This document shows, one piece after another, positions 1 through 64,000 of a DNA stretch of 64,000 bases. Position numbers and translations under genes: made by a program. Where the stretch lies: assembly GCF_041346945.1 (NCBI RefSeq), contig NZ_CP166850.1:4092001-4156000 (forward strand), in the 5' to 3' direction. The stretch is from Amycolatopsis sp. cg9. Its GTDB lineage: Bacteria > Actinomycetota > Actinomycetes > Mycobacteriales > Pseudonocardiaceae. The number at the start of each line of letters is the position of its first letter. The first letter of the stretch is position 1. A model generated the notes under the pieces. The model saw nothing but the letters and a program-made list of their open reading frames with translations, made no database searches and had not been told where the DNA came from.

Positions 1-104
1 TCCGGGTAGACGTCCGCGCCGACCGCACGCAGCCGCGGCCGCGGTGCCGCGCCCGCTTCGTCCTGTTCGGCGCGCTTGCGCCGGAACCGCTGTGCCACCG
101 GCAC
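1..104 (-). CDS. N-terminal fragment of an unidentified protein (partial)
   Basis: A minus-strand reading frame opens at a GTG (104-102) and runs off the window edge for 34 codons without a stop. A purine-rich stretch (RC of 111-119, gggagaagg type) sits about 7 nt upstream, a plausible ribosome-binding site, and an in-frame stop lies further upstream at 161-159. The visible start is basic and arginine-rich (begins V/M-P-V-A-Q-R-F-R-R-K-R). No domain can be recognised from so short a piece. It would be divergent from the gene starting at 218. Confidence 0.35.
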   Translation of the reverse strand, partial: MPVAQRFRRKRAEQDEAGAAPRPRLRAVGADVYP

Positions 105-217
105 CGCCCGCCTTCTCCCCGCCGGATTCTCCCGCCACCTGAGGCATACGCGCCCGGGTTACGCCGTAACCGGTGCGCGTATCGGTGAGCGGACCCTCCG
201 ACGACCTGGGGAGCGAA

Positions 218-1474
218 ATGACCACATCGATGTCGCGCCGGAACCTGCTCGTGGCGAGCGGAGCGGCGGCGGCCGCACTCGCCCTGCCCGCGCCGGCCAC
301 GGCGTCGCCCGCACGGGGTGGCGCCGACGTCGTCCTGGCCTGGAACCGGGCACTGCTGGCCATCGTGCGCACCCCCGGCCTGCAGCCCGCGACGGTGCAC
401 CCGACGCGCAGCTTCGCGCTGCTGCACGCGGCGATCCACGACGCCGTCGTCGCGACCACCGGCACCGGGCGCCCCTACCTGTTCACCGTCGACGCCCCGG
501 CCCACGCGGCCCCGGAAGCGGCGGCGGCCCAGGCCGCCCACGACGTCTTGGCGGAGCTCTACCCGGCCCGGTCCGCGGAGCTCGCGAACCTGTTGTCCGG
601 GCAGCTGGCCCGGGTGGCCCCGGCGGGCCGCGACGCCGGCGTCCGGGCCGGCCGGCTGGTCGCCCGCCTGCTGCTCGGCCTGCGCGCGAACGACGGCTCG
701 GCGGCGATCCCGCCGGTCCTGGCACCGGGCACCGCACCGGGGGAGTACCGCCCGGCCCCGCCGGCGTTCGCACCCGCCGCGTTCACCCACTGGGCCGCGG
801 TGACGCCGTTCGTCCTCGACCGGGCGAGCCGCTTCCGCCCCGGCGCGTACCCCGCGCTTTCCGGTGCGACGTACGCGAAAGCCCTGCGGGAGGTCGCCGC
901 GGCCGGTCGCGACACCAGCACCACGCGAACCCCCGGCGAGACGCGGCAAGCGCGGTTCTGGGCGGCCCCGATCTGGAACTACTGGAACGAGATCGCCCAG
1001 TCGGCCGTCGGCGGCTCGCACGCCGGCCTGGTCGTCGCGGCCCGGGTGTTCGCGCGCCTGAACCTGGCCTTCGCCGACGCGGTGATCGCGTTCTACGAAG
1101 CCAAGTACCACCACCGGATCTGGCGCCCGATCACCGCGATCCGCCTCGCCGCCGACGACGGGAACCCGGCGACGCGGGGGATTCCGGACTGGTCGAGCCT
1201 CGCGGCCACCCCGCCCGACCCGGCGTACCCGGGGGCTCACAGCGTCATTTCCCAGGCGGGTGCCCAGGTGCTGCGCCAGGAGTACGGCCCCCGCCGGCCG
1301 CTCGCGGTGACGTCCGAGGTGCTGCCGGGCGTGGTCCGCCACTTCACGACGTTCCAGGACGTGGCCGACGAAGCGGGCTCGAGCCGGATCGTCGCGGGCG
1401 TCCACACCCGCCTCGACCACGACGCGGGCCGCCGGCTCGGCCAGGACGTCGCGACGTTCGTCCTCCGCTCGTGA
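218..1474 (+). CDS. Vanadium-dependent haloperoxidase/PAP2-like secreted protein
   Basis: 418 residues. The start is ATG 218 behind a ggggag motif; an upstream GTG at 173 is in frame but less likely. The N-terminus has a twin-arginine motif (S-R-R-N-L-L-V) followed by an Ala-rich hydrophobic stretch and A-x-A type cleavage region, so Tat export with a bound cofactor is likely. The vanadate/phosphate pocket signature of the PAP2/vanadium haloperoxidase superfamily is visible: K296...R303-P304 (KYHHRIWRP), the G-A-H341-S loop in place of S-G-H, and R390...H396. Such proteins either halogenate using peroxide or act as acid phosphatases; sequence alone does not decide. It is followed convergently by the LLM oxidoreductase, whose stop lies 8 nt away. 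Confidence 0.85.
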   Translation: MTTSMSRRNLLVASGAAAAALALPAPATASPARGGADVVLAWNRALLAIVRTPGLQPATVHPTRSFALLHAAIHDAVVATTGTGRPYLFTVDAPAHAAPEAAAAQAAHDVLAELYPARSAELANLLSGQLARVAPAGRDAGVRAGRLVARLLLGLRANDGSAAIPPVLAPGTAPGEYRPAPPAFAPAAFTHWAAVTPFVLDRASRFRPGAYPALSGATYAKALREVAAAGRDTSTTRTPGETRQARFWAAPIWNYWNEIAQSAVGGSHAGLVVAARVFARLNLAFADAVIAFYEAKYHHRIWRPITAIRLAADDGNPATRGIPDWSSLAATPPDPAYPGAHSVISQAGAQVLRQEYGPRRPLAVTSEVLPGVVRHFTTFQDVADEAGSSRIVAGVHTRLDHDAGRRLGQDVATFVLRS

Positions 1475-1481
1475 CGCCGGC

Positions 1482-2282
1482 TCAGCGGGGCCCGTCGCGC
1501 AGGACGCCGCGCACCCGGTCGACGGAAAGGGATTCGGGGTCGAAGCCGGTCAGCAGCCACGTCGCACCCGCCCGCGCGTAGGGCGCGCCGTCCTGGCCGG
1601 GCCGGACTTCCGCGACGTAGTCGAACGGCCCGGTGCCGGTGCGCAGCGCCTCGACCCCGGCGACGGCCTCGGCGAACCGGTCGGCCGAATCGAGGTTCAC
1701 CGGGAAGTAGCCGTCGAGCCGGGCGGCCCGGCGCATCGGGCGGAGCTTGCCGGGGAAACCCGCCGCCCAGACGGGAATCCGCCGGACCGGCGTCGGCAGG
1801 AAGCGGATGCCGTCCACGGTGTAGTGCTCGCCGTGGTGGTGCACGACGTCGCCGGACCAGGCGGCGGCGAGGACGTCGAGGGCTTCGTCGAGCATGCCGG
1901 CGCGCACCCGGTCGTCGCACTCCTCGCCGGTGCGGGAGAACTCCCCGGCGAACCGGTCGCTGCCGAGCCCGACGCCGAGCGTGAGCCGGCCGCCGCCGAG
2001 CCGGTCGAGGGTGGCCGTCTCCCGCGCGAGCTTGGCGGGCCGGCGCCGGGCGATCGCGCTGACCACCGGCCCGAAGCGCACCCGCGACGTGGCGGCGGCG
2101 ACCGCGGCCAGCGTGATCCACGGATCGGCCACGGCGGCCACCGGTTCGCGCCAGCGGAGGTGGTCCCAGACGAAGAAGCCCTGCCACCCGGCCGCTTCGG
2201 CCTCGGCGGCGAGGCGGGCGACGAGGGCAGGGTCGGCCAGGTCGTCGAAGAGCGGGAGCCAGAGCGCGTGCTGTGGGGTCAT
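1482..2282 (-). CDS. LLM class flavin-dependent (probably F420/FMN) oxidoreductase
   Basis: 266 residues with the luciferase-like TIM-barrel pattern: an early G-F-F-V-W-D-H segment, P-W-I-T-L-A-A-V-A-A-A-T, a central T-L-D-R-L-G-G-G-R-L-T-L-G-V-G motif and the conserved A-G-F-P-G-K near the C-terminal half. These enzymes use reduced FMN or coenzyme F420 for hydride transfer or monooxygenation; the substrate is unknown. The start ATG has a TAGCGT -10 exactly 7 nt upstream and therefore looks leaderless. It is divergent from a LysR-type regulator across a 71-nt gap holding a LysR-type box, so it is the probable target of that regulator. Confidence 0.85.
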   Translation of the reverse strand: MTPQHALWLPLFDDLADPALVARLAAEAEAAGWQGFFVWDHLRWREPVAAVADPWITLAAVAAATSRVRFGPVVSAIARRRPAKLARETATLDRLGGGRLTLGVGLGSDRFAGEFSRTGEECDDRVRAGMLDEALDVLAAAWSGDVVHHHGEHYTVDGIRFLPTPVRRIPVWAAGFPGKLRPMRRAARLDGYFPVNLDSADRFAEAVAGVEALRTGTGPFDYVAEVRPGQDGAPYARAGATWLLTGFDPESLSVDRVRGVLRDGPR

Positions 2283-2289
2283 GCCGGGA

Positions 2290-2295
2290 ACGCTA
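2290..2295 (-). promoter_or_regulatory. -10 element of leaderless LLM oxidoreductase transcript
   Basis: TAGCGT on the minus strand with exactly 7 nt between it and the ATG at 2282, the geometry of actinobacterial leaderless promoters (TANNNT-N6/7-start). No ribosome-binding site is visible between. Confidence 0.5.
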
Positions 2296-2307
2296 GGGAG
2301 ACATTTC

Positions 2308-2324
2308 CATCGCGAAAAGCGATG
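2308..2324. promoter_or_regulatory. LysR-type T-N11-A operator
   Basis: CATCGC-gaaaa-GCGATG, perfect 6-bp arms with a 5-nt centre. The core T(2310)-N11-A(2322) matches the classical LysR-family box. It lies centrally between the divergent LLM oxidoreductase and LysR genes, a standard position for autoregulation plus control of the neighbour. Confidence 0.6.
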
Positions 2325-2341
2325 AATACTGGCTGATTCGA

Positions 2342-2347
2342 TAAGCT
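2342..2347 (+). promoter_or_regulatory. -10 element of leaderless lysR transcript
   Basis: TAAGCT with 6 nt before ATG 2354, consistent with leaderless transcription of the regulator gene. Confidence 0.45.
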
Positions 2348-2353
2348 GCGCTG

Positions 2354-3238
2354 ATGCTGGAGCTGCGGCACCTCGCGACCCTCAACGCCGTCGCGGCGGA
2401 AGGCACGTTCGGCCGGGCGGCGGAGCGCCTCGGCTACACCCAGTCCGCGGTCAGCCAGCAGATCGCCGCGCTGGAGCGTTCCGTCGGCGGTGCGGTGTTC
2501 GACCGGCCGGGTGGCCCCAAACCGGTCCGCCTGACCCCGCTGGGAACCGTGGTCCTGGTCCACGGCCGAGAGCTCCTGTCCCGCGCGGCGGCCACCGAAG
2601 CCGCGCTCGACCGCTTCCGCGCCGGCGCCGGCCGGGTGGACATCGGCACGTTCCAGAGCGTCACCAACGCCCTGCTGCCCACGGTGATCCGCACCTTGCG
2701 CGACGAGCGGCCCGAGGCCGACGTCCGCCTCTTCGAAGAGGAGTCGGCGAACCCGCGCATCGGCGATCTCGACCTGCTCTTCTTCGACGGCCCCGTCGGC
2801 GGCGACGTCGAGCAGACGCGGCTCCTGACCGACCCGTACGCCGTGGTCGCCCGCCGCGGGACGTTCCCGCCGGGCCCGGTCGCCCTCGCCGGACTGGACG
2901 GCGTGGCCATGGTGGCCCAGCCCCCGATCTGCGACCAGGCCCGGGTGGAGCGCGTGTACGCGACGGCGGGTGTCACCCCGCGAATCGTGTTCCGCACGGC
3001 GGACAACCGCGGCGTGCTGTCGATGGTGCGCGCGGGGCTGGGGATCGCGGTGCTCCCCGAACTGGCCCTGGACGTCCGCCCGGACGACGAGGACCTCACC
3101 ACCCACCCGGCCGACCCGGCGCTGGCACCCCGCGAGATCTGGCTGGCGTGGCCGGCGGACCGCACGCTGTCGCCGCTGGCGGAGCGCGCCCGCGAGCTGG
3201 CGCTCGGCCTGGCCGCGAAGCCCGAGGTGAGCGGCTGA
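2354..3238 (+). CDS. LysR family transcriptional regulator
   Basis: 294 residues. The N-terminal winged helix-turn-helix is clear (residues about 1-60: L-R-H-L...V-A-E-G-T-F-G-R-A-A-E-R-L-G-Y-T-Q-S-A-V-S-Q-Q-I), followed by a periplasmic-binding-protein-like effector domain (about 90-290) with typical G-T-F-Q-S-V and late G-L-G-I-A-V-L-P-E-L segments. It is divergently transcribed from the LLM oxidoreductase and probably controls it through the T-N11-A site at 2310-2322. The inducer is unknown. Confidence 0.92.
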   Translation: MLELRHLATLNAVAAEGTFGRAAERLGYTQSAVSQQIAALERSVGGAVFDRPGGPKPVRLTPLGTVVLVHGRELLSRAAATEAALDRFRAGAGRVDIGTFQSVTNALLPTVIRTLRDERPEADVRLFEEESANPRIGDLDLLFFDGPVGGDVEQTRLLTDPYAVVARRGTFPPGPVALAGLDGVAMVAQPPICDQARVERVYATAGVTPRIVFRTADNRGVLSMVRAGLGIAVLPELALDVRPDDEDLTTHPADPALAPREIWLAWPADRTLSPLAERARELALGLAAKPEVSG

Positions 3239-3313
3239 CGAAGATGCGACGTGTCGTGTTTCGGACGCGCCCGCCCTAGTGACGGATCACGGTGGCGGCG
3301 CAAGCCTGGTGCG

Positions 3314-6300
3314 ATGCACTGGAGATCACGTGTTCTGGTCCTGGCCTGCGCCGGCACCCTGGCCGCGGGCACCGCCGGAGTCGCGGACGCGGCCCCCGGC
3401 CCGAAAGCGGCGCCGTCACCCGCGGGCGTCGAACGGCATTCGGTCACCTTGCTCACCGGGGACGTCGTCCAGGTCGAACGGCAGCCCGGCGGCAAGCAGG
3501 CCGCCACCGTCCAGCCCGCGCCGGGCCGGGAGAAGATCCGGTTCCACCAGCAGGAGATCGACGGCCACCTCAGCGTCTTCCCCGAGGACGTCGCGCCCCG
3601 GCTGGGCTCGAAGCAGGTCGACCGGACCCTGTTCGACGTCACGGAGCTGATCGCCGAGGGGTACGCCGACGAGCAGTCGAAGACCCTCCCGCTGATCCTC
3701 ACCTACCGCACGGGCGCGGACCTCCGCACCGCCGAGGCGACCCCGGCGGCCGCCGAGCTGGGCGCGACGTTGACCAGCGTCAACGGCCGCTCCGCGCGGG
3801 CCAGCAAGGCCGGCGCCACCGCGTTCTGGACCTCCTCGGCGGGCAGCGCGATCGAGCGGATCTCCCTGGACCGCAAGGTCCGCGCCTCCCTCGACCGGAG
3901 CGTCCCGCAGATCGGCGCCCCCGAAGCGTGGGCCGCGGGCTACGACGGCACCGGCACCACGGTCGCGGTGCTCGACACCGGCTACGACCCCACCCACCCC
4001 GACCTGGCCGGTCGCGTGAAAGAGGCGGTCAACTTCACGACCAGCCCCGACACCACCGACCACTTCGGCCACGGCACGCACGTCGCCTCGACGATCGCGG
4101 GTTCCGGCGCCGCTTCGGGCGGCAAGCTCAAGGGCGCCGCGCCGGGCGCGAAACTGCTCGTCGGCAAGGTGCTCGACGACGACGGCTTCGGCTACGAGTC
4201 CTGGGTCCTCGCCGGGATGGAGTGGGCGGCGCACTCCGGCGCGAAGGCCGTCAACATGAGCCTGGGCGGTGGTCCGACCGACGGCACCGACGCGCTCAGC
4301 CTCGGTCTCGACGCGCTCAGCGCGCAGACCGGCACGCTCTTCGTGGTGGCCGGCGGCAACGACGGCGAACTGGGTGCCTACACGATCGGCTCGCCGGGCA
4401 CCGCCGAAGCCGCGCTGACCGTCGGCGCGGTCGGCCGTGACGAGAGCCTGGCGTCGTTCTCCAGCCGCGGCCCGCGCCTGGGCGACAACGCCGTCAAGCC
4501 CGACATCACCGCGCCCGGCGTCGGCATCGTCGCCGCCCGCGCCGCGGGGACCGCCATGGGCGACGTCGTCGACGACCACTACACCGCCGCGTCCGGCACC
4601 TCGATGGCGACGCCGCACGTCGCGGGCGCGGTGGCGATCCTGGCCCAGCAGCACCCCGACTGGCCGGGCAGCCGGCTGAAGGACGCGCTGGCCAGCACGT
4701 CACTGACCGCCAACGGACTTTCGGTGTTCGAGCAGGGCGGCGGCCGGGTCGACGTGGCCCGCGCGGTGAAGCAGAAGGTCTTCGCCACCGGCACGCTCGA
4801 CCTCGGCGCGATCGAGGACGGCAAGGCACCGGTGGCCAAGGAGGTCACCTACACCAACGTCGGCACCACGCCGGTCTCGCTGAAGCTCGCGCTCGACGCC
4901 AAGTCCCTCGCCGGGGTCCCCGCCGCCGACGGGATCCGGCTCGGCAAGTCCACTGTGGACGTCCCGGCCGGCGGCCAGGCGACGGTCACGATCACCGGCG
5001 ACCCGGCGAAACTGGCGGCGGGCACCTACAGCGGGCGGCTCACCGCGACCGCGGCCGGCGTGGCCGTGCACACCTCGCTCGGCGCGGACAAGACCGCGCC
5101 GAAGCACAAGGTCAAGATCTCCGCGCTGGACCTGCGGGGCAAGCCGGCCGTCGCGCCGTGGCTGCTGGTGTACGGGGAGGACTACCGCTTCGACGTGAAC
5201 ACCTGGCTGGGCGGCGACAGCCTGACGGTCGAGCTCGGCGCGGGCGTGTACTACCTGACCGCGGAGGTCGACGGCGCCGGGAACGGCCTTTCCGTCTACC
5301 AGGTCGTCCAGCCGGAAATCCGGATCACCGGCGACACGGACATCGTGCTCGACGCCCGCAAGGCGGTGCAGGTCCAGATCGAGACCCCGAAACCTTCGGA
5401 GCAGACCGGGATCTGGAGCTACTACACCTACCGGGAACTCGGTCCGCGCCGCATCGCGAACTACGCCATGCAGTTCGACTACACCCGCGAACTCTGGGTC
5501 ACCCCGACGCCGAAGGTGACGACCGGTGCCTTCGAGTTCGGCTCCCGCTGGTCGAGGATCGCGCCGCCGTTGACGGCGAACGTCCTGGGCGGCCGTGCCC
5601 CGCTCACGACCCGCTACCTCGCCGGATCGCCCAAGCTGGACGGCCGCCGGCTGCTGCAGGCCGTCTCCGCGGGGCAGGGCAAACCGGCCGACTTCAAGAA
5701 GGCGGACGTGCGCGGGAAGGCCGCGATCGTCGACCCGGACCCCGCCGACTACAACCGCGACGAGGTCTCCCGCGCCGCCGCGGACGCCGGCGCGGCGATC
5801 GTCTTCATCGTCGTGCCGGACGGCTGGGGCACCGCCTCGGTGCCGTCGATCAGCGCGGCGCCGTTCCTGAAGATCCCGACCGTCCAGCTCGACCGGGACG
5901 AAGGGCTGGCGCTCCTCGCCAGGATCAAGCACTTCCCGGCTTTCCTGAGCCTGCTGGGGATCGCGGTCAGCCCGTACCTCTACGACGTGGTGCAGACCGA
6001 GCGCGACCGGATCCCGGAGCGGATCGTGCACCAGGTCACCGCGGCGAACACCGCGACCATCACCACGCACTACCGCCAGACCGGCAGCGGCGGTGAGGCC
6101 AAGGAACAGCGGTTCGCGTGGAAGCCGTGGCAGGACTTCGCCGTCAACGAGTACCAGCGGTACGTGACGACGCCGTCGACCCGGGAGGAGTACGTCAGCT
6201 CCGGGGACGTCCTGTGGCAGCACCGGGTCAAGCACGGTCTGATCTGGGATGAGATGTCGCCGCTGTCCGGCGGCATGACCGCGGCGCCGCGCACCTACCC

Positions 6301-7015
6301 GGGCAAGGAAAACCTCACCGAGGACTGGTTCGCGCCGGTCGTGCGGCCTGCCATCCCGCGCGGCGTGCCGGGCCTGGACTCGACGCGGGAGGGCGACGAG
6401 TTCCGGATCCGGATCCCGGAGTTCGTCGACAGTCAGGCCGGTCACTACGGCTTCAACGAAGGCGACGACCAGGCCGGCCCGGCCACCACGTCGGCGAAAC
6501 TGTTCCGCGACGGGAAACTCGTGTCGGAACAGCCCTACGCGTTCGGCACCTTCCCGGCCGGCGCGGACCCGGCGACCTACCGGCTCGACCTGTCGGTGCG
6601 GCGCGATTCGCCGGAATGGCTGTTCGGCACCAGCACGCAGACGTCGTGGACGTTCCGCTCGGCCCGATCGGCGTCGCCGGCGCTGCTTCCGCTGCTGCAA
6701 CTGGACTACGCGGTGGACGCCGACGCCGGCAACCGCCTCCCGGCCGGCCGCCCGGGCAAGATCGGCCTGACCGCGCGGTTCCAGGACGGGATGGCCGCGC
6801 CGGACGTGCGGTCGATGAAGGCCTGGGTGTCCTACGACGACGGCAAGACCTGGCGCGCGGTCGACGTCAAGCGCACCGGGAAGTCATACGAGGCCACGGT
6901 CGGCCACCCGCCGCTCGGTGCCACGAACAAGTACGTCGCGCTGCGGGTGCAGGCCACCGACAGCGCGGGCGACGCCGTCGAGCAGACGGTGCTCCGGGCG
7001 TACGGGCTCAAATAG
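3314..7015 (+). CDS. Large secreted subtilisin-family (S8) serine peptidase
   Basis: 1,233 residues from ATG 3314; an in-frame start at 3251 adds 21 residues without signal-peptide logic. A Sec signal peptide (residues 1-27, ending around V-A-D-A-A) is followed by a propeptide and the catalytic domain. The triad is Asp221 (VAVLDTGYD), His253 (HFGHGTHVAS) and Ser430 (ASGTSMATPHVAGA). A protease-associated-like insert near residues 810-870 (D-V-R-G-K-A-A-I-V-D...A-A-A-D-A-G-A-A-I-V-F) and beta-sandwich tails follow. Such actinobacterial subtilases degrade extracellular protein. The last 8 bp overlap the convergent regulator gene. The long C-terminal half is not assignable in detail. Confidence 0.93.
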   Translation: MHWRSRVLVLACAGTLAAGTAGVADAAPGPKAAPSPAGVERHSVTLLTGDVVQVERQPGGKQAATVQPAPGREKIRFHQQEIDGHLSVFPEDVAPRLGSKQVDRTLFDVTELIAEGYADEQSKTLPLILTYRTGADLRTAEATPAAAELGATLTSVNGRSARASKAGATAFWTSSAGSAIERISLDRKVRASLDRSVPQIGAPEAWAAGYDGTGTTVAVLDTGYDPTHPDLAGRVKEAVNFTTSPDTTDHFGHGTHVASTIAGSGAASGGKLKGAAPGAKLLVGKVLDDDGFGYESWVLAGMEWAAHSGAKAVNMSLGGGPTDGTDALSLGLDALSAQTGTLFVVAGGNDGELGAYTIGSPGTAEAALTVGAVGRDESLASFSSRGPRLGDNAVKPDITAPGVGIVAARAAGTAMGDVVDDHYTAASGTSMATPHVAGAVAILAQQHPDWPGSRLKDALASTSLTANGLSVFEQGGGRVDVARAVKQKVFATGTLDLGAIEDGKAPVAKEVTYTNVGTTPVSLKLALDAKSLAGVPAADGIRLGKSTVDVPAGGQATVTITGDPAKLAAGTYSGRLTATAAGVAVHTSLGADKTAPKHKVKISALDLRGKPAVAPWLLVYGEDYRFDVNTWLGGDSLTVELGAGVYYLTAEVDGAGNGLSVYQVVQPEIRITGDTDIVLDARKAVQVQIETPKPSEQTGIWSYYTYRELGPRRIANYAMQFDYTRELWVTPTPKVTTGAFEFGSRWSRIAPPLTANVLGGRAPLTTRYLAGSPKLDGRRLLQAVSAGQGKPADFKKADVRGKAAIVDPDPADYNRDEVSRAAADAGAAIVFIVVPDGWGTASVPSISAAPFLKIPTVQLDRDEGLALLARIKHFPAFLSLLGIAVSPYLYDVVQTERDRIPERIVHQVTAANTATITTHYRQTGSGGEAKEQRFAWKPWQDFAVNEYQRYVTTPSTREEYVSSGDVLWQHRVKHGLIWDEMSPLSGGMTAAPRTYPGKENLTEDWFAPVVRPAIPRGVPGLDSTREGDEFRIRIPEFVDSQAGHYGFNEGDDQAGPATTSAKLFRDGKLVSEQPYAFGTFPAGADPATYRLDLSVRRDSPEWLFGTSTQTSWTFRSARSASPALLPLLQLDYAVDADAGNRLPAGRPGKIGLTARFQDGMAAPDVRSMKAWVSYDDGKTWRAVDVKRTGKSYEATVGHPPLGATNKYVALRVQATDSAGDAVEQTVLRAYGLK

Positions 7016-8036
7016 CGTCACGCACGGGCTCCGGGTGCCTCACACCGTCACGCGGCAGGAGGCGCCCGGGGCTCGGCTCGTCCAGCCAGCCGAGTTTGCT
7101 GGCCTGCCAGGCCAGCTGCATCCGGGTGCGGACGTTGACCCGGCGCATCAGGTCCTGCAGGCGCCGCTGGACGGTCCGGTAGCTGACGTCCAGCTGCGTC
7201 GCGATCGACTTGTCGCTGACGCCGCCGATGAGCAGCGACAGCAGCCGCCGCTCGTCGGGGTCGAGGTGGCTCGTGGGCGCGGTGTCGCCGATCCGCAGCG
7301 GCGACGCGCGTTCCCAGTAGACCTCGAACAACGCGACCAGCGCGGACAGCAGGCTGCTTTCGCGGACGAGCGCGGCGGTGGGTTCGCCCGTGCTGTCGTG
7401 GCTGACCAGCGGGCACAGGGCCACCCTGCGGTCGGAGATGGCCAGGCGCACCGGCAGTTTCGAGATCGAGCGGGCGATCTCCCCGCCCTCGATCCCCTCC
7501 AGGACGTTGACGATCCGGCCGGGTTCTTCGAGCAGGCCGGTCTCGTAGATCACGCGGTAGCGCACACCGCGGGCCTGGGCCAGCGCCTCCTCGACGTTCT
7601 CCGACGCCGCCATGGCGACGTTGCCCTCCAGGCAGAACCACAGCGACTCTTCCCGGGCCCCGCGCTGGATGGCGAGCGCCTGCCGCCGAATCGCGTCCAC
7701 CCCGGTGATGACCTCGACGAGCTGCGCGGAGTCCCGCCGCCGCACGCTGCCGCGGTACTCCTCGGCGAGCTGGGACACCGCGGCCCGCGCGGCCTCCAGC
7801 TTCTCCTGGCCCTGCACCAGCAGCGGCCCGAGCGACACATCGGGCGGCGCCGACGCGTAGTGCTCGTCGGCCTTGCTGACCAGGCCCTTCGCCAGCAGAA
7901 CCGAGAGGATAGGTGCCACCTCGGCGCGGCTCATGCCCGCGGTGCGCGCGATCTCGTCGGCTGCGGTCCGGTACCCGCCGACGATCACGCGGTAGACCCG
8001 TTCTTCGTCGGGGGTCATGCCCAGCGCTTCCAGCAC
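7008..8036 (-). CDS. LuxR-type HTH regulator with TrmB-like N-terminus
   Basis: 342 residues from GTG 8036, preceded by GGAGG four nt upstream. This start gives V-L-E-A-L-G-M-T-P-D-E-E-R-V-Y-R, the usual beginning of this family of actinobacterial regulators; upstream in-frame starts to 8207 add a non-conserved stretch. Residues about 1-60 look like a TrmB/MarR-type winged helix, the middle is an effector or ligand region, and about 275-335 form a LuxR-type helix-turn-helix (D-E-R-R-L-L-S-L-L...D-K-S-I-A-T-Q-L-D-V-S-Y-R-T-V-Q-R-R). These proteins occur widely beside secreted-enzyme and metabolite genes. The 3' end overlaps the subtilase by 8 bp. Confidence 0.8.
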   Translation of the reverse strand: MLEALGMTPDEERVYRVIVGGYRTAADEIARTAGMSRAEVAPILSVLLAKGLVSKADEHYASAPPDVSLGPLLVQGQEKLEAARAAVSQLAEEYRGSVRRRDSAQLVEVITGVDAIRRQALAIQRGAREESLWFCLEGNVAMAASENVEEALAQARGVRYRVIYETGLLEEPGRIVNVLEGIEGGEIARSISKLPVRLAISDRRVALCPLVSHDSTGEPTAALVRESSLLSALVALFEVYWERASPLRIGDTAPTSHLDPDERRLLSLLIGGVSDKSIATQLDVSYRTVQRRLQDLMRRVNVRTRMQLAWQASKLGWLDEPSPGRLLPRDGVRHPEPVRDAI

Positions 8037-8287
8037 AATGCCTCCCAGCCACGTGGCCAAAGGGTGTCCCATCAGCACTGACGGCTGGTTGACAACGTAC
8101 AACGCGAGGCGGTGCCCGAAGTGTTCCGGTTGTGCCCCCTCTTCGCCACGGAGGCTCGGCTTGCCTGTGGTGCTGCGGGAAGGCTCAGCGGTCGCATGCA
8201 TCGACAAGACGTGAGCACTCGGAAGCGAAGTGTCACTCAGGGTCCCGGTTGAGCCGGCTCCCGCGTGACCGCTTCGTGTCCGAATTG

Positions 8288-8316
8288 TTCACCCGCCCTC
8301 GCGCGCCGGCTATATA
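8288..8316 (+). promoter_or_regulatory. Candidate sigma-70-type promoter of the NfeD-flotillin operon
   Basis: TTCACC (8288-8293), 17-nt spacer, TATATA (8311-8316). This is the only AT-rich hexamer in the region, about 54 nt upstream of the NfeD start codon. Assignment is by pattern only. Confidence 0.45.
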
Positions 8317-8369
8317 GTCGCTGGCCAGGGCCCTGTGCTGCCAGGCCCGTCCTTGGGGGGAAGGAAACG

Positions 8370-8939
8370 ATGAGCGGGTTCGTCTCCGCGGCTTTGGCTT
8401 TTCCTGCCGTGCTCTTCAGCTTCCTGCTGGTCGTCGTGATCGGCTACTGGGGCCTGGCCTTGCTCGGCGTCCTCGACGTCGAAGACGGTGACATCGGGTT
8501 GTTCGGCGGCGTCCCGCTGTCCATCTCGCTGTCGCTGCTCGTCGCCTTCACGTGGTTCCTCAGCCTGGCCGGCACCGTGCTCATCGAAGGCGCGCCCCTG
8601 CGGGTCCTGCTCGGCTTCGGCGTCCTGGTCGTCGCGCTCGTGGGCGGGGCGCTCGGCACCCGGCTGATCATCGTGCCGTTGCGCCGCGTGTTCGCCGGGG
8701 CCGAGCCGACGCGGCAGGACTTCGTCGGCCGGGTCGCCGTCGTGCGGACGTCGAGTGTCACCGAGGACTTCGGGCAGGCCGAAGCCACCGCTGCCGACGG
8801 CTCGTCGGCGATCATCCAAATTCGACTGGCCGGCGAAGGCAACCTCGGCGTGGGCAGCCGCGTTGTCCTCTACGACTACGACTCCGCGGGAGAGTTCTTC
8901 TGGGTCAGCCCCCTGGAACTCGAAGCAGAAAAGGACTGA
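8370..8939 (+). CDS. NfeD-like membrane protein
   Basis: 189 residues from ATG 8370 behind a strong ggggggaaggaaa Shine-Dalgarno. Three to four hydrophobic segments occupy about residues 10-105, followed by a soluble C-terminal region with the pattern of an NfeD OB-fold (Q-D-F-V-G-R-V-A-V-V-R-T-S...G-S-S-A-I-I-Q-I-R-L-A). NfeD proteins partner flotillins in membrane microdomains; this one is the short, protease-less class. It is the first gene of an operon with flotillin (6-nt gap) and a giant ATPase. Confidence 0.8.
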   Translation: MSGFVSAALAFPAVLFSFLLVVVIGYWGLALLGVLDVEDGDIGLFGGVPLSISLSLLVAFTWFLSLAGTVLIEGAPLRVLLGFGVLVVALVGGALGTRLIIVPLRRVFAGAEPTRQDFVGRVAVVRTSSVTEDFGQAEATAADGSSAIIQIRLAGEGNLGVGSRVVLYDYDSAGEFFWVSPLELEAEKD

Positions 8940-8945
8940 ACCGGA

Positions 8946-10955
8946 ATGGATGCCATCGGCCTGGGGGCCGGCGTGTTGATCGCCGTCGTGGCCCTGATCG
9001 TCCTGGTGCTGCTGTTCGCCGTGAGCCGGTTGTTCCGCAAGGTGCCGCAGGGCAAGGCGCTGATCATCTCCAAGGTGCGCAAGGTCGACGTCACCTTCAC
9101 CGGCGCGATGGTGCTGCCCGTGCTGCACAAGTCCGAGGTCATGGACATCTCGGTGAAGACGATCGACATCGAGCGCACCGGACAGGAAGGCCTGATCTGC
9201 CGGGACAACATCCGCGCCGACATCCGGATCTCGTTCTTCGTGCGGGTCAACAAGACGGTCGAGGACGTCGTGAAGGTAGCGCAGGCGATCGGCACCGAAC
9301 GCGCGAGCGACCAGGAGACCCTGCAGGAACTGTTCAACGCGAAGTTCTCCGAAGCCCTGAAAACCGTCGGCAAGCAGCTCGACTTCGTCGACCTCTACAC
9401 CAAGCGCGACGAGTTCCGCGACCAGATCATCCGCGTCATCGGCACCGACCTGAACGGGTACAGCCTGGAAGACGCGGCGATCGACTACCTCGAGCAGACC
9501 CCGATGGCCTCGCTGGATTCGGCGAACATCCTCGACGCGCAGGGTATCCGCAAGATCACCGAGCTGACCGCGATCGAGCACGTGCGCACCAACGAGTTCC
9601 GCCGCCACGAGGAGAAGGAGATCACGCGCCAGAACGTGGACGCCCGTGAGGCGATCCTCGAGCTGGAACGGCGTCAGGCCGACGCGGAGGTCAAGCAGCG
9701 CCGCGAAATCGAAACCATGCGGGCGCGCGAAGAAGCCGAAATCGCGAAGGTGCAGGCGGAGGAGCGGCTCAAGTCGCAGGCCGCGCAGCTGCGCACCGAC
9801 GAGCAGCTCGGCATCCAGCAGCAGAACCAGCAGCGCGAGATCGAAGTCGCCGGCAAGAACCGCGAACGCGTCATCGCCATCGAGTCCGAGCGGATCGAAA
9901 AGGACCGCCTGCTCGAGGTGATCGGCCGCGAGCGCGAGACCGAGCTGTCCCGGATCGCCAAGGACAAGGAACTCGAAACCGAGAAGCGGTCGATCGCCGA
10001 GGTGATCCGGGAGCGGATCGCCGTCGAGAAGACCGTCGCCGAGCAGGAAGAGAACATCAAGAAGCTGCGCGTGGTCGAGGAGGCCCAGCGCACCCGCGAG
10101 GCCGTCGTCATCCGCGCCGAGGCCGAAGCCCAGGAGAACCTGGTCAAGGGCATCAAGGCCGCCGAGGCCGCGGAGCAGGCCGCCAAGTTCAAGGCCCGCG
10201 AGGAGCTGACCCTCGCCGAGGCGCGCCAGCAGGCCGCCGAGCTGGAGACGCGGGCCAAGATCCGGCTCGCCGAAGGCGTCCAGGCCGAGGAGGCCGCCGC
10301 CGGCCTCGCCGCCGCGCAGGTGCGCGAGCGCGACGCCGTCGCACTGGAGAAGGTCGGCCGCGCCGAGGCGATCGTCGAGCGCGAGAAGGCCGTCGTGGTC
10401 GCCGAGGCGTTGCGCGACAAGCTGAAGGGCGAGGCCGAGGGCCTCACCGAGAAGGCCGCCGCGTTGGCCGCGCTCGACAGCGCGAGCCGGGAGCACGAGG
10501 AGTACCGGCTGCGGCTCGACGCGGAGAAGGAGATCCGGCTGGCCGCGCTCGACGTGCAGCGTGACGTCGCCGAAGCGCAGGCGGTCGTGCTCAGCGCCGG
10601 CCTGGAGAAGGCCGACATCGACATCGTCGGCGGCGAGACCATGTTCTTCGACCGCGTGGTCGGCTCGATCGGCCTCGGCAAGAGCGTGGACGGCTTCGTG
10701 CAGCACTCCGACGTCGTCGGATCGCTCGCGCGGCCCTACCTGGACGGGTCGGCCAGCTTCACCGACGACCTCGCCAAGCTGATCGGCGCGGTGAGCACCG
10801 AAGACGTGAAAAACCTGACGCTGTCGGCCTTCCTGGCCAAGCAGCTGCAGGCCGGCGGGCCGGACAGCGACAAGCTCCGTGAGCTGATGACCACGGCACA
10901 GCAGCTCGGCCTCGCCGAGACGTCGGTCGCCACCGTCGTCGCCGCGAAGCAGTGA
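8946..10955 (+). CDS. Flotillin family (SPFH/Band 7) protein
   Basis: 669 residues. One N-terminal membrane segment (about 5-27) is followed by an SPFH domain (about 30-210: R-K-V-P-Q-G-K-A-L-I-I-S-K...V-L-P-V-L-H-K-S-E) and a very long Glu/Arg/Ala-rich coiled coil (about 220-530), then a C-terminal flotillin tail. This matches the large YqiK-like flotillins, which scaffold ordered membrane domains. The C-terminus overlaps the next gene (GTGA at 10952-10955), implying translational coupling to the DUF3686/AAA ATPase. The cargo or signal of the complex cannot be read from sequence. Confidence 0.9.
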   Translation: MDAIGLGAGVLIAVVALIVLVLLFAVSRLFRKVPQGKALIISKVRKVDVTFTGAMVLPVLHKSEVMDISVKTIDIERTGQEGLICRDNIRADIRISFFVRVNKTVEDVVKVAQAIGTERASDQETLQELFNAKFSEALKTVGKQLDFVDLYTKRDEFRDQIIRVIGTDLNGYSLEDAAIDYLEQTPMASLDSANILDAQGIRKITELTAIEHVRTNEFRRHEEKEITRQNVDAREAILELERRQADAEVKQRREIETMRAREEAEIAKVQAEERLKSQAAQLRTDEQLGIQQQNQQREIEVAGKNRERVIAIESERIEKDRLLEVIGRERETELSRIAKDKELETEKRSIAEVIRERIAVEKTVAEQEENIKKLRVVEEAQRTREAVVIRAEAEAQENLVKGIKAAEAAEQAAKFKAREELTLAEARQQAAELETRAKIRLAEGVQAEEAAAGLAAAQVRERDAVALEKVGRAEAIVEREKAVVVAEALRDKLKGEAEGLTEKAAALAALDSASREHEEYRLRLDAEKEIRLAALDVQRDVAEAQAVVLSAGLEKADIDIVGGETMFFDRVVGSIGLGKSVDGFVQHSDVVGSLARPYLDGSASFTDDLAKLIGAVSTEDVKNLTLSAFLAKQLQAGGPDSDKLRELMTTAQQLGLAETSVATVVAAKQ

Positions 10956-13900
10956 CGGCGGCCGATACGGAGCTGGACGCGGGCACCTACGACGTGCTCC
11001 GCGTCCGGCTGGCCGCCCAGGCGGCAGAGCTGGCGAAGCGCGCGGACGAGCTCAACGCGCGGCGGCTGGCGGTGTTCGGCAGCGAGCAGCTCGCGCTGGT
11101 CGGCACCGAACGCATCCGCACCGCCAACAACTGCGTACCCCGGGACATCGTCGCTGTCGACGGGCGGATGCTGTTCGGCTACAACGTCTTCATCGGCCTG
11201 AAGCCCGAGACGTCGATCGACGACGTCTTCTCGCTGCAGCGCTTCAGCCGCGACGCGGACGCGTTCCGGTTCGACGACGTCAGCGCCGACGAGCTGCCCG
11301 AACTGCTGCGTGACGAGCGGTTCGGGCGGGACTTCGGTGAGCTGTACCGGTACTACCGGCAGGCGAAGCTGCTGCAGCTGCGCCGGCTGGACGGGAAGCT
11401 GCTCGCGGTGTTCCAGATCGGCCCGCGCACCGAGGACATCCGGGTGCTGCGGTGGGGCGTCGCGGCCGACGGCACGGTGTCCTACCTGGACAGCCGGGGC
11501 GAGCGGGACCACATCTTCCCGCCGTCGCACGACTTCGAGTGGATCGAGACGACCCGCGAGGACCACGTCCTGGGCCGGCACCCGCACATCTCGATCGAAA
11601 ACGAGGTCTTCGTCGAAACCGTCGGCGGCAACCTGACGGTCAAAGTCGAGAACAACACCGAGACCGGCGCCGGCGTGTACGCCGAGCCGGTGGACGAGCC
11701 GCTGCAGAGCCTCGCCGACGCCGAGGTCTCCTACGCCCGGATCGGCCCGCTGATCCTGCTGCGCATGCTGCCCTACAAGGAAACCGAGTACCGCTACCTG
11801 GTGTTCAACACGCGCACCCAGGACGTCGTGCGGCTCGACGGCATCGGGCAGGCGTGCCAGCGCCTCCCCGAGGACCACGGCATCATCTTCCCCGGCGGCT
11901 ACTACCTCGACACCGGCGTCAGCAAGACGTTCGACACCACTGTGGACGGTCTCGAGTTCGAGCGCGTGATCCGCTCGCCCAACGGCGAGGACGTGCTGTA
12001 CGTCTTCCACGCGCGGGCCGAGGGCCGCTCGCTCCTGCTGCCGTACAACGTGATCCGCAAGGCTGTCGCCAACCCGATCCCGTGCCACGGGTACTCGCTG
12101 TTCGACGACGGCACGATGATCCTGTTCCGCGCGGTGTCCGACGAACCGAGCCGGGTGCACCCGATGCAGGTGTGGCGGACGCCGTTCCAGTCGGACACCT
12201 ACGCCGCGGCGCAGCCGGTCGGCACCGGGCCACTGGAGCGCATCGGGAACGCCGACCTCGTCCGCGGGATCTCGGACTGCCTGTCGATCACCAGGATGAT
12301 CGGGGAAATGGCGCCCTCGGCGGCGGTGTTCGAGGCGCTGATCGCCGCCTGCGCCCGCGTCTTCGACCACTACCACTGGCTCGGCGAGACCGAGCTCGGC
12401 GACCTGCGTGCGCCGCTGTCCGACGTCCGCGTCACCGCCGAGCAGGTGCTGGACGAGTTCGAAACGGTCACTTCGCTGACCGCGCAGGCGGCCGAGGCCG
12501 TCGACACGGCGGCGGCCGAGACCGCGTCGCTCGTGCGGCGGGTGCGGGGCGAGGCGCTCAACGCGGCGGACGCGTGGGTGCGGCGCCTGGCCGAGATGCA
12601 CCGGGCGCGCGGGCGCTTGGTCACCGTGCGGGAGCTGCGGTACGCCGACACCGCGCGCGTGGACGAGCTGATCGCCGGGCTGGATCGCGAGTTCTCCGAG
12701 GCCGCGCAGCGGGCCGTGCGGTTCCTGCAGGGCGAGGAGGCGTTCACCGGCTACCACGCCGAAGTCGACGGGCTCATCGCGGCGGCGGGTGCGATCAAGA
12801 CCGTCGCCGAGGCCGGCCCGGTCGCCGAGCGGCTCGACGAGCAGTCCGCCGGCCTGGCGGTGCTCACCGACGTCGTGGGCGGGCTGGACATCGCCGACGC
12901 CGTCGTCCGGACCAAGATCCTCGAGCGCGTCGGCGAGGTGATCGGCGCCGTCAACCGGGCGCGGGCCACGCTCGACGCGCGCCGCAGGGAGCTCCTGGAG
13001 ACCGAGGGGCGGGCGGAGTTCGCGGCCGAGTTCGCGCTGCTCGCGCAGGCCGTCACGGGCGGGCTCGCGGTCGCGGACACCCCGGAGCGCTGTGACGAGC
13101 AGCTGGGCCGGCTGCTGCTGCAGCTGGAGAACCTGGAATCGCGGTTCGGGGAGTTCGACGATTTCCTGACCTCCCTCGGCGAGAAGCGGACCGACGTCTA
13201 CGAGGCGTTCTCGTCGCGCAAACAGGCGCTGCTGGACGAGCGGGCGCGGCGGGCGGACCGGCTGGTCGAGTCGGCCGGGCGCATCCTCGGCAGCGTGACG
13301 CGCCGGGTCGGTTCGCTCGGCTCGGCCGAGGAGATCAACACCTACTTCGCGGCCGACCCGATGGTCTCGAAGCTCCGTATCGTCGTCGAGGACCTGCGGT
13401 CGCTCGGCGACCAGGTGCGGGCGGAGGAGCTGGAAGGCCGGCTGAAGGCCGCTCGCCAGGAGGCCGGCCGGGCACTGCGCGACCGGCTCGACCTGTACGG
13501 CGAGGGCGGCGAGACGATCCGCCTCGGCCGCCACACCTTCGCCGTCAACACCCAGGACGTCGACCTGACGCTGGTGCCGCACGACGGCACGATGAAGTTC
13601 GCGATCACCGGCACCGACTACCGGTCGCCGGTGCGCGACGCCGCGTTCGAGGCGACGCGGCCGTACTGGGACCAGCTGCTGGTCTCGGAGTCGCCGGAGG
13701 TCTACCGGGCCGAGTACCTCGCGACGTCGATCCTCGCCGAGCGACCGGTGGCCGAGCTGGTCGAAGCCGACCTGCTCGACGTCGTGCGGAGCGTGGCCGG
13801 GGAGCGGTACGACGAGGGCTACGCGCGCGGGGTCCACGACCACGACGCCGCCGCGATCCTGGGCGCCCTGCTGCGGCTGCGGTCCGCGGCCGGCCTGCTG

Positions 13901-15823
13901 CGCTACCCGCCCGCGGCCCGGGCGGCGGCGCAGCTGTTCTGGGCGTTCGGCGCCGACGAGCGGGCGAAAGCCGCGTGGACGACCCGGGCCGCGTCGCTCG
14001 CGCGGGTGCGGGAGGCGTTCGGCCCCACCCGGGCGATCGACGAGCTGGCGGGGGAGCTCACGGCCGCGATGACGGCGTTCCTCGACCGCGCCGGGCTCGC
14101 GCTCGACGCCGAGTTCGCCGGGGAGTACCTGGTCGAGGAGCTCGCCGTCGTCCCGTCCGGGTTCGTCACCAGCGGTGGCGCGCGGGCGGTGCTGGACAGG
14201 TTCCGGCTGGACCGGCGGAGCTTCGCCGAAGACCTGGGTTCGCTCGACGACCTGGCGGACCGGTACCAGCTCGCCGACGCGTGGCTGCGGTCCTTCGCGG
14301 ACTCGGCCGGCCTGCCGGCCGACGAGTTGCCCGAGGCCGTCGCGATCGAGCTGTGCGACCTGCCGCGGTACGACTCGTCGGCGACGCTGACAGCCACTGT
14401 GGACGGTCTGCTCGGCGCGCACCCGCGGCTCACCGGGCGGTCGATGACGGTGCGGCTCGACGAGACACTCGCCAGGACACACCGCTTCCGGCGCGACCGC
14501 GTGCCGGGTTTCCGCGCCTACCAGCGGCTGCGCAACGACCTGGTGGCGGCCGAACGCGACCGGCTCCGGCTGGCCGAATACCGGCCGAAGGTGATGAGCG
14601 CCTTCGTGCGGAACCGGCTGCTCGACGAGGTCTACCTGCCGCTGATCGGCGACAACCTGGCCAAGCAGCTCGGCGCGACCGGCGACGCCAAGCGCACCGA
14701 CCAGTCCGGGCTGCTGCTGCTCATCTCGCCGCCGGGGTACGGCAAGACGACGCTGATGGAGTACGTCGCCAGCCGCCTCGGGCTGGTCTTCGTGAAGGTC
14801 AACGGGCCGGCGCTGGGCCACGACGTCACCTCGGTGGATCCCGCGGACGCGCCCAACGCGACCGCGCGGCAGGAGGTCGAGAAGATCTCGTTCGCGCTGG
14901 AGCAGGGCAACAACGTGCTGCTGTACCTCGACGACATCCAGCACACGTCACCGGAACTGCTGCAGAAGTTCATTTCGCTGTGTGACGCGCAGCGTCGGAT
15001 GGAAGGCGTGTGGGAGGGCCGCACGCGGACCTACGACCTGCGCGGCAAGCGATTCGCGGTGTGCATGGCCGGCAACCCGTACACCGAGCAGGGCAAGCGG
15101 TTCCGCGTCCCCGACATGCTCGCCAACCGCGCCGACGTGTGGAACCTCGGCGACGTGCTGTCCGGCAAGGAAGAGCTCTTCGCGCTGAGCTACGTCGAGA
15201 ACGCGCTGACGTCGAACGCCGTGCTGGCGCCGCTCGTGTCCCGGGAGCGGTCCGATGTGGACGTTCTGGTCCGGATGGCCCGCGGCGACGGTTCCGTTCG
15301 CGCCGACCAGCTTTCGCACGCCTATTCGGCCACGGAGCTGGAGCAGATCCTCGCCGTGCTCCGGAAGCTGCTGCGGGTGCAGCGGACCGTGCTGGCGAAC
15401 AACCAGGCCTACATCGCCTCGGCGGCGCAGGCGGACGCTTCGCGCACGGAACCGCCGTTCCAGCTGCAGGGTTCGTACCGGAACATGAACAAGCTCGCCG
15501 AGCGGATCGTGCCGGTGATGGACGACGCCGAGCTCGAGGCCCTGATCGACGACCACTACGCCGGCGAGGCCCAGACGCTGACCTCGGGCGCCGAGGCCAA
15601 CCTGCTCAAGCTGGCCGAGCTGCGGGGACGGCTGTCCCCGGAGCAGACCGCGCGGTGGGCGGACGTCAAGGCCGCGTACCTGCGAGAACAGGCGCTGGGC
15701 GGCGACAGCGAGGACCCGCTGAGCCGCGCGGTCGGCGCGATGGGCCTGCTGGCCGACCGAGTCGGCGCAGTCGAGGCGGCCATCGGACGGGCGGCTCGGC
15801 AGCTGGCGCGGGAAGAGGTTTGA
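10952..15823 (+). CDS. Giant DUF3686/AAA ATPase, 'DNA repair ATPase' family
   Basis: 1,623 residues, start GTG 10952 overlapping the flotillin stop. The N-terminal half begins as a DUF3686-type region, then long charged helices (about 430-930). The C-terminal third carries an AAA+ module: Walker A S-P-P-G-Y-G-K1265-T, Walker B L-L-Y-L-D1327-D-I-Q, and a sensor-like C-M-A-G-N-P-Y. The family is labelled 'DNA repair ATPase' by weak similarity; direct evidence for DNA repair is lacking as far as I know. The fusion of function with flotillin and NfeD in one operon argues for a membrane-scaffold role, possibly complex remodelling. No signal or membrane segment is evident, so it is probably cytoplasmic and recruited to the flotillin assembly. 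Confidence 0.85.
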   Translation: MTAADTELDAGTYDVLRVRLAAQAAELAKRADELNARRLAVFGSEQLALVGTERIRTANNCVPRDIVAVDGRMLFGYNVFIGLKPETSIDDVFSLQRFSRDADAFRFDDVSADELPELLRDERFGRDFGELYRYYRQAKLLQLRRLDGKLLAVFQIGPRTEDIRVLRWGVAADGTVSYLDSRGERDHIFPPSHDFEWIETTREDHVLGRHPHISIENEVFVETVGGNLTVKVENNTETGAGVYAEPVDEPLQSLADAEVSYARIGPLILLRMLPYKETEYRYLVFNTRTQDVVRLDGIGQACQRLPEDHGIIFPGGYYLDTGVSKTFDTTVDGLEFERVIRSPNGEDVLYVFHARAEGRSLLLPYNVIRKAVANPIPCHGYSLFDDGTMILFRAVSDEPSRVHPMQVWRTPFQSDTYAAAQPVGTGPLERIGNADLVRGISDCLSITRMIGEMAPSAAVFEALIAACARVFDHYHWLGETELGDLRAPLSDVRVTAEQVLDEFETVTSLTAQAAEAVDTAAAETASLVRRVRGEALNAADAWVRRLAEMHRARGRLVTVRELRYADTARVDELIAGLDREFSEAAQRAVRFLQGEEAFTGYHAEVDGLIAAAGAIKTVAEAGPVAERLDEQSAGLAVLTDVVGGLDIADAVVRTKILERVGEVIGAVNRARATLDARRRELLETEGRAEFAAEFALLAQAVTGGLAVADTPERCDEQLGRLLLQLENLESRFGEFDDFLTSLGEKRTDVYEAFSSRKQALLDERARRADRLVESAGRILGSVTRRVGSLGSAEEINTYFAADPMVSKLRIVVEDLRSLGDQVRAEELEGRLKAARQEAGRALRDRLDLYGEGGETIRLGRHTFAVNTQDVDLTLVPHDGTMKFAITGTDYRSPVRDAAFEATRPYWDQLLVSESPEVYRAEYLATSILAERPVAELVEADLLDVVRSVAGERYDEGYARGVHDHDAAAILGALLRLRSAAGLLRYPPAARAAAQLFWAFGADERAKAAWTTRAASLARVREAFGPTRAIDELAGELTAAMTAFLDRAGLALDAEFAGEYLVEELAVVPSGFVTSGGARAVLDRFRLDRRSFAEDLGSLDDLADRYQLADAWLRSFADSAGLPADELPEAVAIELCDLPRYDSSATLTATVDGLLGAHPRLTGRSMTVRLDETLARTHRFRRDRVPGFRAYQRLRNDLVAAERDRLRLAEYRPKVMSAFVRNRLLDEVYLPLIGDNLAKQLGATGDAKRTDQSGLLLLISPPGYGKTTLMEYVASRLGLVFVKVNGPALGHDVTSVDPADAPNATARQEVEKISFALEQGNNVLLYLDDIQHTSPELLQKFISLCDAQRRMEGVWEGRTRTYDLRGKRFAVCMAGNPYTEQGKRFRVPDMLANRADVWNLGDVLSGKEELFALSYVENALTSNAVLAPLVSRERSDVDVLVRMARGDGSVRADQLSHAYSATELEQILAVLRKLLRVQRTVLANNQAYIASAAQADASRTEPPFQLQGSYRNMNKLAERIVPVMDDAELEALIDDHYAGEAQTLTSGAEANLLKLAELRGRLSPEQTARWADVKAAYLREQALGGDSEDPLSRAVGAMGLLADRVGAVEAAIGRAARQLAREEV

Positions 15824-15861
15824 CGGCTTCGACGCCTTGAGCGGGAACTCGGCCGGCAGCT

Positions 15862-16854
15862 CTAACCCCGAGCGACCTCGACGGTGTGCGCGGGGAGGTA
15901 ACGCTCGCCGAGCACCTGGTCGCTCAGCGGGTCCAGCGCGGCCAGCGCCTCGGCGTCCAGGGTGAGCTCCAGCGCGGCCGCGTTCTGCTCCAGCCGGGCC
16001 GGGCTGCGGGTGCCCGGAATGGCCGCCAGCGCCACCCCGAGCCGCTCGGCCTGGGCGTACACCCAGGCCAGCGCCACCTGAGCCGGGGTGGCGCCCAGCC
16101 GGCCGGCCACCTCCCGCACGGTCTGCGCGATCTTCTCGTTGGCCTCACCCGCTTCGCCGGCGAAGCGGGGGTTGGTGCGCCGGAAGTCCTTCTCGCCCAA
16201 CGCGGAGCGATCCAGGGTCCCGGTCAGGAACCCCCGCCCCAGCGGCGAGTACGGCACCAGCCCGACCCCCAGCTCGGCCAGCACCGGGGTGACCGCCTCG
16301 ACGTCACGGGTCCACAGCGAGTACTCGCTCTGCACCGCGGTGATCGGGTGCACCGCGTGCGCCCGCCGCAGCAGCTCGCCGTCGACCTCGGACAGCCCCA
16401 GGTGGCGGACCTTGCCCGCCTCGACGAGCTCGGCCATCGCCCCGACGGTCTCCTCGATCTCCACGTCCTGGGGCGGGCGGTGGGCGTAGTACAGGTCGAT
16501 CACGTCGACGCCCAGCCGCAGCAGCGAGGCGTCACAGGAGCGCAGGACGAAGTCCCGGGCCCCGCGGATGCGGCGCGCCCGGTCGCCGCCGCTGCGGTCG
16601 ATGCCGAACTTGGTGGCCAGCTGCACCCGTTCCCGGCGGCCGTGGATGGCCCGGCCGACCAGCACCTCGTTGTGCCCGGTGCCGTAAGCGTCGGCGGTGT
16701 CGAGGAACGTGACGCCCAGCTCCAGCGCCCGGTCGATGGTGGCCAGGCCGCCGTCCCAGTCGGCGGCGCCGTAGCTCTCGCTCATCCCCATGCACCCCAG
16801 GCCCATCGCGCTGACGGCGAGACCGGGCGAGCCGAGCGTGGTTCGGGTGATCAT
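15862..16854 (-). CDS. Aldo/keto reductase
   Basis: 330 residues with the complete AKR catalytic tetrad: Asp52 and Tyr57 (FLDTADAYGTG), Lys82 (LATKFG) and His125 (DLYYAHRPP). The N-terminus (L-G-S-P-G-L-A-V-S-A-M-G-L-G-C-M-G-M-S) is typical of the YakC/AKR13-like group, NADPH-dependent reductases of aldehydes and ketones. The start ATG has a GAGGAGA ribosome-binding site. Expression is likely governed by the MerR-type promoter at 16911-16941, suggesting induction by a xenobiotic or redox signal. No merR gene adjoins it. Confidence 0.92.
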   Translation of the reverse strand: MITRTTLGSPGLAVSAMGLGCMGMSESYGAADWDGGLATIDRALELGVTFLDTADAYGTGHNEVLVGRAIHGRRERVQLATKFGIDRSGGDRARRIRGARDFVLRSCDASLLRLGVDVIDLYYAHRPPQDVEIEETVGAMAELVEAGKVRHLGLSEVDGELLRRAHAVHPITAVQSEYSLWTRDVEAVTPVLAELGVGLVPYSPLGRGFLTGTLDRSALGEKDFRRTNPRFAGEAGEANEKIAQTVREVAGRLGATPAQVALAWVYAQAERLGVALAAIPGTRSPARLEQNAAALELTLDAEALAALDPLSDQVLGERYLPAHTVEVARG

Positions 16855-16910
16855 GCGCGGACTCTCCTCTTGCCCGGATCACCGGGCGGTAGGGCTGACG
16901 AACGCGGCCG

Positions 16911-16941
16911 ACGCTAGGACCTGGAGCGCGCTCCAGGTCAA
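16911..16941 (-). promoter_or_regulatory. MerR-type promoter with 22-bp palindromic operator
   Basis: On the minus strand: TTGACC (16941-16936), 19-nt spacer, TAGCGT (16916-16911). The over-long 19-nt spacer is filled by a perfect 22-bp palindrome at 16918-16939 (half-site GACCTGGAGCG). Long spacer plus palindrome between -35 and -10 is the hallmark of MerR-family activated promoters. It reads into the aldo/keto reductase with a roughly 50-nt leader. Confidence 0.75.
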
Positions 16942-17025
16942 GCCCCGCCACCGCGGGATCAGGCTGCCGGATGTGAGGTCGTTCACACGTGGTCACAGCC
17001 CGGCGGAAAGCGGTGTCTGGTGGGC

Positions 17026-17769
17026 ATGACGAACAGCGAACAGACCTCGGTGTTGATCACCGGAGGCAACAAGGGACTCGGTTTCGAATCGGCCCGGCGG
17101 CTCGGCGAGCAGGGCTGGACGATCTTCCTCGGCTCACGGGACGAAGGCCGTGGCCAGGCGGCCGCCGACAAGCTGGCCGCGGGTGGCGCGAACGTGGTCA
17201 TGGTCCCCCTGGACGTGACCTCGGACGAGTCGGTCGCCGACGCCGTACGGCTCGTCCGGAAGCACACCGACCGGCTGGACGTGCTGATCAACAACGCCGG
17301 CGCACCGGGAAACGCCGTCCCACCCGCGGACGCGACGGCCGAGGAGATCCATTCCGTCTACGACACCAACGTGTACGGGCCGGTCAGGGTCACCCACGCA
17401 TTCCTTCCCCTGCTGACCGCGGCAAAAAATCCGCGGGTGGTGATGGTGTCCAGCGGCGGCGGCTCCTTCGCGGTCATGGCCGACCCCACGCAGCCCGTCT
17501 CCAAAATGCACGAGCTCGCCTACAGCTCATCGAAAGCGGCGCTGAACATGATCACCGTCCGCTACGCCCAGGCGCTCCCGAACATCAAGTTCAACGCGAT
17601 CACCCCCGGCGAGGTCGTCAACCGCAAGTTCACCGCAACCGACATGAACAACCACACCGGCCAGCTGACGGTCACCGAGGGCACCGACCCGATCATCGAA
17701 CTCGCGACGCTCGACGCCGACGGACCAACCGGGATCTTCATCGATCGTCTCGGCCCCGTCGGCTGGTAA
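17026..17769 (+). CDS. Short-chain dehydrogenase/reductase (SDR)
   Basis: 247 residues from ATG 17026 (a GTG six nt earlier is in frame). The Rossmann motif T12-G-G-N-K-G-L-G19, the N-N-A-G motif, the catalytic Ser in V-M-V-S-S-G-G-G and Y166-S-S-S-K170 form a complete classical SDR active site. It is an NAD(P)(H)-dependent carbonyl reductase type; the sequence resembles the plant/fungal carbonyl-reductase-like group. It is divergent from the aldo/keto reductase across the MerR-type site, but the palindrome geometry points only toward the reductase. Confidence 0.92.
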   Translation: MTNSEQTSVLITGGNKGLGFESARRLGEQGWTIFLGSRDEGRGQAAADKLAAGGANVVMVPLDVTSDESVADAVRLVRKHTDRLDVLINNAGAPGNAVPPADATAEEIHSVYDTNVYGPVRVTHAFLPLLTAAKNPRVVMVSSGGGSFAVMADPTQPVSKMHELAYSSSKAALNMITVRYAQALPNIKFNAITPGEVVNRKFTATDMNNHTGQLTVTEGTDPIIELATLDADGPTGIFIDRLGPVGW

Positions 17770-17802
17770 CCGCAACCCGTGGAGCGGGGATCGCCCAGGC
17801 GG

Positions 17803-18753
17803 TCACAGGTTTGTGATCGTGGTGCTGTGCCGGAAAAGCGCCCGGTACTCCTGGGGTGAGGTGCCGATGTGCCGGTGGAACGCCGCTCGCACCGAGGAGG
17901 GCGCACCGAGTCCGGTGAGGCGGCCGATCCGTTCCACGGGCATGGTGGTCGTCTCCAGCAGTTCGCGTGCGCGGTCGATACGGGCGTCGGCCAGCCAGGC
18001 CATCGGCGAGGTGCCGGCTTCCTCCCGGAACCGGCGGACGAGAGTCCGCCGGGACATGTGGGCGCGTTTCGCGAGGGCGTCGATGGTCAGTTCGTCGGCG
18101 AGGTGGTCGAGCATCCAGTCCCGCAGTGGGGCGAGCTGGTCGCCGGTCGCGTCGGGGCGGAGCCGTTCGATGTACCGCGCCTGGCCGCCGGTGCGCCGCG
18201 GCGGGGCGACGAGGGCGCGCGCCCGGGTGTTGGCCGCTGCGGGGCCCTGGTCGCGACGGACCAGGTGCAGGCAGAGGTCGAGGCCCGCGGTCACGCCGGC
18301 GGAGCTGAGGATGTCGCCGTCGTCGACGTACATCCGGTCCAGCACGACCTCGATCTTGGGGTACTGCCGGCGGAGTTGACCGACGTACTGCCAGTGCGTG
18401 GTCGCGGGGCGCCCGTCGAGCAGACCGGCCGCGGCGAGGGCGAACGCGCCGACGCAGATGGAGACCAGCCGGGCGCCGCCGTCGTGGGCCGCGCGCAGCG
18501 CGTCCAGGACCTCCGACGGCGGCGGCGTGGCGATGTCCTGGTAGCCGGGGACGAGCACGGTGCCGGCTCCGGCCAGCGTGTCGAGGCCGGCGGTGGCGGT
18601 GACGGTGAACCCGGCGCCGGGCACCGGTCCGGGGCGCCCGGCCGTGCAGACGACCATCTCGTAGTACGGATCGGCCGCGAAGATCTGTGTCGCGATCCCG
18701 AATTCCAGCGCCGGCACGCCGGGCAGGACGAGGACCGCGATCCGGTGTGTCAT
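17803..18753 (-). CDS. GlxA family AraC-type transcriptional regulator
   Basis: 316 residues. The N-terminal DJ-1/PfpI-like domain (about 1-190: I-A-V-L-V-L-P-G-V-P-A-L-E-F...V-S-I-C-V-G-A-F-A-L-A-A-A-G-L-L) contains the nucleophile-elbow Cys, and the C-terminal AraC double helix-turn-helix (about 215-312: L-A-K-R-A-H-M-S-R-R-T-L-V-R-R-F) is intact. A TATCAT -10 lies 6 nt from its ATG, so the transcript looks leaderless. It is divergent from the HD-domain gene, its likely regulatory target. Confidence 0.92.
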   Translation of the reverse strand: MTHRIAVLVLPGVPALEFGIATQIFAADPYYEMVVCTAGRPGPVPGAGFTVTATAGLDTLAGAGTVLVPGYQDIATPPPSEVLDALRAAHDGGARLVSICVGAFALAAAGLLDGRPATTHWQYVGQLRRQYPKIEVVLDRMYVDDGDILSSAGVTAGLDLCLHLVRRDQGPAAANTRARALVAPPRRTGGQARYIERLRPDATGDQLAPLRDWMLDHLADELTIDALAKRAHMSRRTLVRRFREEAGTSPMAWLADARIDRARELLETTTMPVERIGRLTGLGAPSSVRAAFHRHIGTSPQEYRALFRHSTTITNL

Positions 18754-18759
18754 GGCCCG

Positions 18760-18817
18760 ATGATAGCGGTGGCTGGCCCTCGGGCCACTGTTCGGTGCGC
18801 CGGCCGGCTCCTACGGT
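18760..18817. promoter_or_regulatory. Divergent leaderless promoters of glxA-like and HD-hydrolase genes
   Basis: Minus strand TATCAT (18765-18760) ends 6 nt from the regulator's ATG. Plus strand TACGGT (18812-18817) ends 7 nt from the HD gene's ATG 18825. Both are leaderless-type. The 71-nt gap must therefore also contain the regulator's binding site; no convincing palindrome was seen. Confidence 0.5.
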
Positions 18818-18824
18818 TCGATGT

Positions 18825-19412
18825 ATGACCAACGCACTTGCGCTGCCCAGCGGCCCACTGGCCGATGCGAGCCTCGCCGTGGCGCGGCAGTCGGAGAGCT
18901 CGCCGATCATCGAGCACAGCATCCGCAGCTTCCTGTTCGCCCGCCTGGTGGCCGAGCAGGAAGGCTCCGTGCACGACGCGGCCTACGACGAGGACCTGCT
19001 CTTCGCTGCCTGCGTCCTGCACGACCTGGGCCTGGGCACGCTCGCGGCGGGCCAGGCCCGGTTCGAGGTGGAGGGCGCGGACCTGGCTGCCTCCGTGCTG
19101 ACCGAGCACGACGTCCCGGCCGCGGACGTCGACCGGGTGTGGGAGGCGATCGCCCTGCACTCCTGCCTGGGTGTGGCCGACCGGCGGGGTGTCCTGACCT
19201 ACCTGACGCACAAGGGTGTGTTCATCGACGCCGGTCGCTTCGGCGATATCGACGCCGCCGGGCTACGGCCGGTCTATGCCGCGTATCCACGGCCTGCCGA
19301 CCATCGCTTCCTGGAGGATGCGATCGTCGAGCACGCTGCCCGCTCGGAGGCGGCGGCGCCCCCTTACTCGATCGCCGCCGAGTTGCTTCGGCGACGCCGG
19401 GCCGAGGCATGA
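18825..19412 (+). CDS. HD-domain hydrolase, cyanamide-hydratase-like
   Basis: 195 residues from the leaderless-looking ATG 18825. HD metal ligands are visible: His31 (IIEHSIRSF), His66-Asp67 (CVLHDLGLG) and a later A-L-H-S His. The compact single-domain architecture and the D-L-L-F-A-A-C-V-L-H-D-L-G motif match bacterial relatives of cyanamide hydratase (Ddi2-like), which hydrate small nitriles; the actual substrate is unknown. Divergent from the GlxA-type regulator. Its 3' end has cut into the decayed NmrA gene on the other strand. Confidence 0.75.
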   Translation: MTNALALPSGPLADASLAVARQSESSPIIEHSIRSFLFARLVAEQEGSVHDAAYDEDLLFAACVLHDLGLGTLAAGQARFEVEGADLAASVLTEHDVPAADVDRVWEAIALHSCLGVADRRGVLTYLTHKGVFIDAGRFGDIDAAGLRPVYAAYPRPADHRFLEDAIVEHAARSEAAAPPYSIAAELLRRRRAEA

Positions 19413-20075
19413 TGTCGTCGCCGGGCGCGATCAGGTGCTGCACGAAGTGGGGCTCCAGCCCTCGCTGTTCGAGCGCCGAGCGGAACTCGTCAAGCTCGAT
19501 CGGCACGTAGGTGACCTTCCGGCCCAGGGGCCGGCTCATCACCTCGGCGATCTGGTGGTGGTCGAGTTCCACCGGCCCGTACAACGGATACGTCTTCCCG
19601 GCGTGCGGTTCGGGGTCGGCCAGAATCGCGGCGATGCCCCGGCCCTGGTCCTCGGCGGCGATCGGCGCGCGTCGGCGAACGGCAGCCGGAGTTCGCCGGT
19701 CGCGGCGTCCCGGAAGTTGATCAGCCATTCGGCGAAGAACGTGGGCCGGATGTGGGTCACGGCGCCGGTGAAGTGGTCGAGGACGCGATCGGCCGGCCAG
19801 CGTTGACGGGCGCGTTGCTGGCGGCGTCGCGGCGGCCGAGATCTGCGACATGGTGACGATGGCGCCGACGCCGTTCTCCTCGGCTGCTTGCCGCAGCGTG
19901 GCGGTGGCCTCCAGCAATCCCGGAGCGATCGGGTAGGTGAGGTAGGTCGCGTCGATACCGTCGGCGGCCCGGCGGACCAGGGCGCGGACGTGGTGGCCCC
20001 GGTCGAGCAGCGTGCGCGCGGCGTTCGCACACCGGTTTTGCCGGCCGCGCCGGTGATGAGGATGTGGCGAGGCAT
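19410..20075 (-). pseudogene. Decayed NmrA/NAD(P)-binding oxidoreductase gene
   Basis: The minus strand starts correctly at 20075 with M-P-R-H-I-L-I-T-G-A-A-G-K-T-G, the dinucleotide-binding loop of NmrA-type atypical SDRs, but the frame shifts within about 15 codons. Recognisable pieces then alternate between frames: A-R-T-L-L-D-R-G-H-H-V-R-A-L-V-R-R, then A-T-Y-L-T-Y-P-I-A-P-G-L-L, then R-P-T-F-F-A-E-W-L-I-N-F-R, then K-T-Y-P-L-Y-G-P-V-E-L. About 35-40 residues normally lying between V-R-A-L-V-R and the Y-L-T-Y-P strand are missing, and the C-terminus is replaced by antisense of the HD gene. At least three frame changes plus deletions mean it is non-functional. Confidence 0.8.
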
Positions 20076-20536
20076 GGCGGGTCCCTTCGGCTGCTGGGTG
20101 AGTCGACAACGCAGGACTGCTACGCCACGGCGTTGCGGAAGGCGTCACGGCGGCTGACGGCGCTGTACGACGAGGCGCTGGCTCCCGCCGGTCTGCGTTC
20201 GACGCAGTACGCCGTCCTCGGTGAACTCGTCGGCGGCGAGCGAGCCACGATCAACGAACTGGCCAGGACTCTCGTGCTGGATCGCTCAGGCCTCGGGCAC
20301 TCGTTGCGTCCGCTGCAGCGCGATGGCTTGTGCGCCTGGAGAAGGGCACCACCGACCGCCGCAGCCTCAACGTCGTGCTCACCGAAGAAGGGCGTCATCG
20401 GTTCGAGCAGGCGCTTGTGTTGTGGCGCTCGGCGCAGGACCGGGTCGTCGCGGCGCTCGGAGCGTCGGTGGCCGACCGGCTTCGCGACCAGCTGAACGCA
20501 ATCGCCGAAGACGATCAGCTGCGATCGCAGCCGTAG
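20064..20536 (+). pseudogene. Frameshifted MarR-family regulator
   Basis: The first part reads A-L-R-K-A-S-R-R-L-T-A-L-Y-D-E-A-L-A-P-A-G-L, then the winged helix-turn-helix I-N-E-L-A-R-T-L-V-L-D-R-S-G-L-G-H, as in MarR proteins. At about 20329 one base appears missing: inserting a G after ggcttg joins the frame to V-R-L-E-K-G-T-T-D-R-R-S and on to the natural C-terminus at 20536. The deletion falls before the wing, so the product would lack part of the DNA-binding domain and the dimer helix. The original start is unclear, because the in-frame ATG at 20064 lies inside the divergent NmrA remnant. The pair is a regulator/target unit decaying together. Confidence 0.8.
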
Positions 20537-20832
20537 CGAACCGACGGCCAGGCGCAGGGGACCGAGCACTGCCTGACCGCCGACGCATCGCCGCGGTTCA
20601 GGTCAGGCGGATGCGGGCCGCCACGAATGCCGGTCGCGATTCTCGCGGTGATAGCGGCTTGTGCGGGCGCGATGTTGCTGGCGTCGGCGCCAGGTTGACC
20701 AGGCCTGCAGGCGGGCCAGAACACGTGCGGGCTCGACGACCAGGGCGGCCGAGCAGCCGGGCGATCTCGTGCAGGTCAACCGATCGGCCCGGCCGGTGCG
20801 GGCCGGGTCAAGGCTCTGGATCCGGATCAACG
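20537..20832. other. Intergenic stretch, possible transposase remnant
   Basis: No intact gene. On the minus strand (about 20830-20603) a short frame ends in W-S-T-W-R-R-R-Q-Q-H-R-A-R-T-S-R-Y-H, reminiscent of the basic C-terminus of IS-encoded transposases. It has no terminal repeats, no catalytic part and no target duplication. Treat as unassigned. Confidence 0.25.
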
Positions 20833-20873
20833 AAAAAACCGCCCTACCTGGATCTTCTGATCCGGTGGGCGGT
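20833..20873 (-). terminator. Rho-independent terminator downstream of tRNA-Ala
   Basis: On the minus strand an ACCGCCCACCGGATC arm, an agaa loop and a near-complementary arm ending GGGCGGT are followed by six T. It lies 13 nt past the tRNA 3' end and is the only canonical stem plus T-tract in the window. Confidence 0.85.
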
Positions 20874-20885
20874 GTTTCATCAGAG

Positions 20886-20958
20886 TGGAGCTAAGGGGAC
20901 TCGAACCCCTGACCCCCTCACTGCCAGTGAGGTGCGCTACCAGCTGCGCCATAGCCCC
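20886..20958 (-). tRNA. tRNA-Ala (anticodon GGC)
   Basis: 73-nt cloverleaf on the minus strand. The acceptor GGGGCTA pairs with TAGCTCC (one G-T), the D arm is GCGC...GCGC, the anticodon stem is CCTCA/TGAGG with loop CTGGCAG giving anticodon GGC, and the T arm is AGGGG-TTCGAGT-CCCCT. The discriminator is A. CCA is not encoded, common in actinobacteria. It reads GCC/GCT alanine codons, of which GCC is heavily used here. A TAATGT hexamer (RC of 20994-20999) about 35 nt upstream is a possible -10. Confidence 0.95.
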
Positions 20959-21088
20959 GAGGCGAAGGTGAACTCCGCATCTCGTATGCCCATACATTAC
21001 ACCCCGCCCAGACCCCCTCCGCGCGGGGGTACCTTCACCCGTCACAACCCGCTGACCTGCACTTTCACACCTTATTTTTAGTCGTGTA

Positions 21089-21117
21089 TTGACTCCCGGT
21101 GTGGCCGCCGTTACATT
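21089..21117 (+). promoter_or_regulatory. Sigma-70-type promoter of the RICIN/beta-helix gene
   Basis: TTGACT (21089-21094), exact 17-nt spacer, TACATT (21112-21117). This is the best -35/-10 match among leadered genes in the window; it implies a roughly 110-nt leader before ATG 21233. Confidence 0.65.
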
Positions 21118-21232
21118 TTGCGCGGTTGTGACGCCGAGGTCCCCGCCCGTTACGCCGCGTCTACCCAGACCGGGCACGCCTCTGCCGTTTCCTGCTCGAT
21201 GGACGCCGCGAACGCGGCAGAGGAGGTTTCGC

Positions 21233-23410
21233 ATGAAGAGGGTGACGACGCTGCTCGCGGCGGCGTTGGTCCTGGTCGGGAGCGCGGTCGCGGCGCCGAG
21301 CGCTCAAGCCGCCATCACGCCCGACGGCTGGTACACCGTGGCCGCCGCCAACAGTGGGAAGTGCGTGGACGCGCGGGCCGCCGGCACGGCCGACGGGACC
21401 GTCGTCCAGCAGTACACCTGCAACCAGAGCAGCTCGCAGCAGTGGCAGTTCCAGTCGACCGGGGACGGCTACTTCCGGGTGAACGCGCGCACGAACCCCG
21501 CCGCCGCCTGGGATGTCACCGGGGTCTCCACCGCCGATGGTGGTCTGGTCCAGCTGTGGTCGTACTCGAACGGGGCCAACCAGCAGTGGCAGGCCGTCGA
21601 CGAAGGCAACGGCCGGTACCACTTCGTCAGCCGCAACAGCGGGAAGTGCCTCGACGTCCCCGGTGCCTCGACCGCCGACTCGGTGCAGCTCCAGCAGTAC
21701 GCCTGCAACGGCACCGGCGCGCAGTCCTTCATGCTGACCCCCGTGAACACCAGCCAGCCGGGCCAGCCGGACTTCGGGCCGAACGTCGTGGTCTTCGACC
21801 CGTCCATGCCGAGCTCGACCATCCAGAGCCGGCTCAACAGCATCTTCGGCCAGCAGGAACGCAACCAGTTCGGCAGCCAGCGCTACGCCGTGATGTTCAA
21901 GCCGGGCACCTACGCCAACGACGTCAACGTCGGCTTCTACACGCAGGTCCTCGGCCTCGGGCTGAGCCCCGACGCGGTCAACATCAACGGCGCCGTGCAC
22001 GTCGAGGCCGACTGGTTCCCGCCGCAGAACGCCACCCAGAACTTCTGGCGGGGCGCGGAAAACCTGTCCGTGACCCCGACCGGGGGAGCCGACCGGTGGG
22101 CGGTCAGCCAGGCCGCGCCGTACCGCCGCATGCACGTCCGCGGTGACCTGCAGCTCGACGACGGCGGCTGGGCCAGCGGCGGCTGGATCTCCGACACGAA
22201 GATCGACGGCCAGGTCCGCTCCGGCTCGCAGCAGCAGTGGATCTCCCGCAACTCGCAGTTCGGCAGCTGGAACGGCTCGAACTGGAACATGGTCTTCGCG
22301 GGCGTCCAGGGCGCCCCGGCCAACACCTTCCCGAGCCCGCCGTACACCACGGTCGCCCAGACGCCGGTCGTGCGCGAAAAGCCGTTCCTCTACGTCGACG
22401 GCGGCGGCAACTACCAGGTCTTCGTGCCCGGCGTGAAGACCAACGCGTCCGGCACCAGCTGGGCGAACGGCACCGCGCCCGGCACGTCGCTGCCGATCGA
22501 CCAGTTCTACATCGCCAAGCCCGGCGCCACCGCCGCGGACATGAACGCCGCGCTGGCCGCGGGCAAGAACCTGCTGGTCACGCCCGGGGTCTACCACCTC
22601 AACCAGGCGCTGCACGTGACCCGGCCGGACACCGTCGTGCTCGGGCTCGGCATCGCCACGCTGGTCCCGGACGGCGGTGTCACCGCGATGAACGTCGACG
22701 ACGTCGACGGCGTCAAGGTCGCCGGCCTCCTGATCGACGCCGGCACGACGAACTCGAACACGCTCATGCAGGTCGGCCCGGCCGGCTCGACCGCGAACCA
22801 CGCGGCGAACCCGACGTCGCTGCACGACGTGTTCTTCCGGATCGGCGGCGCCGCGGTCGGCAAGGCGACGAACAGCCTGGTCGTCAACAGCAGCAACGTG
22901 ATCGGCGACCACATGTGGATCTGGCGCGCCGACCACGCCGACAACGGCAACTACGTCGGCTGGGGCACCAACACCGCCGACACCGGGCTCACCGTGAACG
23001 GCGGCAACGTCACGATGTACGGCCTGTTCGTCGAGCACTACCAGAAGACGCAGGTCGTCTGGAACGGCAACGGCGGCCGGACCTACTTCTTCCAGAACGA
23101 GATGCCCTATGACGTGCCGGACCAGGCCGGCTGGATGAACGGGTCCACGCCGGGCTACTCCGCCTACAAGGTGGGCCCGAACGTCACCAGCCACGAGGCG
23201 TGGGGGCTGGGCAGCTACTGCTTCTTCAGCACCAACCCCTCGGTGGTCAGCGCGCACGCGTTCGAGGCGCCGAACAACCCGAACGTCCGGTTCCACGACA
23301 TGGTGACCGTCTCACTGGGCACCCAGGGCCGGATCAACCACGTCATCAACGACACCGGCGCCATCACCCCCGACGGCACCCGGCCGTCGAACCTGGTGAG
23401 CTACCCCTGA
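21233..23410 (+). CDS. Secreted RICIN-type lectin + right-handed beta-helix protein
   Basis: 725 residues from ATG 21233, preceded by AGGAGG. A Sec signal peptide (1-26, ending S-A-Q-A) leads to a RICIN beta-trefoil (about 30-170) with repeated Q-x-W motifs and C-V-D-A/C-L-D-V sugar-binding loops. The remaining 550 residues form a repeat-rich region with the look of a parallel beta-helix (V-M-F-K-P-G-T-Y..., later L-V-T-P-G-V-Y-H-L and many N-x-N/G-x-N turns), as in pectate-lyase-fold and GH55-like proteins. It probably binds and cleaves an extracellular polysaccharide; the catalytic residues and substrate are not assignable. Database relatives are often mis-named adenylyl cyclase. Confidence 0.75.
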   Translation: MKRVTTLLAAALVLVGSAVAAPSAQAAITPDGWYTVAAANSGKCVDARAAGTADGTVVQQYTCNQSSSQQWQFQSTGDGYFRVNARTNPAAAWDVTGVSTADGGLVQLWSYSNGANQQWQAVDEGNGRYHFVSRNSGKCLDVPGASTADSVQLQQYACNGTGAQSFMLTPVNTSQPGQPDFGPNVVVFDPSMPSSTIQSRLNSIFGQQERNQFGSQRYAVMFKPGTYANDVNVGFYTQVLGLGLSPDAVNINGAVHVEADWFPPQNATQNFWRGAENLSVTPTGGADRWAVSQAAPYRRMHVRGDLQLDDGGWASGGWISDTKIDGQVRSGSQQQWISRNSQFGSWNGSNWNMVFAGVQGAPANTFPSPPYTTVAQTPVVREKPFLYVDGGGNYQVFVPGVKTNASGTSWANGTAPGTSLPIDQFYIAKPGATAADMNAALAAGKNLLVTPGVYHLNQALHVTRPDTVVLGLGIATLVPDGGVTAMNVDDVDGVKVAGLLIDAGTTNSNTLMQVGPAGSTANHAANPTSLHDVFFRIGGAAVGKATNSLVVNSSNVIGDHMWIWRADHADNGNYVGWGTNTADTGLTVNGGNVTMYGLFVEHYQKTQVVWNGNGGRTYFFQNEMPYDVPDQAGWMNGSTPGYSAYKVGPNVTSHEAWGLGSYCFFSTNPSVVSAHAFEAPNNPNVRFHDMVTVSLGTQGRINHVINDTGAITPDGTRPSNLVSYP

Positions 23411-23551
23411 ACAACCGGCGTGCGCCGTGGTGGCGGCCGCGGCGCACGCCGGTCCTCAAGTCCACAGTGGATACCCCCGAACGGGTTGTTCGGGGAGCCG
23501 GAGCGGGTGGCCGTCGCGATACTGGGTTCCCCATCGATCCGGGAGCGGCAG

Positions 23552-24106
23552 ATGACCTCTTTCGCAGCGTTCTCCGTCGTCGAACCCCGCAAGGCCTGGC
23601 CGCTGGTGGCCGTCCGCGGTGCGTTCGCCGTGCTCTTCGGGCTCTTCGCGCTGATCTGGCCGGGCGCCACCGTGCTCGTCCTGGCGATCCTCTACGGCGT
23701 GTACGCGATCGTCGACGGCGTCGGCGGCCTCATGCAGGCCTTCCGCCCGGGTGACGCCGGGCACCGCGCCGCCTACGGGATCCTCGGCGTGCTCGGCATC
23801 GTCGCCGGGATCCTCGTCCTCGTCTGGCCGGGCCTCACGGTCCTGCTGCTGGCCCTGCTGGTCGGCCTGTGGGCGATCGTCACCGGCGTCGCCGAGATCG
23901 TCGCCGCGATCCGCCTGCGCAAGCAGATCCAGGGCGAGGCCTTCCTCATCCTGGCCGGCGCGATCTCCGTGCTCGCCGGCGTCCTCATCGTGATCAACCC
24001 GATCGCCGGCGCGTACGGCGTCGCGCTGCTCGTCGGCATCTACGCGCTGATCTACGGGATCGTGCTCCTGGTTCTGGCGTTCCGGCTCCGGAAACTCGCC
24101 GGCTGA
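23552..24106 (+). CDS. HdeD family (DUF308) membrane protein
   Basis: 184 residues from ATG 23552 behind GGGAG. It has six hydrophobic segments in three repeated hairpins, each carrying the family's W-P-G/N-P signature ([23 protein letters not shown]). HdeD-type proteins are implicated in acid stress in enterobacteria; in actinobacteria the role is unknown. It stands alone between the lectin gene and RNase Z. Confidence 0.85.
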
Positions 24107-24107
24107 G

Positions 24108-24113
24108 TAGCGT
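24108..24113 (+). promoter_or_regulatory. -10 element of leaderless rnz transcript
   Basis: TAGCGT, 7 nt before GTG 24121 and only 1 nt after the upstream stop codon. Confidence 0.4.
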
Positions 24114-24120
24114 CGCGGGG

Positions 24121-25047
24121 GTGTCGACCCGCGAACTGGTGGTGCTGGGCACCGCGTCCCAGGTGCCCACGCGCCACCGCAACCAGAACGGCTACCTCCT
24201 GCGCTGGGACGGCGAGGGCATCCTCTTCGACCCCGGCGAAGGCACCCAGCGGCAGATGCTGCGGGCGGGTGTCGCGGCCACGGACATCACCCGCATCTGC
24301 ATCACGCACTTCCACGGCGACCACAGCCTCGGCCTCCCCGGGGTGGTCCAGCGGCTGTCGCTGGACGCCGTGAAACACCCCGTCCACGCCCACTTCCCGG
24401 CGTCCGGCGCGCACTACTTCGAACGGATGCGGCACGCGACGGCGTTCCACGAGCAGGCCGACCTGCGCGAGCACCCCATCGACGGCGACGGGCCGATCGC
24501 CACCGGGAAGTTCGCGCTGGAAGCGCGGCGCCTGAGCCACCCCGTCGAGGCGTTCGGCTACCGGCTGACCGAGCCCGACGGCCGCACCATGCTCCCCGAG
24601 CGGCTGCGCGAACACGGCATCACGGGCCCGGACGTCGGCCGGCTCCAGCGGGAAGGGCACCTGAACGGCGTGGACCTGACCGACGTCAGCACGCCCCGCC
24701 CCGGCCAGCGGTTCGCCTTCGTCATGGACACCCGCCTCTGCGACGCCGTCTACGCGCTCGCCGAGCACGCCGACACGCTCGTGATCGAGGCGACCTTCCT
24801 CGCCGAGGACACCCACCTCGCCCGCGACTTCGGCCACCTGACCGCCCGGCAGGCCGCGCGGGTCGCCGCCGAGTCCGGCGTCCGGCAGCTCGTGCTGACC
24901 CACTTCTCGCAGCGCTACCCCGACCCGGCGCGCTTCCTCGAGGAGGCGAAGGCCGAGTTCGACGGCGAGATCGTCGTGGCCGAGGACCTGGAGCGGGTCC
25001 AGGTCCCGAAACGCCGGTCTTGGCCAGCGGACACCCCGGCGCCGTAG
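24121..25047 (+). CDS. rnz: Ribonuclease Z (tRNase Z, metallo-beta-lactamase fold)
   Basis: 308 residues from GTG 24121. The metal-binding motif H63-F-H65-G-D67-H68 ([11 protein letters not shown]), the early [10 protein letters not shown] and N-G-Y-L-L strands, the D-T-R-L-C-D Asp, the late [10 protein letters not shown] motif containing the family His, and [10 protein letters not shown] complete the tRNase Z pattern. It endonucleolytically trims tRNA 3' ends, which is needed where CCA is not encoded, as for the tRNA-Ala here. The leaderless -10 suggests independent transcription. Confidence 0.88.
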
Positions 25048-25050
25048 GCT
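25045..25050 (+). promoter_or_regulatory. -10 element of leaderless REC-flavoprotein transcript
   Basis: TAGGCT, 7 nt before GTG 25058 and overlapping the rnz stop codon. Confidence 0.5.
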
Positions 25051-25057
25051 GCAAGGC

Positions 25058-26710
25058 GTGAGCCAGCCGATCCTGATGACCGTCGACGACGATCCCGCCG
25101 TGTCCCGCTCGGTCGCCCGTGACCTGCGGCGCCGCTACGGCAAGGACTACCGCGTCATCCGTGCCGACTCCGGCATGGACGCGCTCGAAGCGCTGCGCGA
25201 GATCAAGCTGCGCGGCGACGCCGTCGCGGCGATCCTCGCCGACTACCGGATGCCGCAGATGGACGGCATCGCCTTCCTCGAGCAGGCGATGGACCTGTTC
25301 CCGCACGCCCGCCGCGCCCTGCTGACCGCCTACGCCGACACCGACGCCGCGATCCAGGCGATCAACGTCGTCGACGTCGACCACTACCTGCTCAAGCCGT
25401 GGGACCCGCCGGAGGAGAAGCTCTACCCGGTGATCGACGCGCTGGTCGAGACGTGGCGCGCGGTCGGCGACAAGCCGGTCGAAGAGGTCAAGCTCATCGG
25501 CCACCGCTACAACTCGCCGTCGTTCCACCTGCGGGACTTCCTCGCCCGCAACGCCGTCCCGTACCGCTGGTACTCGGTCGACGACGACGAAGGCTGCCGG
25601 ATCCTGCAGGCCGCCGAAGCGACCGAAGCCGACATCCCGGTGGTCGTCACGCCGGACGGCACCGTCCTCAAGAACCCGACCGGCGGCGAGATCGCCGACG
25701 CGGTCGGTTTGTCGACCCGTCCGGCGCAGGAGTTCTACGACCTCGTCGTGGTCGGCGGCGGCCCGGCCGGCCTGGGCGCCGCGGTGTACGGCGCTTCCGA
25801 GGGCCTGCGCACGGTGCTCGTCGAGAAGAAGGCCACCGGCGGCCAGGCAGGCACGAGCTCGCGCATCGAGAACTACCTCGGCTTCCCCGACGGCGTCTCG
25901 GGCGCGCAGCTGACCGACCGGGCGCGCCGCCAGGCCCAGAAGTTCGGCGCCGAGGTGCTGACCGCGCGCGACGTCGTGGGCCTGGAAGCCCGCGGCTCGT
26001 CCCGCGTGATCACCTTCGGCGACGGCAGCGAGATCGCCGCGCACTCGGTGATCCTCGCCAGCGGCGTCAACTACCGCGCACTGGCGGCGGACGGCATCGA
26101 GGAGCTCACCGGCCGCGGCGTCTACTACGGCTCGGCCGCGACCGAGGCGCCCGAGTGCAAGGGCGAGCACGTCTACATCGTCGGCGGCGCCAACTCGGCC
26201 GGGCAGGCCGCGGTGTTCTTCTCCCGGCACGCCAGCGACGTCACGATCCTGGTGCGCGGCGAGTCCCTCGAGGCGTCGATGTCGCACTACCTGATCGAGC
26301 AGATCGCCGGCATCGAGAACATCCACGTCCGCACGCACACCACGGTCAAGCAGGTCCACGGCGACGGCCACCTCGAGCGGATCACGCTCTGCGAGAACGG
26401 CGTCACCGAGACGGTCGACTCCGGCCACCTGTTCATCTTCATCGGCGCGGTCCCGCGCACCGACTGGCTCGGCGAGGCGATCCACCGCGACGAGCACGGC
26501 TTCGTGCGCACCGGCCCCGACCTGGTGGCGGGCGGGCAGCGGCCGGCGGGCTGGGCCCTCGACCGTGATCCGCACTACCTCGAGTCGTCCATCCCCGGCG
26601 TGTTCGTGGCCGGCGACGTGCGGTCCCAGTCGGTCAAGCGGGTGGCCTCCGCGGTCGGCGAGGGCGCGATGGCCGTGACGCTGGTACACCGGTACCTGGA
26701 GGAACAATGA
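25058..26710 (+). CDS. Response-regulator receiver fused to thioredoxin-reductase-like flavoprotein
   Basis: 550 residues. The receiver domain (1-125) has acidic D10-D11-D12 and phospho-acceptor Asp62 (ILADYRMPQMDG), with a K-P-W near 112. A glutaredoxin-like linker (about 145-215: F-L-A-R-N-A-V-P-Y-R-W...V-V-V-T-P-D-G-T) leads to an FAD/NAD(P)H pyridine-nucleotide oxidoreductase (about 225-550) with G-G-G-P-A-G near 233 and G-G-A-N-S-A-G. The redox-active C-x-x-C of thioredoxin reductase is replaced by S-A-A-T (359-362), so it cannot be a standard thioredoxin reductase. It overlaps the kinase gene (ATGA 26707-26710). A phosphorylation-gated flavoprotein is the reasonable inference. Confidence 0.85.
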   Translation: MSQPILMTVDDDPAVSRSVARDLRRRYGKDYRVIRADSGMDALEALREIKLRGDAVAAILADYRMPQMDGIAFLEQAMDLFPHARRALLTAYADTDAAIQAINVVDVDHYLLKPWDPPEEKLYPVIDALVETWRAVGDKPVEEVKLIGHRYNSPSFHLRDFLARNAVPYRWYSVDDDEGCRILQAAEATEADIPVVVTPDGTVLKNPTGGEIADAVGLSTRPAQEFYDLVVVGGGPAGLGAAVYGASEGLRTVLVEKKATGGQAGTSSRIENYLGFPDGVSGAQLTDRARRQAQKFGAEVLTARDVVGLEARGSSRVITFGDGSEIAAHSVILASGVNYRALAADGIEELTGRGVYYGSAATEAPECKGEHVYIVGGANSAGQAAVFFSRHASDVTILVRGESLEASMSHYLIEQIAGIENIHVRTHTTVKQVHGDGHLERITLCENGVTETVDSGHLFIFIGAVPRTDWLGEAIHRDEHGFVRTGPDLVAGGQRPAGWALDRDPHYLESSIPGVFVAGDVRSQSVKRVASAVGEGAMAVTLVHRYLEEQ

Positions 26711-28125
26711 GCGCACTGCCGCGGGAAGAGCTTCGCGGGCTCTTCCTGTTCGAACACCTTTCCGAAGAACAGCTCGACTGGGTGGCCGCCAATGCCGTGC
26801 TCGAGGAGTACGAGGGCGACTCCACCGTCATCAGCGAGGGCGGCGAAGCCACCTGCTTCTACGTCCTCCTGAACGGCGCCATCCGGATGACGCGCCTGGT
26901 CAGCGGCACCGAGGTCGAGACGAACCGGTCAGACCAGCGCGGTGCCTACTTCGGCGCGACGCAGTTCTTCGTCCACCAGGACGCCGAGCACACCTACGGC
27001 GCCACCGTGCGGGCGCTGTCCGACGTCACGCTGCTTGCGCTGCCGTCGAAGGAGTTCTCCGTCGAGTTCCGCAAGTGGTTCCCGATGGCCACGCACCTCC
27101 TCGAGGGCATGTACCTCGGCTGGCGCAACAGCGACACCGTGATCGGCTCGCGCCGGCGCCTGCTCGCCCTCGGCGAGCTCTCCGCGGGCCTGACGCACGA
27201 GCTGAACAACCCGGCGGCCGCGGCCGTGCGGGCCACCGCGTCCCTGCGCGAGCGCGTCGCCGGCATGCGGCACAAGCTGGCCTTCCTGGCGAAGAAGGAC
27301 ATCGACCCGGAGCTGCTCTACCAGCTCATCGACGTCCAGGAGCGCCTGGTCAAGCAGGTCGCGCAGGCGCCGAAGCTGACCGCGATGCAGCAGGCCGACC
27401 GCGAGGACGAGATCGGCGACTGGTTCGACGACCGCGGCATCGACGGCGGCTGGGACCTCGCCGACATCTACGTCCGCGCCGGGCTGACCACGCCCGACCT
27501 CGACCACGTGCTGGAGCAGGTCGGCGACACCTTCATCGACGGCGCCGTCCGCTGGCTCGCCTACGCGCTCGAGACCGAGATGCTGATGGGCGAGATCGAG
27601 GACTCCACCACGCGCATCTCGGCGCTGGTCGGCAAGGCCAAGCAGTACTCCCAGATGGACCGCGCGCCGCACCAGTGGGTCGACGTCCACGACGGCCTCG
27701 ACTCCACCCTCGTGATGCTGTCGGGCAAGATCGGCGGCATCCGCGTCGTCAAGGAGTACGACCGCAGCCTGCCGAAGATCCCCGCGTACCCGGGTGAGCT
27801 GAACCAGGTCTGGACGAACATCATCGACAACGCCATCGGCGCGATGAAGGGCGACGGCACGCTGACCCTGCGCACGTGGGGCCAGAACGAGCAGGTGCGC
27901 GTCGAGATCGGCGACACCGGCCCGGGCATCCCGGCGGACGTCAAGCCGCGGATCTTCGAGCCGTTCTTCACCACGAAGCCGGTCGGCGAAGGCACCGGGC
28001 TCGGCCTGGACATCTCGTGGAAGATCGTCGTCGAGCGCCACCAGGGCGACCTGCGCGTCGAGTCCGAACCCGGGAACACCCGGTTCGAGGTCTGCCTGCC
28101 GACGGTCGAGCAGGCCTCGCTCTGA
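26707..28125 (+). CDS. Cyclic-nucleotide-binding-domain sensor histidine kinase
   Basis: 472 residues. A cNMP-binding-like beta barrel (about 12-135: L-F-E-H-L-S-E-E-Q-L...G-D-S-T-V-I-S-E-G) precedes an unusual dimerisation region with acceptor His164 (A-G-L-T-H-E-L-N-N-P-A-A), a long helical insert (about 190-300), and a HATPase domain with N box (I-I-D-N-A-I-G-A-M), G1 (D-T-G-P-G-I-P), F box and G2 (G-T-G-L-G-L-D-I). No membrane segment is present, so it is a cytoplasmic sensor. It is coupled to the REC-flavoprotein upstream, its probable phospho-acceptor, and to the esterase downstream (TGATG). Confidence 0.88.
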   Translation: MSALPREELRGLFLFEHLSEEQLDWVAANAVLEEYEGDSTVISEGGEATCFYVLLNGAIRMTRLVSGTEVETNRSDQRGAYFGATQFFVHQDAEHTYGATVRALSDVTLLALPSKEFSVEFRKWFPMATHLLEGMYLGWRNSDTVIGSRRRLLALGELSAGLTHELNNPAAAAVRATASLRERVAGMRHKLAFLAKKDIDPELLYQLIDVQERLVKQVAQAPKLTAMQQADREDEIGDWFDDRGIDGGWDLADIYVRAGLTTPDLDHVLEQVGDTFIDGAVRWLAYALETEMLMGEIEDSTTRISALVGKAKQYSQMDRAPHQWVDVHDGLDSTLVMLSGKIGGIRVVKEYDRSLPKIPAYPGELNQVWTNIIDNAIGAMKGDGTLTLRTWGQNEQVRVEIGDTGPGIPADVKPRIFEPFFTTKPVGEGTGLGLDISWKIVVERHQGDLRVESEPGNTRFEVCLPTVEQASL

Positions 28126-29618
28126 TGGCGTCCGTCCCGACGGTCACGACCGAGCTCGGGGCGCTGGTGGGGCTGGCGGGCGACGGCGTCCGCGTGTGGC
28201 GCGGGATCCCGTACGCCCGCCCGCCGGTCGGCGAGCTGCGCTGGAAGGCGCCGCGGCCGCCGTCGCTGTCCGGTGGCGTGCACGTCGCCACCGAGTACGG
28301 GCCGCACGCGATGCAGTCGCCGGACCCGATGAACCCGTCCGCGGTGTGCGACGAGGACTGCCTGTACCTCAACGTCTGCACGCCGGAAGGGCCCGCGCCC
28401 GAAGGCGGCCAGCCGGTGCTGTTCTGGCTGCACGGCGGCGGGTACCGCGTCGGCCACGGCGAGCAGCTGGGCGACGGCGAGGAGTTCGCGCGCGCCGGGA
28501 TCGTCGTCGTCACGATCAACTACCGGCTCGGCTCGCTCGGGTTCCTGCACCTCGCCGGGATCTTCGGGGACGCCGAAGCGGACGCCGGGGTGTGCGGCCT
28601 GCTCGACCAGATCGAGGCGCTGAAGTGGGTGCGCCGCAACATCTCCGCGTTCGGGGGCGACCCGGAGCGGATCACGGTCTACGGCGTCTCGGCGGGGGCG
28701 AAGAGCCTCGGGAACCTGATGGGCAGCCCGCTTTCCGCCGGGTTGTTCGCCCAGGGGATCAGCAGCAGCGGCGGCGCCGACCACGTGGCGACGCCGGACG
28801 CCGGGACGGCGCTGGCGCGGCGGCTCCTCGACGAGGTCGGCTGCCACGACGCCGAAGCGTTGCGGTCCTTGCCCGCCAAGGAGTTCATCGAGGCGCAGGA
28901 ACGGATCCTGACCGGGCTGCAGGCGCTGTGGCTCTGGCGCCCGACCCTGCACCCGCGGGTGCTGCCCGAGGTGCCGATCGAGCCGATCCGGCGGGGGAGC
29001 GCGGCCGGGATCCCGCTGCTGATCGGCTGCAACAGCAACGAAGGCAGCACGTACGCGCTGATGCTCGGCGACGACGTCGCGACGGCGCCGGCGAGCGTCG
29101 TCCTGAACGGCATCCTCGGCGAGGAACGCGCTTCGCACCTCCTCGAGACCTACCTCCGGCGCGTCCCCGACCTGAAGGCGGCGAAGATCGCCGCGATGGG
29201 CGACGAGCGCTACGGAATCCCGACGCAGCGCCTCGCCGACGCGCAGTCCGCGCACGCGCCCGTCTTCCGCTACCGCATCGACATCGCCGCGCCCGGCGTG
29301 CCCGAGCAGCTCGACGGCGGCCACGGCACCGAGACGACGATGGCGTGGAAGGTCCCGATGCCGCTGTTCGACCAGGCCATCGCGGTCAACCCGAAGCGGG
29401 AGCGCGCCGCGCTGCTCATCCACCGCGCCTGGGTGCGGTTCATCCGCGACGGCGTCGCCGACGCCGACGGCCCCGAATGGCCCGCCTACGGACCCGAACT
29501 GCGCCCGGTGCTGGTTTTCCGGGAAGACACCGATCTGGTGCTCGACCCACGGCCGGACGAGCGGAAGTCCTGGGGCGACACGGAATGGGCGTCCGGGACC
29601 TGGTTCCCGGTGACCTGA
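28125..29618 (+). CDS. Type B carboxylesterase
   Basis: 497 residues from ATG 28125, one base overlapping the kinase stop. The type B pattern is clear: G-I-P-Y-A-R-P-P-V-G-E-L-R-W, E-D-C-L-Y-L-N-V, the oxyanion W-L-H-G-G-G-Y, and the nucleophile elbow G-V-S189-A-G-A. It hydrolyses carboxylic esters; no signal peptide, so cytoplasmic. Its coupling to a sensor kinase is unusual and may be either functional or a genomic accident. It lacks an obvious second regulator. Confidence 0.88.
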   Translation: MASVPTVTTELGALVGLAGDGVRVWRGIPYARPPVGELRWKAPRPPSLSGGVHVATEYGPHAMQSPDPMNPSAVCDEDCLYLNVCTPEGPAPEGGQPVLFWLHGGGYRVGHGEQLGDGEEFARAGIVVVTINYRLGSLGFLHLAGIFGDAEADAGVCGLLDQIEALKWVRRNISAFGGDPERITVYGVSAGAKSLGNLMGSPLSAGLFAQGISSSGGADHVATPDAGTALARRLLDEVGCHDAEALRSLPAKEFIEAQERILTGLQALWLWRPTLHPRVLPEVPIEPIRRGSAAGIPLLIGCNSNEGSTYALMLGDDVATAPASVVLNGILGEERASHLLETYLRRVPDLKAAKIAAMGDERYGIPTQRLADAQSAHAPVFRYRIDIAAPGVPEQLDGGHGTETTMAWKVPMPLFDQAIAVNPKRERAALLIHRAWVRFIRDGVADADGPEWPAYGPELRPVLVFREDTDLVLDPRPDERKSWGDTEWASGTWFPVT

Positions 29619-29700
29619 GACCGTTCCTTCACCCGCCGTTCACTTCGAACGGGCTCGCTCCCGCGTCCAATGAGCGAAGGCCCATCGAGGGGAGTGGCTC

Positions 29701-30774
29701 GTGAAACGCCGGGTGTCGATCGGACTGGCCGTGGTGCTCGTGCTGGCCGTCGTCGGGGTGATCATCTGGGGGCGTGGCGACGGCACCGCGTCCGGTGTCG
29801 CGACCGTGCGCGGGGTGATCGGCTCGGAGAAGCAGGCGTTCTTCACCGACCAGCGCGTGGCCGACGCCTTCGCGCGGCACGGGCTGAAGGTCGAAGTGGA
29901 CACCGCGGGCTCGCGGCAGATCGCGACGACCGTGGACCTTGGCAAGTACGCGTTCGCGTTCCCGTCGTCTTCGCCCGCGGCGCAGAAGATCCAGCGCGAC
30001 CGCAAGGTGACGACGGTGTACACGCCGTTCCAGTCGCCGATGGCGGTCGCCAGCTTCGAGCCGATCGTGGCGCTGCTGCGGGCGAACGGCGTGGTGCACC
30101 AGGGCGCCGGCGACTACGACGTGCTCGACATCGCGAAGTACCTCGACCTGGCGAAGGCCGGGACGCGCTGGGACCAGCTGCCCGGCAACACCGCCTACCC
30201 GGCCCGCAAGAACGTCCTCGTCACGACGACCGACCCGCGCGAGTCGAACTCCGCGGCGATGTACCTGTCGATCGTTTCCTTCGTGGCCAACGGGAACGCC
30301 GTCGTCAGCACGCCCGGGCAGGAGGCGGCGGTGCTGCCGTCGGTGGCGAAGCTGTTCCTGGACCAGGGGTACACGCAGAACAGCACCGAAGGGCCGTTCG
30401 AGGACTACCTGTCGGCGGGCATGGGGAAGACGCCGCTGGCGCTGATCTACGAGTCGCAGTTCGTGGACCGGGTGGTGCGCGGCGACGGCTCGATCCGGCC
30501 GGACATGCGGCTGCTCTACACGGCGCCGACGGTGTACTCGAAGCACACGATGGTGCCGTTGACGGCCGGCGGGGACGAGGTCGGGCGGCTGCTCGCCACC
30601 GATCCCGAGCTGGGCAAGCTCGCCGCGACGTTCGGCTTCCGCACCACCGACCCGAAGCTGTTCGCCGAGGTCGCCGCGCCGGCGCACGTGCCTGCCGACC
30701 TGGTGGACGCCGTCGAACCGCCGTCGTTCGAAACGCTCGAGCGGCTGCTCGACGCCGTCGGCAAGCAGTACTGA
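29701..30774 (+). CDS. Membrane-anchored substrate-binding-like protein of the TelA operon
   Basis: 357 residues from GTG 29701 with GGGGAG upstream. One N-terminal hydrophobic segment (5-23) without a lipobox anchors an extracytoplasmic domain. Its pattern resembles a type 2 periplasmic-binding fold: an early G-V-I-G-S-E-K strand, a central T-T-D-P-R-E-S-N-S-A hinge, and a late S-K-H-T-M-V-P-L. It begins a four-gene run (TelA, VWA lipoprotein, small membrane protein) with gaps of a base or overlaps. Ligand unknown; it shares D-P-x-x-S-N-S-x-x hinge logic with the VWA lipoprotein two genes downstream (T-D-P-S-A-S-N-S). Confidence 0.55.
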   Translation: MKRRVSIGLAVVLVLAVVGVIIWGRGDGTASGVATVRGVIGSEKQAFFTDQRVADAFARHGLKVEVDTAGSRQIATTVDLGKYAFAFPSSSPAAQKIQRDRKVTTVYTPFQSPMAVASFEPIVALLRANGVVHQGAGDYDVLDIAKYLDLAKAGTRWDQLPGNTAYPARKNVLVTTTDPRESNSAAMYLSIVSFVANGNAVVSTPGQEAAVLPSVAKLFLDQGYTQNSTEGPFEDYLSAGMGKTPLALIYESQFVDRVVRGDGSIRPDMRLLYTAPTVYSKHTMVPLTAGGDEVGRLLATDPELGKLAATFGFRTTDPKLFAEVAAPAHVPADLVDAVEPPSFETLERLLDAVGKQY

Positions 30775-30775
30775 C

Positions 30776-31903
30776 GTGGACTTCGCCCTCACCCCACCGG
30801 AACCGGTCGCCGCGATCCCCGTCGAGCGCGCCGCCGGCCTCATCACACTCGGCGAGGACACCCGCGCCGACGTGGCCGCGCGCGCCGACGGGTTCGCGAC
30901 ACGGCTGGCGGCGCTGGACGTCCGGTCGCCGGAGTTCACCGACCTGCTGGACGAGCTGCTGGCCGTCGGCGAGGCCGACATGCGGGCCGCGGCGGGCGTC
31001 GCGGGGACGATGCTCGACCGGTCGATGCGCAGCGTCGCGTCCCCGCAGGACGCGGTCACGACGAGCCTGGCCGGCCTGCGCCGCACGGTCGCCGGGCTCG
31101 ACCCCGCGAAGCTGCCGCTGACCGGGCGGAAGCTGCTCGGGATGTTCCCGGTCGCCGCGGGCGCGAAGCGCGCTCTGGACCGTTACCGCGCGGCGAACGA
31201 GCCGGTCAACGCGCTCGTCGTCGACCTGCGCGGCCGCCAGGACGTCCTGCGCCGCGACAACGCCGCGATCAAGGGCGAGCGCGAGCGGCTGTGGAAGGTG
31301 CTGGGGAAGCTCGCCGAGGCGGCCGCCTTCGCCGAGGCCGTCGACGGCGCCATCGAACGGCAGGCCGCCGTCTTCGACCTGACGGACCCGGTGCGCGCGC
31401 AGGCGTTGCGCGGCGACGTGCTGTATCCGATCCGGCAGCGGCACCAGGACCTGCTCACCCGGCTCGCGGTCGGCGCGCAGGGCTACCTGGCACTGGACCT
31501 GGTGCGCAAGAACAACGACGAGCTGATCCGAGGCGTCGAGCGGGCGGTGTCGACGACGGTGTCCGCGTTGCGGGTCGCCCTGCTGGTCAGCGGCGCGCTG
31601 GCGAGCCAGCGGGACGTCCTGGACGAGGTCGCGGCGCTCCAGGCGACCACCGACGGGTTGATCCGCGCCAACACCGAGCTGCTGGCCCTGCAGTCCGCGG
31701 AGATCCGGAAGGCGAGCAGCGACCCGGCCGTCGCGACCGAGACGATCCGGCAGTCGTTCGACCGGATCTACGCCTCGATCGACGCGATCGACGGGTTCCG
31801 CGCCGACGCCGTCCGCTCGATGGCGGCGACCGTCGAGTCGCTGTCCGGGGAGATCCGCCGCGCCGAGGTCCACCTGCGCCGTTCGCACGAGGGGGAAGCA
31901 TGA
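30776..31903 (+). CDS. TelA-family toxic anion resistance protein
   Basis: 375 residues from GTG 30776, one base after the upstream stop. It is helical throughout with the TelA (KlaA) pattern: R-A-D-G-F-A-T-R-L-A, the P-L-T-G-R-K-L-L-G-M-F segment and coiled helices up to L-A-L-Q-S-A-E-I-R-K-A. Tellurite resistance is the textbook label, but the mechanism is unresolved and many homologues act in envelope stress. Here it sits between two binding-protein-like genes. It overlaps the VWA lipoprotein by ATGA. Confidence 0.8.
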   Translation: MDFALTPPEPVAAIPVERAAGLITLGEDTRADVAARADGFATRLAALDVRSPEFTDLLDELLAVGEADMRAAAGVAGTMLDRSMRSVASPQDAVTTSLAGLRRTVAGLDPAKLPLTGRKLLGMFPVAAGAKRALDRYRAANEPVNALVVDLRGRQDVLRRDNAAIKGERERLWKVLGKLAEAAAFAEAVDGAIERQAAVFDLTDPVRAQALRGDVLYPIRQRHQDLLTRLAVGAQGYLALDLVRKNNDELIRGVERAVSTTVSALRVALLVSGALASQRDVLDEVAALQATTDGLIRANTELLALQSAEIRKASSDPAVATETIRQSFDRIYASIDAIDGFRADAVRSMAATVESLSGEIRRAEVHLRRSHEGEA

Positions 31904-33513
31904 TCCGGAAGCTGGGGGCGCTCGCCCTCGGTGTGGTGCTGCTGGCGGGCTGTTCGGATTCTTCGTCCGCCCCACTGGGCGATCCTGAGCCGGGCGTGCT
32001 CAGGGTGCTCGCGGGCAGTGAGCTGGCGGACCTGCAGCCGGTGCTCGACGAAGCCGCGAAGGCCACCGGCGTGCAGGTCAAGTTCACCTTCACCGGGACC
32101 CTGGAGGGCGCCGAAGCGCTGGCGAACGGCAGCGTCGACGGGAAGTACGACGCGGTGTGGTTCTCGTCGAACCGCTACCCGGCGGCCATTCCCGAAGCGG
32201 CGAAGCGGCTCGGGAACCAGGTCAAGATCATGAGCTCGCCGGTGGTGCTCGGACTGGCGACGTCGGTGGTGCAGCGGCTCGGCTGGGCGGGGAAGCCGGT
32301 CAGCTGGGGCGAAATCGCGGCGCAGGCCGGGAAGAAGGCGTTCAGCTACGGGATGACGGACCCGTCGGCGTCGAACTCCGGGTTCTCGGCGCTGGTCGGG
32401 GTCGCTTCGGCGCTGGCCGGCGCGGGCAACGCGATCGACGCGCGGCAGATCGCTTCGGTGACGCCGCAGCTGACGCAGTTCTTCAGCGCGCAGGCGCTTT
32501 CGGCGGGCTCTTCGGGCTGGCTGTCGGACGCGTACACGCGGCGGGCGACCGGGCAGGATCCCGGGCAGAAGGTCGACGGACTGATCAACTACGAGTCCGT
32601 CCTGCTCTCGGCGAACGCGTCCGGGAAGCTGCCGGAGCCGCTGACGCTGATCTACCCGAGCGACGGAGTCGTCACGGCGGACTACCCGCTGACCCTGCTG
32701 GCGGACGCCGGTTCCGACGCGCGCTCGGCGCACCAGCGGCTTTCGGACCACCTGCGGACGCCGGACGTCCAGAAGCGGATCATGGAGACGACGCAGCGGC
32801 GTCCGGTCGTCCCGGGCGTCGCGCTGGGGGCGCAGTTCGCCGCGCACGACCTCGTCGAGCTGCCGTTCCCGGCGACGCAGCAGGCCGTGGACGCGCTGCT
32901 CCAGGCGTACTTCGACAAGATCCGCCGCCCGTCGCGGACGCTGTACGTGCTCGACACGTCCGGGTCGATGAAGGGCGACCGGATCGACTCGCTGCGATCC
33001 GCGCTGGCGGGGCTGACCGGCGCGGACAACTCGCTGACCGGGCGGTACCGGCGGTTCCGGAGCCGTGAAGAGGTGCTGATGCTGCCGTTCAACACGCGGC
33101 CTTCGGGGGCCACGACGTTCACCGTGCCGGAACAGGACCCCACGACCGAGCTGGCGCGCATCAAGGCGTTCGCGGAGGGTCTGTCGGCCGGCGGTGGGAC
33201 GGCGATCTACGACAGCCTGGCGGAGGCGTACCGCGAGCTGGAACCGTTGCAGGCTCGCGATCCGGACCGGTTCACGTCGATCGTCCTGATGACCGACGGC
33301 GAGAACGCGAACGGCTCGTCGTTCCCGGACTTCAAGCTGGCGTTCGGGACGATCCCGCCGTCGGTGAAGCAGGTCCCGGTGTTCACGGTGCTGTTCGGCG
33401 AAGGCAGCAGCGACGAACTGACCGACGTCGCCACGATGACCGGCGGCAAGGTGTTCGACGCGCGCGAGGTCCAGCTGTCCGATGTGTTCAAGGAGATCCG
33501 CGGGTACCAATGA
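31900..33513 (+). CDS. Lipoprotein with substrate-binding-like domain fused to VWA domain
   Basis: 537 residues from ATG 31900. A lipobox (L-L-A-G-C18) gives a lipidated exported protein. Residues about 30-330 look like a type 2 solute-binding domain (V-L-R-V-L-A-G-S-E-L-A-D-L, hinge T-D-P-S-A-S-N-S). From about 345 a von Willebrand A domain begins with an intact MIDAS (L-D352-T-S-G-S-M-K-G), a T-Y-D/T residue and a late D-G-E-N. VWA plus binding fold suggests metal-dependent adhesion to another envelope protein. It overlaps genes on both sides (ATGA each), so the operon is made as a unit. Confidence 0.8.
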   Translation: MIRKLGALALGVVLLAGCSDSSSAPLGDPEPGVLRVLAGSELADLQPVLDEAAKATGVQVKFTFTGTLEGAEALANGSVDGKYDAVWFSSNRYPAAIPEAAKRLGNQVKIMSSPVVLGLATSVVQRLGWAGKPVSWGEIAAQAGKKAFSYGMTDPSASNSGFSALVGVASALAGAGNAIDARQIASVTPQLTQFFSAQALSAGSSGWLSDAYTRRATGQDPGQKVDGLINYESVLLSANASGKLPEPLTLIYPSDGVVTADYPLTLLADAGSDARSAHQRLSDHLRTPDVQKRIMETTQRRPVVPGVALGAQFAAHDLVELPFPATQQAVDALLQAYFDKIRRPSRTLYVLDTSGSMKGDRIDSLRSALAGLTGADNSLTGRYRRFRSREEVLMLPFNTRPSGATTFTVPEQDPTTELARIKAFAEGLSAGGGTAIYDSLAEAYRELEPLQARDPDRFTSIVLMTDGENANGSSFPDFKLAFGTIPPSVKQVPVFTVLFGEGSSDELTDVATMTGGKVFDAREVQLSDVFKEIRGYQ

Positions 33514-34076
33514 TGCTGCGCTATCTGGGCTCGGCCAAGAACCTCGCCGGCTGCGTCGGCGGGCTGATCGGCGTCGTGCTGTACCTGACGGGGGCGGTCG
33601 GCTGGTTCTGGCCGTTCGTGGTGGTGGCGTTGTACCTGGCGGGGGCGCTGCTCGCGCCGGGTGAGAAGGTGCGGCTGGTCCCGGATGCTCCGGCTTCGCT
33701 GCGGTCTTCGCTGGAAGCGCTGGTTTCTTCGGTGACCGCGCAGTCGTCGCGGCTGCCATCGTCCGCTGTGGACACTGTCCGGCGGATCGCCGAGGTGCTC
33801 GCCGACCTGCTCTCCCGCCCGGACCGGCTCGCGGCCGATCCCGATCTGCGGCACGCGGTGGTCCGGCTGGTGGGGACGGATCTGCCGCTGTCGGTGCAGA
33901 CGTACTTGAACCTCCCGTGGTGGTTCGCGGCCCGGCGGGCGAGCGCGGGGGAGGAACTGGTGGTGCAGCTCGGGTTGCTGGAGACCGAGGCGCACCGGGT
34001 GGCGGAGCGGTTCTACGCGGCGGAGATCGACCGGCAGGCGGACCACACCCGGTACCTGCGGGACCGGGAAGCTTGA
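33510..34076 (+). CDS. XpaC-like small membrane protein of the TelA operon
   Basis: 188 residues overlapping the VWA stop by 4 bp. Two adjacent hydrophobic segments (about 13-52) lead to a helical cytoplasmic tail ending R-D-R-E-A. XpaC proteins commonly adjoin TelA, and size and topology fit, but direct similarity is weak, so the call is from context. It closes the operon; an SOS-type box follows 62 nt later. Confidence 0.45.
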   Translation: MMLRYLGSAKNLAGCVGGLIGVVLYLTGAVGWFWPFVVVALYLAGALLAPGEKVRLVPDAPASLRSSLEALVSSVTAQSSRLPSSAVDTVRRIAEVLADLLSRPDRLAADPDLRHAVVRLVGTDLPLSVQTYLNLPWWFAARRASAGEELVVQLGLLETEAHRVAERFYAAEIDRQADHTRYLRDREA

Positions 34077-34137
34077 GTCGGGGCTCTTTCCGTTGCCGCG
34101 CAACGCTTTCCCAGCTCTACCCGTGTGAGTGATGTGT

Positions 34138-34153
34138 TCGAACGGACGTTCGA
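34138..34153. promoter_or_regulatory. Orphan LexA/SOS box
   Basis: TCGAAC-ggac-GTTCGA, a perfect match to the actinobacterial LexA consensus TCGAAC-N4-GTTCGA. A GAGGGAGAG ribosome-binding-like stretch and ATG 34206 follow on the plus strand, as in an SOS gene's start, but the frame that follows is antisense to the LmeA-like gene and is not coding-like. The target gene appears lost. Confidence 0.7.
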
Positions 34154-34203
34154 GTACGTTGGCCGGTGAGAGCCACTACCGGCTCACTGCACGCGAGGGA
34201 GAG

Positions 34204-35016
34204 TCATGAACGAGCGCCGAGTTTGGGCAGTGTCAGCGTCACGGCCGCCGTGGTCAGCCAGCTCAGCAGGTCGGGCAGGGGGATGCGCGAAAGCCGGTCC
34301 GGCCATTCTTCCGCCACGGTGTGCAGCACCAGTTCGTCGTGCCGCGGCTCCACCTTCGTCAGCTTTATCCCCGGCGGAAGTTCCGGTAGGGGAAGCACGA
34401 TCGGCTGGAAGCGGCGTGGCGGCCGTAGTCGTCGTTGTCCGATGTGGAGGGTCTGCGGCACGAGCACGACGGCGTCGTCGGCCACCTCGGGGCGCAGGGT
34501 CAAGTGGCCCCAGAGCGGGCGCTTCGCCCAATGGATCTGCAGCAGCCCGCTGTCGGCCGGAGCCGCGACGATCCCGGGGCGGACTTTCGCCACCCGTTCC
34601 CGCAGCACGTCGGCGGACACCGCGATCTGCAGCTCGACGCGAGCGGGTTTGGCGGCCGGCGTGGGCAGCGAGCGGAGGCGGACGTCTTCGGCGAGCACAG
34701 TGACCCGGCGCAGCGGGATGCTGCCGCCTTCGGGTTCGGGCCAGTCGACGTCTTCGGCGACGATCCGGACGTCGCCGATCCGCCCGGTGGCCAGCCGGAG
34801 GTTGCCGGCCGGGTAGTCGAGTTCGGTGAGCGTCAGGCCGACCTCGCGGTCGTCGACCTTCGCGGTCAGGCGCCGTCCGACGAGCTGCTCGGTGACGGTC
34901 CGCGCCAGCGCGGCCGGCGTGACCGGGACGTTCGGCAGCAGCGAACGCCCGGCCGCGGCCAGCCCGGCCAGCTCAGGCCAGGGCGACCAGCCGTCGAACC
35001 ACCTGCCGTCGCTCAT
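34204..35016 (-). CDS. LmeA-like (DUF2993) lipid-binding protein
   Basis: 270 residues from ATG 35016 (an in-frame start at 35040 adds eight). It has the DUF2993 feel: repeated short beta-strands with V-x-L-T-L-T-E-L-D-Y-P-A-G and V-R-I-V-A-E-D-V-D-W, a P-x-L-P-P-G-I-K-L segment and a late L-V-L-H-T. LmeA in mycobacteria binds phosphoinositides and helps mannan elongation; here no clear signal peptide is seen, so it may be cytoplasmic or the start is wrong. The stop abuts the orphan SOS region. Confidence 0.6.
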   Translation of the reverse strand: MSDGRWFDGWSPWPELAGLAAAGRSLLPNVPVTPAALARTVTEQLVGRRLTAKVDDREVGLTLTELDYPAGNLRLATGRIGDVRIVAEDVDWPEPEGGSIPLRRVTVLAEDVRLRSLPTPAAKPARVELQIAVSADVLRERVAKVRPGIVAAPADSGLLQIHWAKRPLWGHLTLRPEVADDAVVLVPQTLHIGQRRLRPPRRFQPIVLPLPELPPGIKLTKVEPRHDELVLHTVAEEWPDRLSRIPLPDLLSWLTTAAVTLTLPKLGARS

Positions 35017-35097
35017 CCGTCCAGTGTTGCCGAAGAACACTGCGGATGCCGAGGGCGGGTGGTCCGACGGTGGTGTGAAGCGGCGGGCCGCCGCCGG

Positions 35098-35391
35098 TCA
35101 CCGGCCGGCGAAGCGGGCGATGATGCCGGTCACGACCAGCCAGAACACCGCGGCGAGGCCGAAGTCGAGGATGACGGCCAGGCTGGGGTTGCTCACCGGG
35201 AACAGCCCCGGGAAGAACAAGGCGAGAGGAACCGCCAGTGACTTGATGAAGACGAAGAACGCGTTGCCGGCGTTGGCACCGGCGAGCACCATGATCATGT
35301 AGAGAACTTCGATCCCCGCGAAGATCGCGCCGATCGCCGTGATGACCCGCACGGCCGTGTTCCGTCTGGTGGTGGTTCGCCAAGGAGACAT
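35098..35391 (-). CDS. Small hypothetical membrane protein
   Basis: 97 residues with three hydrophobic segments (about 15-40, 47-65, 72-93) after a basic N-terminus. No recognised family. It lies 81 nt upstream of the LmeA-like gene on the same strand, so the two may be co-transcribed. Confidence 0.6.
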   Translation of the reverse strand: MSPWRTTTRRNTAVRVITAIGAIFAGIEVLYMIMVLAGANAGNAFFVFIKSLAVPLALFFPGLFPVSNPSLAVILDFGLAAVFWLVVTGIIARFAGR

Positions 35392-35431
35392 GCCGCGAAA
35401 ATTCCCGGATTGGGTGACCGATCAAACGCTC

Positions 35432-35455
35432 CAAGGCGCAGATTGCGCCGTTTGG
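35432..35455 (-). terminator. Possible hairpin after the ornithine-cyclodeaminase gene
   Basis: GGCGCA-gat-TGCGCC core (35435-35449) flanked by CCAA and TTGG-like bases. It lies between two minus-strand genes. No T-tract, so weak. Confidence 0.3.
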
Positions 35456-35500
35456 CCGCTCCCTATTGCTCTCCGCCTCGCTCCGGACACGGATGGTGAG

Positions 35501-36406
35501 CTAATTCCGGGCTGGCGCGTCACCGAGGAGCCGGGCCACGGCCCAATCCTGCACGGCGAGACCGACGGACTTGAACACCGTCCGCCCGCCCACCGCCGGG
35601 GGCTCGCGCAGCGCGTGCCCCAGTTCGACGAGCTCCCCACGGGCGAGGAGCCCGGTCTCCACCGCGTGGATCACCTCACCGGCTTCCTCGAGCGCGGCCT
35701 CGACCTGATCCACCACCACGCACTCCGCCGTCGCCAGCAGCTCGGCGGGAAGCTCCCGCATGGACGGCAGATAGGACCCGATCGCGTTGACGTGAACCCG
35801 TTCGGGCAAGGCATCGGCAGCGAAGAGAGGAGTACTCGACGAAGTAGCGCAGCAGACGATCTCCGCGTCGGAAACCGCGTCTTCCGCACTCCCGGCGACC
35901 CGCATCGTCACATCCGGGAATTCGGCGCCCAGCCGTGCCGTGAAGGCCGACGCGCGCGAACGGTCGCGGCCGAACACGGCCAAGTGCCGCACCGGGCGCA
36001 CGGCGGCCACCGCGCGCACCTGGTCGGCGGCCTGCGCGCCGGTCCCGAGCAGGGCGAGCCGGCCGGCGTCGGGCGGGGCGAGCAGGTCCGTGGCGACGCC
36101 GGAAGCGGCGCCGGTGCGCAGCGTGGTGATCTCGACCGCGTCGGCGACCACCTGACCTTCGGCGGTGTTCCACACCAGCGTGCCGAGGATCATCGGGGTC
36201 CGCCCGGCGGCCAGGTTGAGCGTCTTCACGACGGTCGTCGACGACGGGGTGTGGCAGGCGCTCATCACGAGCGTCGTGCCGCCGCCGAACGACAACCGTT
36301 GCGGCACCGCGAACCGGCCGGCGGCGAGGTCGAGGAACGCCTCCCGCACCGCGTCGACGGCGGCCGTCATCGGCACGGCCTTCCGGACCTCGTCGGCGTC
36401 GAGCAT
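35501..36406 (-). CDS. Ornithine cyclodeaminase/mu-crystallin family protein
   Basis: 301 residues with the family's N-terminal helix (L-D-A-D-E-V-R-K...A-V-D-A-V-R-E-A-F), K-T-L-N-L-A-A-G substrate motif, T-T-L-R-T-G-A-A-S-G-V-A-T-D, and Rossmann loop L-L-G-T-G-A-Q-A. It is an NAD(H)-dependent imine/amino-acid enzyme such as ornithine cyclodeaminase, alanine dehydrogenase or ketimine reductase; substrate unknown. Its start is 17 nt from the divergent pentapeptide-repeat start, so both appear leaderless. Confidence 0.88.
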   Translation of the reverse strand: MLDADEVRKAVPMTAAVDAVREAFLDLAAGRFAVPQRLSFGGGTTLVMSACHTPSSTTVVKTLNLAAGRTPMILGTLVWNTAEGQVVADAVEITTLRTGAASGVATDLLAPPDAGRLALLGTGAQAADQVRAVAAVRPVRHLAVFGRDRSRASAFTARLGAEFPDVTMRVAGSAEDAVSDAEIVCCATSSSTPLFAADALPERVHVNAIGSYLPSMRELPAELLATAECVVVDQVEAALEEAGEVIHAVETGLLARGELVELGHALREPPAVGGRTVFKSVGLAVQDWAVARLLGDAPARN

Positions 36407-36423
36407 GCCGCTAGCCTGGCGGG
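36407..36423. promoter_or_regulatory. Overlapping divergent leaderless promoters
   Basis: Only 17 nt separate two divergent start codons. Plus strand TAGCCT (36412-36417) lies 6 nt before GTG 36424. Minus strand CAGGCT (36418-36413) lies 6 nt before ATG 36406. The two hexamers overlap on opposite strands. Confidence 0.5.
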
Positions 36424-37032
36424 GTGTCCGAGGCCACGCAAGATCCCGTCGAAGAGCAGCGGTTCTCCCGTGACGACTGGTACGGAGAGGAGATCACCGG
36501 GCGCCACTACGTGCGGTGCGAGTTCCTGGAGGTCGACTTCTCCGAGGCCGTCACGCGGAACTCCGTGTTCACCGACTGCGTGTTCGGCAACGTGCGCTTT
36601 AACGCGTCGCGGCACCTGGACTCGTCGTTCGCCGGCTGCGCCTTCAAGCGGTGCAACTTCTTCGACGCCGAGTTCACCGGCTGCAAGCTCGTCGGAGCCA
36701 CGTTCACCGAGTGCGAGCTGCGTCCGCTGCGGGTCGTCGGCGGCGACTGGTCGTTCGCCGGGCTGGCGGGTGCCGACCTGCGTTCGGTCAGCTTCCAGGG
36801 TGTGCGGATGCGGGAAGCCGACCTGACCGGGGCCAACTGCGGCGGTGCGGTGTTCGCCGACGTCGACCTGTCCGCGGCGATGCTGCACGCGGTCAAGCTG
36901 CCGCGCGCGGATCTGCGGGGCAGCGACGTTTCGGCCCTCGACCCGGTGAACGCCGAGCTGGCGGGCGCGATCGTGTCACCCGAACAGGCTGCGGTGCTCG
37001 TCACGTCGCTCGGGCTGCAGGTCCGGGCGTAG
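36424..37032 (+). CDS. Pentapeptide-repeat protein
   Basis: 202 residues from GTG 36424. From about residue 30 it shows the A-(D/N)-L-x-x right-handed quadrilateral beta-helix pattern (F-T-D-C-V-F-G-N-V-R-F, F-K-R-C-N-F, A-D-L-R-S-V-S-F, A-D-L-T-G-A-N). Relatives include MfpA/Qnr proteins that mimic DNA and protect gyrase, but many are of unknown role; the C-rich variants here are not diagnostic. Divergent from the cyclodeaminase homologue; co-transcription with the next gene is possible (29-nt gap, TAGGCT inside). Confidence 0.85.
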   Translation: MSEATQDPVEEQRFSRDDWYGEEITGRHYVRCEFLEVDFSEAVTRNSVFTDCVFGNVRFNASRHLDSSFAGCAFKRCNFFDAEFTGCKLVGATFTECELRPLRVVGGDWSFAGLAGADLRSVSFQGVRMREADLTGANCGGAVFADVDLSAAMLHAVKLPRADLRGSDVSALDPVNAELAGAIVSPEQAAVLVTSLGLQVRA

Positions 37033-37061
37033 GCTCGGCGGGACCGCGAAGGGAGTGCCGC

Positions 37062-37661
37062 ATGGGTGTCGTGACACCGGGTTTCCAGGGCCGGGCCCGC
37101 AGCGGCAACCCGCGTCTGCCACCCGGTCAGTACCTGGCCGAGGACTTCCCGGTGCTGTCCGCAGGGCCTACGCCGCGCGTGCGCACCGAGACGTGGGAGT
37201 TCGCGGTCACCACCGAAAAGGGTGACAAGCACACGTGGAGCTGGGCCGAGCTGATGGCCCTGCCGAGCGAGAAGCCCACAGTGGACATCCACTGCGTCAC
37301 CCAGTGGTCCAAACTGGACACGCGCTGGCGCGGCGTCGCGGTCGACACGCTGGTCGGCGGGCTCGACACCGAGGCCGACTACGTCATGGTCCACGCCTAC
37401 GGCGGCTACACGACGAACCTGCCGCTGGCCGACCTGCTCGACGGCCAGGCCTGGATCGCCTACGAGTACGGCGGCAAGCCGCTCACCCCCGAGCACGGCG
37501 GCCCGGCGCGGCTGCTGGTGCCGCACCTGTACTTCTGGAAGTCCGCGAAGTGGGTGCGCGGGCTGGAGCTGAAGACCCGGGACGAGCCGGGCTTCTGGGA
37601 GAACGCCGGCTACCACGACTACGGGGATCCATGGCGCGAACAGCGGTATCAGGGCGACTAG
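37062..37661 (+). CDS. Sulfite-oxidase-like molybdopterin oxidoreductase
   Basis: 199 residues from ATG 37062 with GAAGGGAG upstream. The Mo-ligand Cys78 lies in D-I-H-C-V-T-Q-W-S-K, and the H-A-Y-G-G-Y-T-T-N-L and P-A-R-L-L-V-P-H-L-Y-F-W-K-S-A-K segments are the molybdopterin-binding landmarks of the single-domain, cytoplasmic YedY/sulfite-oxidase-like family. No signal peptide. The physiological reductase partner is almost certainly the overlapping FAD gene. Confidence 0.88.
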   Translation: MGVVTPGFQGRARSGNPRLPPGQYLAEDFPVLSAGPTPRVRTETWEFAVTTEKGDKHTWSWAELMALPSEKPTVDIHCVTQWSKLDTRWRGVAVDTLVGGLDTEADYVMVHAYGGYTTNLPLADLLDGQAWIAYEYGGKPLTPEHGGPARLLVPHLYFWKSAKWVRGLELKTRDEPGFWENAGYHDYGDPWREQRYQGD

Positions 37662-38374
37662 CCTGGCGGGTCGCCCGCCTGGCCGAATTCCGCGACGAAA
37701 CCCCGACGGCCCGCACGCTCGTCTTCGACCTGCCCGGCTGGCCGGGACACCTGGCGGGCCAGCACGTCGACGTCCGCCTGACGGCCGCGGACGGCTACCG
37801 CGCCCAGCGCAGCTACTCCCTAGCCGCCCCCGTGAACGGCGACCGCGTGGAGCTGACGGTCCAGCGCGTCGCCGACGGCGAAGTCTCCGAGCACCTCACC
37901 GGCCCGTACGCGATCGGCGACCCGGTCGAAATCCGCGGCCCGATCGGCGGCTGGTTCGCCTGGCGCCCCACCAACCCGGAGCCGGTCCTCCTCATCGCGG
38001 GCGGCTCGGGCATCGTCCCCCTGATGGCCATGATCCGCGCCCGCCGCGCGGCGGGCGTCCGCACCCCGTTCAAGCTGATCTACTCTCTGCGCACCCCGGC
38101 CGAGCAGTACTACGCCGACGAACTCCGCACCCCGGTGGCCGGCCTGGACATCACGTACGTCTACACGCGCGAACTCCCCGAAGGCCGCCCGGGCATCCCC
38201 AAGCGAATAGACGTGGCCACCCTCAACACAGCAGCCTGGCCCGCCGAGTTCGGCGCAACCTCCTTCATCTGCGGCCCGACAGCCTTCGTCGAAACAGCAG
38301 CCGACATCCTGCAGGCCCTGGGCCACGACCCCCACCGCATCCGCACCGAACGCTTCGGCCCCAGCCGCGACTGA
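37631..38374 (+). CDS. Ferredoxin-reductase-type FAD/NAD(P)H oxidoreductase
   Basis: 247 residues from ATG 37631, overlapping the molybdoenzyme by 31 nt. FAD motif R-S-Y-S-L-A, pyrophosphate loop G-P-I-G-G-W-F, NAD(P) motif G-G-S-G-I-V-P-L, and C-G-P-T-A-F near the end make a full FNR module. No ferredoxin domain is attached. Pairing with the sulfite-oxidase-like protein implies NAD(P)H to FAD to Mo electron flow. Confidence 0.9.
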   Translation: MARTAVSGRLAWRVARLAEFRDETPTARTLVFDLPGWPGHLAGQHVDVRLTAADGYRAQRSYSLAAPVNGDRVELTVQRVADGEVSEHLTGPYAIGDPVEIRGPIGGWFAWRPTNPEPVLLIAGGSGIVPLMAMIRARRAAGVRTPFKLIYSLRTPAEQYYADELRTPVAGLDITYVYTRELPEGRPGIPKRIDVATLNTAAWPAEFGATSFICGPTAFVETAADILQALGHDPHRIRTERFGPSRD

Positions 38375-38740
38375 CCTACCCCGACCCGTTTTGGCTTGAG
38401 CCGCGCCCACCCCGCACAGTCCGCCCGGCGGCGTCCGGCGATCGCCGCGCGGCTCGCCATGGCCGCGCAAGCCGCCGGGCTACGAGCGGCCATCGACCCC
38501 GGCTCGCGCGGTTCAGCCCAGCGCACCGCATCCCGCGCAGTTGAGGCACGGGCGGCCGAGCACGGCCCTGCGACCCGAGCCGCAGCGCGTCGCACCCCCG
38601 CGCAGTTCGCCCGGCCCTGGCCACAACCGGCCGCCCGCACCGCACACCTCGACCACGACCGCCGGCCGCCGGTCATCTCCAGCCCGGTGCTCGGCGGCGG
38701 AGCCCGAAACTCCCCACCGGCAAGCCCACCCCGAAACGAA
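38375..38740. other. 366-nt intergenic region without a recognisable gene
   Basis: Between convergent genes. It carries three degenerate copies of a CCGC(A/G)CAGT(C/T) word near 38413, 38536 and 38599, very GC-rich. No stem with T-tract, no conserved frame. I see nothing functional that I can support. Confidence 0.4.
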
Positions 38741-41149
38741 TCAGGGGGCGTCCGGCCGCGAAAGGAGCTCCCGCAGCGTCGCCAGCAGCTCCCGCCGGTC
38801 CGCCGCTCCGAGCTTCCCCCGGATCCGGGCCATGTGGTGCTCCACCGTCTTCCCGGAAATGAACAGCTTGCTGCCCGCCTGCTTGTACGTCAGCCCCTCC
38901 ACCACCAGGCGGGCCACCTCCAGCTCGCGCTCGCTCAACGCCGCCAGGCCGGTTCCCGCCGCGGCCGGCTCCGCTGCTCCCTGGTCGCGGCGGGCCGCCG
39001 TTCCTTGGAACTGGCGGGCCGCCTCCAGGAGCTGGACCATCGCCTTGCGGTCGGACGTGCGGATCGCCGCCTGGCCGGCCAAGCGGGCCGCGTCCCAGCG
39101 GAGGTCCAGGTCGTGGAGTTCGGCGGCCGCGGCCGCGATCGGGTCCGGGGCGAACGTTCCGCTGAGGACCGCCAGCCAGCACTGGGCCGCCGTGGCCAGG
39201 GCCCGGGGGTGGCGGCCGCAGTGGGCGTGGGTGGTCAGCGTCGCCAAGTGGGCCTTCGCCGCCTCTGCGTCCTCCAGCGTGATTGCCGCGTGGAGCTCGT
39301 GCCAGACCAGGGAGACCGTCCACAGTGGAGGCTCGCCGAGGCGGGACAGGAGGCCGTGGGCGCGCTCCAGCTGGGGGGCCAGCTTCGCGAACGTGCCCGT
39401 GCGGGCCGCCGCGATCGCCAGCTCGCCCAAGGGGAGCAGCGAAAACAGGTCCGTCTGGTAGCGCATCGACGCCTGGTACGCGCGGTTCCACGACCGCTGC
39501 AGCCCGACCAGGTCGCTCGCGCGGCGGGCGAGGCCGAGGTCCAGGGTCGCGAAGAACAGCTCGTCGCGGGCCTCCAACGTCCGGCCGGCGACGGCGTCGC
39601 GGTGTTCCGATGCCTTCGCCAGGTCGCCGGCCGTCATGGCCACCCAGCCCAGCAGCAGGCGGTGGCGCGTCGCCAGGAGGTCGCCGCCGGTGCGGCCCTC
39701 CAACGCCCTGCTCAGCACCGACTCCGCCAGCGCCAGCTCGCCCGTGTGCAACGCGGCGAGCGCGGCGAGCGCGGCCGGGCTGTCCGGCAGCAGCGTGCCG
39801 CCCAGGGCCGGCTCCAGCATCGCCGCCGCGCCCAGCAGCGTGGACAACGTCTCCGTCGCGCAGCCGGACACCGAGTCCGCGATGCCGCCGGCCATCCGGG
39901 TGGCCGCGCCGGCGAACAACGTCGGGGCGACGCCGGGGGAGGGGGTGTCGAGCAGCTGCCGGGCGCCGGGGAGGTCGCCGGTGCCGACGAGTGCGATGGC
40001 CGCGAACGCGTCGGCGCCCGCCCAGCTCGTCGCCGGCAGGTCGGCCGTGCGGGACGCCCAGTGGTAGAGCTCCGCGCTGCGGGCCAGCTCGCCCCGGTGC
40101 GCCAGCACCGTCGCGGCGATCGCGGCGCCGGCCGCCCGGGTTTCCGCGTCGGCCGCGCCGAGCATCCCGTCGCCGAGCCGCAGTGCCGTGTCGAGGTCGC
40201 CGGACAACGCCGCCGCGCGCGCCCAGCCCGCCGTCACGGCCGAAGAGCGGTCGCCCGCTTCCGCGGCGGCTTCGAACAGCCGGGCCGCCAGCCGCGCGTC
40301 GGACGGCAGCGCTTCGCCGGCCGCCGCCGCGAAGGCCGCCGCCGCCGACGCGCCGGAACTGCCCGTGCCGAGCAGAGACCGCGCCAGGTCGAGCACCGGC
40401 AAGCCGTTCGCCAGCTGCAGCTCGACCAGCCGCTGCACCGTCGTCAGCCGGCGGGCGGGCGGGCCGAAGTCGCGGACGGCGGCCGCGGCCAGGGGCAGCA
40501 GCGTGTCGTCCGGGGCGAGCAGGCCGGTCGCACGGGCGCCGTCGACGACGGCGGGCAGCTGGTCGGGGTCGCGGTCGAGCAGCGCGCACAGCAGGTCCAG
40601 GTTGCGGCCCGCCCCGGCTTCGGCCGCGATCAGGTACCGCAGCACGGCGTCGTCGAGCTCGTCGAGCTCCGGCCGGAACTCCTCGAGCCGCCCGAGCAGT
40701 GCGCGCTCGGCCAGCCTCGGCACGCCGCCGCTTCGGGCGTGCAGGTCGGCCGCCTCCGCCGGGTCGGCGGGCGACCCCGTCACCGCCGTCATCAGCCGGG
40801 CGATGTCCTCGACGCCGAGCGGGCCGAGCTGCAGCAGCGTCCAGCCGGGCGCCACCGCGGCCGGCCGGTGCGCGACGACGATCGGGCCGTCCGCGCCGGC
40901 GAGCAGCTCCTCGAGCTGGTCGGGGCCGAGCCGGTCGGCGTCGTCGACGAGCACGGCTTCGACGCCCGCGTCCCGGTAGCGGCGGTCGAGCGCGGCGAGC
41001 AGCACGCTCTTGCCGTACCCGCCGGGGGCGACGACGGCGAGCCGCAGCGGTTCGGCGGGTTCGGCCGCGACCCGGTCGAGGAGCTGCCGGGCCGCGGGGT
41101 GCGCGGGAACGGTGTGAAGCGGGGGAACCTGCGTGAGCAGAGTGTTCAA
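38741..41149 (-). CDS. MalT/LuxR-type (STAND-like) regulator, IniR-like
   Basis: 802 residues. A P-loop near the N-terminus (A-P-G-G-Y-G-K-S, 41-48) with a D-D-A-D-R-L motif and a winged region is followed by about 500 residues of helical repeats and a C-terminal LuxR helix-turn-helix (about 735-795: S-E-R-E-L-E-V-A-R-L...F-I-S-G-K-T-V-E-H-H). This is the STAND architecture of MalT. It is translationally coupled (4-bp overlap) to the Hsp70-like gene and sits divergent to iniB. In M. tuberculosis a regulator of this size, IniR (Rv0339c), lies next to iniBAC; I infer an equivalent role. Confidence 0.8.
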   Translation of the reverse strand: MNTLLTQVPPLHTVPAHPAARQLLDRVAAEPAEPLRLAVVAPGGYGKSVLLAALDRRYRDAGVEAVLVDDADRLGPDQLEELLAGADGPIVVAHRPAAVAPGWTLLQLGPLGVEDIARLMTAVTGSPADPAEAADLHARSGGVPRLAERALLGRLEEFRPELDELDDAVLRYLIAAEAGAGRNLDLLCALLDRDPDQLPAVVDGARATGLLAPDDTLLPLAAAAVRDFGPPARRLTTVQRLVELQLANGLPVLDLARSLLGTGSSGASAAAAFAAAAGEALPSDARLAARLFEAAAEAGDRSSAVTAGWARAAALSGDLDTALRLGDGMLGAADAETRAAGAAIAATVLAHRGELARSAELYHWASRTADLPATSWAGADAFAAIALVGTGDLPGARQLLDTPSPGVAPTLFAGAATRMAGGIADSVSGCATETLSTLLGAAAMLEPALGGTLLPDSPAALAALAALHTGELALAESVLSRALEGRTGGDLLATRHRLLLGWVAMTAGDLAKASEHRDAVAGRTLEARDELFFATLDLGLARRASDLVGLQRSWNRAYQASMRYQTDLFSLLPLGELAIAAARTGTFAKLAPQLERAHGLLSRLGEPPLWTVSLVWHELHAAITLEDAEAAKAHLATLTTHAHCGRHPRALATAAQCWLAVLSGTFAPDPIAAAAAELHDLDLRWDAARLAGQAAIRTSDRKAMVQLLEAARQFQGTAARRDQGAAEPAAAGTGLAALSERELEVARLVVEGLTYKQAGSKLFISGKTVEHHMARIRGKLGAADRRELLATLRELLSRPDAP

Positions 41150-42288
41150 CAGTGACCTTCACCGGAGGGGGCGCCGGGGCCGGCGCAATGGCTCGGGGCG
41201 GGGGAGGGAGCGGGGGTCGTGCCGGGGCCTGCGGTGGCTTCGCGGGCGGTGATGGTGATCGCCCCGGCGGAGACGGCCGCGGCGAGCACCAGGATCGCGG
41301 CGGCGAGGGGGCGCCGCCGCCGGAACAGGTTCATCGGGGTGGCGCGCTCGGGCAGTTCGAACGGCGTGATCTCGACGGGCGGGCGGGGTGGCCGCTCGCC
41401 GAGCTCACCGAGCGTGTCCACCTGGGGGAGCAGGGTGGTTTCGACGGCCGGAGGTTCCTGGGGGCCACCCCGGCCCTCGGCGCGCAGCGCCGCGAGGGCG
41501 GCCGCACCGAGCGCGGCGGTCGCCGGCGGAACCGGTCCCGCGAACATCGGGCACGGCGGCCGGGCGGGCAGCGCGTGCGGGGGGACGTCGCCGCAGAACA
41601 CCACGCCGGCGAGGCCCTTGGGGGACGTCGTCGCCGCGCCGGCGAGGGCGAACAGCGTGCTCAGCGCGGCCGCCGGAGCCACGCCCTCGGCGCTCGTGCC
41701 GAGCTGCCAGCCGCTGGCGGCGGTCGCCGTCGCCAGCGTGACGATCACGCCGTCGGCGCCGAACTCGCACACCCCGGCCGCGGTCGCGCCCGGGCCGGGC
41801 ACCGCCAGGTGCGCGCCGAGCGCGGCGATCGAGCCGGGGACCAGCGTGACGGCGGTGAACCCGGCGTCGGCCAGCGCCCGCCGCAGCACGTCACGGCGGT
41901 AGCCGCCCCAGTCGCCGGGGTGGGTCAGCACCAGGTGGTCCGGGGGCCCGCCGAAGAGGTTCGCGGCGTGCTCGGCGATCCCCTCGACGAGCACGGTGGT
42001 CAGCGTCTCCGGCGGGAACGCCTCGCCTTCGACGAGCATCGGCACGTCGTCGCCGATCCGCCGGTGGAAGCCGGTGAGCAGCCGGGACGGCACCCGGGCG
42101 CCGGCCTGCGCGGCCGCGTCCCCGGTGAGCAGGTAGCCCTCGTCGTCCAGGAACAGCGCGGACGCGGCGGCCGGGGATCGTTCGCCCAGCCAGAGGGGTT
42201 CGGGCTCGCCCCAGCCGGGGCCGAGACGGCGGCAGGTCGCGGCGTGGGTCCGCCCTTGTGCCACATCGATCCCGAGGACGTAGGGCAA
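41146..42288 (-). CDS. Hsp70/actin-fold protein with C-terminal membrane segment
   Basis: 380 residues from TTG 42288, chosen because GGAGGAA sits 6 nt upstream and the product begins M-P-Y-V-L-G-I-D-V-A-Q-G, typical of the family; an in-frame ATG 42360 lacks this. Phosphate-1 loop G-I-D-V-A-Q-G-R-T, a central H-P-G-D-W-G segment and an adenosine-like C-E-F-G-A-D-G follow the Hsp70-like ATPase plan, truncated before the substrate domain. Around residues 325-345 (A-A-A-I-L-V-L-A-A-A-V-S) lies one membrane segment with a short Pro/Ala tail. It precedes the regulator gene and is likely part of the same envelope-stress module. Confidence 0.75.
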   Translation of the reverse strand: MPYVLGIDVAQGRTHAATCRRLGPGWGEPEPLWLGERSPAAASALFLDDEGYLLTGDAAAQAGARVPSRLLTGFHRRIGDDVPMLVEGEAFPPETLTTVLVEGIAEHAANLFGGPPDHLVLTHPGDWGGYRRDVLRRALADAGFTAVTLVPGSIAALGAHLAVPGPGATAAGVCEFGADGVIVTLATATAASGWQLGTSAEGVAPAAALSTLFALAGAATTSPKGLAGVVFCGDVPPHALPARPPCPMFAGPVPPATAALGAAALAALRAEGRGGPQEPPAVETTLLPQVDTLGELGERPPRPPVEITPFELPERATPMNLFRRRRPLAAAILVLAAAVSAGAITITAREATAGPGTTPAPSPAPSHCAGPGAPSGEGHC

Positions 42289-42360
42289 CGGCGGTTCCTC
42301 CTCACCTCGCGGGGGCCGAACAGGGGTACGGAATCCCCCTAGGGCTCGGGGCATCCTCAC

Positions 42361-42592
42361 CCAAACGGGTTAGTCAATCAAGGGGCTGGAGGGATTTAAC
42401 CCAACTGAGCGCGTCTCGGATGAGCCCCTAACTCCCTAACGATGACATATCGATCCCCTATCGGCTGACCGGAGTGCGACTCGGAGTGATCCCCGATGTG
42501 CGCTGGGGGGTCGTCTCCCTACCTTGAACACGGAGCACCGGTCCTTGCGGCCGATGCTGTCCCCCAGAACCACCGGACCAGGAGAAACCCCC
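42361..42592. promoter_or_regulatory. Divergent regulatory region of the ini-like locus
   Basis: A TACCTT -10 candidate (42520-42525) upstream of iniB has no good -35, suggesting activator dependence. Inverted AGGGGCT (42381-42387) and AGCCCCT (42423-42429), direct CGGAGTG repeats (42470-42476, 42482-42488) and GATCCCC repeats (42452-42458, 42488-42494) are candidate sites for the MalT-like regulator. The iniB leader has GGAGAAA before ATG 42593. Confidence 0.5.
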
Positions 42593-43597
42593 ATGGACTC
42601 CGTGCAGACGTTGCACGACTTCGCCCTGAACCTGCTCAACGACCCGACCGCGCTCGCGGCCTTCGGGACGGACCCGCAGGGCGCCCTCGCCGCCGCCGGT
42701 CTCGGTGACGTCAGCGCCGCCGACGTGCACGAGGTCATCCCGCTGGTGCTCGACTTCGTGCCGGTCGACAGCCTCCCCGCCGTGGACAGCCTCCCGGCCG
42801 TCGGTGGCCTGTCCTCGGTCGGCACCGACGCCCCGGGCATCCAGGGCGCGATCGACCAGCTCACCGCCCTCACCGCGGGCCTCGGCCTGCCGGCCACCTC
42901 GGCGCTGCCGGGTGTCGGTGACCTCGGCTCCGAGCTGCCCGCCATCGGCGACCTGGGCCTGCCCGCCGTCCCGGGTGTCGGCGCCCTCCCCGGCGTGAAC
43001 GACCTCACCACCACGGCCGCCGGCGTCACCGCCCTGGCCAGCGACCCGACCGGCGCCTTCGGCACCGCGGGCGACCTCGGCTCGAGCCTCGACGCGGTCC
43101 AGGTCGCGGGCAACCTCGTGTACTCGGTCACCGACGTCGACCACAGCTCGGTCGTCGGCGCCACCGGCGAGGTCTCGCACCTCGGCAGCGACGTCGTGGG
43201 CAACCTGTCGAACAACGCGACCGCCCCGGTTTACGAGACCACCACGCACATCGGCGACGTCAGCGGTGACCTGAACAGCACCGTCGGCGCGGTGACCGGC
43301 CACATCGGCGACTTCACCGGCGTCCTCAAGGGCACCTCGGACATCGACGTCAAGCACGTCACCGGCGAGGTCGCCTCGGCCGTCCACGGTGTCGGCGACG
43401 TCACCGGTGCCGTGACGAACGCCACCGGCATCAGCGCCGACCACAACGCCGTCGGCCAGGTCGGCGAGCTGGCCAGCGGCAACGGCTCCGCGGTGCACGA
43501 CGTCGTCTCCGACGTCGCGGACACCAGCCACAACGTGCTGGGCAACCTGCACCTCGGCGACGTCGCCACGGGCAACGACCTCCACATCGGGCACTGA
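42593..43597 (+). CDS. iniB: IniB-like repetitive protein
   Basis: 334 residues from ATG 42593. The N-terminus (L-H-D-F-A-L-N-L-L-N-D-P-T-A-L-A-A-F) matches the IniB N-terminal helical domain. The remainder is low-complexity, Gly/Ala/Val/Asp-rich with many G-D-V-x-G/G-D-L repeats and no signal peptide. In mycobacteria iniB is the first gene of a cell-wall-stress-induced operon; the protein's role is unknown. The downstream hairpin at 43615 may set its level relative to iniA. Confidence 0.8.
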   Translation: MDSVQTLHDFALNLLNDPTALAAFGTDPQGALAAAGLGDVSAADVHEVIPLVLDFVPVDSLPAVDSLPAVGGLSSVGTDAPGIQGAIDQLTALTAGLGLPATSALPGVGDLGSELPAIGDLGLPAVPGVGALPGVNDLTTTAAGVTALASDPTGAFGTAGDLGSSLDAVQVAGNLVYSVTDVDHSSVVGATGEVSHLGSDVVGNLSNNATAPVYETTTHIGDVSGDLNSTVGAVTGHIGDFTGVLKGTSDIDVKHVTGEVASAVHGVGDVTGAVTNATGISADHNAVGQVGELASGNGSAVHDVVSDVADTSHNVLGNLHLGDVATGNDLHIGH

Positions 43598-43614
43598 GCC
43601 CCGAACCGGTCACC

Positions 43615-43657
43615 GGTGCCCGTCCCGCGGTCTGGGTGCGACCGCGGGACGGGCACC
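43615..43657 (+). terminator. Intercistronic hairpin between iniB and iniA
   Basis: Perfect 18-bp stem (left 43615-43632, loop 43633-43639, right 43640-43657; core GTGCCCGTCCCGCGGTC). No T-tract follows, so it may be an attenuator or an mRNA-stabilising 3' end for iniB rather than a full terminator. Confidence 0.6.
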
Positions 43658-43698
43658 CGGTGTGCGCACGGGGAGTAAACCGGGGACACTCCTTCGCT

Positions 43699-45477
43699 GT
43701 GACCGCCCCCGCTTGGCTCGAAGTGCTCAACGAGACGATGGACGCGTGCCGCACGCACGGCCGCGCCGATCTCGCCGAGCGCCTGCGCAGACGCCGGGAC
43801 GCCCCACCGGGGCAGATCCGGCTCGGCGTGCTCGGCTTTCCCAAACAGGGCAAGGGATACCTGCTCAACGCGGTGCTGAACGCGCCGGTGTGCGCGGTCG
43901 GCGACGCCCCGACCCCCGCGGTGCCCACCGAGATCGCCTACTCCGCCGAACCCGCCGCGACCCTGGTCGGCCGGTCCCGCGAACGGATCCCCGTCGCGGT
44001 CGAACGGCTCACCGGGGAGCTCGGCGCTCGCCCCGCCGGCACGCTCAGCCGCGTGGAAGTCGGTGTGCCGCGCGAACTCCTGTCGGCCGGGCTCGTCCTC
44101 GTCGACACCCCACCGGTCGGTGACCCGCGGTCACCGCGGACCGCCGCCGCCCTCGACCTGCTCGCCGAAGCGGACGCGGTGATCCTCGTCTCCGACGCGA
44201 CCGCGCCGCTGAGCCCCGCCGAACTCGCGCTCGCCCGGCACGTGCGCACCTGGTGCCCGCACGTCCTGGTGGCGCTCACCAAGATCGACGCTTCCCCGGG
44301 GTGGCGCGCGGTGGCCGAGCGCAACCGCGCGATGCTCGCCGAAGCGGGGATCGACGCGCCCGTCCAGCCGGTTTCGGCCGTGGTGCGCCAAGCCGCCGCG
44401 AAGGCCGGTGACGCGGATCTCAACGCCCGCTCCGGTTTTCCCGAGCTGCTGAACTGGATCGCCGAACAAGCCGCGCGCCCGGCCGACCAGTCCCGCGCGC
44501 TGCTCGCCGCGGTGGGCGTGCGCGCGGCGGCCGCGGAACTCGTGGAGTCGTTGCGCGACCGTGTCGACGCGGCCGGGCAGGAAGCCGGGCTCGGGCAGGC
44601 CGCGCTGCTGCAGCGGGCGCAGCGCCGCGCCGACGACCTGCGGCGGCAGAACACCCGGTGGCAGAACCTGCTGTCCGACGAGATCACCGATCTGTTGTCC
44701 GACGCCGAATACGACCTGCGCGAACGCACCCGCAAGATCGTCAACACCATCGACCGCACCTTCGACGAGGGCGACCCGGCCAAGGTGTGGGACGAATTCG
44801 CGCCGTGGCTGGACAACGCGCTGGCCGAAGCCGTCGACGTCAACTACACGTGGCTCGCCGACCGCGCGGAGTGGATCGCGCAGGCGGTCGCCGCGTGCTT
44901 CGGCGCCCAGTACGACCGCGCGCTGCCCGACCTCCGGCTCGACGGCTCGGGTGTCGAGGGCCTCGACGACGTCCGGCGGCCGAAGATCGAGAAGTTCAAG
45001 GTGGGGCAGCAGGCTTTCACCGGGTTGCGCGGGTCGTACGGCGGCGTGCTGATGTTCGGCCTGGTCACCAGCCTCGCCGGGCTGCCGCTGATCAACCCGG
45101 TCTCGATCGGCGCCGGTGCGGCGTTCGCCGCGAAGACGATCAAGGACGAAGGCGGGATGCGGTTGCAGCGCCGCCAAGCGGTCGCCAAGCAGGCGGCGCA
45201 GCGGCACGTCGACGACGTGTTCCTGCGCTTCAGCAAGGAATGCCGCGACTCGATCCGCGTCGTGCAGCGGCGGCTGCGGGACCACTTCACCGGGCTGGCC
45301 GAGGAACTGGCCGACGAGCTGACGCACGAGCGCGAGACGATCATGGCCGGGACCGCCGAGCGCGAACGCCGGACCGTCCACATCAGACGCGAGATCGACC
45401 GGCTGGCCGGCCTGCACCAGCGCGCGGGCGAGCTGGGCACGATCGCCGGGCGGCAGCGGCGGGAGCTTTCGGCGTGA
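43699..45477 (+). CDS. iniA: IniA-like dynamin-family GTPase
   Basis: 592 residues from GTG 43699. The G domain (about 30-250) shows a G1-like loop G46-F-P-K-Q-G51-K52-G53, switch-2 V-D136-T-P-P-V-G and G4 L-T-K195-I-D. The Ser/Thr normally following the P-loop Lys is Gly, an unusual loss of the Mg ligand. A long helical stalk with a hydrophobic hairpin (about 440-480: G-V-L-M-F-G-L-V-T-S-L-A-G-L-P-L-I) gives membrane insertion, as in the IniA paddle. Mycobacterial IniA is a dynamin-like protein that remodels membranes under cell-wall stress. It overlaps the iniC-like gene by GTGA. Confidence 0.82.
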   Translation: MTAPAWLEVLNETMDACRTHGRADLAERLRRRRDAPPGQIRLGVLGFPKQGKGYLLNAVLNAPVCAVGDAPTPAVPTEIAYSAEPAATLVGRSRERIPVAVERLTGELGARPAGTLSRVEVGVPRELLSAGLVLVDTPPVGDPRSPRTAAALDLLAEADAVILVSDATAPLSPAELALARHVRTWCPHVLVALTKIDASPGWRAVAERNRAMLAEAGIDAPVQPVSAVVRQAAAKAGDADLNARSGFPELLNWIAEQAARPADQSRALLAAVGVRAAAAELVESLRDRVDAAGQEAGLGQAALLQRAQRRADDLRRQNTRWQNLLSDEITDLLSDAEYDLRERTRKIVNTIDRTFDEGDPAKVWDEFAPWLDNALAEAVDVNYTWLADRAEWIAQAVAACFGAQYDRALPDLRLDGSGVEGLDDVRRPKIEKFKVGQQAFTGLRGSYGGVLMFGLVTSLAGLPLINPVSIGAGAAFAAKTIKDEGGMRLQRRQAVAKQAAQRHVDDVFLRFSKECRDSIRVVQRRLRDHFTGLAEELADELTHERETIMAGTAERERRTVHIRREIDRLAGLHQRAGELGTIAGRQRRELSA

Positions 45478-46676
45478 CGCGGGACGTCCGCGACCTGCTG
45501 GCCGCCGCGGCCGGGCTCTACCGGGACGACCCGCGGGCTTCGGCGCTCCTGCACGACTGCCTGAACCGGCTGGAGCAGCCGCTGCGCGTCGCGTTCACCG
45601 GCGCGCCCGCGTCGGGGAAGTCGACGCTCGCCGCGGCGCTCGGCGAATGGCCGACCCGCGCGCTGCGCGACCTCGTGCTCCTCGACGACCCCGGCCCGGC
45701 CGACGAAGTCCCGGACGCGACGGTCCGGCTGGTCCGCCACCTGGAACCGGACGAACTCGCGGCGGCCCACCCGCCGGGCGGCTCGCCGTTCGCGCGGCAG
45801 AGCGCGGTCAACTCGGTGCTGGTGCTGTCGCGGGCCGACGAGGTCGGGGCCGGTCGCATCGACGCGTTGCTGACCGCGAAGCAGCTCGCGCGCCGGGCTT
45901 GGCGCGAAGACCCGCTGTGCACGGGTTTCCTGGGCGTGATCGCGGTGGCCGGCCAGCTGGCGTACGGCGGCCGGTCGCTGCGCGACGACGAGTTCGACCT
46001 CCTGGCCGCGTTCGCCGCCGTGCCGCGCGAGGAGCTGGAACGCCACGTGCTGTCGGTGGATTCGTTCACCGACCCGGCGTTCCCCGGCCCGATCCCGGTC
46101 GAGACGCGGCGGTCGCTGGTGGTGCGCTTCGGGATGTTCGGCGTCCGCCTGGCGCTGACGCTGATCCGCACCGGCTGCGACGACCGGATCAAGCTGTCGG
46201 CGGAACTCGTGCGCCGCAGCGGCCTCGGCGAACTGCGGGACACGCTCGCCGGTTGTTTCGTCGCGCGGGCGGAGGCGCTGAAGGCCCGCACGGCGGTGAT
46301 TCGGCTCGAAGCGCTGCTGGCGGCCCAGCCCCGCCCGGGCGGCGACCGACTGGTGTCCCGGGTGGAGCGCTTCGCGGCGGCTGCCCACGACTTCCGCGAG
46401 CTGCGCCTGATCGCCGACATCCGCGGCGGCCGGACCGCCCTGTCCGGCGACCCGGCGGAGGAAGCGGTCCGCCTGCTGGGCGCCCAGGGCACGGCCCCCG
46501 CCGACCGGCTGGGCCTGGAACCGGACGCGGACCCGGGCGAGATCTACGACGCGGGCCTGGACGCGCTGCGACGCTGGCGCCACGAGGCGGAGCGCCCCGA
46601 CCGCCCCCACGCGGAACGGACGGCGGCACACGTGGTGGTGCGGTCGACCGAGGGCCTGCTGTCGCTGTTCGCTTAG
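45474..46676 (+). CDS. iniC: IniC-like dynamin-family GTPase
   Basis: 400 residues, start GTG 45474 overlapping iniA. The P-loop is complete (G43-A-P-A-S-G-K49-S50-T) and a V-L-S-R-A-D-E near residue 122 stands for the G4 motif, whereas the switch regions are weak. No clear membrane segment is seen. The shorter stalk matches IniC, the partner of IniA. With IniA's P-loop degenerate, this could be the nucleotide-competent member of a pair. Confidence 0.75.
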   Translation: MTRDVRDLLAAAAGLYRDDPRASALLHDCLNRLEQPLRVAFTGAPASGKSTLAAALGEWPTRALRDLVLLDDPGPADEVPDATVRLVRHLEPDELAAAHPPGGSPFARQSAVNSVLVLSRADEVGAGRIDALLTAKQLARRAWREDPLCTGFLGVIAVAGQLAYGGRSLRDDEFDLLAAFAAVPREELERHVLSVDSFTDPAFPGPIPVETRRSLVVRFGMFGVRLALTLIRTGCDDRIKLSAELVRRSGLGELRDTLAGCFVARAEALKARTAVIRLEALLAAQPRPGGDRLVSRVERFAAAAHDFRELRLIADIRGGRTALSGDPAEEAVRLLGAQGTAPADRLGLEPDADPGEIYDAGLDALRRWRHEAERPDRPHAERTAAHVVVRSTEGLLSLFA

Positions 46677-46696
46677 CGTCTGCCCGGCCCGGCGAT

Positions 46697-46781
46697 GCGC
46701 CCCAATGTGGCGTTGGTTGCGTCAGACGCACCGAACGCCACATTGGGTGCGCTGGACGCACCGAACGCCACATTGGGGCGC
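46697..46781. repeat. Compound repeat between convergent genes
   Basis: Two 23-bp direct repeats (46725-46747, 46755-46777; begin GACGCACCGAACGCC) with a 30-bp period lie inside a larger inverted repeat whose 18-bp arms GCGCCCCAATGTGGCGTT (46697-46714) and its complement (46764-46781) are perfect. It sits between the convergent iniC and WYL genes. It may act as a two-way terminator and has the look of a dispersed REP-like element. Confidence 0.7.
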
Positions 46782-46824
46782 TTGGCCCGAGCCTCGGCTG
46801 CCGCGGGCCGGCGCGGGGGCCGGG

Positions 46825-47790
46825 TCAGGTCCGGTAGCGGGTGGCGATTGCGGTGGCCCGGTCGTGCAACGCCGTGCGCAACCACTGCGGCGCAAGGACT
46901 TCCGCGTCCACGCCGAGCTGCCACAGCGCCCACTCCGCGTGCCGCCGGTCCTGGAAACCCACCTCGAGCCGCAGCCATCCGTCGGCGTCGATCGACTCGA
47001 CGGCGGCCAGCGCGGTCGCCACCAGCTCGGCCCGCCGCGCCGGGGCCACCCGGGCCAGCACCGTGACCTGGTCACCGCCCGTGCGGAACCGCTTGCTGCG
47101 GTCCTGCCACGCCCGGTCCAGGTCGACGCGGTCCGGTCGCCGCGCGGGCTCGTCGAGTTCTTCGGCGGCGACGATCCGCGACAGCCGGTAGGTGCGGTCC
47201 TCGCCGGACCTCGTCGCCAGCAGGTAGCCCTGTTCGCGCACGGTGACCAGTCCGATCGGATCCACCGTGCGCCACTTCGGCTTCGCGTCGACAGCCGCGT
47301 AGTGGATGCGCAGCCGGTGGCCGGCGAACACCGCGCGCCGGACCTCGGCCACGACCTCGTCGGGTACCTCCTCGGTGGCCGAGCGGCGGGCGAGGAGGTC
47401 GGTCTCCGGGTCGATGAGCAGCCGTTCGGCCACGCTCGCCGCGGTGTCGCGCTGGCTTTCGGGGAGCGCGTCGACCACCTTGAGCATCGCGGAGGCGAGC
47501 GCCGAGCCGAGGCCGAACGCCTGGGCGCCGCGGCGGGAGCCGGCGATCAGCAGGGCGAGGGCCTCGTCGTGGTTCAGCCCGGTGAGCTCGGTCCGGAACC
47601 CCGGCAGCAGCGCGAAACCGCCGTGCCGGCCGCGTTCGGCGTAGACCGGGACGCCCGCCGTGGACAGCGCCTCGACGTCGCGCAGCACCGTGCGGGTCGA
47701 CACCTCCAGCTCGCGGGCCAGCGCGGCCGCGGACAGCCGGCCGTGCCGGCGCAGCAGCAGCACCAAGGACACCAGCCGGTCGGCGCGCAC
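46825..47790 (-). CDS. WYL-domain HTH transcriptional regulator
   Basis: 321 residues from GTG 47790; the frame is open upstream to 48642 but the conserved start M-R-A-D-R-L and a leaderless TACGGT -10 fix this start. DeoR-like helix-turn-helix (about 1-60: A-A-A-L-A-R-E-L-E-V-S-T-R-T-V-L-R-D), then a WYL ligand domain (about 140-230: I-H-Y-A-A-V-D...T-V-D-P-I-G-L-V-T) and WCX tail. It is divergent from a RidA gene over a perfect 15-bp inverted repeat, its likely operator. Confidence 0.9.
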   Translation of the reverse strand: MRADRLVSLVLLLRRHGRLSAAALARELEVSTRTVLRDVEALSTAGVPVYAERGRHGGFALLPGFRTELTGLNHDEALALLIAGSRRGAQAFGLGSALASAMLKVVDALPESQRDTAASVAERLLIDPETDLLARRSATEEVPDEVVAEVRRAVFAGHRLRIHYAAVDAKPKWRTVDPIGLVTVREQGYLLATRSGEDRTYRLSRIVAAEELDEPARRPDRVDLDRAWQDRSKRFRTGGDQVTVLARVAPARRAELVATALAAVESIDADGWLRLEVGFQDRRHAEWALWQLGVDAEVLAPQWLRTALHDRATAIATRYRT

Positions 47791-47796
47791 GCGGAA

Positions 47797-47802
47797 ACCG
47801 TA
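47797..47802 (-). promoter_or_regulatory. -10 element of the leaderless WYL gene
   Basis: TACGGT on the minus strand, 6 nt before GTG 47790. The operator starts 2 nt further upstream. Confidence 0.5.
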
Positions 47803-47803
47803 G

Positions 47804-47836
47804 CCGAATACACGACACAGGGTGTCGTGTATTCGG
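47804..47836. promoter_or_regulatory. Perfect inverted repeat, probable WYL operator
   Basis: 15-bp arms (47804-47818, 47822-47836; core GAATACACGACAC) with a 3-nt centre. It covers the -35 region of the WYL gene and the upstream region of the divergent ridA, well placed to repress both. Confidence 0.75.
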
Positions 47837-47877
47837 TGCGAGGCTCTCCGCACTGTCGGTGAACCGGATGGAGTGGA

Positions 47878-48279
47878 GTGACTGTGGAACGAACGGCGGT
47901 CGACCCGTGGCCGTGGTCGGTGGGGCTGGGCTACCACCAGGGCGAGCTCGTCACCGGGGCGGCCCGGACCCTGTACTGCGCCGGGCAGGCCGCGATGAAC
48001 GGCGACGGCGAACCCCAGCACGACGGCGACCTCGCCGCGCAGCTGGCGTTGAGCCTCGACAACCTGGAGGCGGTGCTCGGCGAGGCCGGCATGGCGCTGG
48101 CGAACCTGGTCCGGCTGACCGTCTACACGACCGACGTCGACCTCCTCTTCCAGCACTACGGCGTGCTCGCGGGGCGGCTCGGCGCGGCCGGCGCCGCACC
48201 GGTGACCACGATGCTCGGCGTGACCCGGTTGGCGATTCCCACGCTGGTCGTGGAGCTGGAAGGTACTGCCGTCGCGTGA
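47878..48279 (+). CDS. RidA/YjgF family deaminase-like protein
   Basis: 133 residues from GTG 47878. The RidA fold markers are present: G-Q-A-A-M-N, D-L-A-A-Q-L-A-L-S-L-D-N-L, N-L-V-R-L-T-V-Y-T-T-D, and the final P-T-L-V-V-E-L-E. RidA hydrolyses reactive enamine/imine intermediates; this relative could be broader in substrate. Controlled by the divergent WYL regulator, and ended by a 13-bp-stem hairpin at 48287. Confidence 0.88.
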   Translation: MTVERTAVDPWPWSVGLGYHQGELVTGAARTLYCAGQAAMNGDGEPQHDGDLAAQLALSLDNLEAVLGEAGMALANLVRLTVYTTDVDLLFQHYGVLAGRLGAAGAAPVTTMLGVTRLAIPTLVVELEGTAVA

Positions 48280-48286
48280 AAAGCCC

Positions 48287-48319
48287 GCGGCCCGCCGGTA
48301 TTGACGACCGGCGGGCCGC
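48287..48319 (+). terminator. Hairpin after ridA overlapping a -35 element
   Basis: Perfect 13-bp stem (GCGGCCCGCCGGT) with loop ATTGACG. No T-tract. The loop contains TTGACG (48301-48306), a possible -35 of the next gene. Confidence 0.6.
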
Positions 48320-48324
48320 GACGC

Positions 48325-48344
48325 ACCATAGACCGGTCTATGGT
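48325..48344. promoter_or_regulatory. TetR-type palindromic operator
   Basis: Perfect 20-bp palindrome ACCATAGACCGGTCTATGGT, 26 nt upstream of the acyl-CoA ligase ATG. The TetR gene closing this two-gene operon is the likely binder. Confidence 0.75.
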
Positions 48345-48370
48345 CCAGCGCCGGCCGGAGGGAACCCGCC

Positions 48371-49914
<1,544 letters not shown>

Positions 49915-49915
<1 letters not shown>

Positions 49916-50460
49916 TGCCCCCGGTGACGCGGGACGCGTACTTCGCGGCCGCGCTGGACGTGCTGGCGGAGCACGGGTTCACCGAGCTGAACGTCGGCCG
50001 GCTGTGCCGCGGCCTCGGCGTCACGAGCGGGTCCTTCTACCACCACTTCGGCGGCTGGCCGGGGTTCGTGGAGCAGCTCCTGGTCCATTGGGAGCACCGG
50101 CAGGTGCGCATCCTGCGCGAACGGAACTTCGGCCGCGGCGGCCCGTCGGCGGACTTCGCCGCGCTGATGGACCTGACGCTCGGGCTGCCGCACGAGGCCG
50201 AGGCGGCCATCCGGGCGTGGGCGGCCAACGACGAAACCGTGCGGGCGGCGCAGAAACGCGTCGACTCGGCGCGGGTGCGGACGGTCGGCAAGGCCGTCAA
50301 GGGCATCGTCGGCGACGCCGGCCTCGCGCGGACGCTGACCTCGCTGGGCATGGCGATGCTGGTGGGGCACCAGCAACTGGCCTCGGCGGGGGAGCACAGC
50401 GAGCTGGCCGCCCTGCTGGCGGAATACACGCGCCTGGTGCACTCGCGCGGGCTGGCGTAA
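49915..50460 (+). CDS. TetR family transcriptional regulator
   Basis: 181 residues from ATG 49915, one base overlapping the ligase stop. The N-terminal helix-turn-helix (about 8-52: D-V-L-A-E-H-G-F-T-E-L-N-V...V-T-S-G-S-F-Y-H-H-F) is standard; the rest is the helical ligand domain. It presumably represses the operon through the palindrome at 48325-48344, with an acyl-CoA or its acid as inducer. Confidence 0.9.
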
Positions 50461-50489
50461 CAGCCCGCCACGAGGGAGCCGGGATCGTC

Positions 50490-51440
50490 TCAGCCGTACC
50501 GTTCGACGAGCGCGTCGCCGATCGAGGCCAGGTGGTCTCGCACCCCCGCGGGGCCGGTCACCTCGAGCCATTCGACCAGCCCGGCGAGCTCGCCGGCGAG
50601 CGCGTACTCGTTGTAGCCGCGGATCACGACCTCGACGCGGCCGTCGGTCGTGGCACCGCCGACCTCGAGCCGGTCGCCGAGCACCATCCGGAGCCGGGCC
50701 ATCCCGCCGGGTGTGCAGGCCGCCTGGATCTCGAGGGGCGTCCGCCTCCGGTCGACCTCGTCGGCGATCTCGCGCCAGCTCTCGGCGAGGTCGAACCCGC
50801 CGGGCCGGTGCACGGGATCGCCGGTCGGGACGGCGGACGACACGCGGTCGATCCGGAAGGTCCGCCGGCCCGCGTCGGTGGTGGAGACCAGGTACCACGA
50901 CGAGCCCTTGGCGACGATGCCCAGCGGGTGGACGGTTCTCTCGGTTTCGGCGCCGTTGCCGTCGACGTAGCCGAGCCGCACCTGGACGCCGCGGATCACC
51001 GCGTCCTGGAGCTCGTCGAGGAAGCGAGGCGGCGGCCGGTGCTCGACCCGGCCCGACCCCCACCGTTGTGGGTCCACGACCAACGACGACGCCGCCGCCT
51101 CGGCCTGCACCCGGAACGGCTCGGGCAGGGCGCGGACAAGCTTGCGCAGCGCCGCTTTCACGGCCGGCGTCGCGGCCGAGGCCGAGCCGGCGACCAGGAA
51201 CAGGGCGCGGGCCTCCCCCGCGGTCAGCCCGGACAGGTCGGTGCGGGCGCCGCCCACGAGGCGCCAGCCGCCGCCCCGGCCCTGGATGGAGTAGACGGGC
51301 ACGCCGGCCACGGCCAGGGCGTCGAAGTCACGGCGGGCGGTGCGTTCGGACACCTCCAGCTCCCGGGCGACGTCCGCCGCTGTCAGCTGCTCGCGCTGTT
51401 GCAGCAGCAGGAGGATGGCCATCAGCCGGTCGGCTCGCAC
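50490..51440 (-). CDS. WYL-domain HTH transcriptional regulator
   Basis: 316 residues from GTG 51440. Helix-turn-helix about 1-60 (A-A-D-V-A-R-E-L-E-V-S-E-R-T-A-R-R-D), WYL domain about 140-225 (V-R-L-G-Y-V-D...T-V-H-P-L-G-I-V-A-K) and WCX tail. It is a paralogue-like relative of the regulator at 46825. It is divergent from the epoxide-hydrolase-like gene over an imperfect inverted repeat at 51456-51483. Confidence 0.9.
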   Translation of the reverse strand: MRADRLMAILLLLQQREQLTAADVARELEVSERTARRDFDALAVAGVPVYSIQGRGGGWRLVGGARTDLSGLTAGEARALFLVAGSASAATPAVKAALRKLVRALPEPFRVQAEAAASSLVVDPQRWGSGRVEHRPPPRFLDELQDAVIRGVQVRLGYVDGNGAETERTVHPLGIVAKGSSWYLVSTTDAGRRTFRIDRVSSAVPTGDPVHRPGGFDLAESWREIADEVDRRRTPLEIQAACTPGGMARLRMVLGDRLEVGGATTDGRVEVVIRGYNEYALAGELAGLVEWLEVTGPAGVRDHLASIGDALVERYG

Positions 51441-51455
51441 ACCGCCGACACTCCC

Positions 51456-51483
51456 ACAGGAAACCGGTCACGAGGTGTCCTGT
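51456..51483. promoter_or_regulatory. Imperfect inverted repeat, probable WYL operator
   Basis: ACAGGAAACC (51456-51465) and GGTGTCCTGT (51474-51483) match at nine of ten positions around an 8-nt centre. It lies between the divergent WYL and hydrolase genes. Confidence 0.55.
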
Positions 51484-51559
51484 TTGGGCGACACGATGGC
51501 GACTTGACCGCTTCAGCCGTCGGCTGCGCCGACGCCCCGAACGACCGAGAGGAAACCCG

Positions 51560-52528
51560 ATGTTCGATCCGGCCGACTTTCCCGCACCCACCCTGGTCCC
51601 CGTCAACGGTGTGGAACTCGAGGTCTTCGAAGCCGGCCGGGAGAACGCCGGAAAGCCCATCGTGCTCTGTCACGGCTGGCCGGAGCACGCCTTTTCCTGG
51701 CGCCACCAGGTGCCGGCGCTGGCCGCGGCGGGCTACCACGTCATCGTCCCGAACCAGCGGGGCTACGGCGGCTCGTCCCGTCCTGCCGAAGTGACGGACT
51801 ACGACATCGAGCACCTGTCGGGTGACCTCGTCGCGCTCCTCGACCACTACGGCTACGCGGACGCCACCTTCGTCGGTCACGACTGGGGCGCATTCGTCGT
51901 CTGGGGCCTGACCTTGCTGCACCCGAACCGGGTGAACGGCGTGGCCGCGCTGAGCCTGCCCTACCAGGAGCGCGGGGAGCTGCCCTGGATCGAGTCCATG
52001 GAGGCCGTGCTCGGCGCCGACTTCTACTTCGTCCACTTCAACCGGCAGCCGGGGGTCGCGGACGCCGTGCTCGACGAGCACACGGCCCAGTTCCTGTGCA
52101 ACGTCTTCCGGAAGAACCAGCCCCCGGGACCGCCTCGGCCGGGGATGGCGATGATCGAACTCGCGAGGGCGGCGACACCCCTCGGCGAGCCCGTCATGAG
52201 CGACCGCGAACTGGCCGTCTTCGTCTCCGCCTTCGAGTCGACGGGCTTCACGGGCAGTATCGACTGGTACCGGAACCTCGACCGCAACTGGCGTCTGCTG
52301 GCCGGCGTGGACCCGGTCATCCGGCAGCCCGCACTCATGATCTACGGCGACCGTGACACGATCCCGAGGTCCGGACGACTGACGGAGTTCGTGCCCGGCG
52401 TGGAAGTGGTCGGCCTGGACTGCGGTCACTGGATCCAGCAGGAAAAGCCGGACGAAACGAACCAGGCGATCCTGGCGTGGCTGGCTCGGCGGGCTGCCGT
52501 CGGAAGCGTGCCCGGGGCCGGAGCCTAG
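51560..52528 (+). CDS. Alpha/beta hydrolase, epoxide-hydrolase-like
   Basis: 322 residues from ATG 51560 with GAGGAAA upstream. Oxyanion H-G-W-P-E, nucleophile Asp108 in G-H-D-W-G-A (Asp, not Ser, so epoxide hydrolase or dehalogenase type), cap region with W-Y-R-N-L-D-R-N-W Tyr, and late H of D-C-G-H-W-I-Q-Q-E-K-P. The Asp nucleophile and cap Tyr fit an epoxide hydrolase. Regulated probably by the divergent WYL protein. Its stop overlaps the convergent PPOX gene by 4 bp. Confidence 0.88.
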   Translation: MFDPADFPAPTLVPVNGVELEVFEAGRENAGKPIVLCHGWPEHAFSWRHQVPALAAAGYHVIVPNQRGYGGSSRPAEVTDYDIEHLSGDLVALLDHYGYADATFVGHDWGAFVVWGLTLLHPNRVNGVAALSLPYQERGELPWIESMEAVLGADFYFVHFNRQPGVADAVLDEHTAQFLCNVFRKNQPPGPPRPGMAMIELARAATPLGEPVMSDRELAVFVSAFESTGFTGSIDWYRNLDRNWRLLAGVDPVIRQPALMIYGDRDTIPRSGRLTEFVPGVEVVGLDCGHWIQQEKPDETNQAILAWLARRAAVGSVPGAGA

Positions 52529-52917
52529 GCGTTGCCGAGGATCCGGTTCACCGCGATCTCCAGGACCACCCGCTGCGGGTTCGGCTTGGGCTGGCGATAG
52601 CGCGCCGCGTACCGGTTCTCGGCGTCCCGGACCGACTCCGGGTCGTCGCGCAGCACCGCGCGACCCTCCAAAGTGGACCACTTCGGTCCCTCCAGCTGGC
52701 AGACCGCGACAGGGACGCCGTCGGCGCCCGCGGCCCGGATCATCCTGGCCTTGACCGACGAAGCGAACGTGATCACGCGGGCGAGCCCGGCGTCGAAGTC
52801 CACGGTCACGCCGACCGCGACGACGTGCGGGGTGCCGTCGGGCCGGACCGTCGTCAGGGTGGCCAGGCGGCGCTCGGTCCAGAAGGCGCGGAAGTCCGCG
52901 CCGCGGTCGATCTTCAT
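52525..52917 (-). CDS. PPOX-class F420/FMN-dependent protein
   Basis: 130 residues from ATG 52917, leaderless with TAGCGT 7 nt upstream. The split-barrel pattern (R-L-A-T-L-T-T-V-R-P-D-G-T-P-H-V-V, V-C-Q-L-E-G-P-K-W-S-T-L-E-G-R-A) is that of pyridoxamine-5-phosphate-oxidase-like proteins, here likely F420-dependent. Substrate unknown. It is convergent with the hydrolase. Confidence 0.85.
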   Translation of the reverse strand: MKIDRGADFRAFWTERRLATLTTVRPDGTPHVVAVGVTVDFDAGLARVITFASSVKARMIRAAGADGVPVAVCQLEGPKWSTLEGRAVLRDDPESVRDAENRYAARYRQPKPNPQRVVLEIAVNRILGNA

Positions 52918-52924
52918 GGGGTCC

Positions 52925-52930
52925 ACGCTA
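52925..52930 (-). promoter_or_regulatory. -10 element of leaderless PPOX transcript
   Basis: TAGCGT on the minus strand, 7 nt from the ATG, as in the LLM oxidoreductase gene. Confidence 0.45.
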
Positions 52931-52977
52931 GTCCGTCCGGGTGGCCCGGGTCGCGGTGAGACCACTCACGGTCATAG

Positions 52978-52994
52978 TAAGGAAAGTTTCCTAA
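52978..52994. promoter_or_regulatory. Near-palindrome before the GH8 gene
   Basis: TAAGGAAA-g-TTTCCTAA; the inner AGGAAA/TTTCCT arms are perfect. A TTGACC follows at 53001. Position before a secreted glycosidase suggests a sugar-responsive operator; the binder is unknown. Confidence 0.45.
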
Positions 52995-53074
52995 CAGTCT
53001 TGACCGGGTCTTGAACCTTCTGTCACGCTCTGATCGCCGTCGCCGCAGCCAACGATGTCCTTTACGGAGGAGCG

Positions 53075-54280
53075 ATGAAGAGAATCGTCCGGGCGGTGGT
53101 GGCTTCGGCCGCGCTCGCCGCCGGGCTGCTGAGCGTGCCGACGACCGCGTCCGCGGCGGGCACCCCCTACGTGCCGGGCACGCTGCGGCCGTCCGTCTCG
53201 CAGGCCACGCAGGACGCCGCGCTGCAGAAGTACTACGACTTCTGGAAGAAGAACTTCCTGACGACCAAGTGCGGCAGCGGCACCTACGCCGTGCTGTCGA
53301 AGGACGCCGACCACTCGTTCGTCGCCGAGGGCGAGGGCTACGGCCTCACGATTTCGGCGATGATGGCGGACAAGGACTCGCAGGCGCGCTCGATCGTCGA
53401 CGGGATCCTGAAGTTCGTGAAGGCGCACCCGTCGGTCAACAACAAGGACCTGCACGCGGCCGAGCAGGACGCGAACTGCAAGAGCGTCAACGGCAGCGAC
53501 TCCGCGACCGACGGCGACCTCGAAATCGCCTACGGCCTGCTGATCGCGGACAAGAAGTGGGGCAGCACCGGCTCGGTCAACTACAAGGCCGAGGCCGTCC
53601 GGATCATCAACGCGATCAAGAAGAGCGAGGTCAACGGCACCACGAAGTTCACCTTGCTCGGCGACTGGGGCAACGACGCGGAGTACAAGAACAGCTCGCG
53701 CTCGTCGGACTGGATGCCGGGGCACCTGCGCGCCTTCGCGAAGGCGACCGGCGACGGCTTCTGGGACCAGGTCCGCACCCGCTCGGAGACCGCGGTGAGC
53801 CAGCTGCAGTCGCAGTACGCGCCGAACACGGGCCTGCTGCCGGACTTCGTGGTCAACACGAACTCGACCCCGAAGCCGGCGCCGGCGGACTTCCTGGAAG
53901 GCCCGTACGACGGCAAGTACAGCTGGAACGCCTGCCGTGACCCGTGGCGCCTCGGCGTGGACGCGATCACGGCGCCGGGCAGCGCGGCGGCCGCGCAGGT
54001 CCGCAAGATGACCACGTGGGTCAAGTCCGCCACGGGCGGCGACCCGGCGAAGATCCAGAGCGGCTACTCGCTGTCGGGCTCGAAGACCGAAAGCGGCCAG
54101 CACCCGTGCTTCACCGCCCCGTTCGCGGTGGCGGCGATGGCGGACCCGGGCAGCCAGGCCTGGCTGGACAAGCTGTGGACGGCGGTCTCGTCGTGGTCCC
54201 CGGACGCGACGGACTACTACGGGACGGGCATCACGATCCAGGTCCTGCTCATCCTGAGCGGCAACTACGTGGCCGCGTAG
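53075..54280 (+). CDS. Secreted glycoside hydrolase family 8 endoglucanase/chitosanase
   Basis: 401 residues from ATG 53075 with GGAGGAG upstream. A signal peptide (1-29, ending A-S-A-A) precedes a single GH8 barrel. The general acid is Glu85 (V-A-E85-G-E-G-Y-G-L) and the base region is S-A-T-D146-G-D148-L-E-I-A-Y. GH8 enzymes cleave beta-1,4-glucan, lichenan, xylan or chitosan by inversion; the sub-type is not decided by what I can see. No carbohydrate-binding module is attached. Confidence 0.9.
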   Translation: MKRIVRAVVASAALAAGLLSVPTTASAAGTPYVPGTLRPSVSQATQDAALQKYYDFWKKNFLTTKCGSGTYAVLSKDADHSFVAEGEGYGLTISAMMADKDSQARSIVDGILKFVKAHPSVNNKDLHAAEQDANCKSVNGSDSATDGDLEIAYGLLIADKKWGSTGSVNYKAEAVRIINAIKKSEVNGTTKFTLLGDWGNDAEYKNSSRSSDWMPGHLRAFAKATGDGFWDQVRTRSETAVSQLQSQYAPNTGLLPDFVVNTNSTPKPAPADFLEGPYDGKYSWNACRDPWRLGVDAITAPGSAAAAQVRKMTTWVKSATGGDPAKIQSGYSLSGSKTESGQHPCFTAPFAVAAMADPGSQAWLDKLWTAVSSWSPDATDYYGTGITIQVLLILSGNYVAA

Positions 54281-54291
54281 CTTCGTTCCAC

Positions 54292-54334
54292 GAGGGGCAC
54301 CTTCGTGGCTGTGAAAGCCATGAAGGTGCCCCTC
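54292..54334. terminator. Long hairpin between convergent GH8 and Gfo/Idh genes
   Basis: Left arm 54292-54310 (begins GAGGGGCACCTTC) and right arm 54315-54334 pair over 19 bp with one G-T. The loop is GTGA. It overlaps the stop of the minus-strand gene by 2 bp and suits bidirectional termination. No T-tract. Confidence 0.6.
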
Positions 54335-55325
54335 ACGGCGTTCGGCTCGGTTCGCGCGGCGAGAGCCCGGCGGCGCGGTAGATCTCGTCGATCACGGTCA
54401 TCGTCGCCACCGCGTCGGCCGCCGAGGTCTTCACCGGCTCGCCGCGCAGGACCGCCGCCGCGAACGCGTCCAGCTGGTAGGCGTACGACGCCCGGCGCGG
54501 GAACTTCTCCGTGCGCCGCGACTCGCCGACCCGCACCGAGAAGCGGTGGAAGGCCTGGGGGGCCACCGGGTTCAGCACCGAGAGCGACCCCTTCGAACCG
54601 ATCACCTTGGCGCTGATCTTCAAGAGGGACGACGACCACAGCGAGCACGTCACCCGGCCCGTGTGGCCCGACGGATAACGCACCTCGGCCGTCATCGCCC
54701 GGTCGACCCGAGGTGACCGCAGCTTCGCCGAAGCCGAAACGACCGACGGCGTCTCGCCGCCGAGCGTCCGGGCCAGGTGGACCGCGTAGCAGCCCGCGTC
54801 CATCGTCGCCCCGCCCGCGAGGTCGTAGTCGTAGCGGATGTCCGAGAACTTCGGCAGCGGGAAGCACACCGCCGTCTCCACGCGCTCGAGCGCGCCCAGC
54901 TCGCCCGACGTGATGATCTCCTCGGCCCGCAGTGCCAGCGGGTGGTAGCGGTAGTGGAACGCCTCCATCACGACGTGGTCCGAGGTCGCCGCCAGGTCGC
55001 TGATCTCCCGCGCCTCCGCCGCGTTGGCCGTGAACGGCTTCTCGCACAGCACGTGCTTCCCGGCGGCCAGCGCGGCCCGCGTCCACCGGCCGTGCAGGCC
55101 GTTCGGCAGCGGGTTGTAGACGGCGTCGACGTCCGGGTCGGCGAGCAGCGCCTCGTAGGACGGGTGCGCCTGCGGGATGCCGTGGCGATCCGCAAACGTT
55201 TGCGCGCGATCCAGCGACCGTGCGGCGACCGCGACGACGTCGACTTCGGAGCTGGAGGAAGCGGGCTTGACCAGGGCGGTGGGGGCGATGCGCGCCGCAC
55301 CCAGGACGCCGATCCGCAGGCTCAT
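54333..55325 (-). CDS. Gfo/Idh/MocA family oxidoreductase
   Basis: 330 residues. Rossmann start L-R-I-G-V-L-G-A-A-R-I-A, the family's E-K-P motif (V-L-C-E-K-P-F), and the G-A-T-M-D-A-G-C-Y-A-V-H catalytic stretch with Asp and His are all present. It oxidises or reduces a sugar or polyol with NAD(P). It is leaderless (TAGCTT, 6 nt). It is divergent from the ABC importer, and its promoter is close to that importer's tandem operators. Confidence 0.9.
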   Translation of the reverse strand: MSLRIGVLGAARIAPTALVKPASSSSEVDVVAVAARSLDRAQTFADRHGIPQAHPSYEALLADPDVDAVYNPLPNGLHGRWTRAALAAGKHVLCEKPFTANAAEAREISDLAATSDHVVMEAFHYRYHPLALRAEEIITSGELGALERVETAVCFPLPKFSDIRYDYDLAGGATMDAGCYAVHLARTLGGETPSVVSASAKLRSPRVDRAMTAEVRYPSGHTGRVTCSLWSSSLLKISAKVIGSKGSLSVLNPVAPQAFHRFSVRVGESRRTEKFPRRASYAYQLDAFAAAVLRGEPVKTSAADAVATMTVIDEIYRAAGLSPREPSRTP

Positions 55326-55331
55326 GCGGCG

Positions 55332-55337
55332 AAGCTA
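55332..55337 (-). promoter_or_regulatory. -10 element of leaderless Gfo/Idh transcript
   Basis: TAGCTT on the minus strand, 6 nt before ATG 55325. Confidence 0.45.
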
Positions 55338-55352
55338 GCACCGGACAAGATT

Positions 55353-55392
55353 TCAACAGCCAGTTGACCTCTTCAACAACGAGTTGTACCGT
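55353..55392 (+). promoter_or_regulatory. Promoter with two tandem inverted-repeat operators
   Basis: TTGACC (55364-55369), 17-nt spacer, TACCGT (55387-55392). Two 15-bp sites of the form TCAAC-N5-GTTGA sit at 55353-55367 and 55373-55387, exactly 20 bp apart, so on one helix face, one over the -35 and one in the spacer. Consensus TCAACA(G/A)C(C/G)AGTTG. The fused regulator at 57991 is the likely binder. Confidence 0.75.
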
Positions 55393-55421
55393 TCCGGCCA
55401 GCCGATCAGTGGAGGTCCGTT

Positions 55422-56369
55422 ATGTCCCGTTCACGCGCCGCACAGGCGGTGTTGCTCGCGAGCCTGGCCGTCCTGGTGACCGCCTGCGGTGGTGGCCCGG
55501 ACGGCGCGGGCGGGACGTCGCAAGCGGCCGGCGCGCCCGCGTCCGGCATCCCGGACACGGCCGCGATCGTCCAGGGCGTGCAGAAGGACGCCCAGCTCAA
55601 CGCCGCCCTGCCGGACAACGTCAAGCAGGCGGGCCTGCACCTGGCGTCGAACCTGCAGTCCGCGCCCAACAACTTCTACGCCGCCGACGGCAAGACCCCC
55701 ATCGGCTACGAGGTCGACCTCGCCAAGGCGATCGCCGCCAAGCTCGGCGTCCCGGTGGCCCACCAGGACATGGCGTTCGGCTCGCTCATCACCAGCCTCC
55801 AGTCCGGCCGCATCGACCTGACCATGGCCGGCATGAACGACACCAAGGCCCGCCAGGCGCAGATCGACTTCGTCGACTACTTCACCTCGGGCATCACGAT
55901 CATGATCCGCAAGGGCAACCCGGACGGCATCACCGGCCCGGACACCCTGTGCGGCAAGAACGTCGCCGTCGTGCAGGGCACCAGCCACCAGAAGTTCGCC
56001 GAAGCGCAGAGCACCAAGTGCACGCAGGCGGGGAAGCCCGCGGTGAACGTCACCGCGACCGACAGCGACAACCAGAACCAGAACCAGCTGCGCACCGGTC
56101 GCGTCGCCGCGATCCTCAACGACCTGCCCAGCGCCGTCTACATCTCGCGCACCGCGGGCGAGGGCAAGTTCTTCGAGGTCGTCCCAGGTGAGCCGATCGA
56201 AGGCGGGCCGTACGGCATCGGCGTCAACAAGGCGAACACAGTGCTGCGCGACTCCGTGCAGAAGGCGCTGCAGGCCCTGATCGCCGACGGCACCTACGGC
56301 AAGATCCTGCAGGCCTGGGGCGTCGAACAGGGCGCGATCAAGGAGGCCGCGGTCAATGGCGGCTCCTGA
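55422..56369 (+). CDS. ABC transporter substrate-binding lipoprotein (amino-acid type)
   Basis: 315 residues with lipobox V-T-A-C. It is a family 3 (His/Glu-type) binding protein: G-Y-E-V-D-L-A-K-A-I-A-A-K-L-G, S-L-I-T-S-L-Q-S-G-R-I-D-L-T-M-A-G-M-N-D-T and Q-G-T-S-H-Q are the ligand-contact landmarks, with Asp/Arg contacts as for polar amino acids. First gene of the importer; overlaps the permease by 14 nt. Confidence 0.92.
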   Translation: MSRSRAAQAVLLASLAVLVTACGGGPDGAGGTSQAAGAPASGIPDTAAIVQGVQKDAQLNAALPDNVKQAGLHLASNLQSAPNNFYAADGKTPIGYEVDLAKAIAAKLGVPVAHQDMAFGSLITSLQSGRIDLTMAGMNDTKARQAQIDFVDYFTSGITIMIRKGNPDGITGPDTLCGKNVAVVQGTSHQKFAEAQSTKCTQAGKPAVNVTATDSDNQNQNQLRTGRVAAILNDLPSAVYISRTAGEGKFFEVVPGEPIEGGPYGIGVNKANTVLRDSVQKALQALIADGTYGKILQAWGVEQGAIKEAAVNGGS

Positions 56370-57234
56370 GCCAATCCCGATCGTCCGGCTCCGCCACTGG
56401 GGCCGGTGGGTCGCCGCCGCGATCATCCTGGCGCTGCTCGTGCTGCTGGGCGTCGCGCTCGGCAACGCGCAGATCGAGTGGCACCAGGTCCCGGACTTCG
56501 TGTTCTACAAGGTGATGGCGACCGGCCTGCTCAACACCGTCGTGCTGGCGGTGCTGTCCCAGGCCGTCGCGATCGTGCTCGGCATCGTCATCGCCCTGCT
56601 GCGCCGCAGCGCCAACCCGGTCGCGCGGTGGTTCGCCGCCGGGTACATCTGGATCTTCCGCGGGCTTCCGGTGCTGCTGCAGATCCTGCTCTGGTACAAC
56701 CTGGCGCTCGTCTTCCCGGTGATCGACATCCCGTTCCTGGTCCACGAGCAGACGAACGTGCTGATCAGCGCGTTCACCGCCGCGTTCCTCGGCCTCGCGC
56801 TCAACGAGAGCGCGTACATGGCCGAGATCGTCCGGGCCGGGCTGAACAGCGTCGACAGCGGGCAGACCGAGGCGGCGAAGTCGATCGGCATGACGCCGGC
56901 CGCGACGCTGCGCCGGGTCGTGCTGCCGCAGGCGATGCGCGTGATCATCCCGCCGACCGGCAACGACTTCATCAACATGCTCAAGGGCACGTCGATGGCG
57001 TCGGTGATCGGCGTGACCGAGCTGATCCACGCGGCCAACAACATCTCGTCCAACAACCTGCTGGTCATGGAAACGCTGCTGGCCGCGGCCGTCTGGTACA
57101 TGGTGGTCGTGACCGTCGCCGGCGTCGGCCAGCACTACCTGGAGCGCTCGTTCGGGCAGGCCGACCGCGGGCCGCTCGCCCGCGCGGGCAAGGCGTTGCG
57201 CGGCGTGCCGCTGGTGAGGAGTGCCCGTGTCTGA
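56356..57234 (+). CDS. Polar amino-acid ABC permease (HisMQ type)
   Basis: 292 residues from ATG 56356. Several membrane segments and the HisM/Q EAA loop (E-A-A-K-S-I-G-M-T-P-A-A-T-L-R-R-V-V-L-P) with R-G-L-P-V-L-L-Q-I-L-L-W. An N-terminal extension of one extra membrane segment is typical of Gram-positive versions. It acts as a homodimer with the ATPase that follows. Confidence 0.93.
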   Translation: MAAPEPIPIVRLRHWGRWVAAAIILALLVLLGVALGNAQIEWHQVPDFVFYKVMATGLLNTVVLAVLSQAVAIVLGIVIALLRRSANPVARWFAAGYIWIFRGLPVLLQILLWYNLALVFPVIDIPFLVHEQTNVLISAFTAAFLGLALNESAYMAEIVRAGLNSVDSGQTEAAKSIGMTPAATLRRVVLPQAMRVIIPPTGNDFINMLKGTSMASVIGVTELIHAANNISSNNLLVMETLLAAAVWYMVVVTVAGVGQHYLERSFGQADRGPLARAGKALRGVPLVRSARV

Positions 57235-57994
57235 GCCGCTGCTGCGCGCCGTCGGCGTCCGGAAGTCCTACGGCCACACCGAAGTCCTCGGCGGCATCGA
57301 CCTCGAAGTCCGCAAGGGGCAGGTCGTCTGCCTGCTCGGCCCGTCCGGCGCCGGGAAGAGCACGTTCCTGCGCTGCATCAACCACCTGGAGACGATCGAC
57401 GCCGGCCAGATCTGGGTCGACGGCGAGCCGATCGGCTTCCGCCAGCGCGGCGGCAAGCTGTACGAACTGCGCGAACGCGACGTCGCCCGGCAGCGCCGGG
57501 ACATCGGCATGGTGTTCCAGCGGTTCAACCTCTTCGCCCACCGGACCGCGCTGGAGAACGTCGTCGAGGGCCCGATCCGGGTGCTCGGCCTGAAGCCCGA
57601 AGACGCGCGGAAGCAGGGGCTCGAGCTGCTCGACCGGGTCGGGCTCGCGCACCGCGCCGGCGCGTACCCGGCGCAGCTGTCCGGCGGGCAGCAGCAGCGC
57701 GTGGCGATCGCGCGGTCGCTGGCGATGAAGCCGAAGCTGATGCTGTTCGACGAGCCGACGTCGGCACTGGACCCGGAGCTGGTCGGGGAGGTGCTCGAAG
57801 TGATGAGTACGTTGGCGGGGGAGGGGATGACGATGGTCGTCGTGACGCACGAGATGAGCTTCGCCGCGGAGGCCGCCGACGAGGTGGTGTTCCTGGCCGA
57901 CGGCGCCGTCGTCGAGACCGGGCCGCCGTCGGAGGTGCTGAGCGCGCCGAAGCACGAGCGGACCCGGCAGTTCCTGGCGAGGATCCTCGCGTGA
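57227..57994 (+). CDS. Amino-acid ABC transporter ATP-binding protein
   Basis: 255 residues from GTG 57227 with GAGGA upstream; an in-frame GTG at 57221 adds two residues. Walker A G-P-S-G-A-G-K-S-T, signature L-S-G-G-Q-Q-Q-R, Walker B L-M-L-F-D-E-P-T-S-A-L-D-P-E and switch His in V-T-H-E-M-S are complete. It overlaps the permease by 8 nt and the fused enzyme by GTGA. Confidence 0.95.
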   Translation: MSEPLLRAVGVRKSYGHTEVLGGIDLEVRKGQVVCLLGPSGAGKSTFLRCINHLETIDAGQIWVDGEPIGFRQRGGKLYELRERDVARQRRDIGMVFQRFNLFAHRTALENVVEGPIRVLGLKPEDARKQGLELLDRVGLAHRAGAYPAQLSGGQQQRVAIARSLAMKPKLMLFDEPTSALDPELVGEVLEVMSTLAGEGMTMVVVTHEMSFAAEAADEVVFLADGAVVETGPPSEVLSAPKHERTRQFLARILA

Positions 57995-59709
57995 CGCGGA
58001 TTTCGCCCCGGTACCTGCTGCAGTTCGACGAGCCCGCCGGGTACCTCGACTTCGCCCGGTTCGGCCCGCCGTCGCACGCGGTGCTCGACACGACGGCCGC
58101 CCTGCTCGACCAGGCCACCACGGCCGGCCCGTCCACTGTGGACGAATTGATGCGGCAGGAGGTCCGGGCCAAGGCCGCCGCGGCGCGGCTGTCCGGTTCG
58201 GACACCGACCACACCGTGCTGCTGCCGCACACGAGTCTCGGGTTGTTCCAGGCCGCGTTCCACAGCTCCGGCGAGGTCCTGGTGTCGGCGGCGGAGTTCC
58301 CCGCCAACACCTACCCGTGGGCCCGCGCCGAACAGGCGGGGCGCCTCACGCTGCGGCGCCTGACCGGCGGTTACGTCACCCCCGAGCGGGTCGCCGAAGC
58401 GCTGACGCCGGAGATCACCACGGTGAGCGTCAGCGCGGTCGACTTCCGCACCGGCTTCCGCGCCGACCTGGCCGCGCTGCGCGACGTCGTCGGTGACCGG
58501 CTGCTGGTCGTCGACGGCATCCAGGGCTTCGGCGTGATCGAGGCGCCCTGGGAGGTCGCGGACGTGCTGGTCGTCGGCGGGCAGAAGTGGCTGCGCGCGG
58601 GCTGGGGCACCGGCTTCGCGGTGCTGTCCGACAACGCGCTGGAGCGGATGGACCCGGTGCTGTCGGGCTGGACCGGCGCGCGCGACCCCGGCCTGTTCGA
58701 CGACGAGATCCACGCGCCGGACGCCACCGCGCAGGCCTGGTCGATCTCGAACCTCAGCCCGATCACGTCCGGGGCGTTCGCCGAGGCGCTCGAGCTCGTC
58801 GAGGACGCCGGGGTGCCCGCCATCGCGGCGCGGATCGCCGAGCGGATCGGATCGTTCGAGGAGGTGCTGGCCTCGTGCGGCGCCGAAGTGGTGTCCGCGG
58901 TGGACCGGCGGGCGGGGATCCTGGCGTTCACGCTGCCCGGCCACCCCGCCGAGCAGGTCGGCGCGGCACTGGCCAACGCCGGGATCGCGGCGACCGTGCG
59001 GCCCGAGCACGTCCGCCTGTCGCCGCACGCGTCGACCCCGGCGGCCGCGGCGGACCTGCTGCGTTCGGCGTTGGAGACGTTGACCGCGCCGCGTGAGCCG
59101 CTGGTCGTCCCGGCCGCGGGCGCGACCACGCACGAGGTGCTCACCGCGCTGGTCCCGGCGATCCCGGGACTCGCGGCGATGCTGGGGCCGGGCAACGAGG
59201 TGCTGCTGCACGACCTGAGCCGGCTGCCGGACTCGATCGTCGCCATCGCCGGCGACCTGACCGGCCGCAGCGTCGGCGGGCCGATGACCGACCTGCTGCT
59301 CGGGCTGGTCCGCCGCGGCACCACGCAGGACCTGACGAACTACCGCACGCACGGCCCGGACGGCCGCCCGATCCGCTCGTCGACGCTGTTCCTGCGCGAC
59401 GCCGACGGGGTGGCGGTCGGCTGCCTGTGCGTCAACAGCGTCGACGCGTCGGCCTCGGCCGGCGGCAACGGCGAGCCGGAGACTTTCCCACCGGACGTGG
59501 ACAGCCTGCAGCGGTTCCTCGTCGACCGGGCGGTCACCAAGGCCGGCATCCCGGTGGACCTGATGAAGAAGCGGCACAAGGCCGCGGTGGTCCGTGAACT
59601 CGACGAGGCCGGTTATTTCCTCATCAAGGACGCGGTCGACCACCTGGCCGGGCGGCTCGACGTCACGCGCTACACGATCTACAACTACCTCAACGAAATC
59701 CGGGCTTGA
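57991..59709 (+). CDS. Class V aminotransferase fused to a YheO/DauR-type regulator
   Basis: 572 residues. The N-terminal two-thirds are a PLP fold-type I class V aminotransferase/kynureninase-like enzyme with Schiff-base Lys199 (V-V-G-G-Q-K-W-L-R-A-G) and D-G-I-Q-G-F Asp. From about 395 a YheO PAS-like domain follows (L-L-H-D-L-S-R-L-P-D-S-I...T-R/G-P-D-G-R-P-I-R-S-S-T-L-F), then a DauR-type helix-turn-helix (about 515-572, ending T-R-Y-T-I-Y-N-Y-L-N). Enzyme and transcription factor in one chain, last in an amino-acid import operon, suggests a substrate-sensing autoregulator. DauR controls D-arginine catabolism in Pseudomonas; by analogy D- or beta-amino acids are candidates. Confidence 0.85.
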   Translation: MTRISPRYLLQFDEPAGYLDFARFGPPSHAVLDTTAALLDQATTAGPSTVDELMRQEVRAKAAAARLSGSDTDHTVLLPHTSLGLFQAAFHSSGEVLVSAAEFPANTYPWARAEQAGRLTLRRLTGGYVTPERVAEALTPEITTVSVSAVDFRTGFRADLAALRDVVGDRLLVVDGIQGFGVIEAPWEVADVLVVGGQKWLRAGWGTGFAVLSDNALERMDPVLSGWTGARDPGLFDDEIHAPDATAQAWSISNLSPITSGAFAEALELVEDAGVPAIAARIAERIGSFEEVLASCGAEVVSAVDRRAGILAFTLPGHPAEQVGAALANAGIAATVRPEHVRLSPHASTPAAAADLLRSALETLTAPREPLVVPAAGATTHEVLTALVPAIPGLAAMLGPGNEVLLHDLSRLPDSIVAIAGDLTGRSVGGPMTDLLLGLVRRGTTQDLTNYRTHGPDGRPIRSSTLFLRDADGVAVGCLCVNSVDASASAGGNGEPETFPPDVDSLQRFLVDRAVTKAGIPVDLMKKRHKAAVVRELDEAGYFLIKDAVDHLAGRLDVTRYTIYNYLNEIRA

Positions 59710-59727
59710 GGCCTGCCCGAACGGACC

Positions 59728-59756
59728 TTGATTCCGGCGTTCCCCGGGCGCACCAT
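59728..59756 (+). promoter_or_regulatory. Candidate leaderless promoter of the EACC1 gene
   Basis: TTGATT (59728-59733), 17-nt spacer, CACCAT (59751-59756), then 7 nt to ATG 59764. The geometry supports that start over ATG 59755, which would overlap the -10. Confidence 0.45.
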
Positions 59757-59763
59757 GGCGCGC

Positions 59764-60141
59764 ATGACCGAACCGGACACCCGGGCGCTGGTGCGGCTCG
59801 AGGCGGAGGGCGGAGCCGACGAGGAGGAACTCGACCGGCTCGCCCGCCGGCTGCGCGCCGAGCTGGGCGAGCTGGACGTGGACCTGCTGGCCGCGCCCGG
59901 CGAGCTCCCGCCGGGCGCGAAAGCCGCGGACCCGGTGACGATCGGCTCCCTGGTGGTGGCGTTCAGCGCGGCCGGCGGCGTGTTCCCGGGGTTGGTGGAG
60001 ACGCTGAAGGAGTGGCTGGCCCGGCAGGCGGGCAAGCACCGGATCAAGGTGACGATCGACGGGGACACGGTCGAGCTGGAGCGGGCGACGTCGGCGGAGC
60101 GGCAGGAGCTGATCGAGGCCTTCGTCCGGCGCCATGCCTAG
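59764..60141 (+). CDS. Effector-associated constant component EACC1
   Basis: 125 residues from ATG 59764. Acidic N-terminus (E-E-L-D-R-L-A-R-R-L-R-A-E-L), then a hydrophobic helix (T-I-G-S-L-V-V-A-F-S-A-A-G-G-V-F-P-G) and basic strands (H-R-I-K-V-T-I-D-G-D-T-V-E-L). This is the EACC1 pattern, the invariant partner in actinobacterial conflict operons that also encode a variable effector and a sensor or iSTAND. Here the only partner is the overlapping propeller gene (8-bp overlap); no effector is in reach. Confidence 0.72.
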   Translation: MTEPDTRALVRLEAEGGADEEELDRLARRLRAELGELDVDLLAAPGELPPGAKAADPVTIGSLVVAFSAAGGVFPGLVETLKEWLARQAGKHRIKVTIDGDTVELERATSAERQELIEAFVRRHA

Positions 60142-61423
60142 CGGGGCCGACTTGACCAGTGCCGACCCGGCGGGAAAGCCCGACGACGTCGCGTCGAACT
60201 CGGTATCCGGAGACGTCGCGGGTGTTGTCGTCCAGGCAGGCACCGTCTGGGGCGATGTCACCGTGAACCTCGCCGGCGAAGACTCGCGGCTACGTCCGGC
60301 GAAGAAGGTCACCACGTTCTCGTACGGTTCCGGGCGCGGTGTCCTGCTGAACCACAAGATCACCTCGGCGGTCAGCGGATCCGGACTGCTGGCGACCTCG
60401 AGCACCGACGGGCAGCGCACGCTCTGGAACGGACGGACCGGCCTGCGACTGCATTCCGTCCGGGCGTACACCGACCCCGTGCGCAGGTACGACTTGTCGC
60501 CCGGGATGTCCATCGCGGCAGACGGTTCGTTCTTCGCCTGCGAGGGGCTGCGACGAGGATCAGTAGCTGTTCACGACGCTCGATCGGGCGCCAGGATTCA
60601 CCACCTGGGTGCGATCGGAGATCCCGCCGACAGCGGCATCAGGCGCTTTTTGCACAACTCGCCGGCAGCGAACGACAGAGGGAGCTACTTCGGTCCCGGC
60701 GGTCGAATCGCAGTCACGGTCGAGTTCGGAAAGTGGCGGGTCTGGAGACTTGCCGACGGCAGGGAGCTGTGGTCCGGCGGGCGCGATCCGGTCAGTGGTG
60801 TCACCATCAGCTCCGACGACAGCTTCCTGGTGGCGACCGGCCTGAACTACTGCAAAGACGACCAGGGCTGCTACGAAGTGCAGGTCGTGGCGGACATCGA
60901 TCGCCCGGTCGGCAGTGCGGCGATTCGCACCTTCACCATCCTGCGCGGAGAGAATGAGAGCACGTGCCGAGTCTCCTTCGCGCTGAGTGGAGACGACTCG
61001 TTGCTCGCCATCTCCACCACATCCGGCGTCTTCGTCCACGACCCGCTCACCGGCGCCTTGGTGACTGTCGTGGACAGTGGCACTCACATCGAAAGCACTG
61101 TCCCCCCGGTGAAGTTCTGCGGAGACAGGGTCCTGAGCATCGAGTTCTCGTGGGGGTGGCAATTGTGGGATCTGGAGTCGGGTAGCCGAATCATGGAGCT
61201 GCGCAGCTTCTCCCACGCCTTCGCCGCGTCGGCTGATGGTGCTCTCGTCGCCGCCTACGACGAGCAAAACCGGGATGTGGGCTTGTGGGACACCTCGAGC
61301 GGCCGGATCGTCGAGCGCGTTCCCGCTGACGGTGTGCGTGGCTTGTTGTTCTGTGAAGGCGGGCAGCTGCTGATCTACGGCACCAAGAACCGGGCCGAGA
61401 TGTGGCAGGTCCAAGGCAGCTGA
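60134..61423 (+). CDS. Beta-propeller (WD40-like) protein with N-terminal SGxVxGxVVQAG motif
   Basis: 429 residues. An N-terminal S-G-D-V-A-G-V-V-V-Q-A-G motif, seen at the front of many actinobacterial conflict-system proteins, is followed by blades with WD-type ends (R-T-L-W-N-G, W-R-V-W-R-L, W-Q-L-W-D-L, V-G-L-W-D-T) giving about seven. No enzyme motif, no signal peptide. Its place after EACC1 suggests the sensor or adaptor of the pair. Confidence 0.75.
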   Translation: MPSGADLTSADPAGKPDDVASNSVSGDVAGVVVQAGTVWGDVTVNLAGEDSRLRPAKKVTTFSYGSGRGVLLNHKITSAVSGSGLLATSSTDGQRTLWNGRTGLRLHSVRAYTDPVRRYDLSPGMSIAADGSFFACEGLRRGSVAVHDARSGARIHHLGAIGDPADSGIRRFLHNSPAANDRGSYFGPGGRIAVTVEFGKWRVWRLADGRELWSGGRDPVSGVTISSDDSFLVATGLNYCKDDQGCYEVQVVADIDRPVGSAAIRTFTILRGENESTCRVSFALSGDDSLLAISTTSGVFVHDPLTGALVTVVDSGTHIESTVPPVKFCGDRVLSIEFSWGWQLWDLESGSRIMELRSFSHAFAASADGALVAAYDEQNRDVGLWDTSSGRIVERVPADGVRGLLFCEGGQLLIYGTKNRAEMWQVQGS

Positions 61424-61598
61424 GGTGGCTGGGCCGCCGGTCGAGCCGGCTCTCCCCGCGATCCACGCGGCGGCCCGGCAATTGCCGCGCCATCCGATTT
61501 CCGCCTTTAGTAGGGCCCTGCCCCTTCGGACCTGCCCGAAAAGCGCGTCCGGGTCTAGGGTTCACCCGCCCGGAGTCGCAGGGGAAAGGGAGAAAACA

Positions 61599-63188
61599 GT
61601 GAGACGTGCCAGTTTTGCCGTGGTCGCCGCCGCCGCGGTGGCGGCCGCGCTCGTGGCCGCGCCAGGTGCGACCGCCGCGACCGCTGCGCCGGCCGCGCCG
61701 GCCGCGCCCGCGTCGATCGCCTGGGGTGCGTGCACCGATCCGACGCTCGTCGCCGCCGGGGCCGAGTGCGGGTTCCTGGGGGTGCCGCTGGACTACCGCA
61801 AGCCGGGCGGGGAGCAGGTGCAGCTCGCCGTCAGCCGCGTCAAGCACAAGGTTCCGGACGCGCAGTACCAGGGGGTCATGCTCACCAACCCGGGCGGGCC
61901 CGGCGGGTCCGGCCTGCTGCTGGCCACCCGTGGGCCGCGCGTGCCCAACCACGCCGGGGACGCCTACGACTGGGTCGGCTTCGACCCGCGCGGTGTCGGT
62001 TCCAGCAAGCCCGCGCTGAGCTGCGACCCGAACTACATGGACTACGACCGGCCCGAGTACGTGCCGATCACCCCGCAGCTGGAGAAGACCTGGCTGAACC
62101 GCTCCAAGGGGTACGCCGAGGCCTGCGCGAAGAACAACTCCAAGGCCCTGCTGGAGAACATGAAGACGACCGACACGGTCCAGGACATGGATTCCATCCG
62201 GAAGGCGCTCGGCCAGAAGCAGCTGAACTTCTACGGCTACTCCTACGGCACCTACCTCGGCCAGGTCTACGGCTCGCTGTACCCGCAGAACGTGCGCCGG
62301 ATGGTGCTCGACTCGACGGTCGACCCGCGCGGTGTCTGGTACGGCGACAACCTCAACCAGGACGTCGCCTTCGACAAGAACATCCTCATCTGGTTCGGCT
62401 GGCTCGCCCAGCACGACGACGTCTACCACCTCGGCAAGACGCAGTCGGCGGTGCAGCGGGTGGTCAACGAGCAGCTGCTCAAGACGTCCTTCAACCCGGC
62501 CGGTGGCGTGATCGGGCCGGACGAGATCCTCGACGTCATCCAGCAGGCCAGCTACTACCAGCTGCGGTGGACGCTGCTGGGCGACGCGCTGTCGCGGTTC
62601 GTGAACAACGGTGACTGGCAGAACTGGAAGACGCTGTTCGAGGCGTTCGGCGGCCGCGGCGACGACAACGGCTACGCGGTCTACCTCGCCGTGCAGTGCA
62701 CCGACGTCCAGTGGCCGCAGAGCTGGAACCAGTGGAAGCGCGACAACTGGCGGACCTTCGCCAAGGCGCCGTACTTCACCTGGCAGAACGCCTGGTTCAA
62801 CGCGCCCTGCCTGTACTGGCCCGCGAAGGCCGGGACGCCGACCAAGATCGACGGTCGCGGCGTGCAGAGCGTCCTGATGATCGACGAGACGCTCGACGCG
62901 GCGACGCCGTACGAGGGCAGCCTCGAGGTCCGCAGCCGGTTCCCGGGCGCTTCGCTGATCGCGGAGCCGGGCGGCACCAGCCACGCGATCACCCCGCGCG
63001 GCAACGCCTGCGTCGACAACAAGATCGCCGACTACCTGGCGACGGGTGCGCTCCCGGCCCGCAAGCCGGGTCGCACGGCCGACGTCGAGTGCGCCCCGCT
63101 GCCGCAGCCGACGCCGCCGGCGCCGACCGCCGCGAAGGCCGACGTAGCCGCGACACAGGGCCTCGTCGCCGGGCGGTTCACCGGCTGA
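61599..63188 (+). CDS. Secreted alpha/beta hydrolase, tripeptidyl aminopeptidase-type
   Basis: 529 residues from GTG 61599 with GGGAGAAAA upstream. A signal peptide with a long Ala stretch precedes the catalytic domain. Oxyanion N-P-G-G-P-G-G-S-G, nucleophile Ser215 in G-Y-S-Y-G-T-Y, and a late T-S-H-A-I His match the S33-type SlpD/Tap tripeptidyl aminopeptidases of streptomycetes. It trims tripeptides from extracellular protein. A strong hairpin follows. Confidence 0.9.
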   Translation: MRRASFAVVAAAAVAAALVAAPGATAATAAPAAPAAPASIAWGACTDPTLVAAGAECGFLGVPLDYRKPGGEQVQLAVSRVKHKVPDAQYQGVMLTNPGGPGGSGLLLATRGPRVPNHAGDAYDWVGFDPRGVGSSKPALSCDPNYMDYDRPEYVPITPQLEKTWLNRSKGYAEACAKNNSKALLENMKTTDTVQDMDSIRKALGQKQLNFYGYSYGTYLGQVYGSLYPQNVRRMVLDSTVDPRGVWYGDNLNQDVAFDKNILIWFGWLAQHDDVYHLGKTQSAVQRVVNEQLLKTSFNPAGGVIGPDEILDVIQQASYYQLRWTLLGDALSRFVNNGDWQNWKTLFEAFGGRGDDNGYAVYLAVQCTDVQWPQSWNQWKRDNWRTFAKAPYFTWQNAWFNAPCLYWPAKAGTPTKIDGRGVQSVLMIDETLDAATPYEGSLEVRSRFPGASLIAEPGGTSHAITPRGNACVDNKIADYLATGALPARKPGRTADVECAPLPQPTPPAPTAAKADVAATQGLVAGRFTG

Positions 63189-63206
63189 CCTGCGGAAACC
63201 CTGACG

Positions 63207-63242
63207 AACGGGGTGCCGGGCACGCTGCCCGGCACCCCGTTT
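63207..63242 (+). terminator. Terminator hairpin after the aminopeptidase
   Basis: Perfect 16-bp stem (begins AACGGGGTGCCGGGCA) with a CGC loop, then TTT at most. Strong stem, weak T-tract, the common actinobacterial form. Confidence 0.75.
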
Positions 63243-63267
63243 CGCGTTCTCTTCACCGCCGTGGGCT

Positions 63268-63298
63268 TTGAGTCTGCGCGGACTTTGTGTTACAAAGT
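63268..63298 (+). promoter_or_regulatory. Promoter and operator of the ABC exporter operon
   Basis: TTGAGT (63268-63273), 17-nt spacer, TACAAA (63291-63296). An inverted repeat ACTTTGT-gtt-ACAAAGT (63282-63298) covers the spacer end and the -10, fitting a repressor site. The regulator is not in the window. Confidence 0.6.
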
Positions 63299-63342
63299 GA
63301 GCCATCGAGTTTGAAACGCAAAGTCCACGAAAGGAGGACGCC

Positions 63343-64000
63343 ATGACTGGGGGACCGGCGTTCGCACTCCACGGCCTGACCAAGCGGTTCGGCCGGGTCA
63401 CGGCGGTCGGCGGCGTGTCCGTCGAGGTCGCGCGCGGCGAGGTCGTCGCGCTGCTCGGGCCGAACGGCGCGGGCAAGTCGACCACCGTCGACATGCTGCT
63501 CGGCCTGACCAAGCCGGACGCGGGGGAGGTGACCGTCGCCGGGGGCAGCCCGCGCGAGGCCGTCGACCGGGGGCTGGTCGGCGCGATGATGCAGAACGGC
63601 GCGCTGCTGCCGGACGCCACGGTCGGCGAGATCGTCGACCTGATCGTCTCGACGCACGCGAAGCCGCTGCCCGCGGCCGAGGTGATCGCCCGCGCCGGCC
63701 TGACTGACCTGGTCAAACGCCGCTGCGGCAAGCTTTCCGGCGGCGAGCGGCAGCGGGTCCGGTTCGCGCTCGCGCTGGCCGGCGACCCGCAGCTGCTCGT
63801 GCTCGACGAGCCGACCGCCGCGATGGACGTCGACGGCAGGCGCGCGTTCTGGGCGGCCATCCGCGAGTTCGCCGCGACCGGCCGGACCGTCCTGTTCGCG
63901 ACGCACTACCTCGCCGAGGCCGAGGACTACGCCGACCGCGTCGTGCTGATGCGCCACGGCGCCGTCGTCGCCGACGGCCCGGTCGCCGAGATCCGGGCCG
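63343..64000 (+). CDS. ABC transporter ATP-binding protein (partial)
   Basis: 219 codons visible from ATG 63343 (AGGAGG upstream), open at the window end. Walker A G39-P-N-G-A-G-K45-S-T, signature L-S-G-G-E-R-Q-R, Walker B L-L-V-L-D-E-P-T and the switch His in A-T-H-Y-L-A-E are complete. The sequence is of the drug/lipid exporter type (DrrA-like, CcmA family), whose permease gene should lie just beyond 64000. Controlled by the operator at 63282-63298. Confidence 0.9.
   Translation, partial: MTGGPAFALHGLTKRFGRVTAVGGVSVEVARGEVVALLGPNGAGKSTTVDMLLGLTKPDAGEVTVAGGSPREAVDRGLVGAMMQNGALLPDATVGEIVDLIVSTHAKPLPAAEVIARAGLTDLVKRRCGKLSGGERQRVRFALALAGDPQLLVLDEPTAAMDVDGRRAFWAAIREFAATGRTVLFATHYLAEAEDYADRVVLMRHGAVVADGPVAEIRA

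Follow-up and report, generated by a model that had tools for sequence, protein, structure and literature searches.

A class V PLP-dependent enzyme fused to a YheO/DauR-type regulator, a candidate repressor of its own amino-acid importer operon

The gene at positions 57991–59709 (plus strand) of the window, the whole 64,000-nucleotide stretch of Amycolatopsis sp. cg9 DNA that was analysed, has an uncommon design: a single protein joins an amino-acid enzyme to a DNA-binding switch. From sequence comparisons we propose, with a probability of roughly 0.7, that this protein is both a PLP-dependent enzyme and the repressor of its own operon, released by an imported amino compound or its product. 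Autorepression through a tandem operator appears highly probable, and catalytic activity of the enzyme domain nearly as much so; that the enzyme domain also takes part in sensing is possible, at a little under even odds. The layout is that of a conserved family, not a one-off. If the proposal holds, it describes a self-resetting metabolic switch on one polypeptide, a repressor that destroys its inducer and guards its import.

The fusion protein, its operon and its relatives

The fusion gene starts with GTG and encodes 572 residues. The PLP enzyme domain occupies residues 1–368 (57991–59094, plus strand) and contains a Pfam Aminotran_5 (PF00266) match over residues 87–335, scoring 74.0 bits against a curated cut-off of 21.5. 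The class V PLP-site residues are in place, namely Lys 199 (codon 58585–58587), Asp 175 and Gln 178. None of these, nor Phe 103, Arg 337, Arg 342 or His 346, varies among the 93 rows aligned for the enzyme-domain tree; since these rows include fused and unfused forms, an active enzyme part is probable throughout. The enzyme domain has a SufS-like fold. It is followed by a YheO-like PAS_6 domain (PF08348; residues 384–483, 59140–59439, plus strand; 93.3 bits, cut-off 27), whose predicted structure has a PAS fold, and then by an HTH_22 DNA-binding domain (PF13309; residues 510–568, 59518–59694, plus strand; 71.6 bits, cut-off 29.6). For the PAS_6–HTH_22 part, no sequence relative was detected among solved chains at E-values up to 1. 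An earlier note on this DNA had read the protein as a class V aminotransferase-like enzyme with Lys 199 continuing into a YheO/DauR-type C-terminus. The domain search that it proposed for PF08348 and PF13309 returned both above cut-off, and the assignment to class V with an intact Lys 199 likewise stands; the word "aminotransferase", however, denotes here the fold class and not an activity.

The note's placement of the gene at the end of four coupled genes of an ABC importer operon is borne out by overlapping gene ends and by Pfam identities. A solute-binding protein (SBP) gene (SBP_bac_3, 55422–56369) is followed by a permease of the polar amino-acid type (BPD_transp_1, 56356–57234; the HEQRo-type model TIGR01726 scores 68.7 bits, cut-off 42.2), an ATPase (ABC_tran, 57221–57994) and the fusion gene, all on the plus strand. 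The nearest solved relatives of the solute-binding protein are mostly glutamine/arginine-type binding proteins, and the alignment to these retains an Arg and an Asp. In such binding proteins, Arg and Asp hold the amino-acid head group. Two more specific assignments were rejected. The EhuA equivalog score of 316.0 bits falls below its cut-off of 345.4, which argues against an ectoine importer of the EhuABCD type, and a match of the solute-binding protein to the M. smegmatis kinase StpK7 (PMC13355554; 152 bits, cut-off 900) was taken to reflect a shared solute-binding fold.

Could the fusion be a chance event or an assembly artefact? The same three domains are present in the best 120 of 1138 matches, which rules this out. 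Moreover, all three parts are encoded at 80 of 80 named loci fetched, the best 80 of 231 relatives from a genome scan, and an assembly join can therefore be dismissed. According to record titles, the named loci come from Amycolatopsis, Nocardia, Mycolicibacterium/Mycobacterium, Herbihabitans, Pseudonocardia, Umezawaea, Saccharothrix, Kibdelosporangium, Lentzea, Actinosynnema and one record titled Rhodococcus. The orthologue of M. smegmatis shows 78% identity. Within this set of the best 80 of 231, the four-gene operon is kept at 79 loci, the exception being L111; between the ATPase gene and the fusion gene there is an overlap in 49 of the 79 and a gap of 0–2 nt in the other 30. A relative, fused or unfused, was found at E 1e-60 or better in 85 of 249 genomes spread over the family. 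Among 80 Amycolatopsis genomes, 72 encode the full fusion, three give an enzyme-only match and five have no relative at E 1e-60.

Two genes were considered as additional partners. An F420/PPOX-type gene (52525–52965) has a relative clustered with the locus in at least 49 of 100 examined loci (a minimum, as the overlap filter dropped at least the case of L151); because its place and strand vary, it belongs to the neighbourhood and not to the operon. A MocA-type oxidoreductase accompanies 13 loci of the nearest Amycolatopsis group and L046 (lower identity) out of the 80, and was likewise set aside.

Databases already annotate such proteins automatically as "selenocysteine lyase/cysteine desulfurase/predicted transcriptional regulator YheO". 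Among the matches listed in a search of titles and abstract starts in open-licence PMC, we found no publication on such a fusion; a paper on a regulator (PMC10717218) mentions a YheO-like PAS6 in passing.

A tandem operator interlocked with the putative promoter

The earlier note had also pointed to binding sites at 55353–55387, upstream of the SBP gene. This region does contain a tandem dyad, made up of two putative operator sites of the form CAAC-N5-GTTG (listed without strand): site 1, CAACAGCCAGTTG, at 55354–55366 and site 2, CAACAACGAGTTG, at 55374–55386, 20 bp after site 1. Going beyond the earlier reading, the operator appears to be interlocked with a putative promoter (55352–55392, plus strand; TTCAAC-N5-GTTGAC...TTCAAC-N5-GTTG-TACCGT). 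A predicted -35 element, TTGACC (55364–55369, plus strand), lies within the right arm of site 1, site 2 fills the 17-bp spacer, and a predicted -10 element, TACCGT (55387–55392, plus strand), comes immediately 3′ of site 2. Site 1 over the -35 and site 2 in the spacer would be the geometry of a repressor.

In the window taken alone, two dyads are unremarkable, as two or more occurred in 9 of 100 shuffles. The case for an operator therefore rests on conservation and fixed spacing in relatives, not on this count. Across the 1.23 Mb of the 80 named loci, exact single dyads number 129, and the 26 kb just upstream of SBP genes account for 105. With up to one mismatch tolerated in each site, paired dyads at a period of 20 bp (67 loci) or 22 bp (six Mycolicibacterium/Mycobacterium loci) occur at 73 of the 79 SBP-bearing named loci; 1486 control slices cut from these loci contain none. 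When at most two mismatches in total are allowed and the -10 rule is applied, the count is 78 of the 79 SBP-bearing loci among the best 80 of 231; L044, with a degenerate second site, fails the strict rule. The consensus from column counts is TTCAAC-N5-GT(T/G)GACnTCTTCAAC-N5-GTTGTA(G/C)C(G/T)T. Site 2 is immediately followed by TANNNT in 73 of 73 loci, and 68 of 72 period-20 loci have T(T/G)GA(C/T) a 17-bp spacer ahead of this -10. At Lentzea-type loci an in-frame ATG lies 13–17 bp 3′ of the operator, a position that would fit a leaderless transcript from the predicted -10.

The pattern was also sought genome-wide. In the window's own genome (10.6 Mb), the plain tandem pattern with at most two mismatches matches at one place only, exactly, although a reversed-pattern control matched three times per strand, so that the count alone says little at that looseness. 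Of the 80 Amycolatopsis genomes, 73 contain a 41-base pattern (at most three mismatches) a single time each and seven lack it; its reversed control has zero matches in the 80. The operator is present in 72 of 72 genomes with the full fusion, in one of three enzyme-only genomes (G541) and in none of the five without a relative at E 1e-60. All 73 operators are upstream of the gene and on its strand, 71 of them at 2587–2817 bp, which leaves room for the three importer genes; the short distances are 11 bp (G602) and 147 bp (G541).

We then considered whether the operator goes with the DNA-binding domain. It is present in 47 of 47 rows with an HTH as scored (46 of 47 under the strict rule, which L044 fails), and 25 of the 28 HTH-less rows lack it. 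The remaining three, L142, L150 and L153, are enzyme-only loci nested inside the fused clade and appear to have lost the HTH while keeping the enzyme part. In this scoring, the operator was taken as present at the 42 named loci from the pair and control counts (for L111, by the variant rule); enzyme-only loci were judged by the 300 bp ahead of the enzyme gene, and those of Amycolatopsis also genome-wide. The counts are not independent. A tree-based pair test on well-supported branches gave four usable pairs for HTH and operator and three for PAS and importer, none in the opposite direction but too few to reach 0.05. Together, phylogenetic footprinting and the co-occurrence of HTH and operator lend strong support to what the earlier note had suggested, that the protein may regulate its own uptake system.

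Standalone PAS_6–HTH_22 regulators offer a further comparison. We viewed 14 such loci (L001, L011–L013, L031, L176–L181, L183, L184 and L197), the last being the single new one from a further class-wide search. An exact CAAC-N5-GTTG lies upstream in just two of them, L176 and L177. A recognition helix TR(Y/F)T(I/V)YNYLN, like that of the fusion (TRYTIYNYLNEIR), is found in two standalone regulators, both with the exact dyad upstream. The other 12 of the 14 loci have no exact dyad, which gives no support to the dyad as a motif of HTH_22 proteins in general. Seven of these 12 have clearly different recognition helices, and five (L178–L181, L197) have SR(Y/F)TIYNYLN, differing mainly by SR for TR. 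Single sites with one mismatch at four of the 12 are probably due to chance.

These observations suggest the following mechanism. HTH_22 dimers would bind both dyads on one helix face, as 20 bp correspond to about two turns, and the bound fusion would hide the -35 to -10 region, keeping importer and enzyme off. An imported amino compound or product would then bind the PAS domain, form an aldimine with the PLP of the enzyme domain, or both. With ligand bound, the HTH would let go, importer and enzyme would be made, and expression would last until the enzyme had consumed the inducer.

Natural variants and the question of the sensor

Which domain senses the ligand can be approached through natural variants. 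Of the 93 rows in the enzyme-domain tree, 42 are named loci (from the 80), 33 are variant loci and 18 are proteins; the tree comes from a quick search and has several long branches. Variants were sampled from 20 of 21 partial-match genomes (G391 was left out), with four new ones, two more from later scans and the best seven enzyme matches besides the window's own. Many enzyme-only relatives lie outside the fused forms, and several architecture changes are needed.

At four loci (L151, L158 and L163 by Pfam, L164 by tblastn) the enzyme is joined to HTH_22 with neither PAS domain nor importer, and L111 keeps the PAS domain with the importer absent. At all five, where the HTH is kept and the importer is not, the operator lies directly before the fusion gene. 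The four PAS-less loci with known context fall in two parts of the tree, and over all 12 rows labelled PAS-less, well-supported branches force at least four changes. Both PAS domain and importer are present in 42 rows, neither in 32, and the PAS domain without the importer in one. As L111 is a counterexample and tree-based independence tests are too small for significance, this coupling is to be read as a trend.

Because the PAS-less relatives retain enzyme, HTH and operator, the enzyme domain is a candidate sensor, in those relatives the sole known candidate for ligand binding, and it is plausible that it senses its own substrate; in most members, the PAS domain alone could be sensing. A fuller version, which we offer tentatively and at clearly less than even odds, is that the active class V enzyme is the repressor's sensor: formation of the external aldimine would free the operator, turnover would reset it, and the PAS domain would be a second, importer-tied input, lost repeatedly together with the importer. 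Should this be correct, PLP-sensing repressors would have been invented a second time, independently, and PAS loss would leave a two-domain enzyme–HTH switch.

A rival reading, somewhat short of an even chance, holds that the enzyme domain is solely an enzyme and the PAS domain the sole sensor, the fusion serving to tie the amount of enzyme to that of repressor. The existence of standalone PAS_6–HTH_22 regulators without an enzyme domain indicates that PAS can suffice, the PAS domain goes with the importer in all but one row, and enzyme-only relatives with the same PLP-site residues point to a life of the enzyme on its own. However, at L151, L158, L163 and L164 the PAS domain cannot be the sensor, as enzyme, HTH and operator persist without it.

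We regard it as unlikely that the enzyme domain is purely a sensor of the MocR/GabR kind without useful turnover. In MocR regulators such as EnuR, a domain with the PLP lysine does act as inducer sensor on an importer/catabolic promoter (PMC8739950). Nevertheless, in the fused clade and among its nearest neighbours there are enzyme-only relatives, 61–83% identical, that lack a DNA-binding part and share the PLP-site residues, and at L142, L150 and L153 the enzyme was kept while the HTH was apparently lost.

Still less probable is MerR-type activation, in which HTH_22 would act from the spacer instead of repressing. Site 2 does lie within the spacer, but an ordinary spacer of 17 bp with near-consensus hexamers (68/72 and 73/73) would need no activator, and the second site covers the -35. 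Finally, the tandem site might belong to a different regulator, with the fusion's HTH acting elsewhere, as the three enzyme-only loci that retain the site would allow; we consider this the least probable reading, given that the single operator per Amycolatopsis genome stands upstream of a fusion in 72 of 73 cases (of an enzyme-only gene in one), that its presence follows that of the HTH, and that the same dyad precedes two standalone regulators with the same helix.

As to the substrate, D-amino acids or aminophosphonates are weakly hinted at by gene contexts, and the two hints point in different directions. At L199, a standalone regulator with the dyad upstream is divergent from genes for an amino-acid permease, a D-serine-dehydratase-type PLP enzyme and a RidA-type protein; D-amino-acid-type genes thus stand beside the same dyad. 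The phosphonate hint comes from L143, where the enzyme's fusion partner is instead a zinc dehydrogenase of the phosphonate-catabolism type (TIGR03366 "HpnZ", 373 bits, cut-off 328); L145 has the same extension by sequence. At L167 an SBP gene overlaps an enzyme-only gene. L198 has a standalone PAS_6–HTH_22 gene with the dyad upstream, divergent from an amino-acid ABC importer (permease, ATPase, SBP). A class I/II aminotransferase-type gene (Aminotran_1_2, 129.6 bits) comes 11 bp after this regulator, and the distance to a class V gene is 3.5 kb. L198 and L199 thus combine ingredients similar to those of the fusion, but regulator and PLP enzyme are separate genes there, and the adjacent PLP enzymes belong to classes other than class V.

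The operator offers a direct route to the substrate through a screen for ligands that release it, and the variants lacking PAS domain, HTH or importer form a ready series for finding the sensing domain. Moreover, being short, present once per genome in 73 of 80 Amycolatopsis genomes and interlocked with a predicted promoter of standard type, the operator could serve as a sensor part.

Comparison with known systems

The class V enzymes compared were the cysteine desulfurases SufS and CsdA, C-DES, PvdN and kynureninase. Desulfurase scores are far below threshold: the SufS model TIGR01979 gives 36.7 bits against a cut-off of 475.1, and the persulfide Cys of SufS appears to be absent from the fusion. 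Counted ungapped from Arg 337, the invariant Arg 342 would sit at about the position of that Cys.

Metabolic enzymes that repress their own pathway through a DNA-binding part are known as trigger enzymes, among them PutA, BirA and NadR. The fusion would follow the same principle with unrelated domains and chemistry. On the regulatory side, DauR is a repressor that answers to D/L-arginine. DauR/YheO proteins have the same two C-terminal domains as the fusion, in the same order, whereas the standalone ones seen here lack the enzyme domain; DauR is listed, with PF08348 and PF13309, as regulator of dauBAR (PMC7789669). Judged by its domains, the fusion belongs both to these PAS_6–HTH_22 regulators and to the class V PLP enzymes.

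The fusion would work like regulators of the MocR/GabR group (GabR, PdxR, TauR, EnuR), in which a fold type I PLP-binding domain is likewise joined to an HTH. EnuR is described as repressing an importer and catabolic operon until relieved by a PLP-reactive inducer, and its PLP-Lys mutant, Lys302His, as a constitutive repressor (PMC8739950); MocR-type operators are often repeated boxes (PMC5320631). The PLP lysine is shared, Lys 199 being kept in 93 of 93 rows with PLP binding predicted. The build differs, however: MocR/GabR proteins have a GntR winged HTH first and then an AspAT-like (class I/II) domain, whereas the fusion has its class V domain (PF00266) at the N-terminus, followed by PAS_6 and HTH_22, with no GntR match by Pfam. 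Given the other enzyme class, the other HTH and the opposite order, the two groups have separate origins, and the fusion is a candidate convergent counterpart of MocR/GabR.

Genes flanking the importer–fusion operon

Divergent from the operon lies a gene for a GFO/IDH/MocA oxidoreductase (window 54333-55325, minus strand), with 28 bp between its start codon and operator site 1. Among the loci compared, an oxidoreductase of this type was seen in the divergent place only in close Amycolatopsis and at L046, a locus from a related genome. Within the close-Amycolatopsis group, the operator may be common to the oxidoreductase gene and the operon.

The minus strand also carries a gene for an F420-dependent PPOX-class protein (window 52525-52965; TIGR03618, 83.5 bits against a cut-off of 79.05). 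Many fusion loci have a relative of this gene nearby, in varying position and on varying strand; at some of them it is directly divergent from the gene for the solute-binding protein (SBP).

Directly downstream of the fusion gene is a small gene on the plus strand (59728-60138) with an EACC1 domain (Effector Associated Constant Component 1; 31.6 bits against a cut-off of 23.6), followed by a 429-aa ORF (window 60134-61423). As a guess, the two are perhaps a pair of the conflict-system type.

The dyad at other loci

The same CAAC-N5-GTTG dyad is present 5′ of unfused PAS_6-HTH_22 regulators at two other loci. In the region L198:3300-8678 the regulator lies next to an amino-acid ABC importer as well as a gene of class I/II aminotransferase type; in the region L199:4950-8903 it neighbors a permease, a D-serine-dehydratase-type enzyme and a RidA-type protein. 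Upstream of a second PAS_6 gene in the window's own genome (G000:C1:7734549-7734875, minus strand) no such dyad was found, and the recognition helix of this gene, SRATVYNYL, differs from that of the fusion.

Pairs of exact dyads, the two dyads being 28–29 bp apart, also precede a separate gene at L152 and L154, from genomes whose enzyme relative lacks the HTH. After orientation, these pairs lie ~780–950 bp 5′ of the enzyme gene.

Other architectures of the class V enzyme

At L167:6016-8083 (after orientation), from an Amycolatopsis genome, an enzyme-only gene with neither HTH nor operator is overlapped by an SBP gene. At L143:6950-9226 and L145:6929-9223, the same class V enzyme is joined to a zinc dehydrogenase of HpnZ type, as assigned by the HpnZ model for L143 and by sequence likeness for L145. 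The zinc dehydrogenase is an alternative fusion partner for this enzyme.
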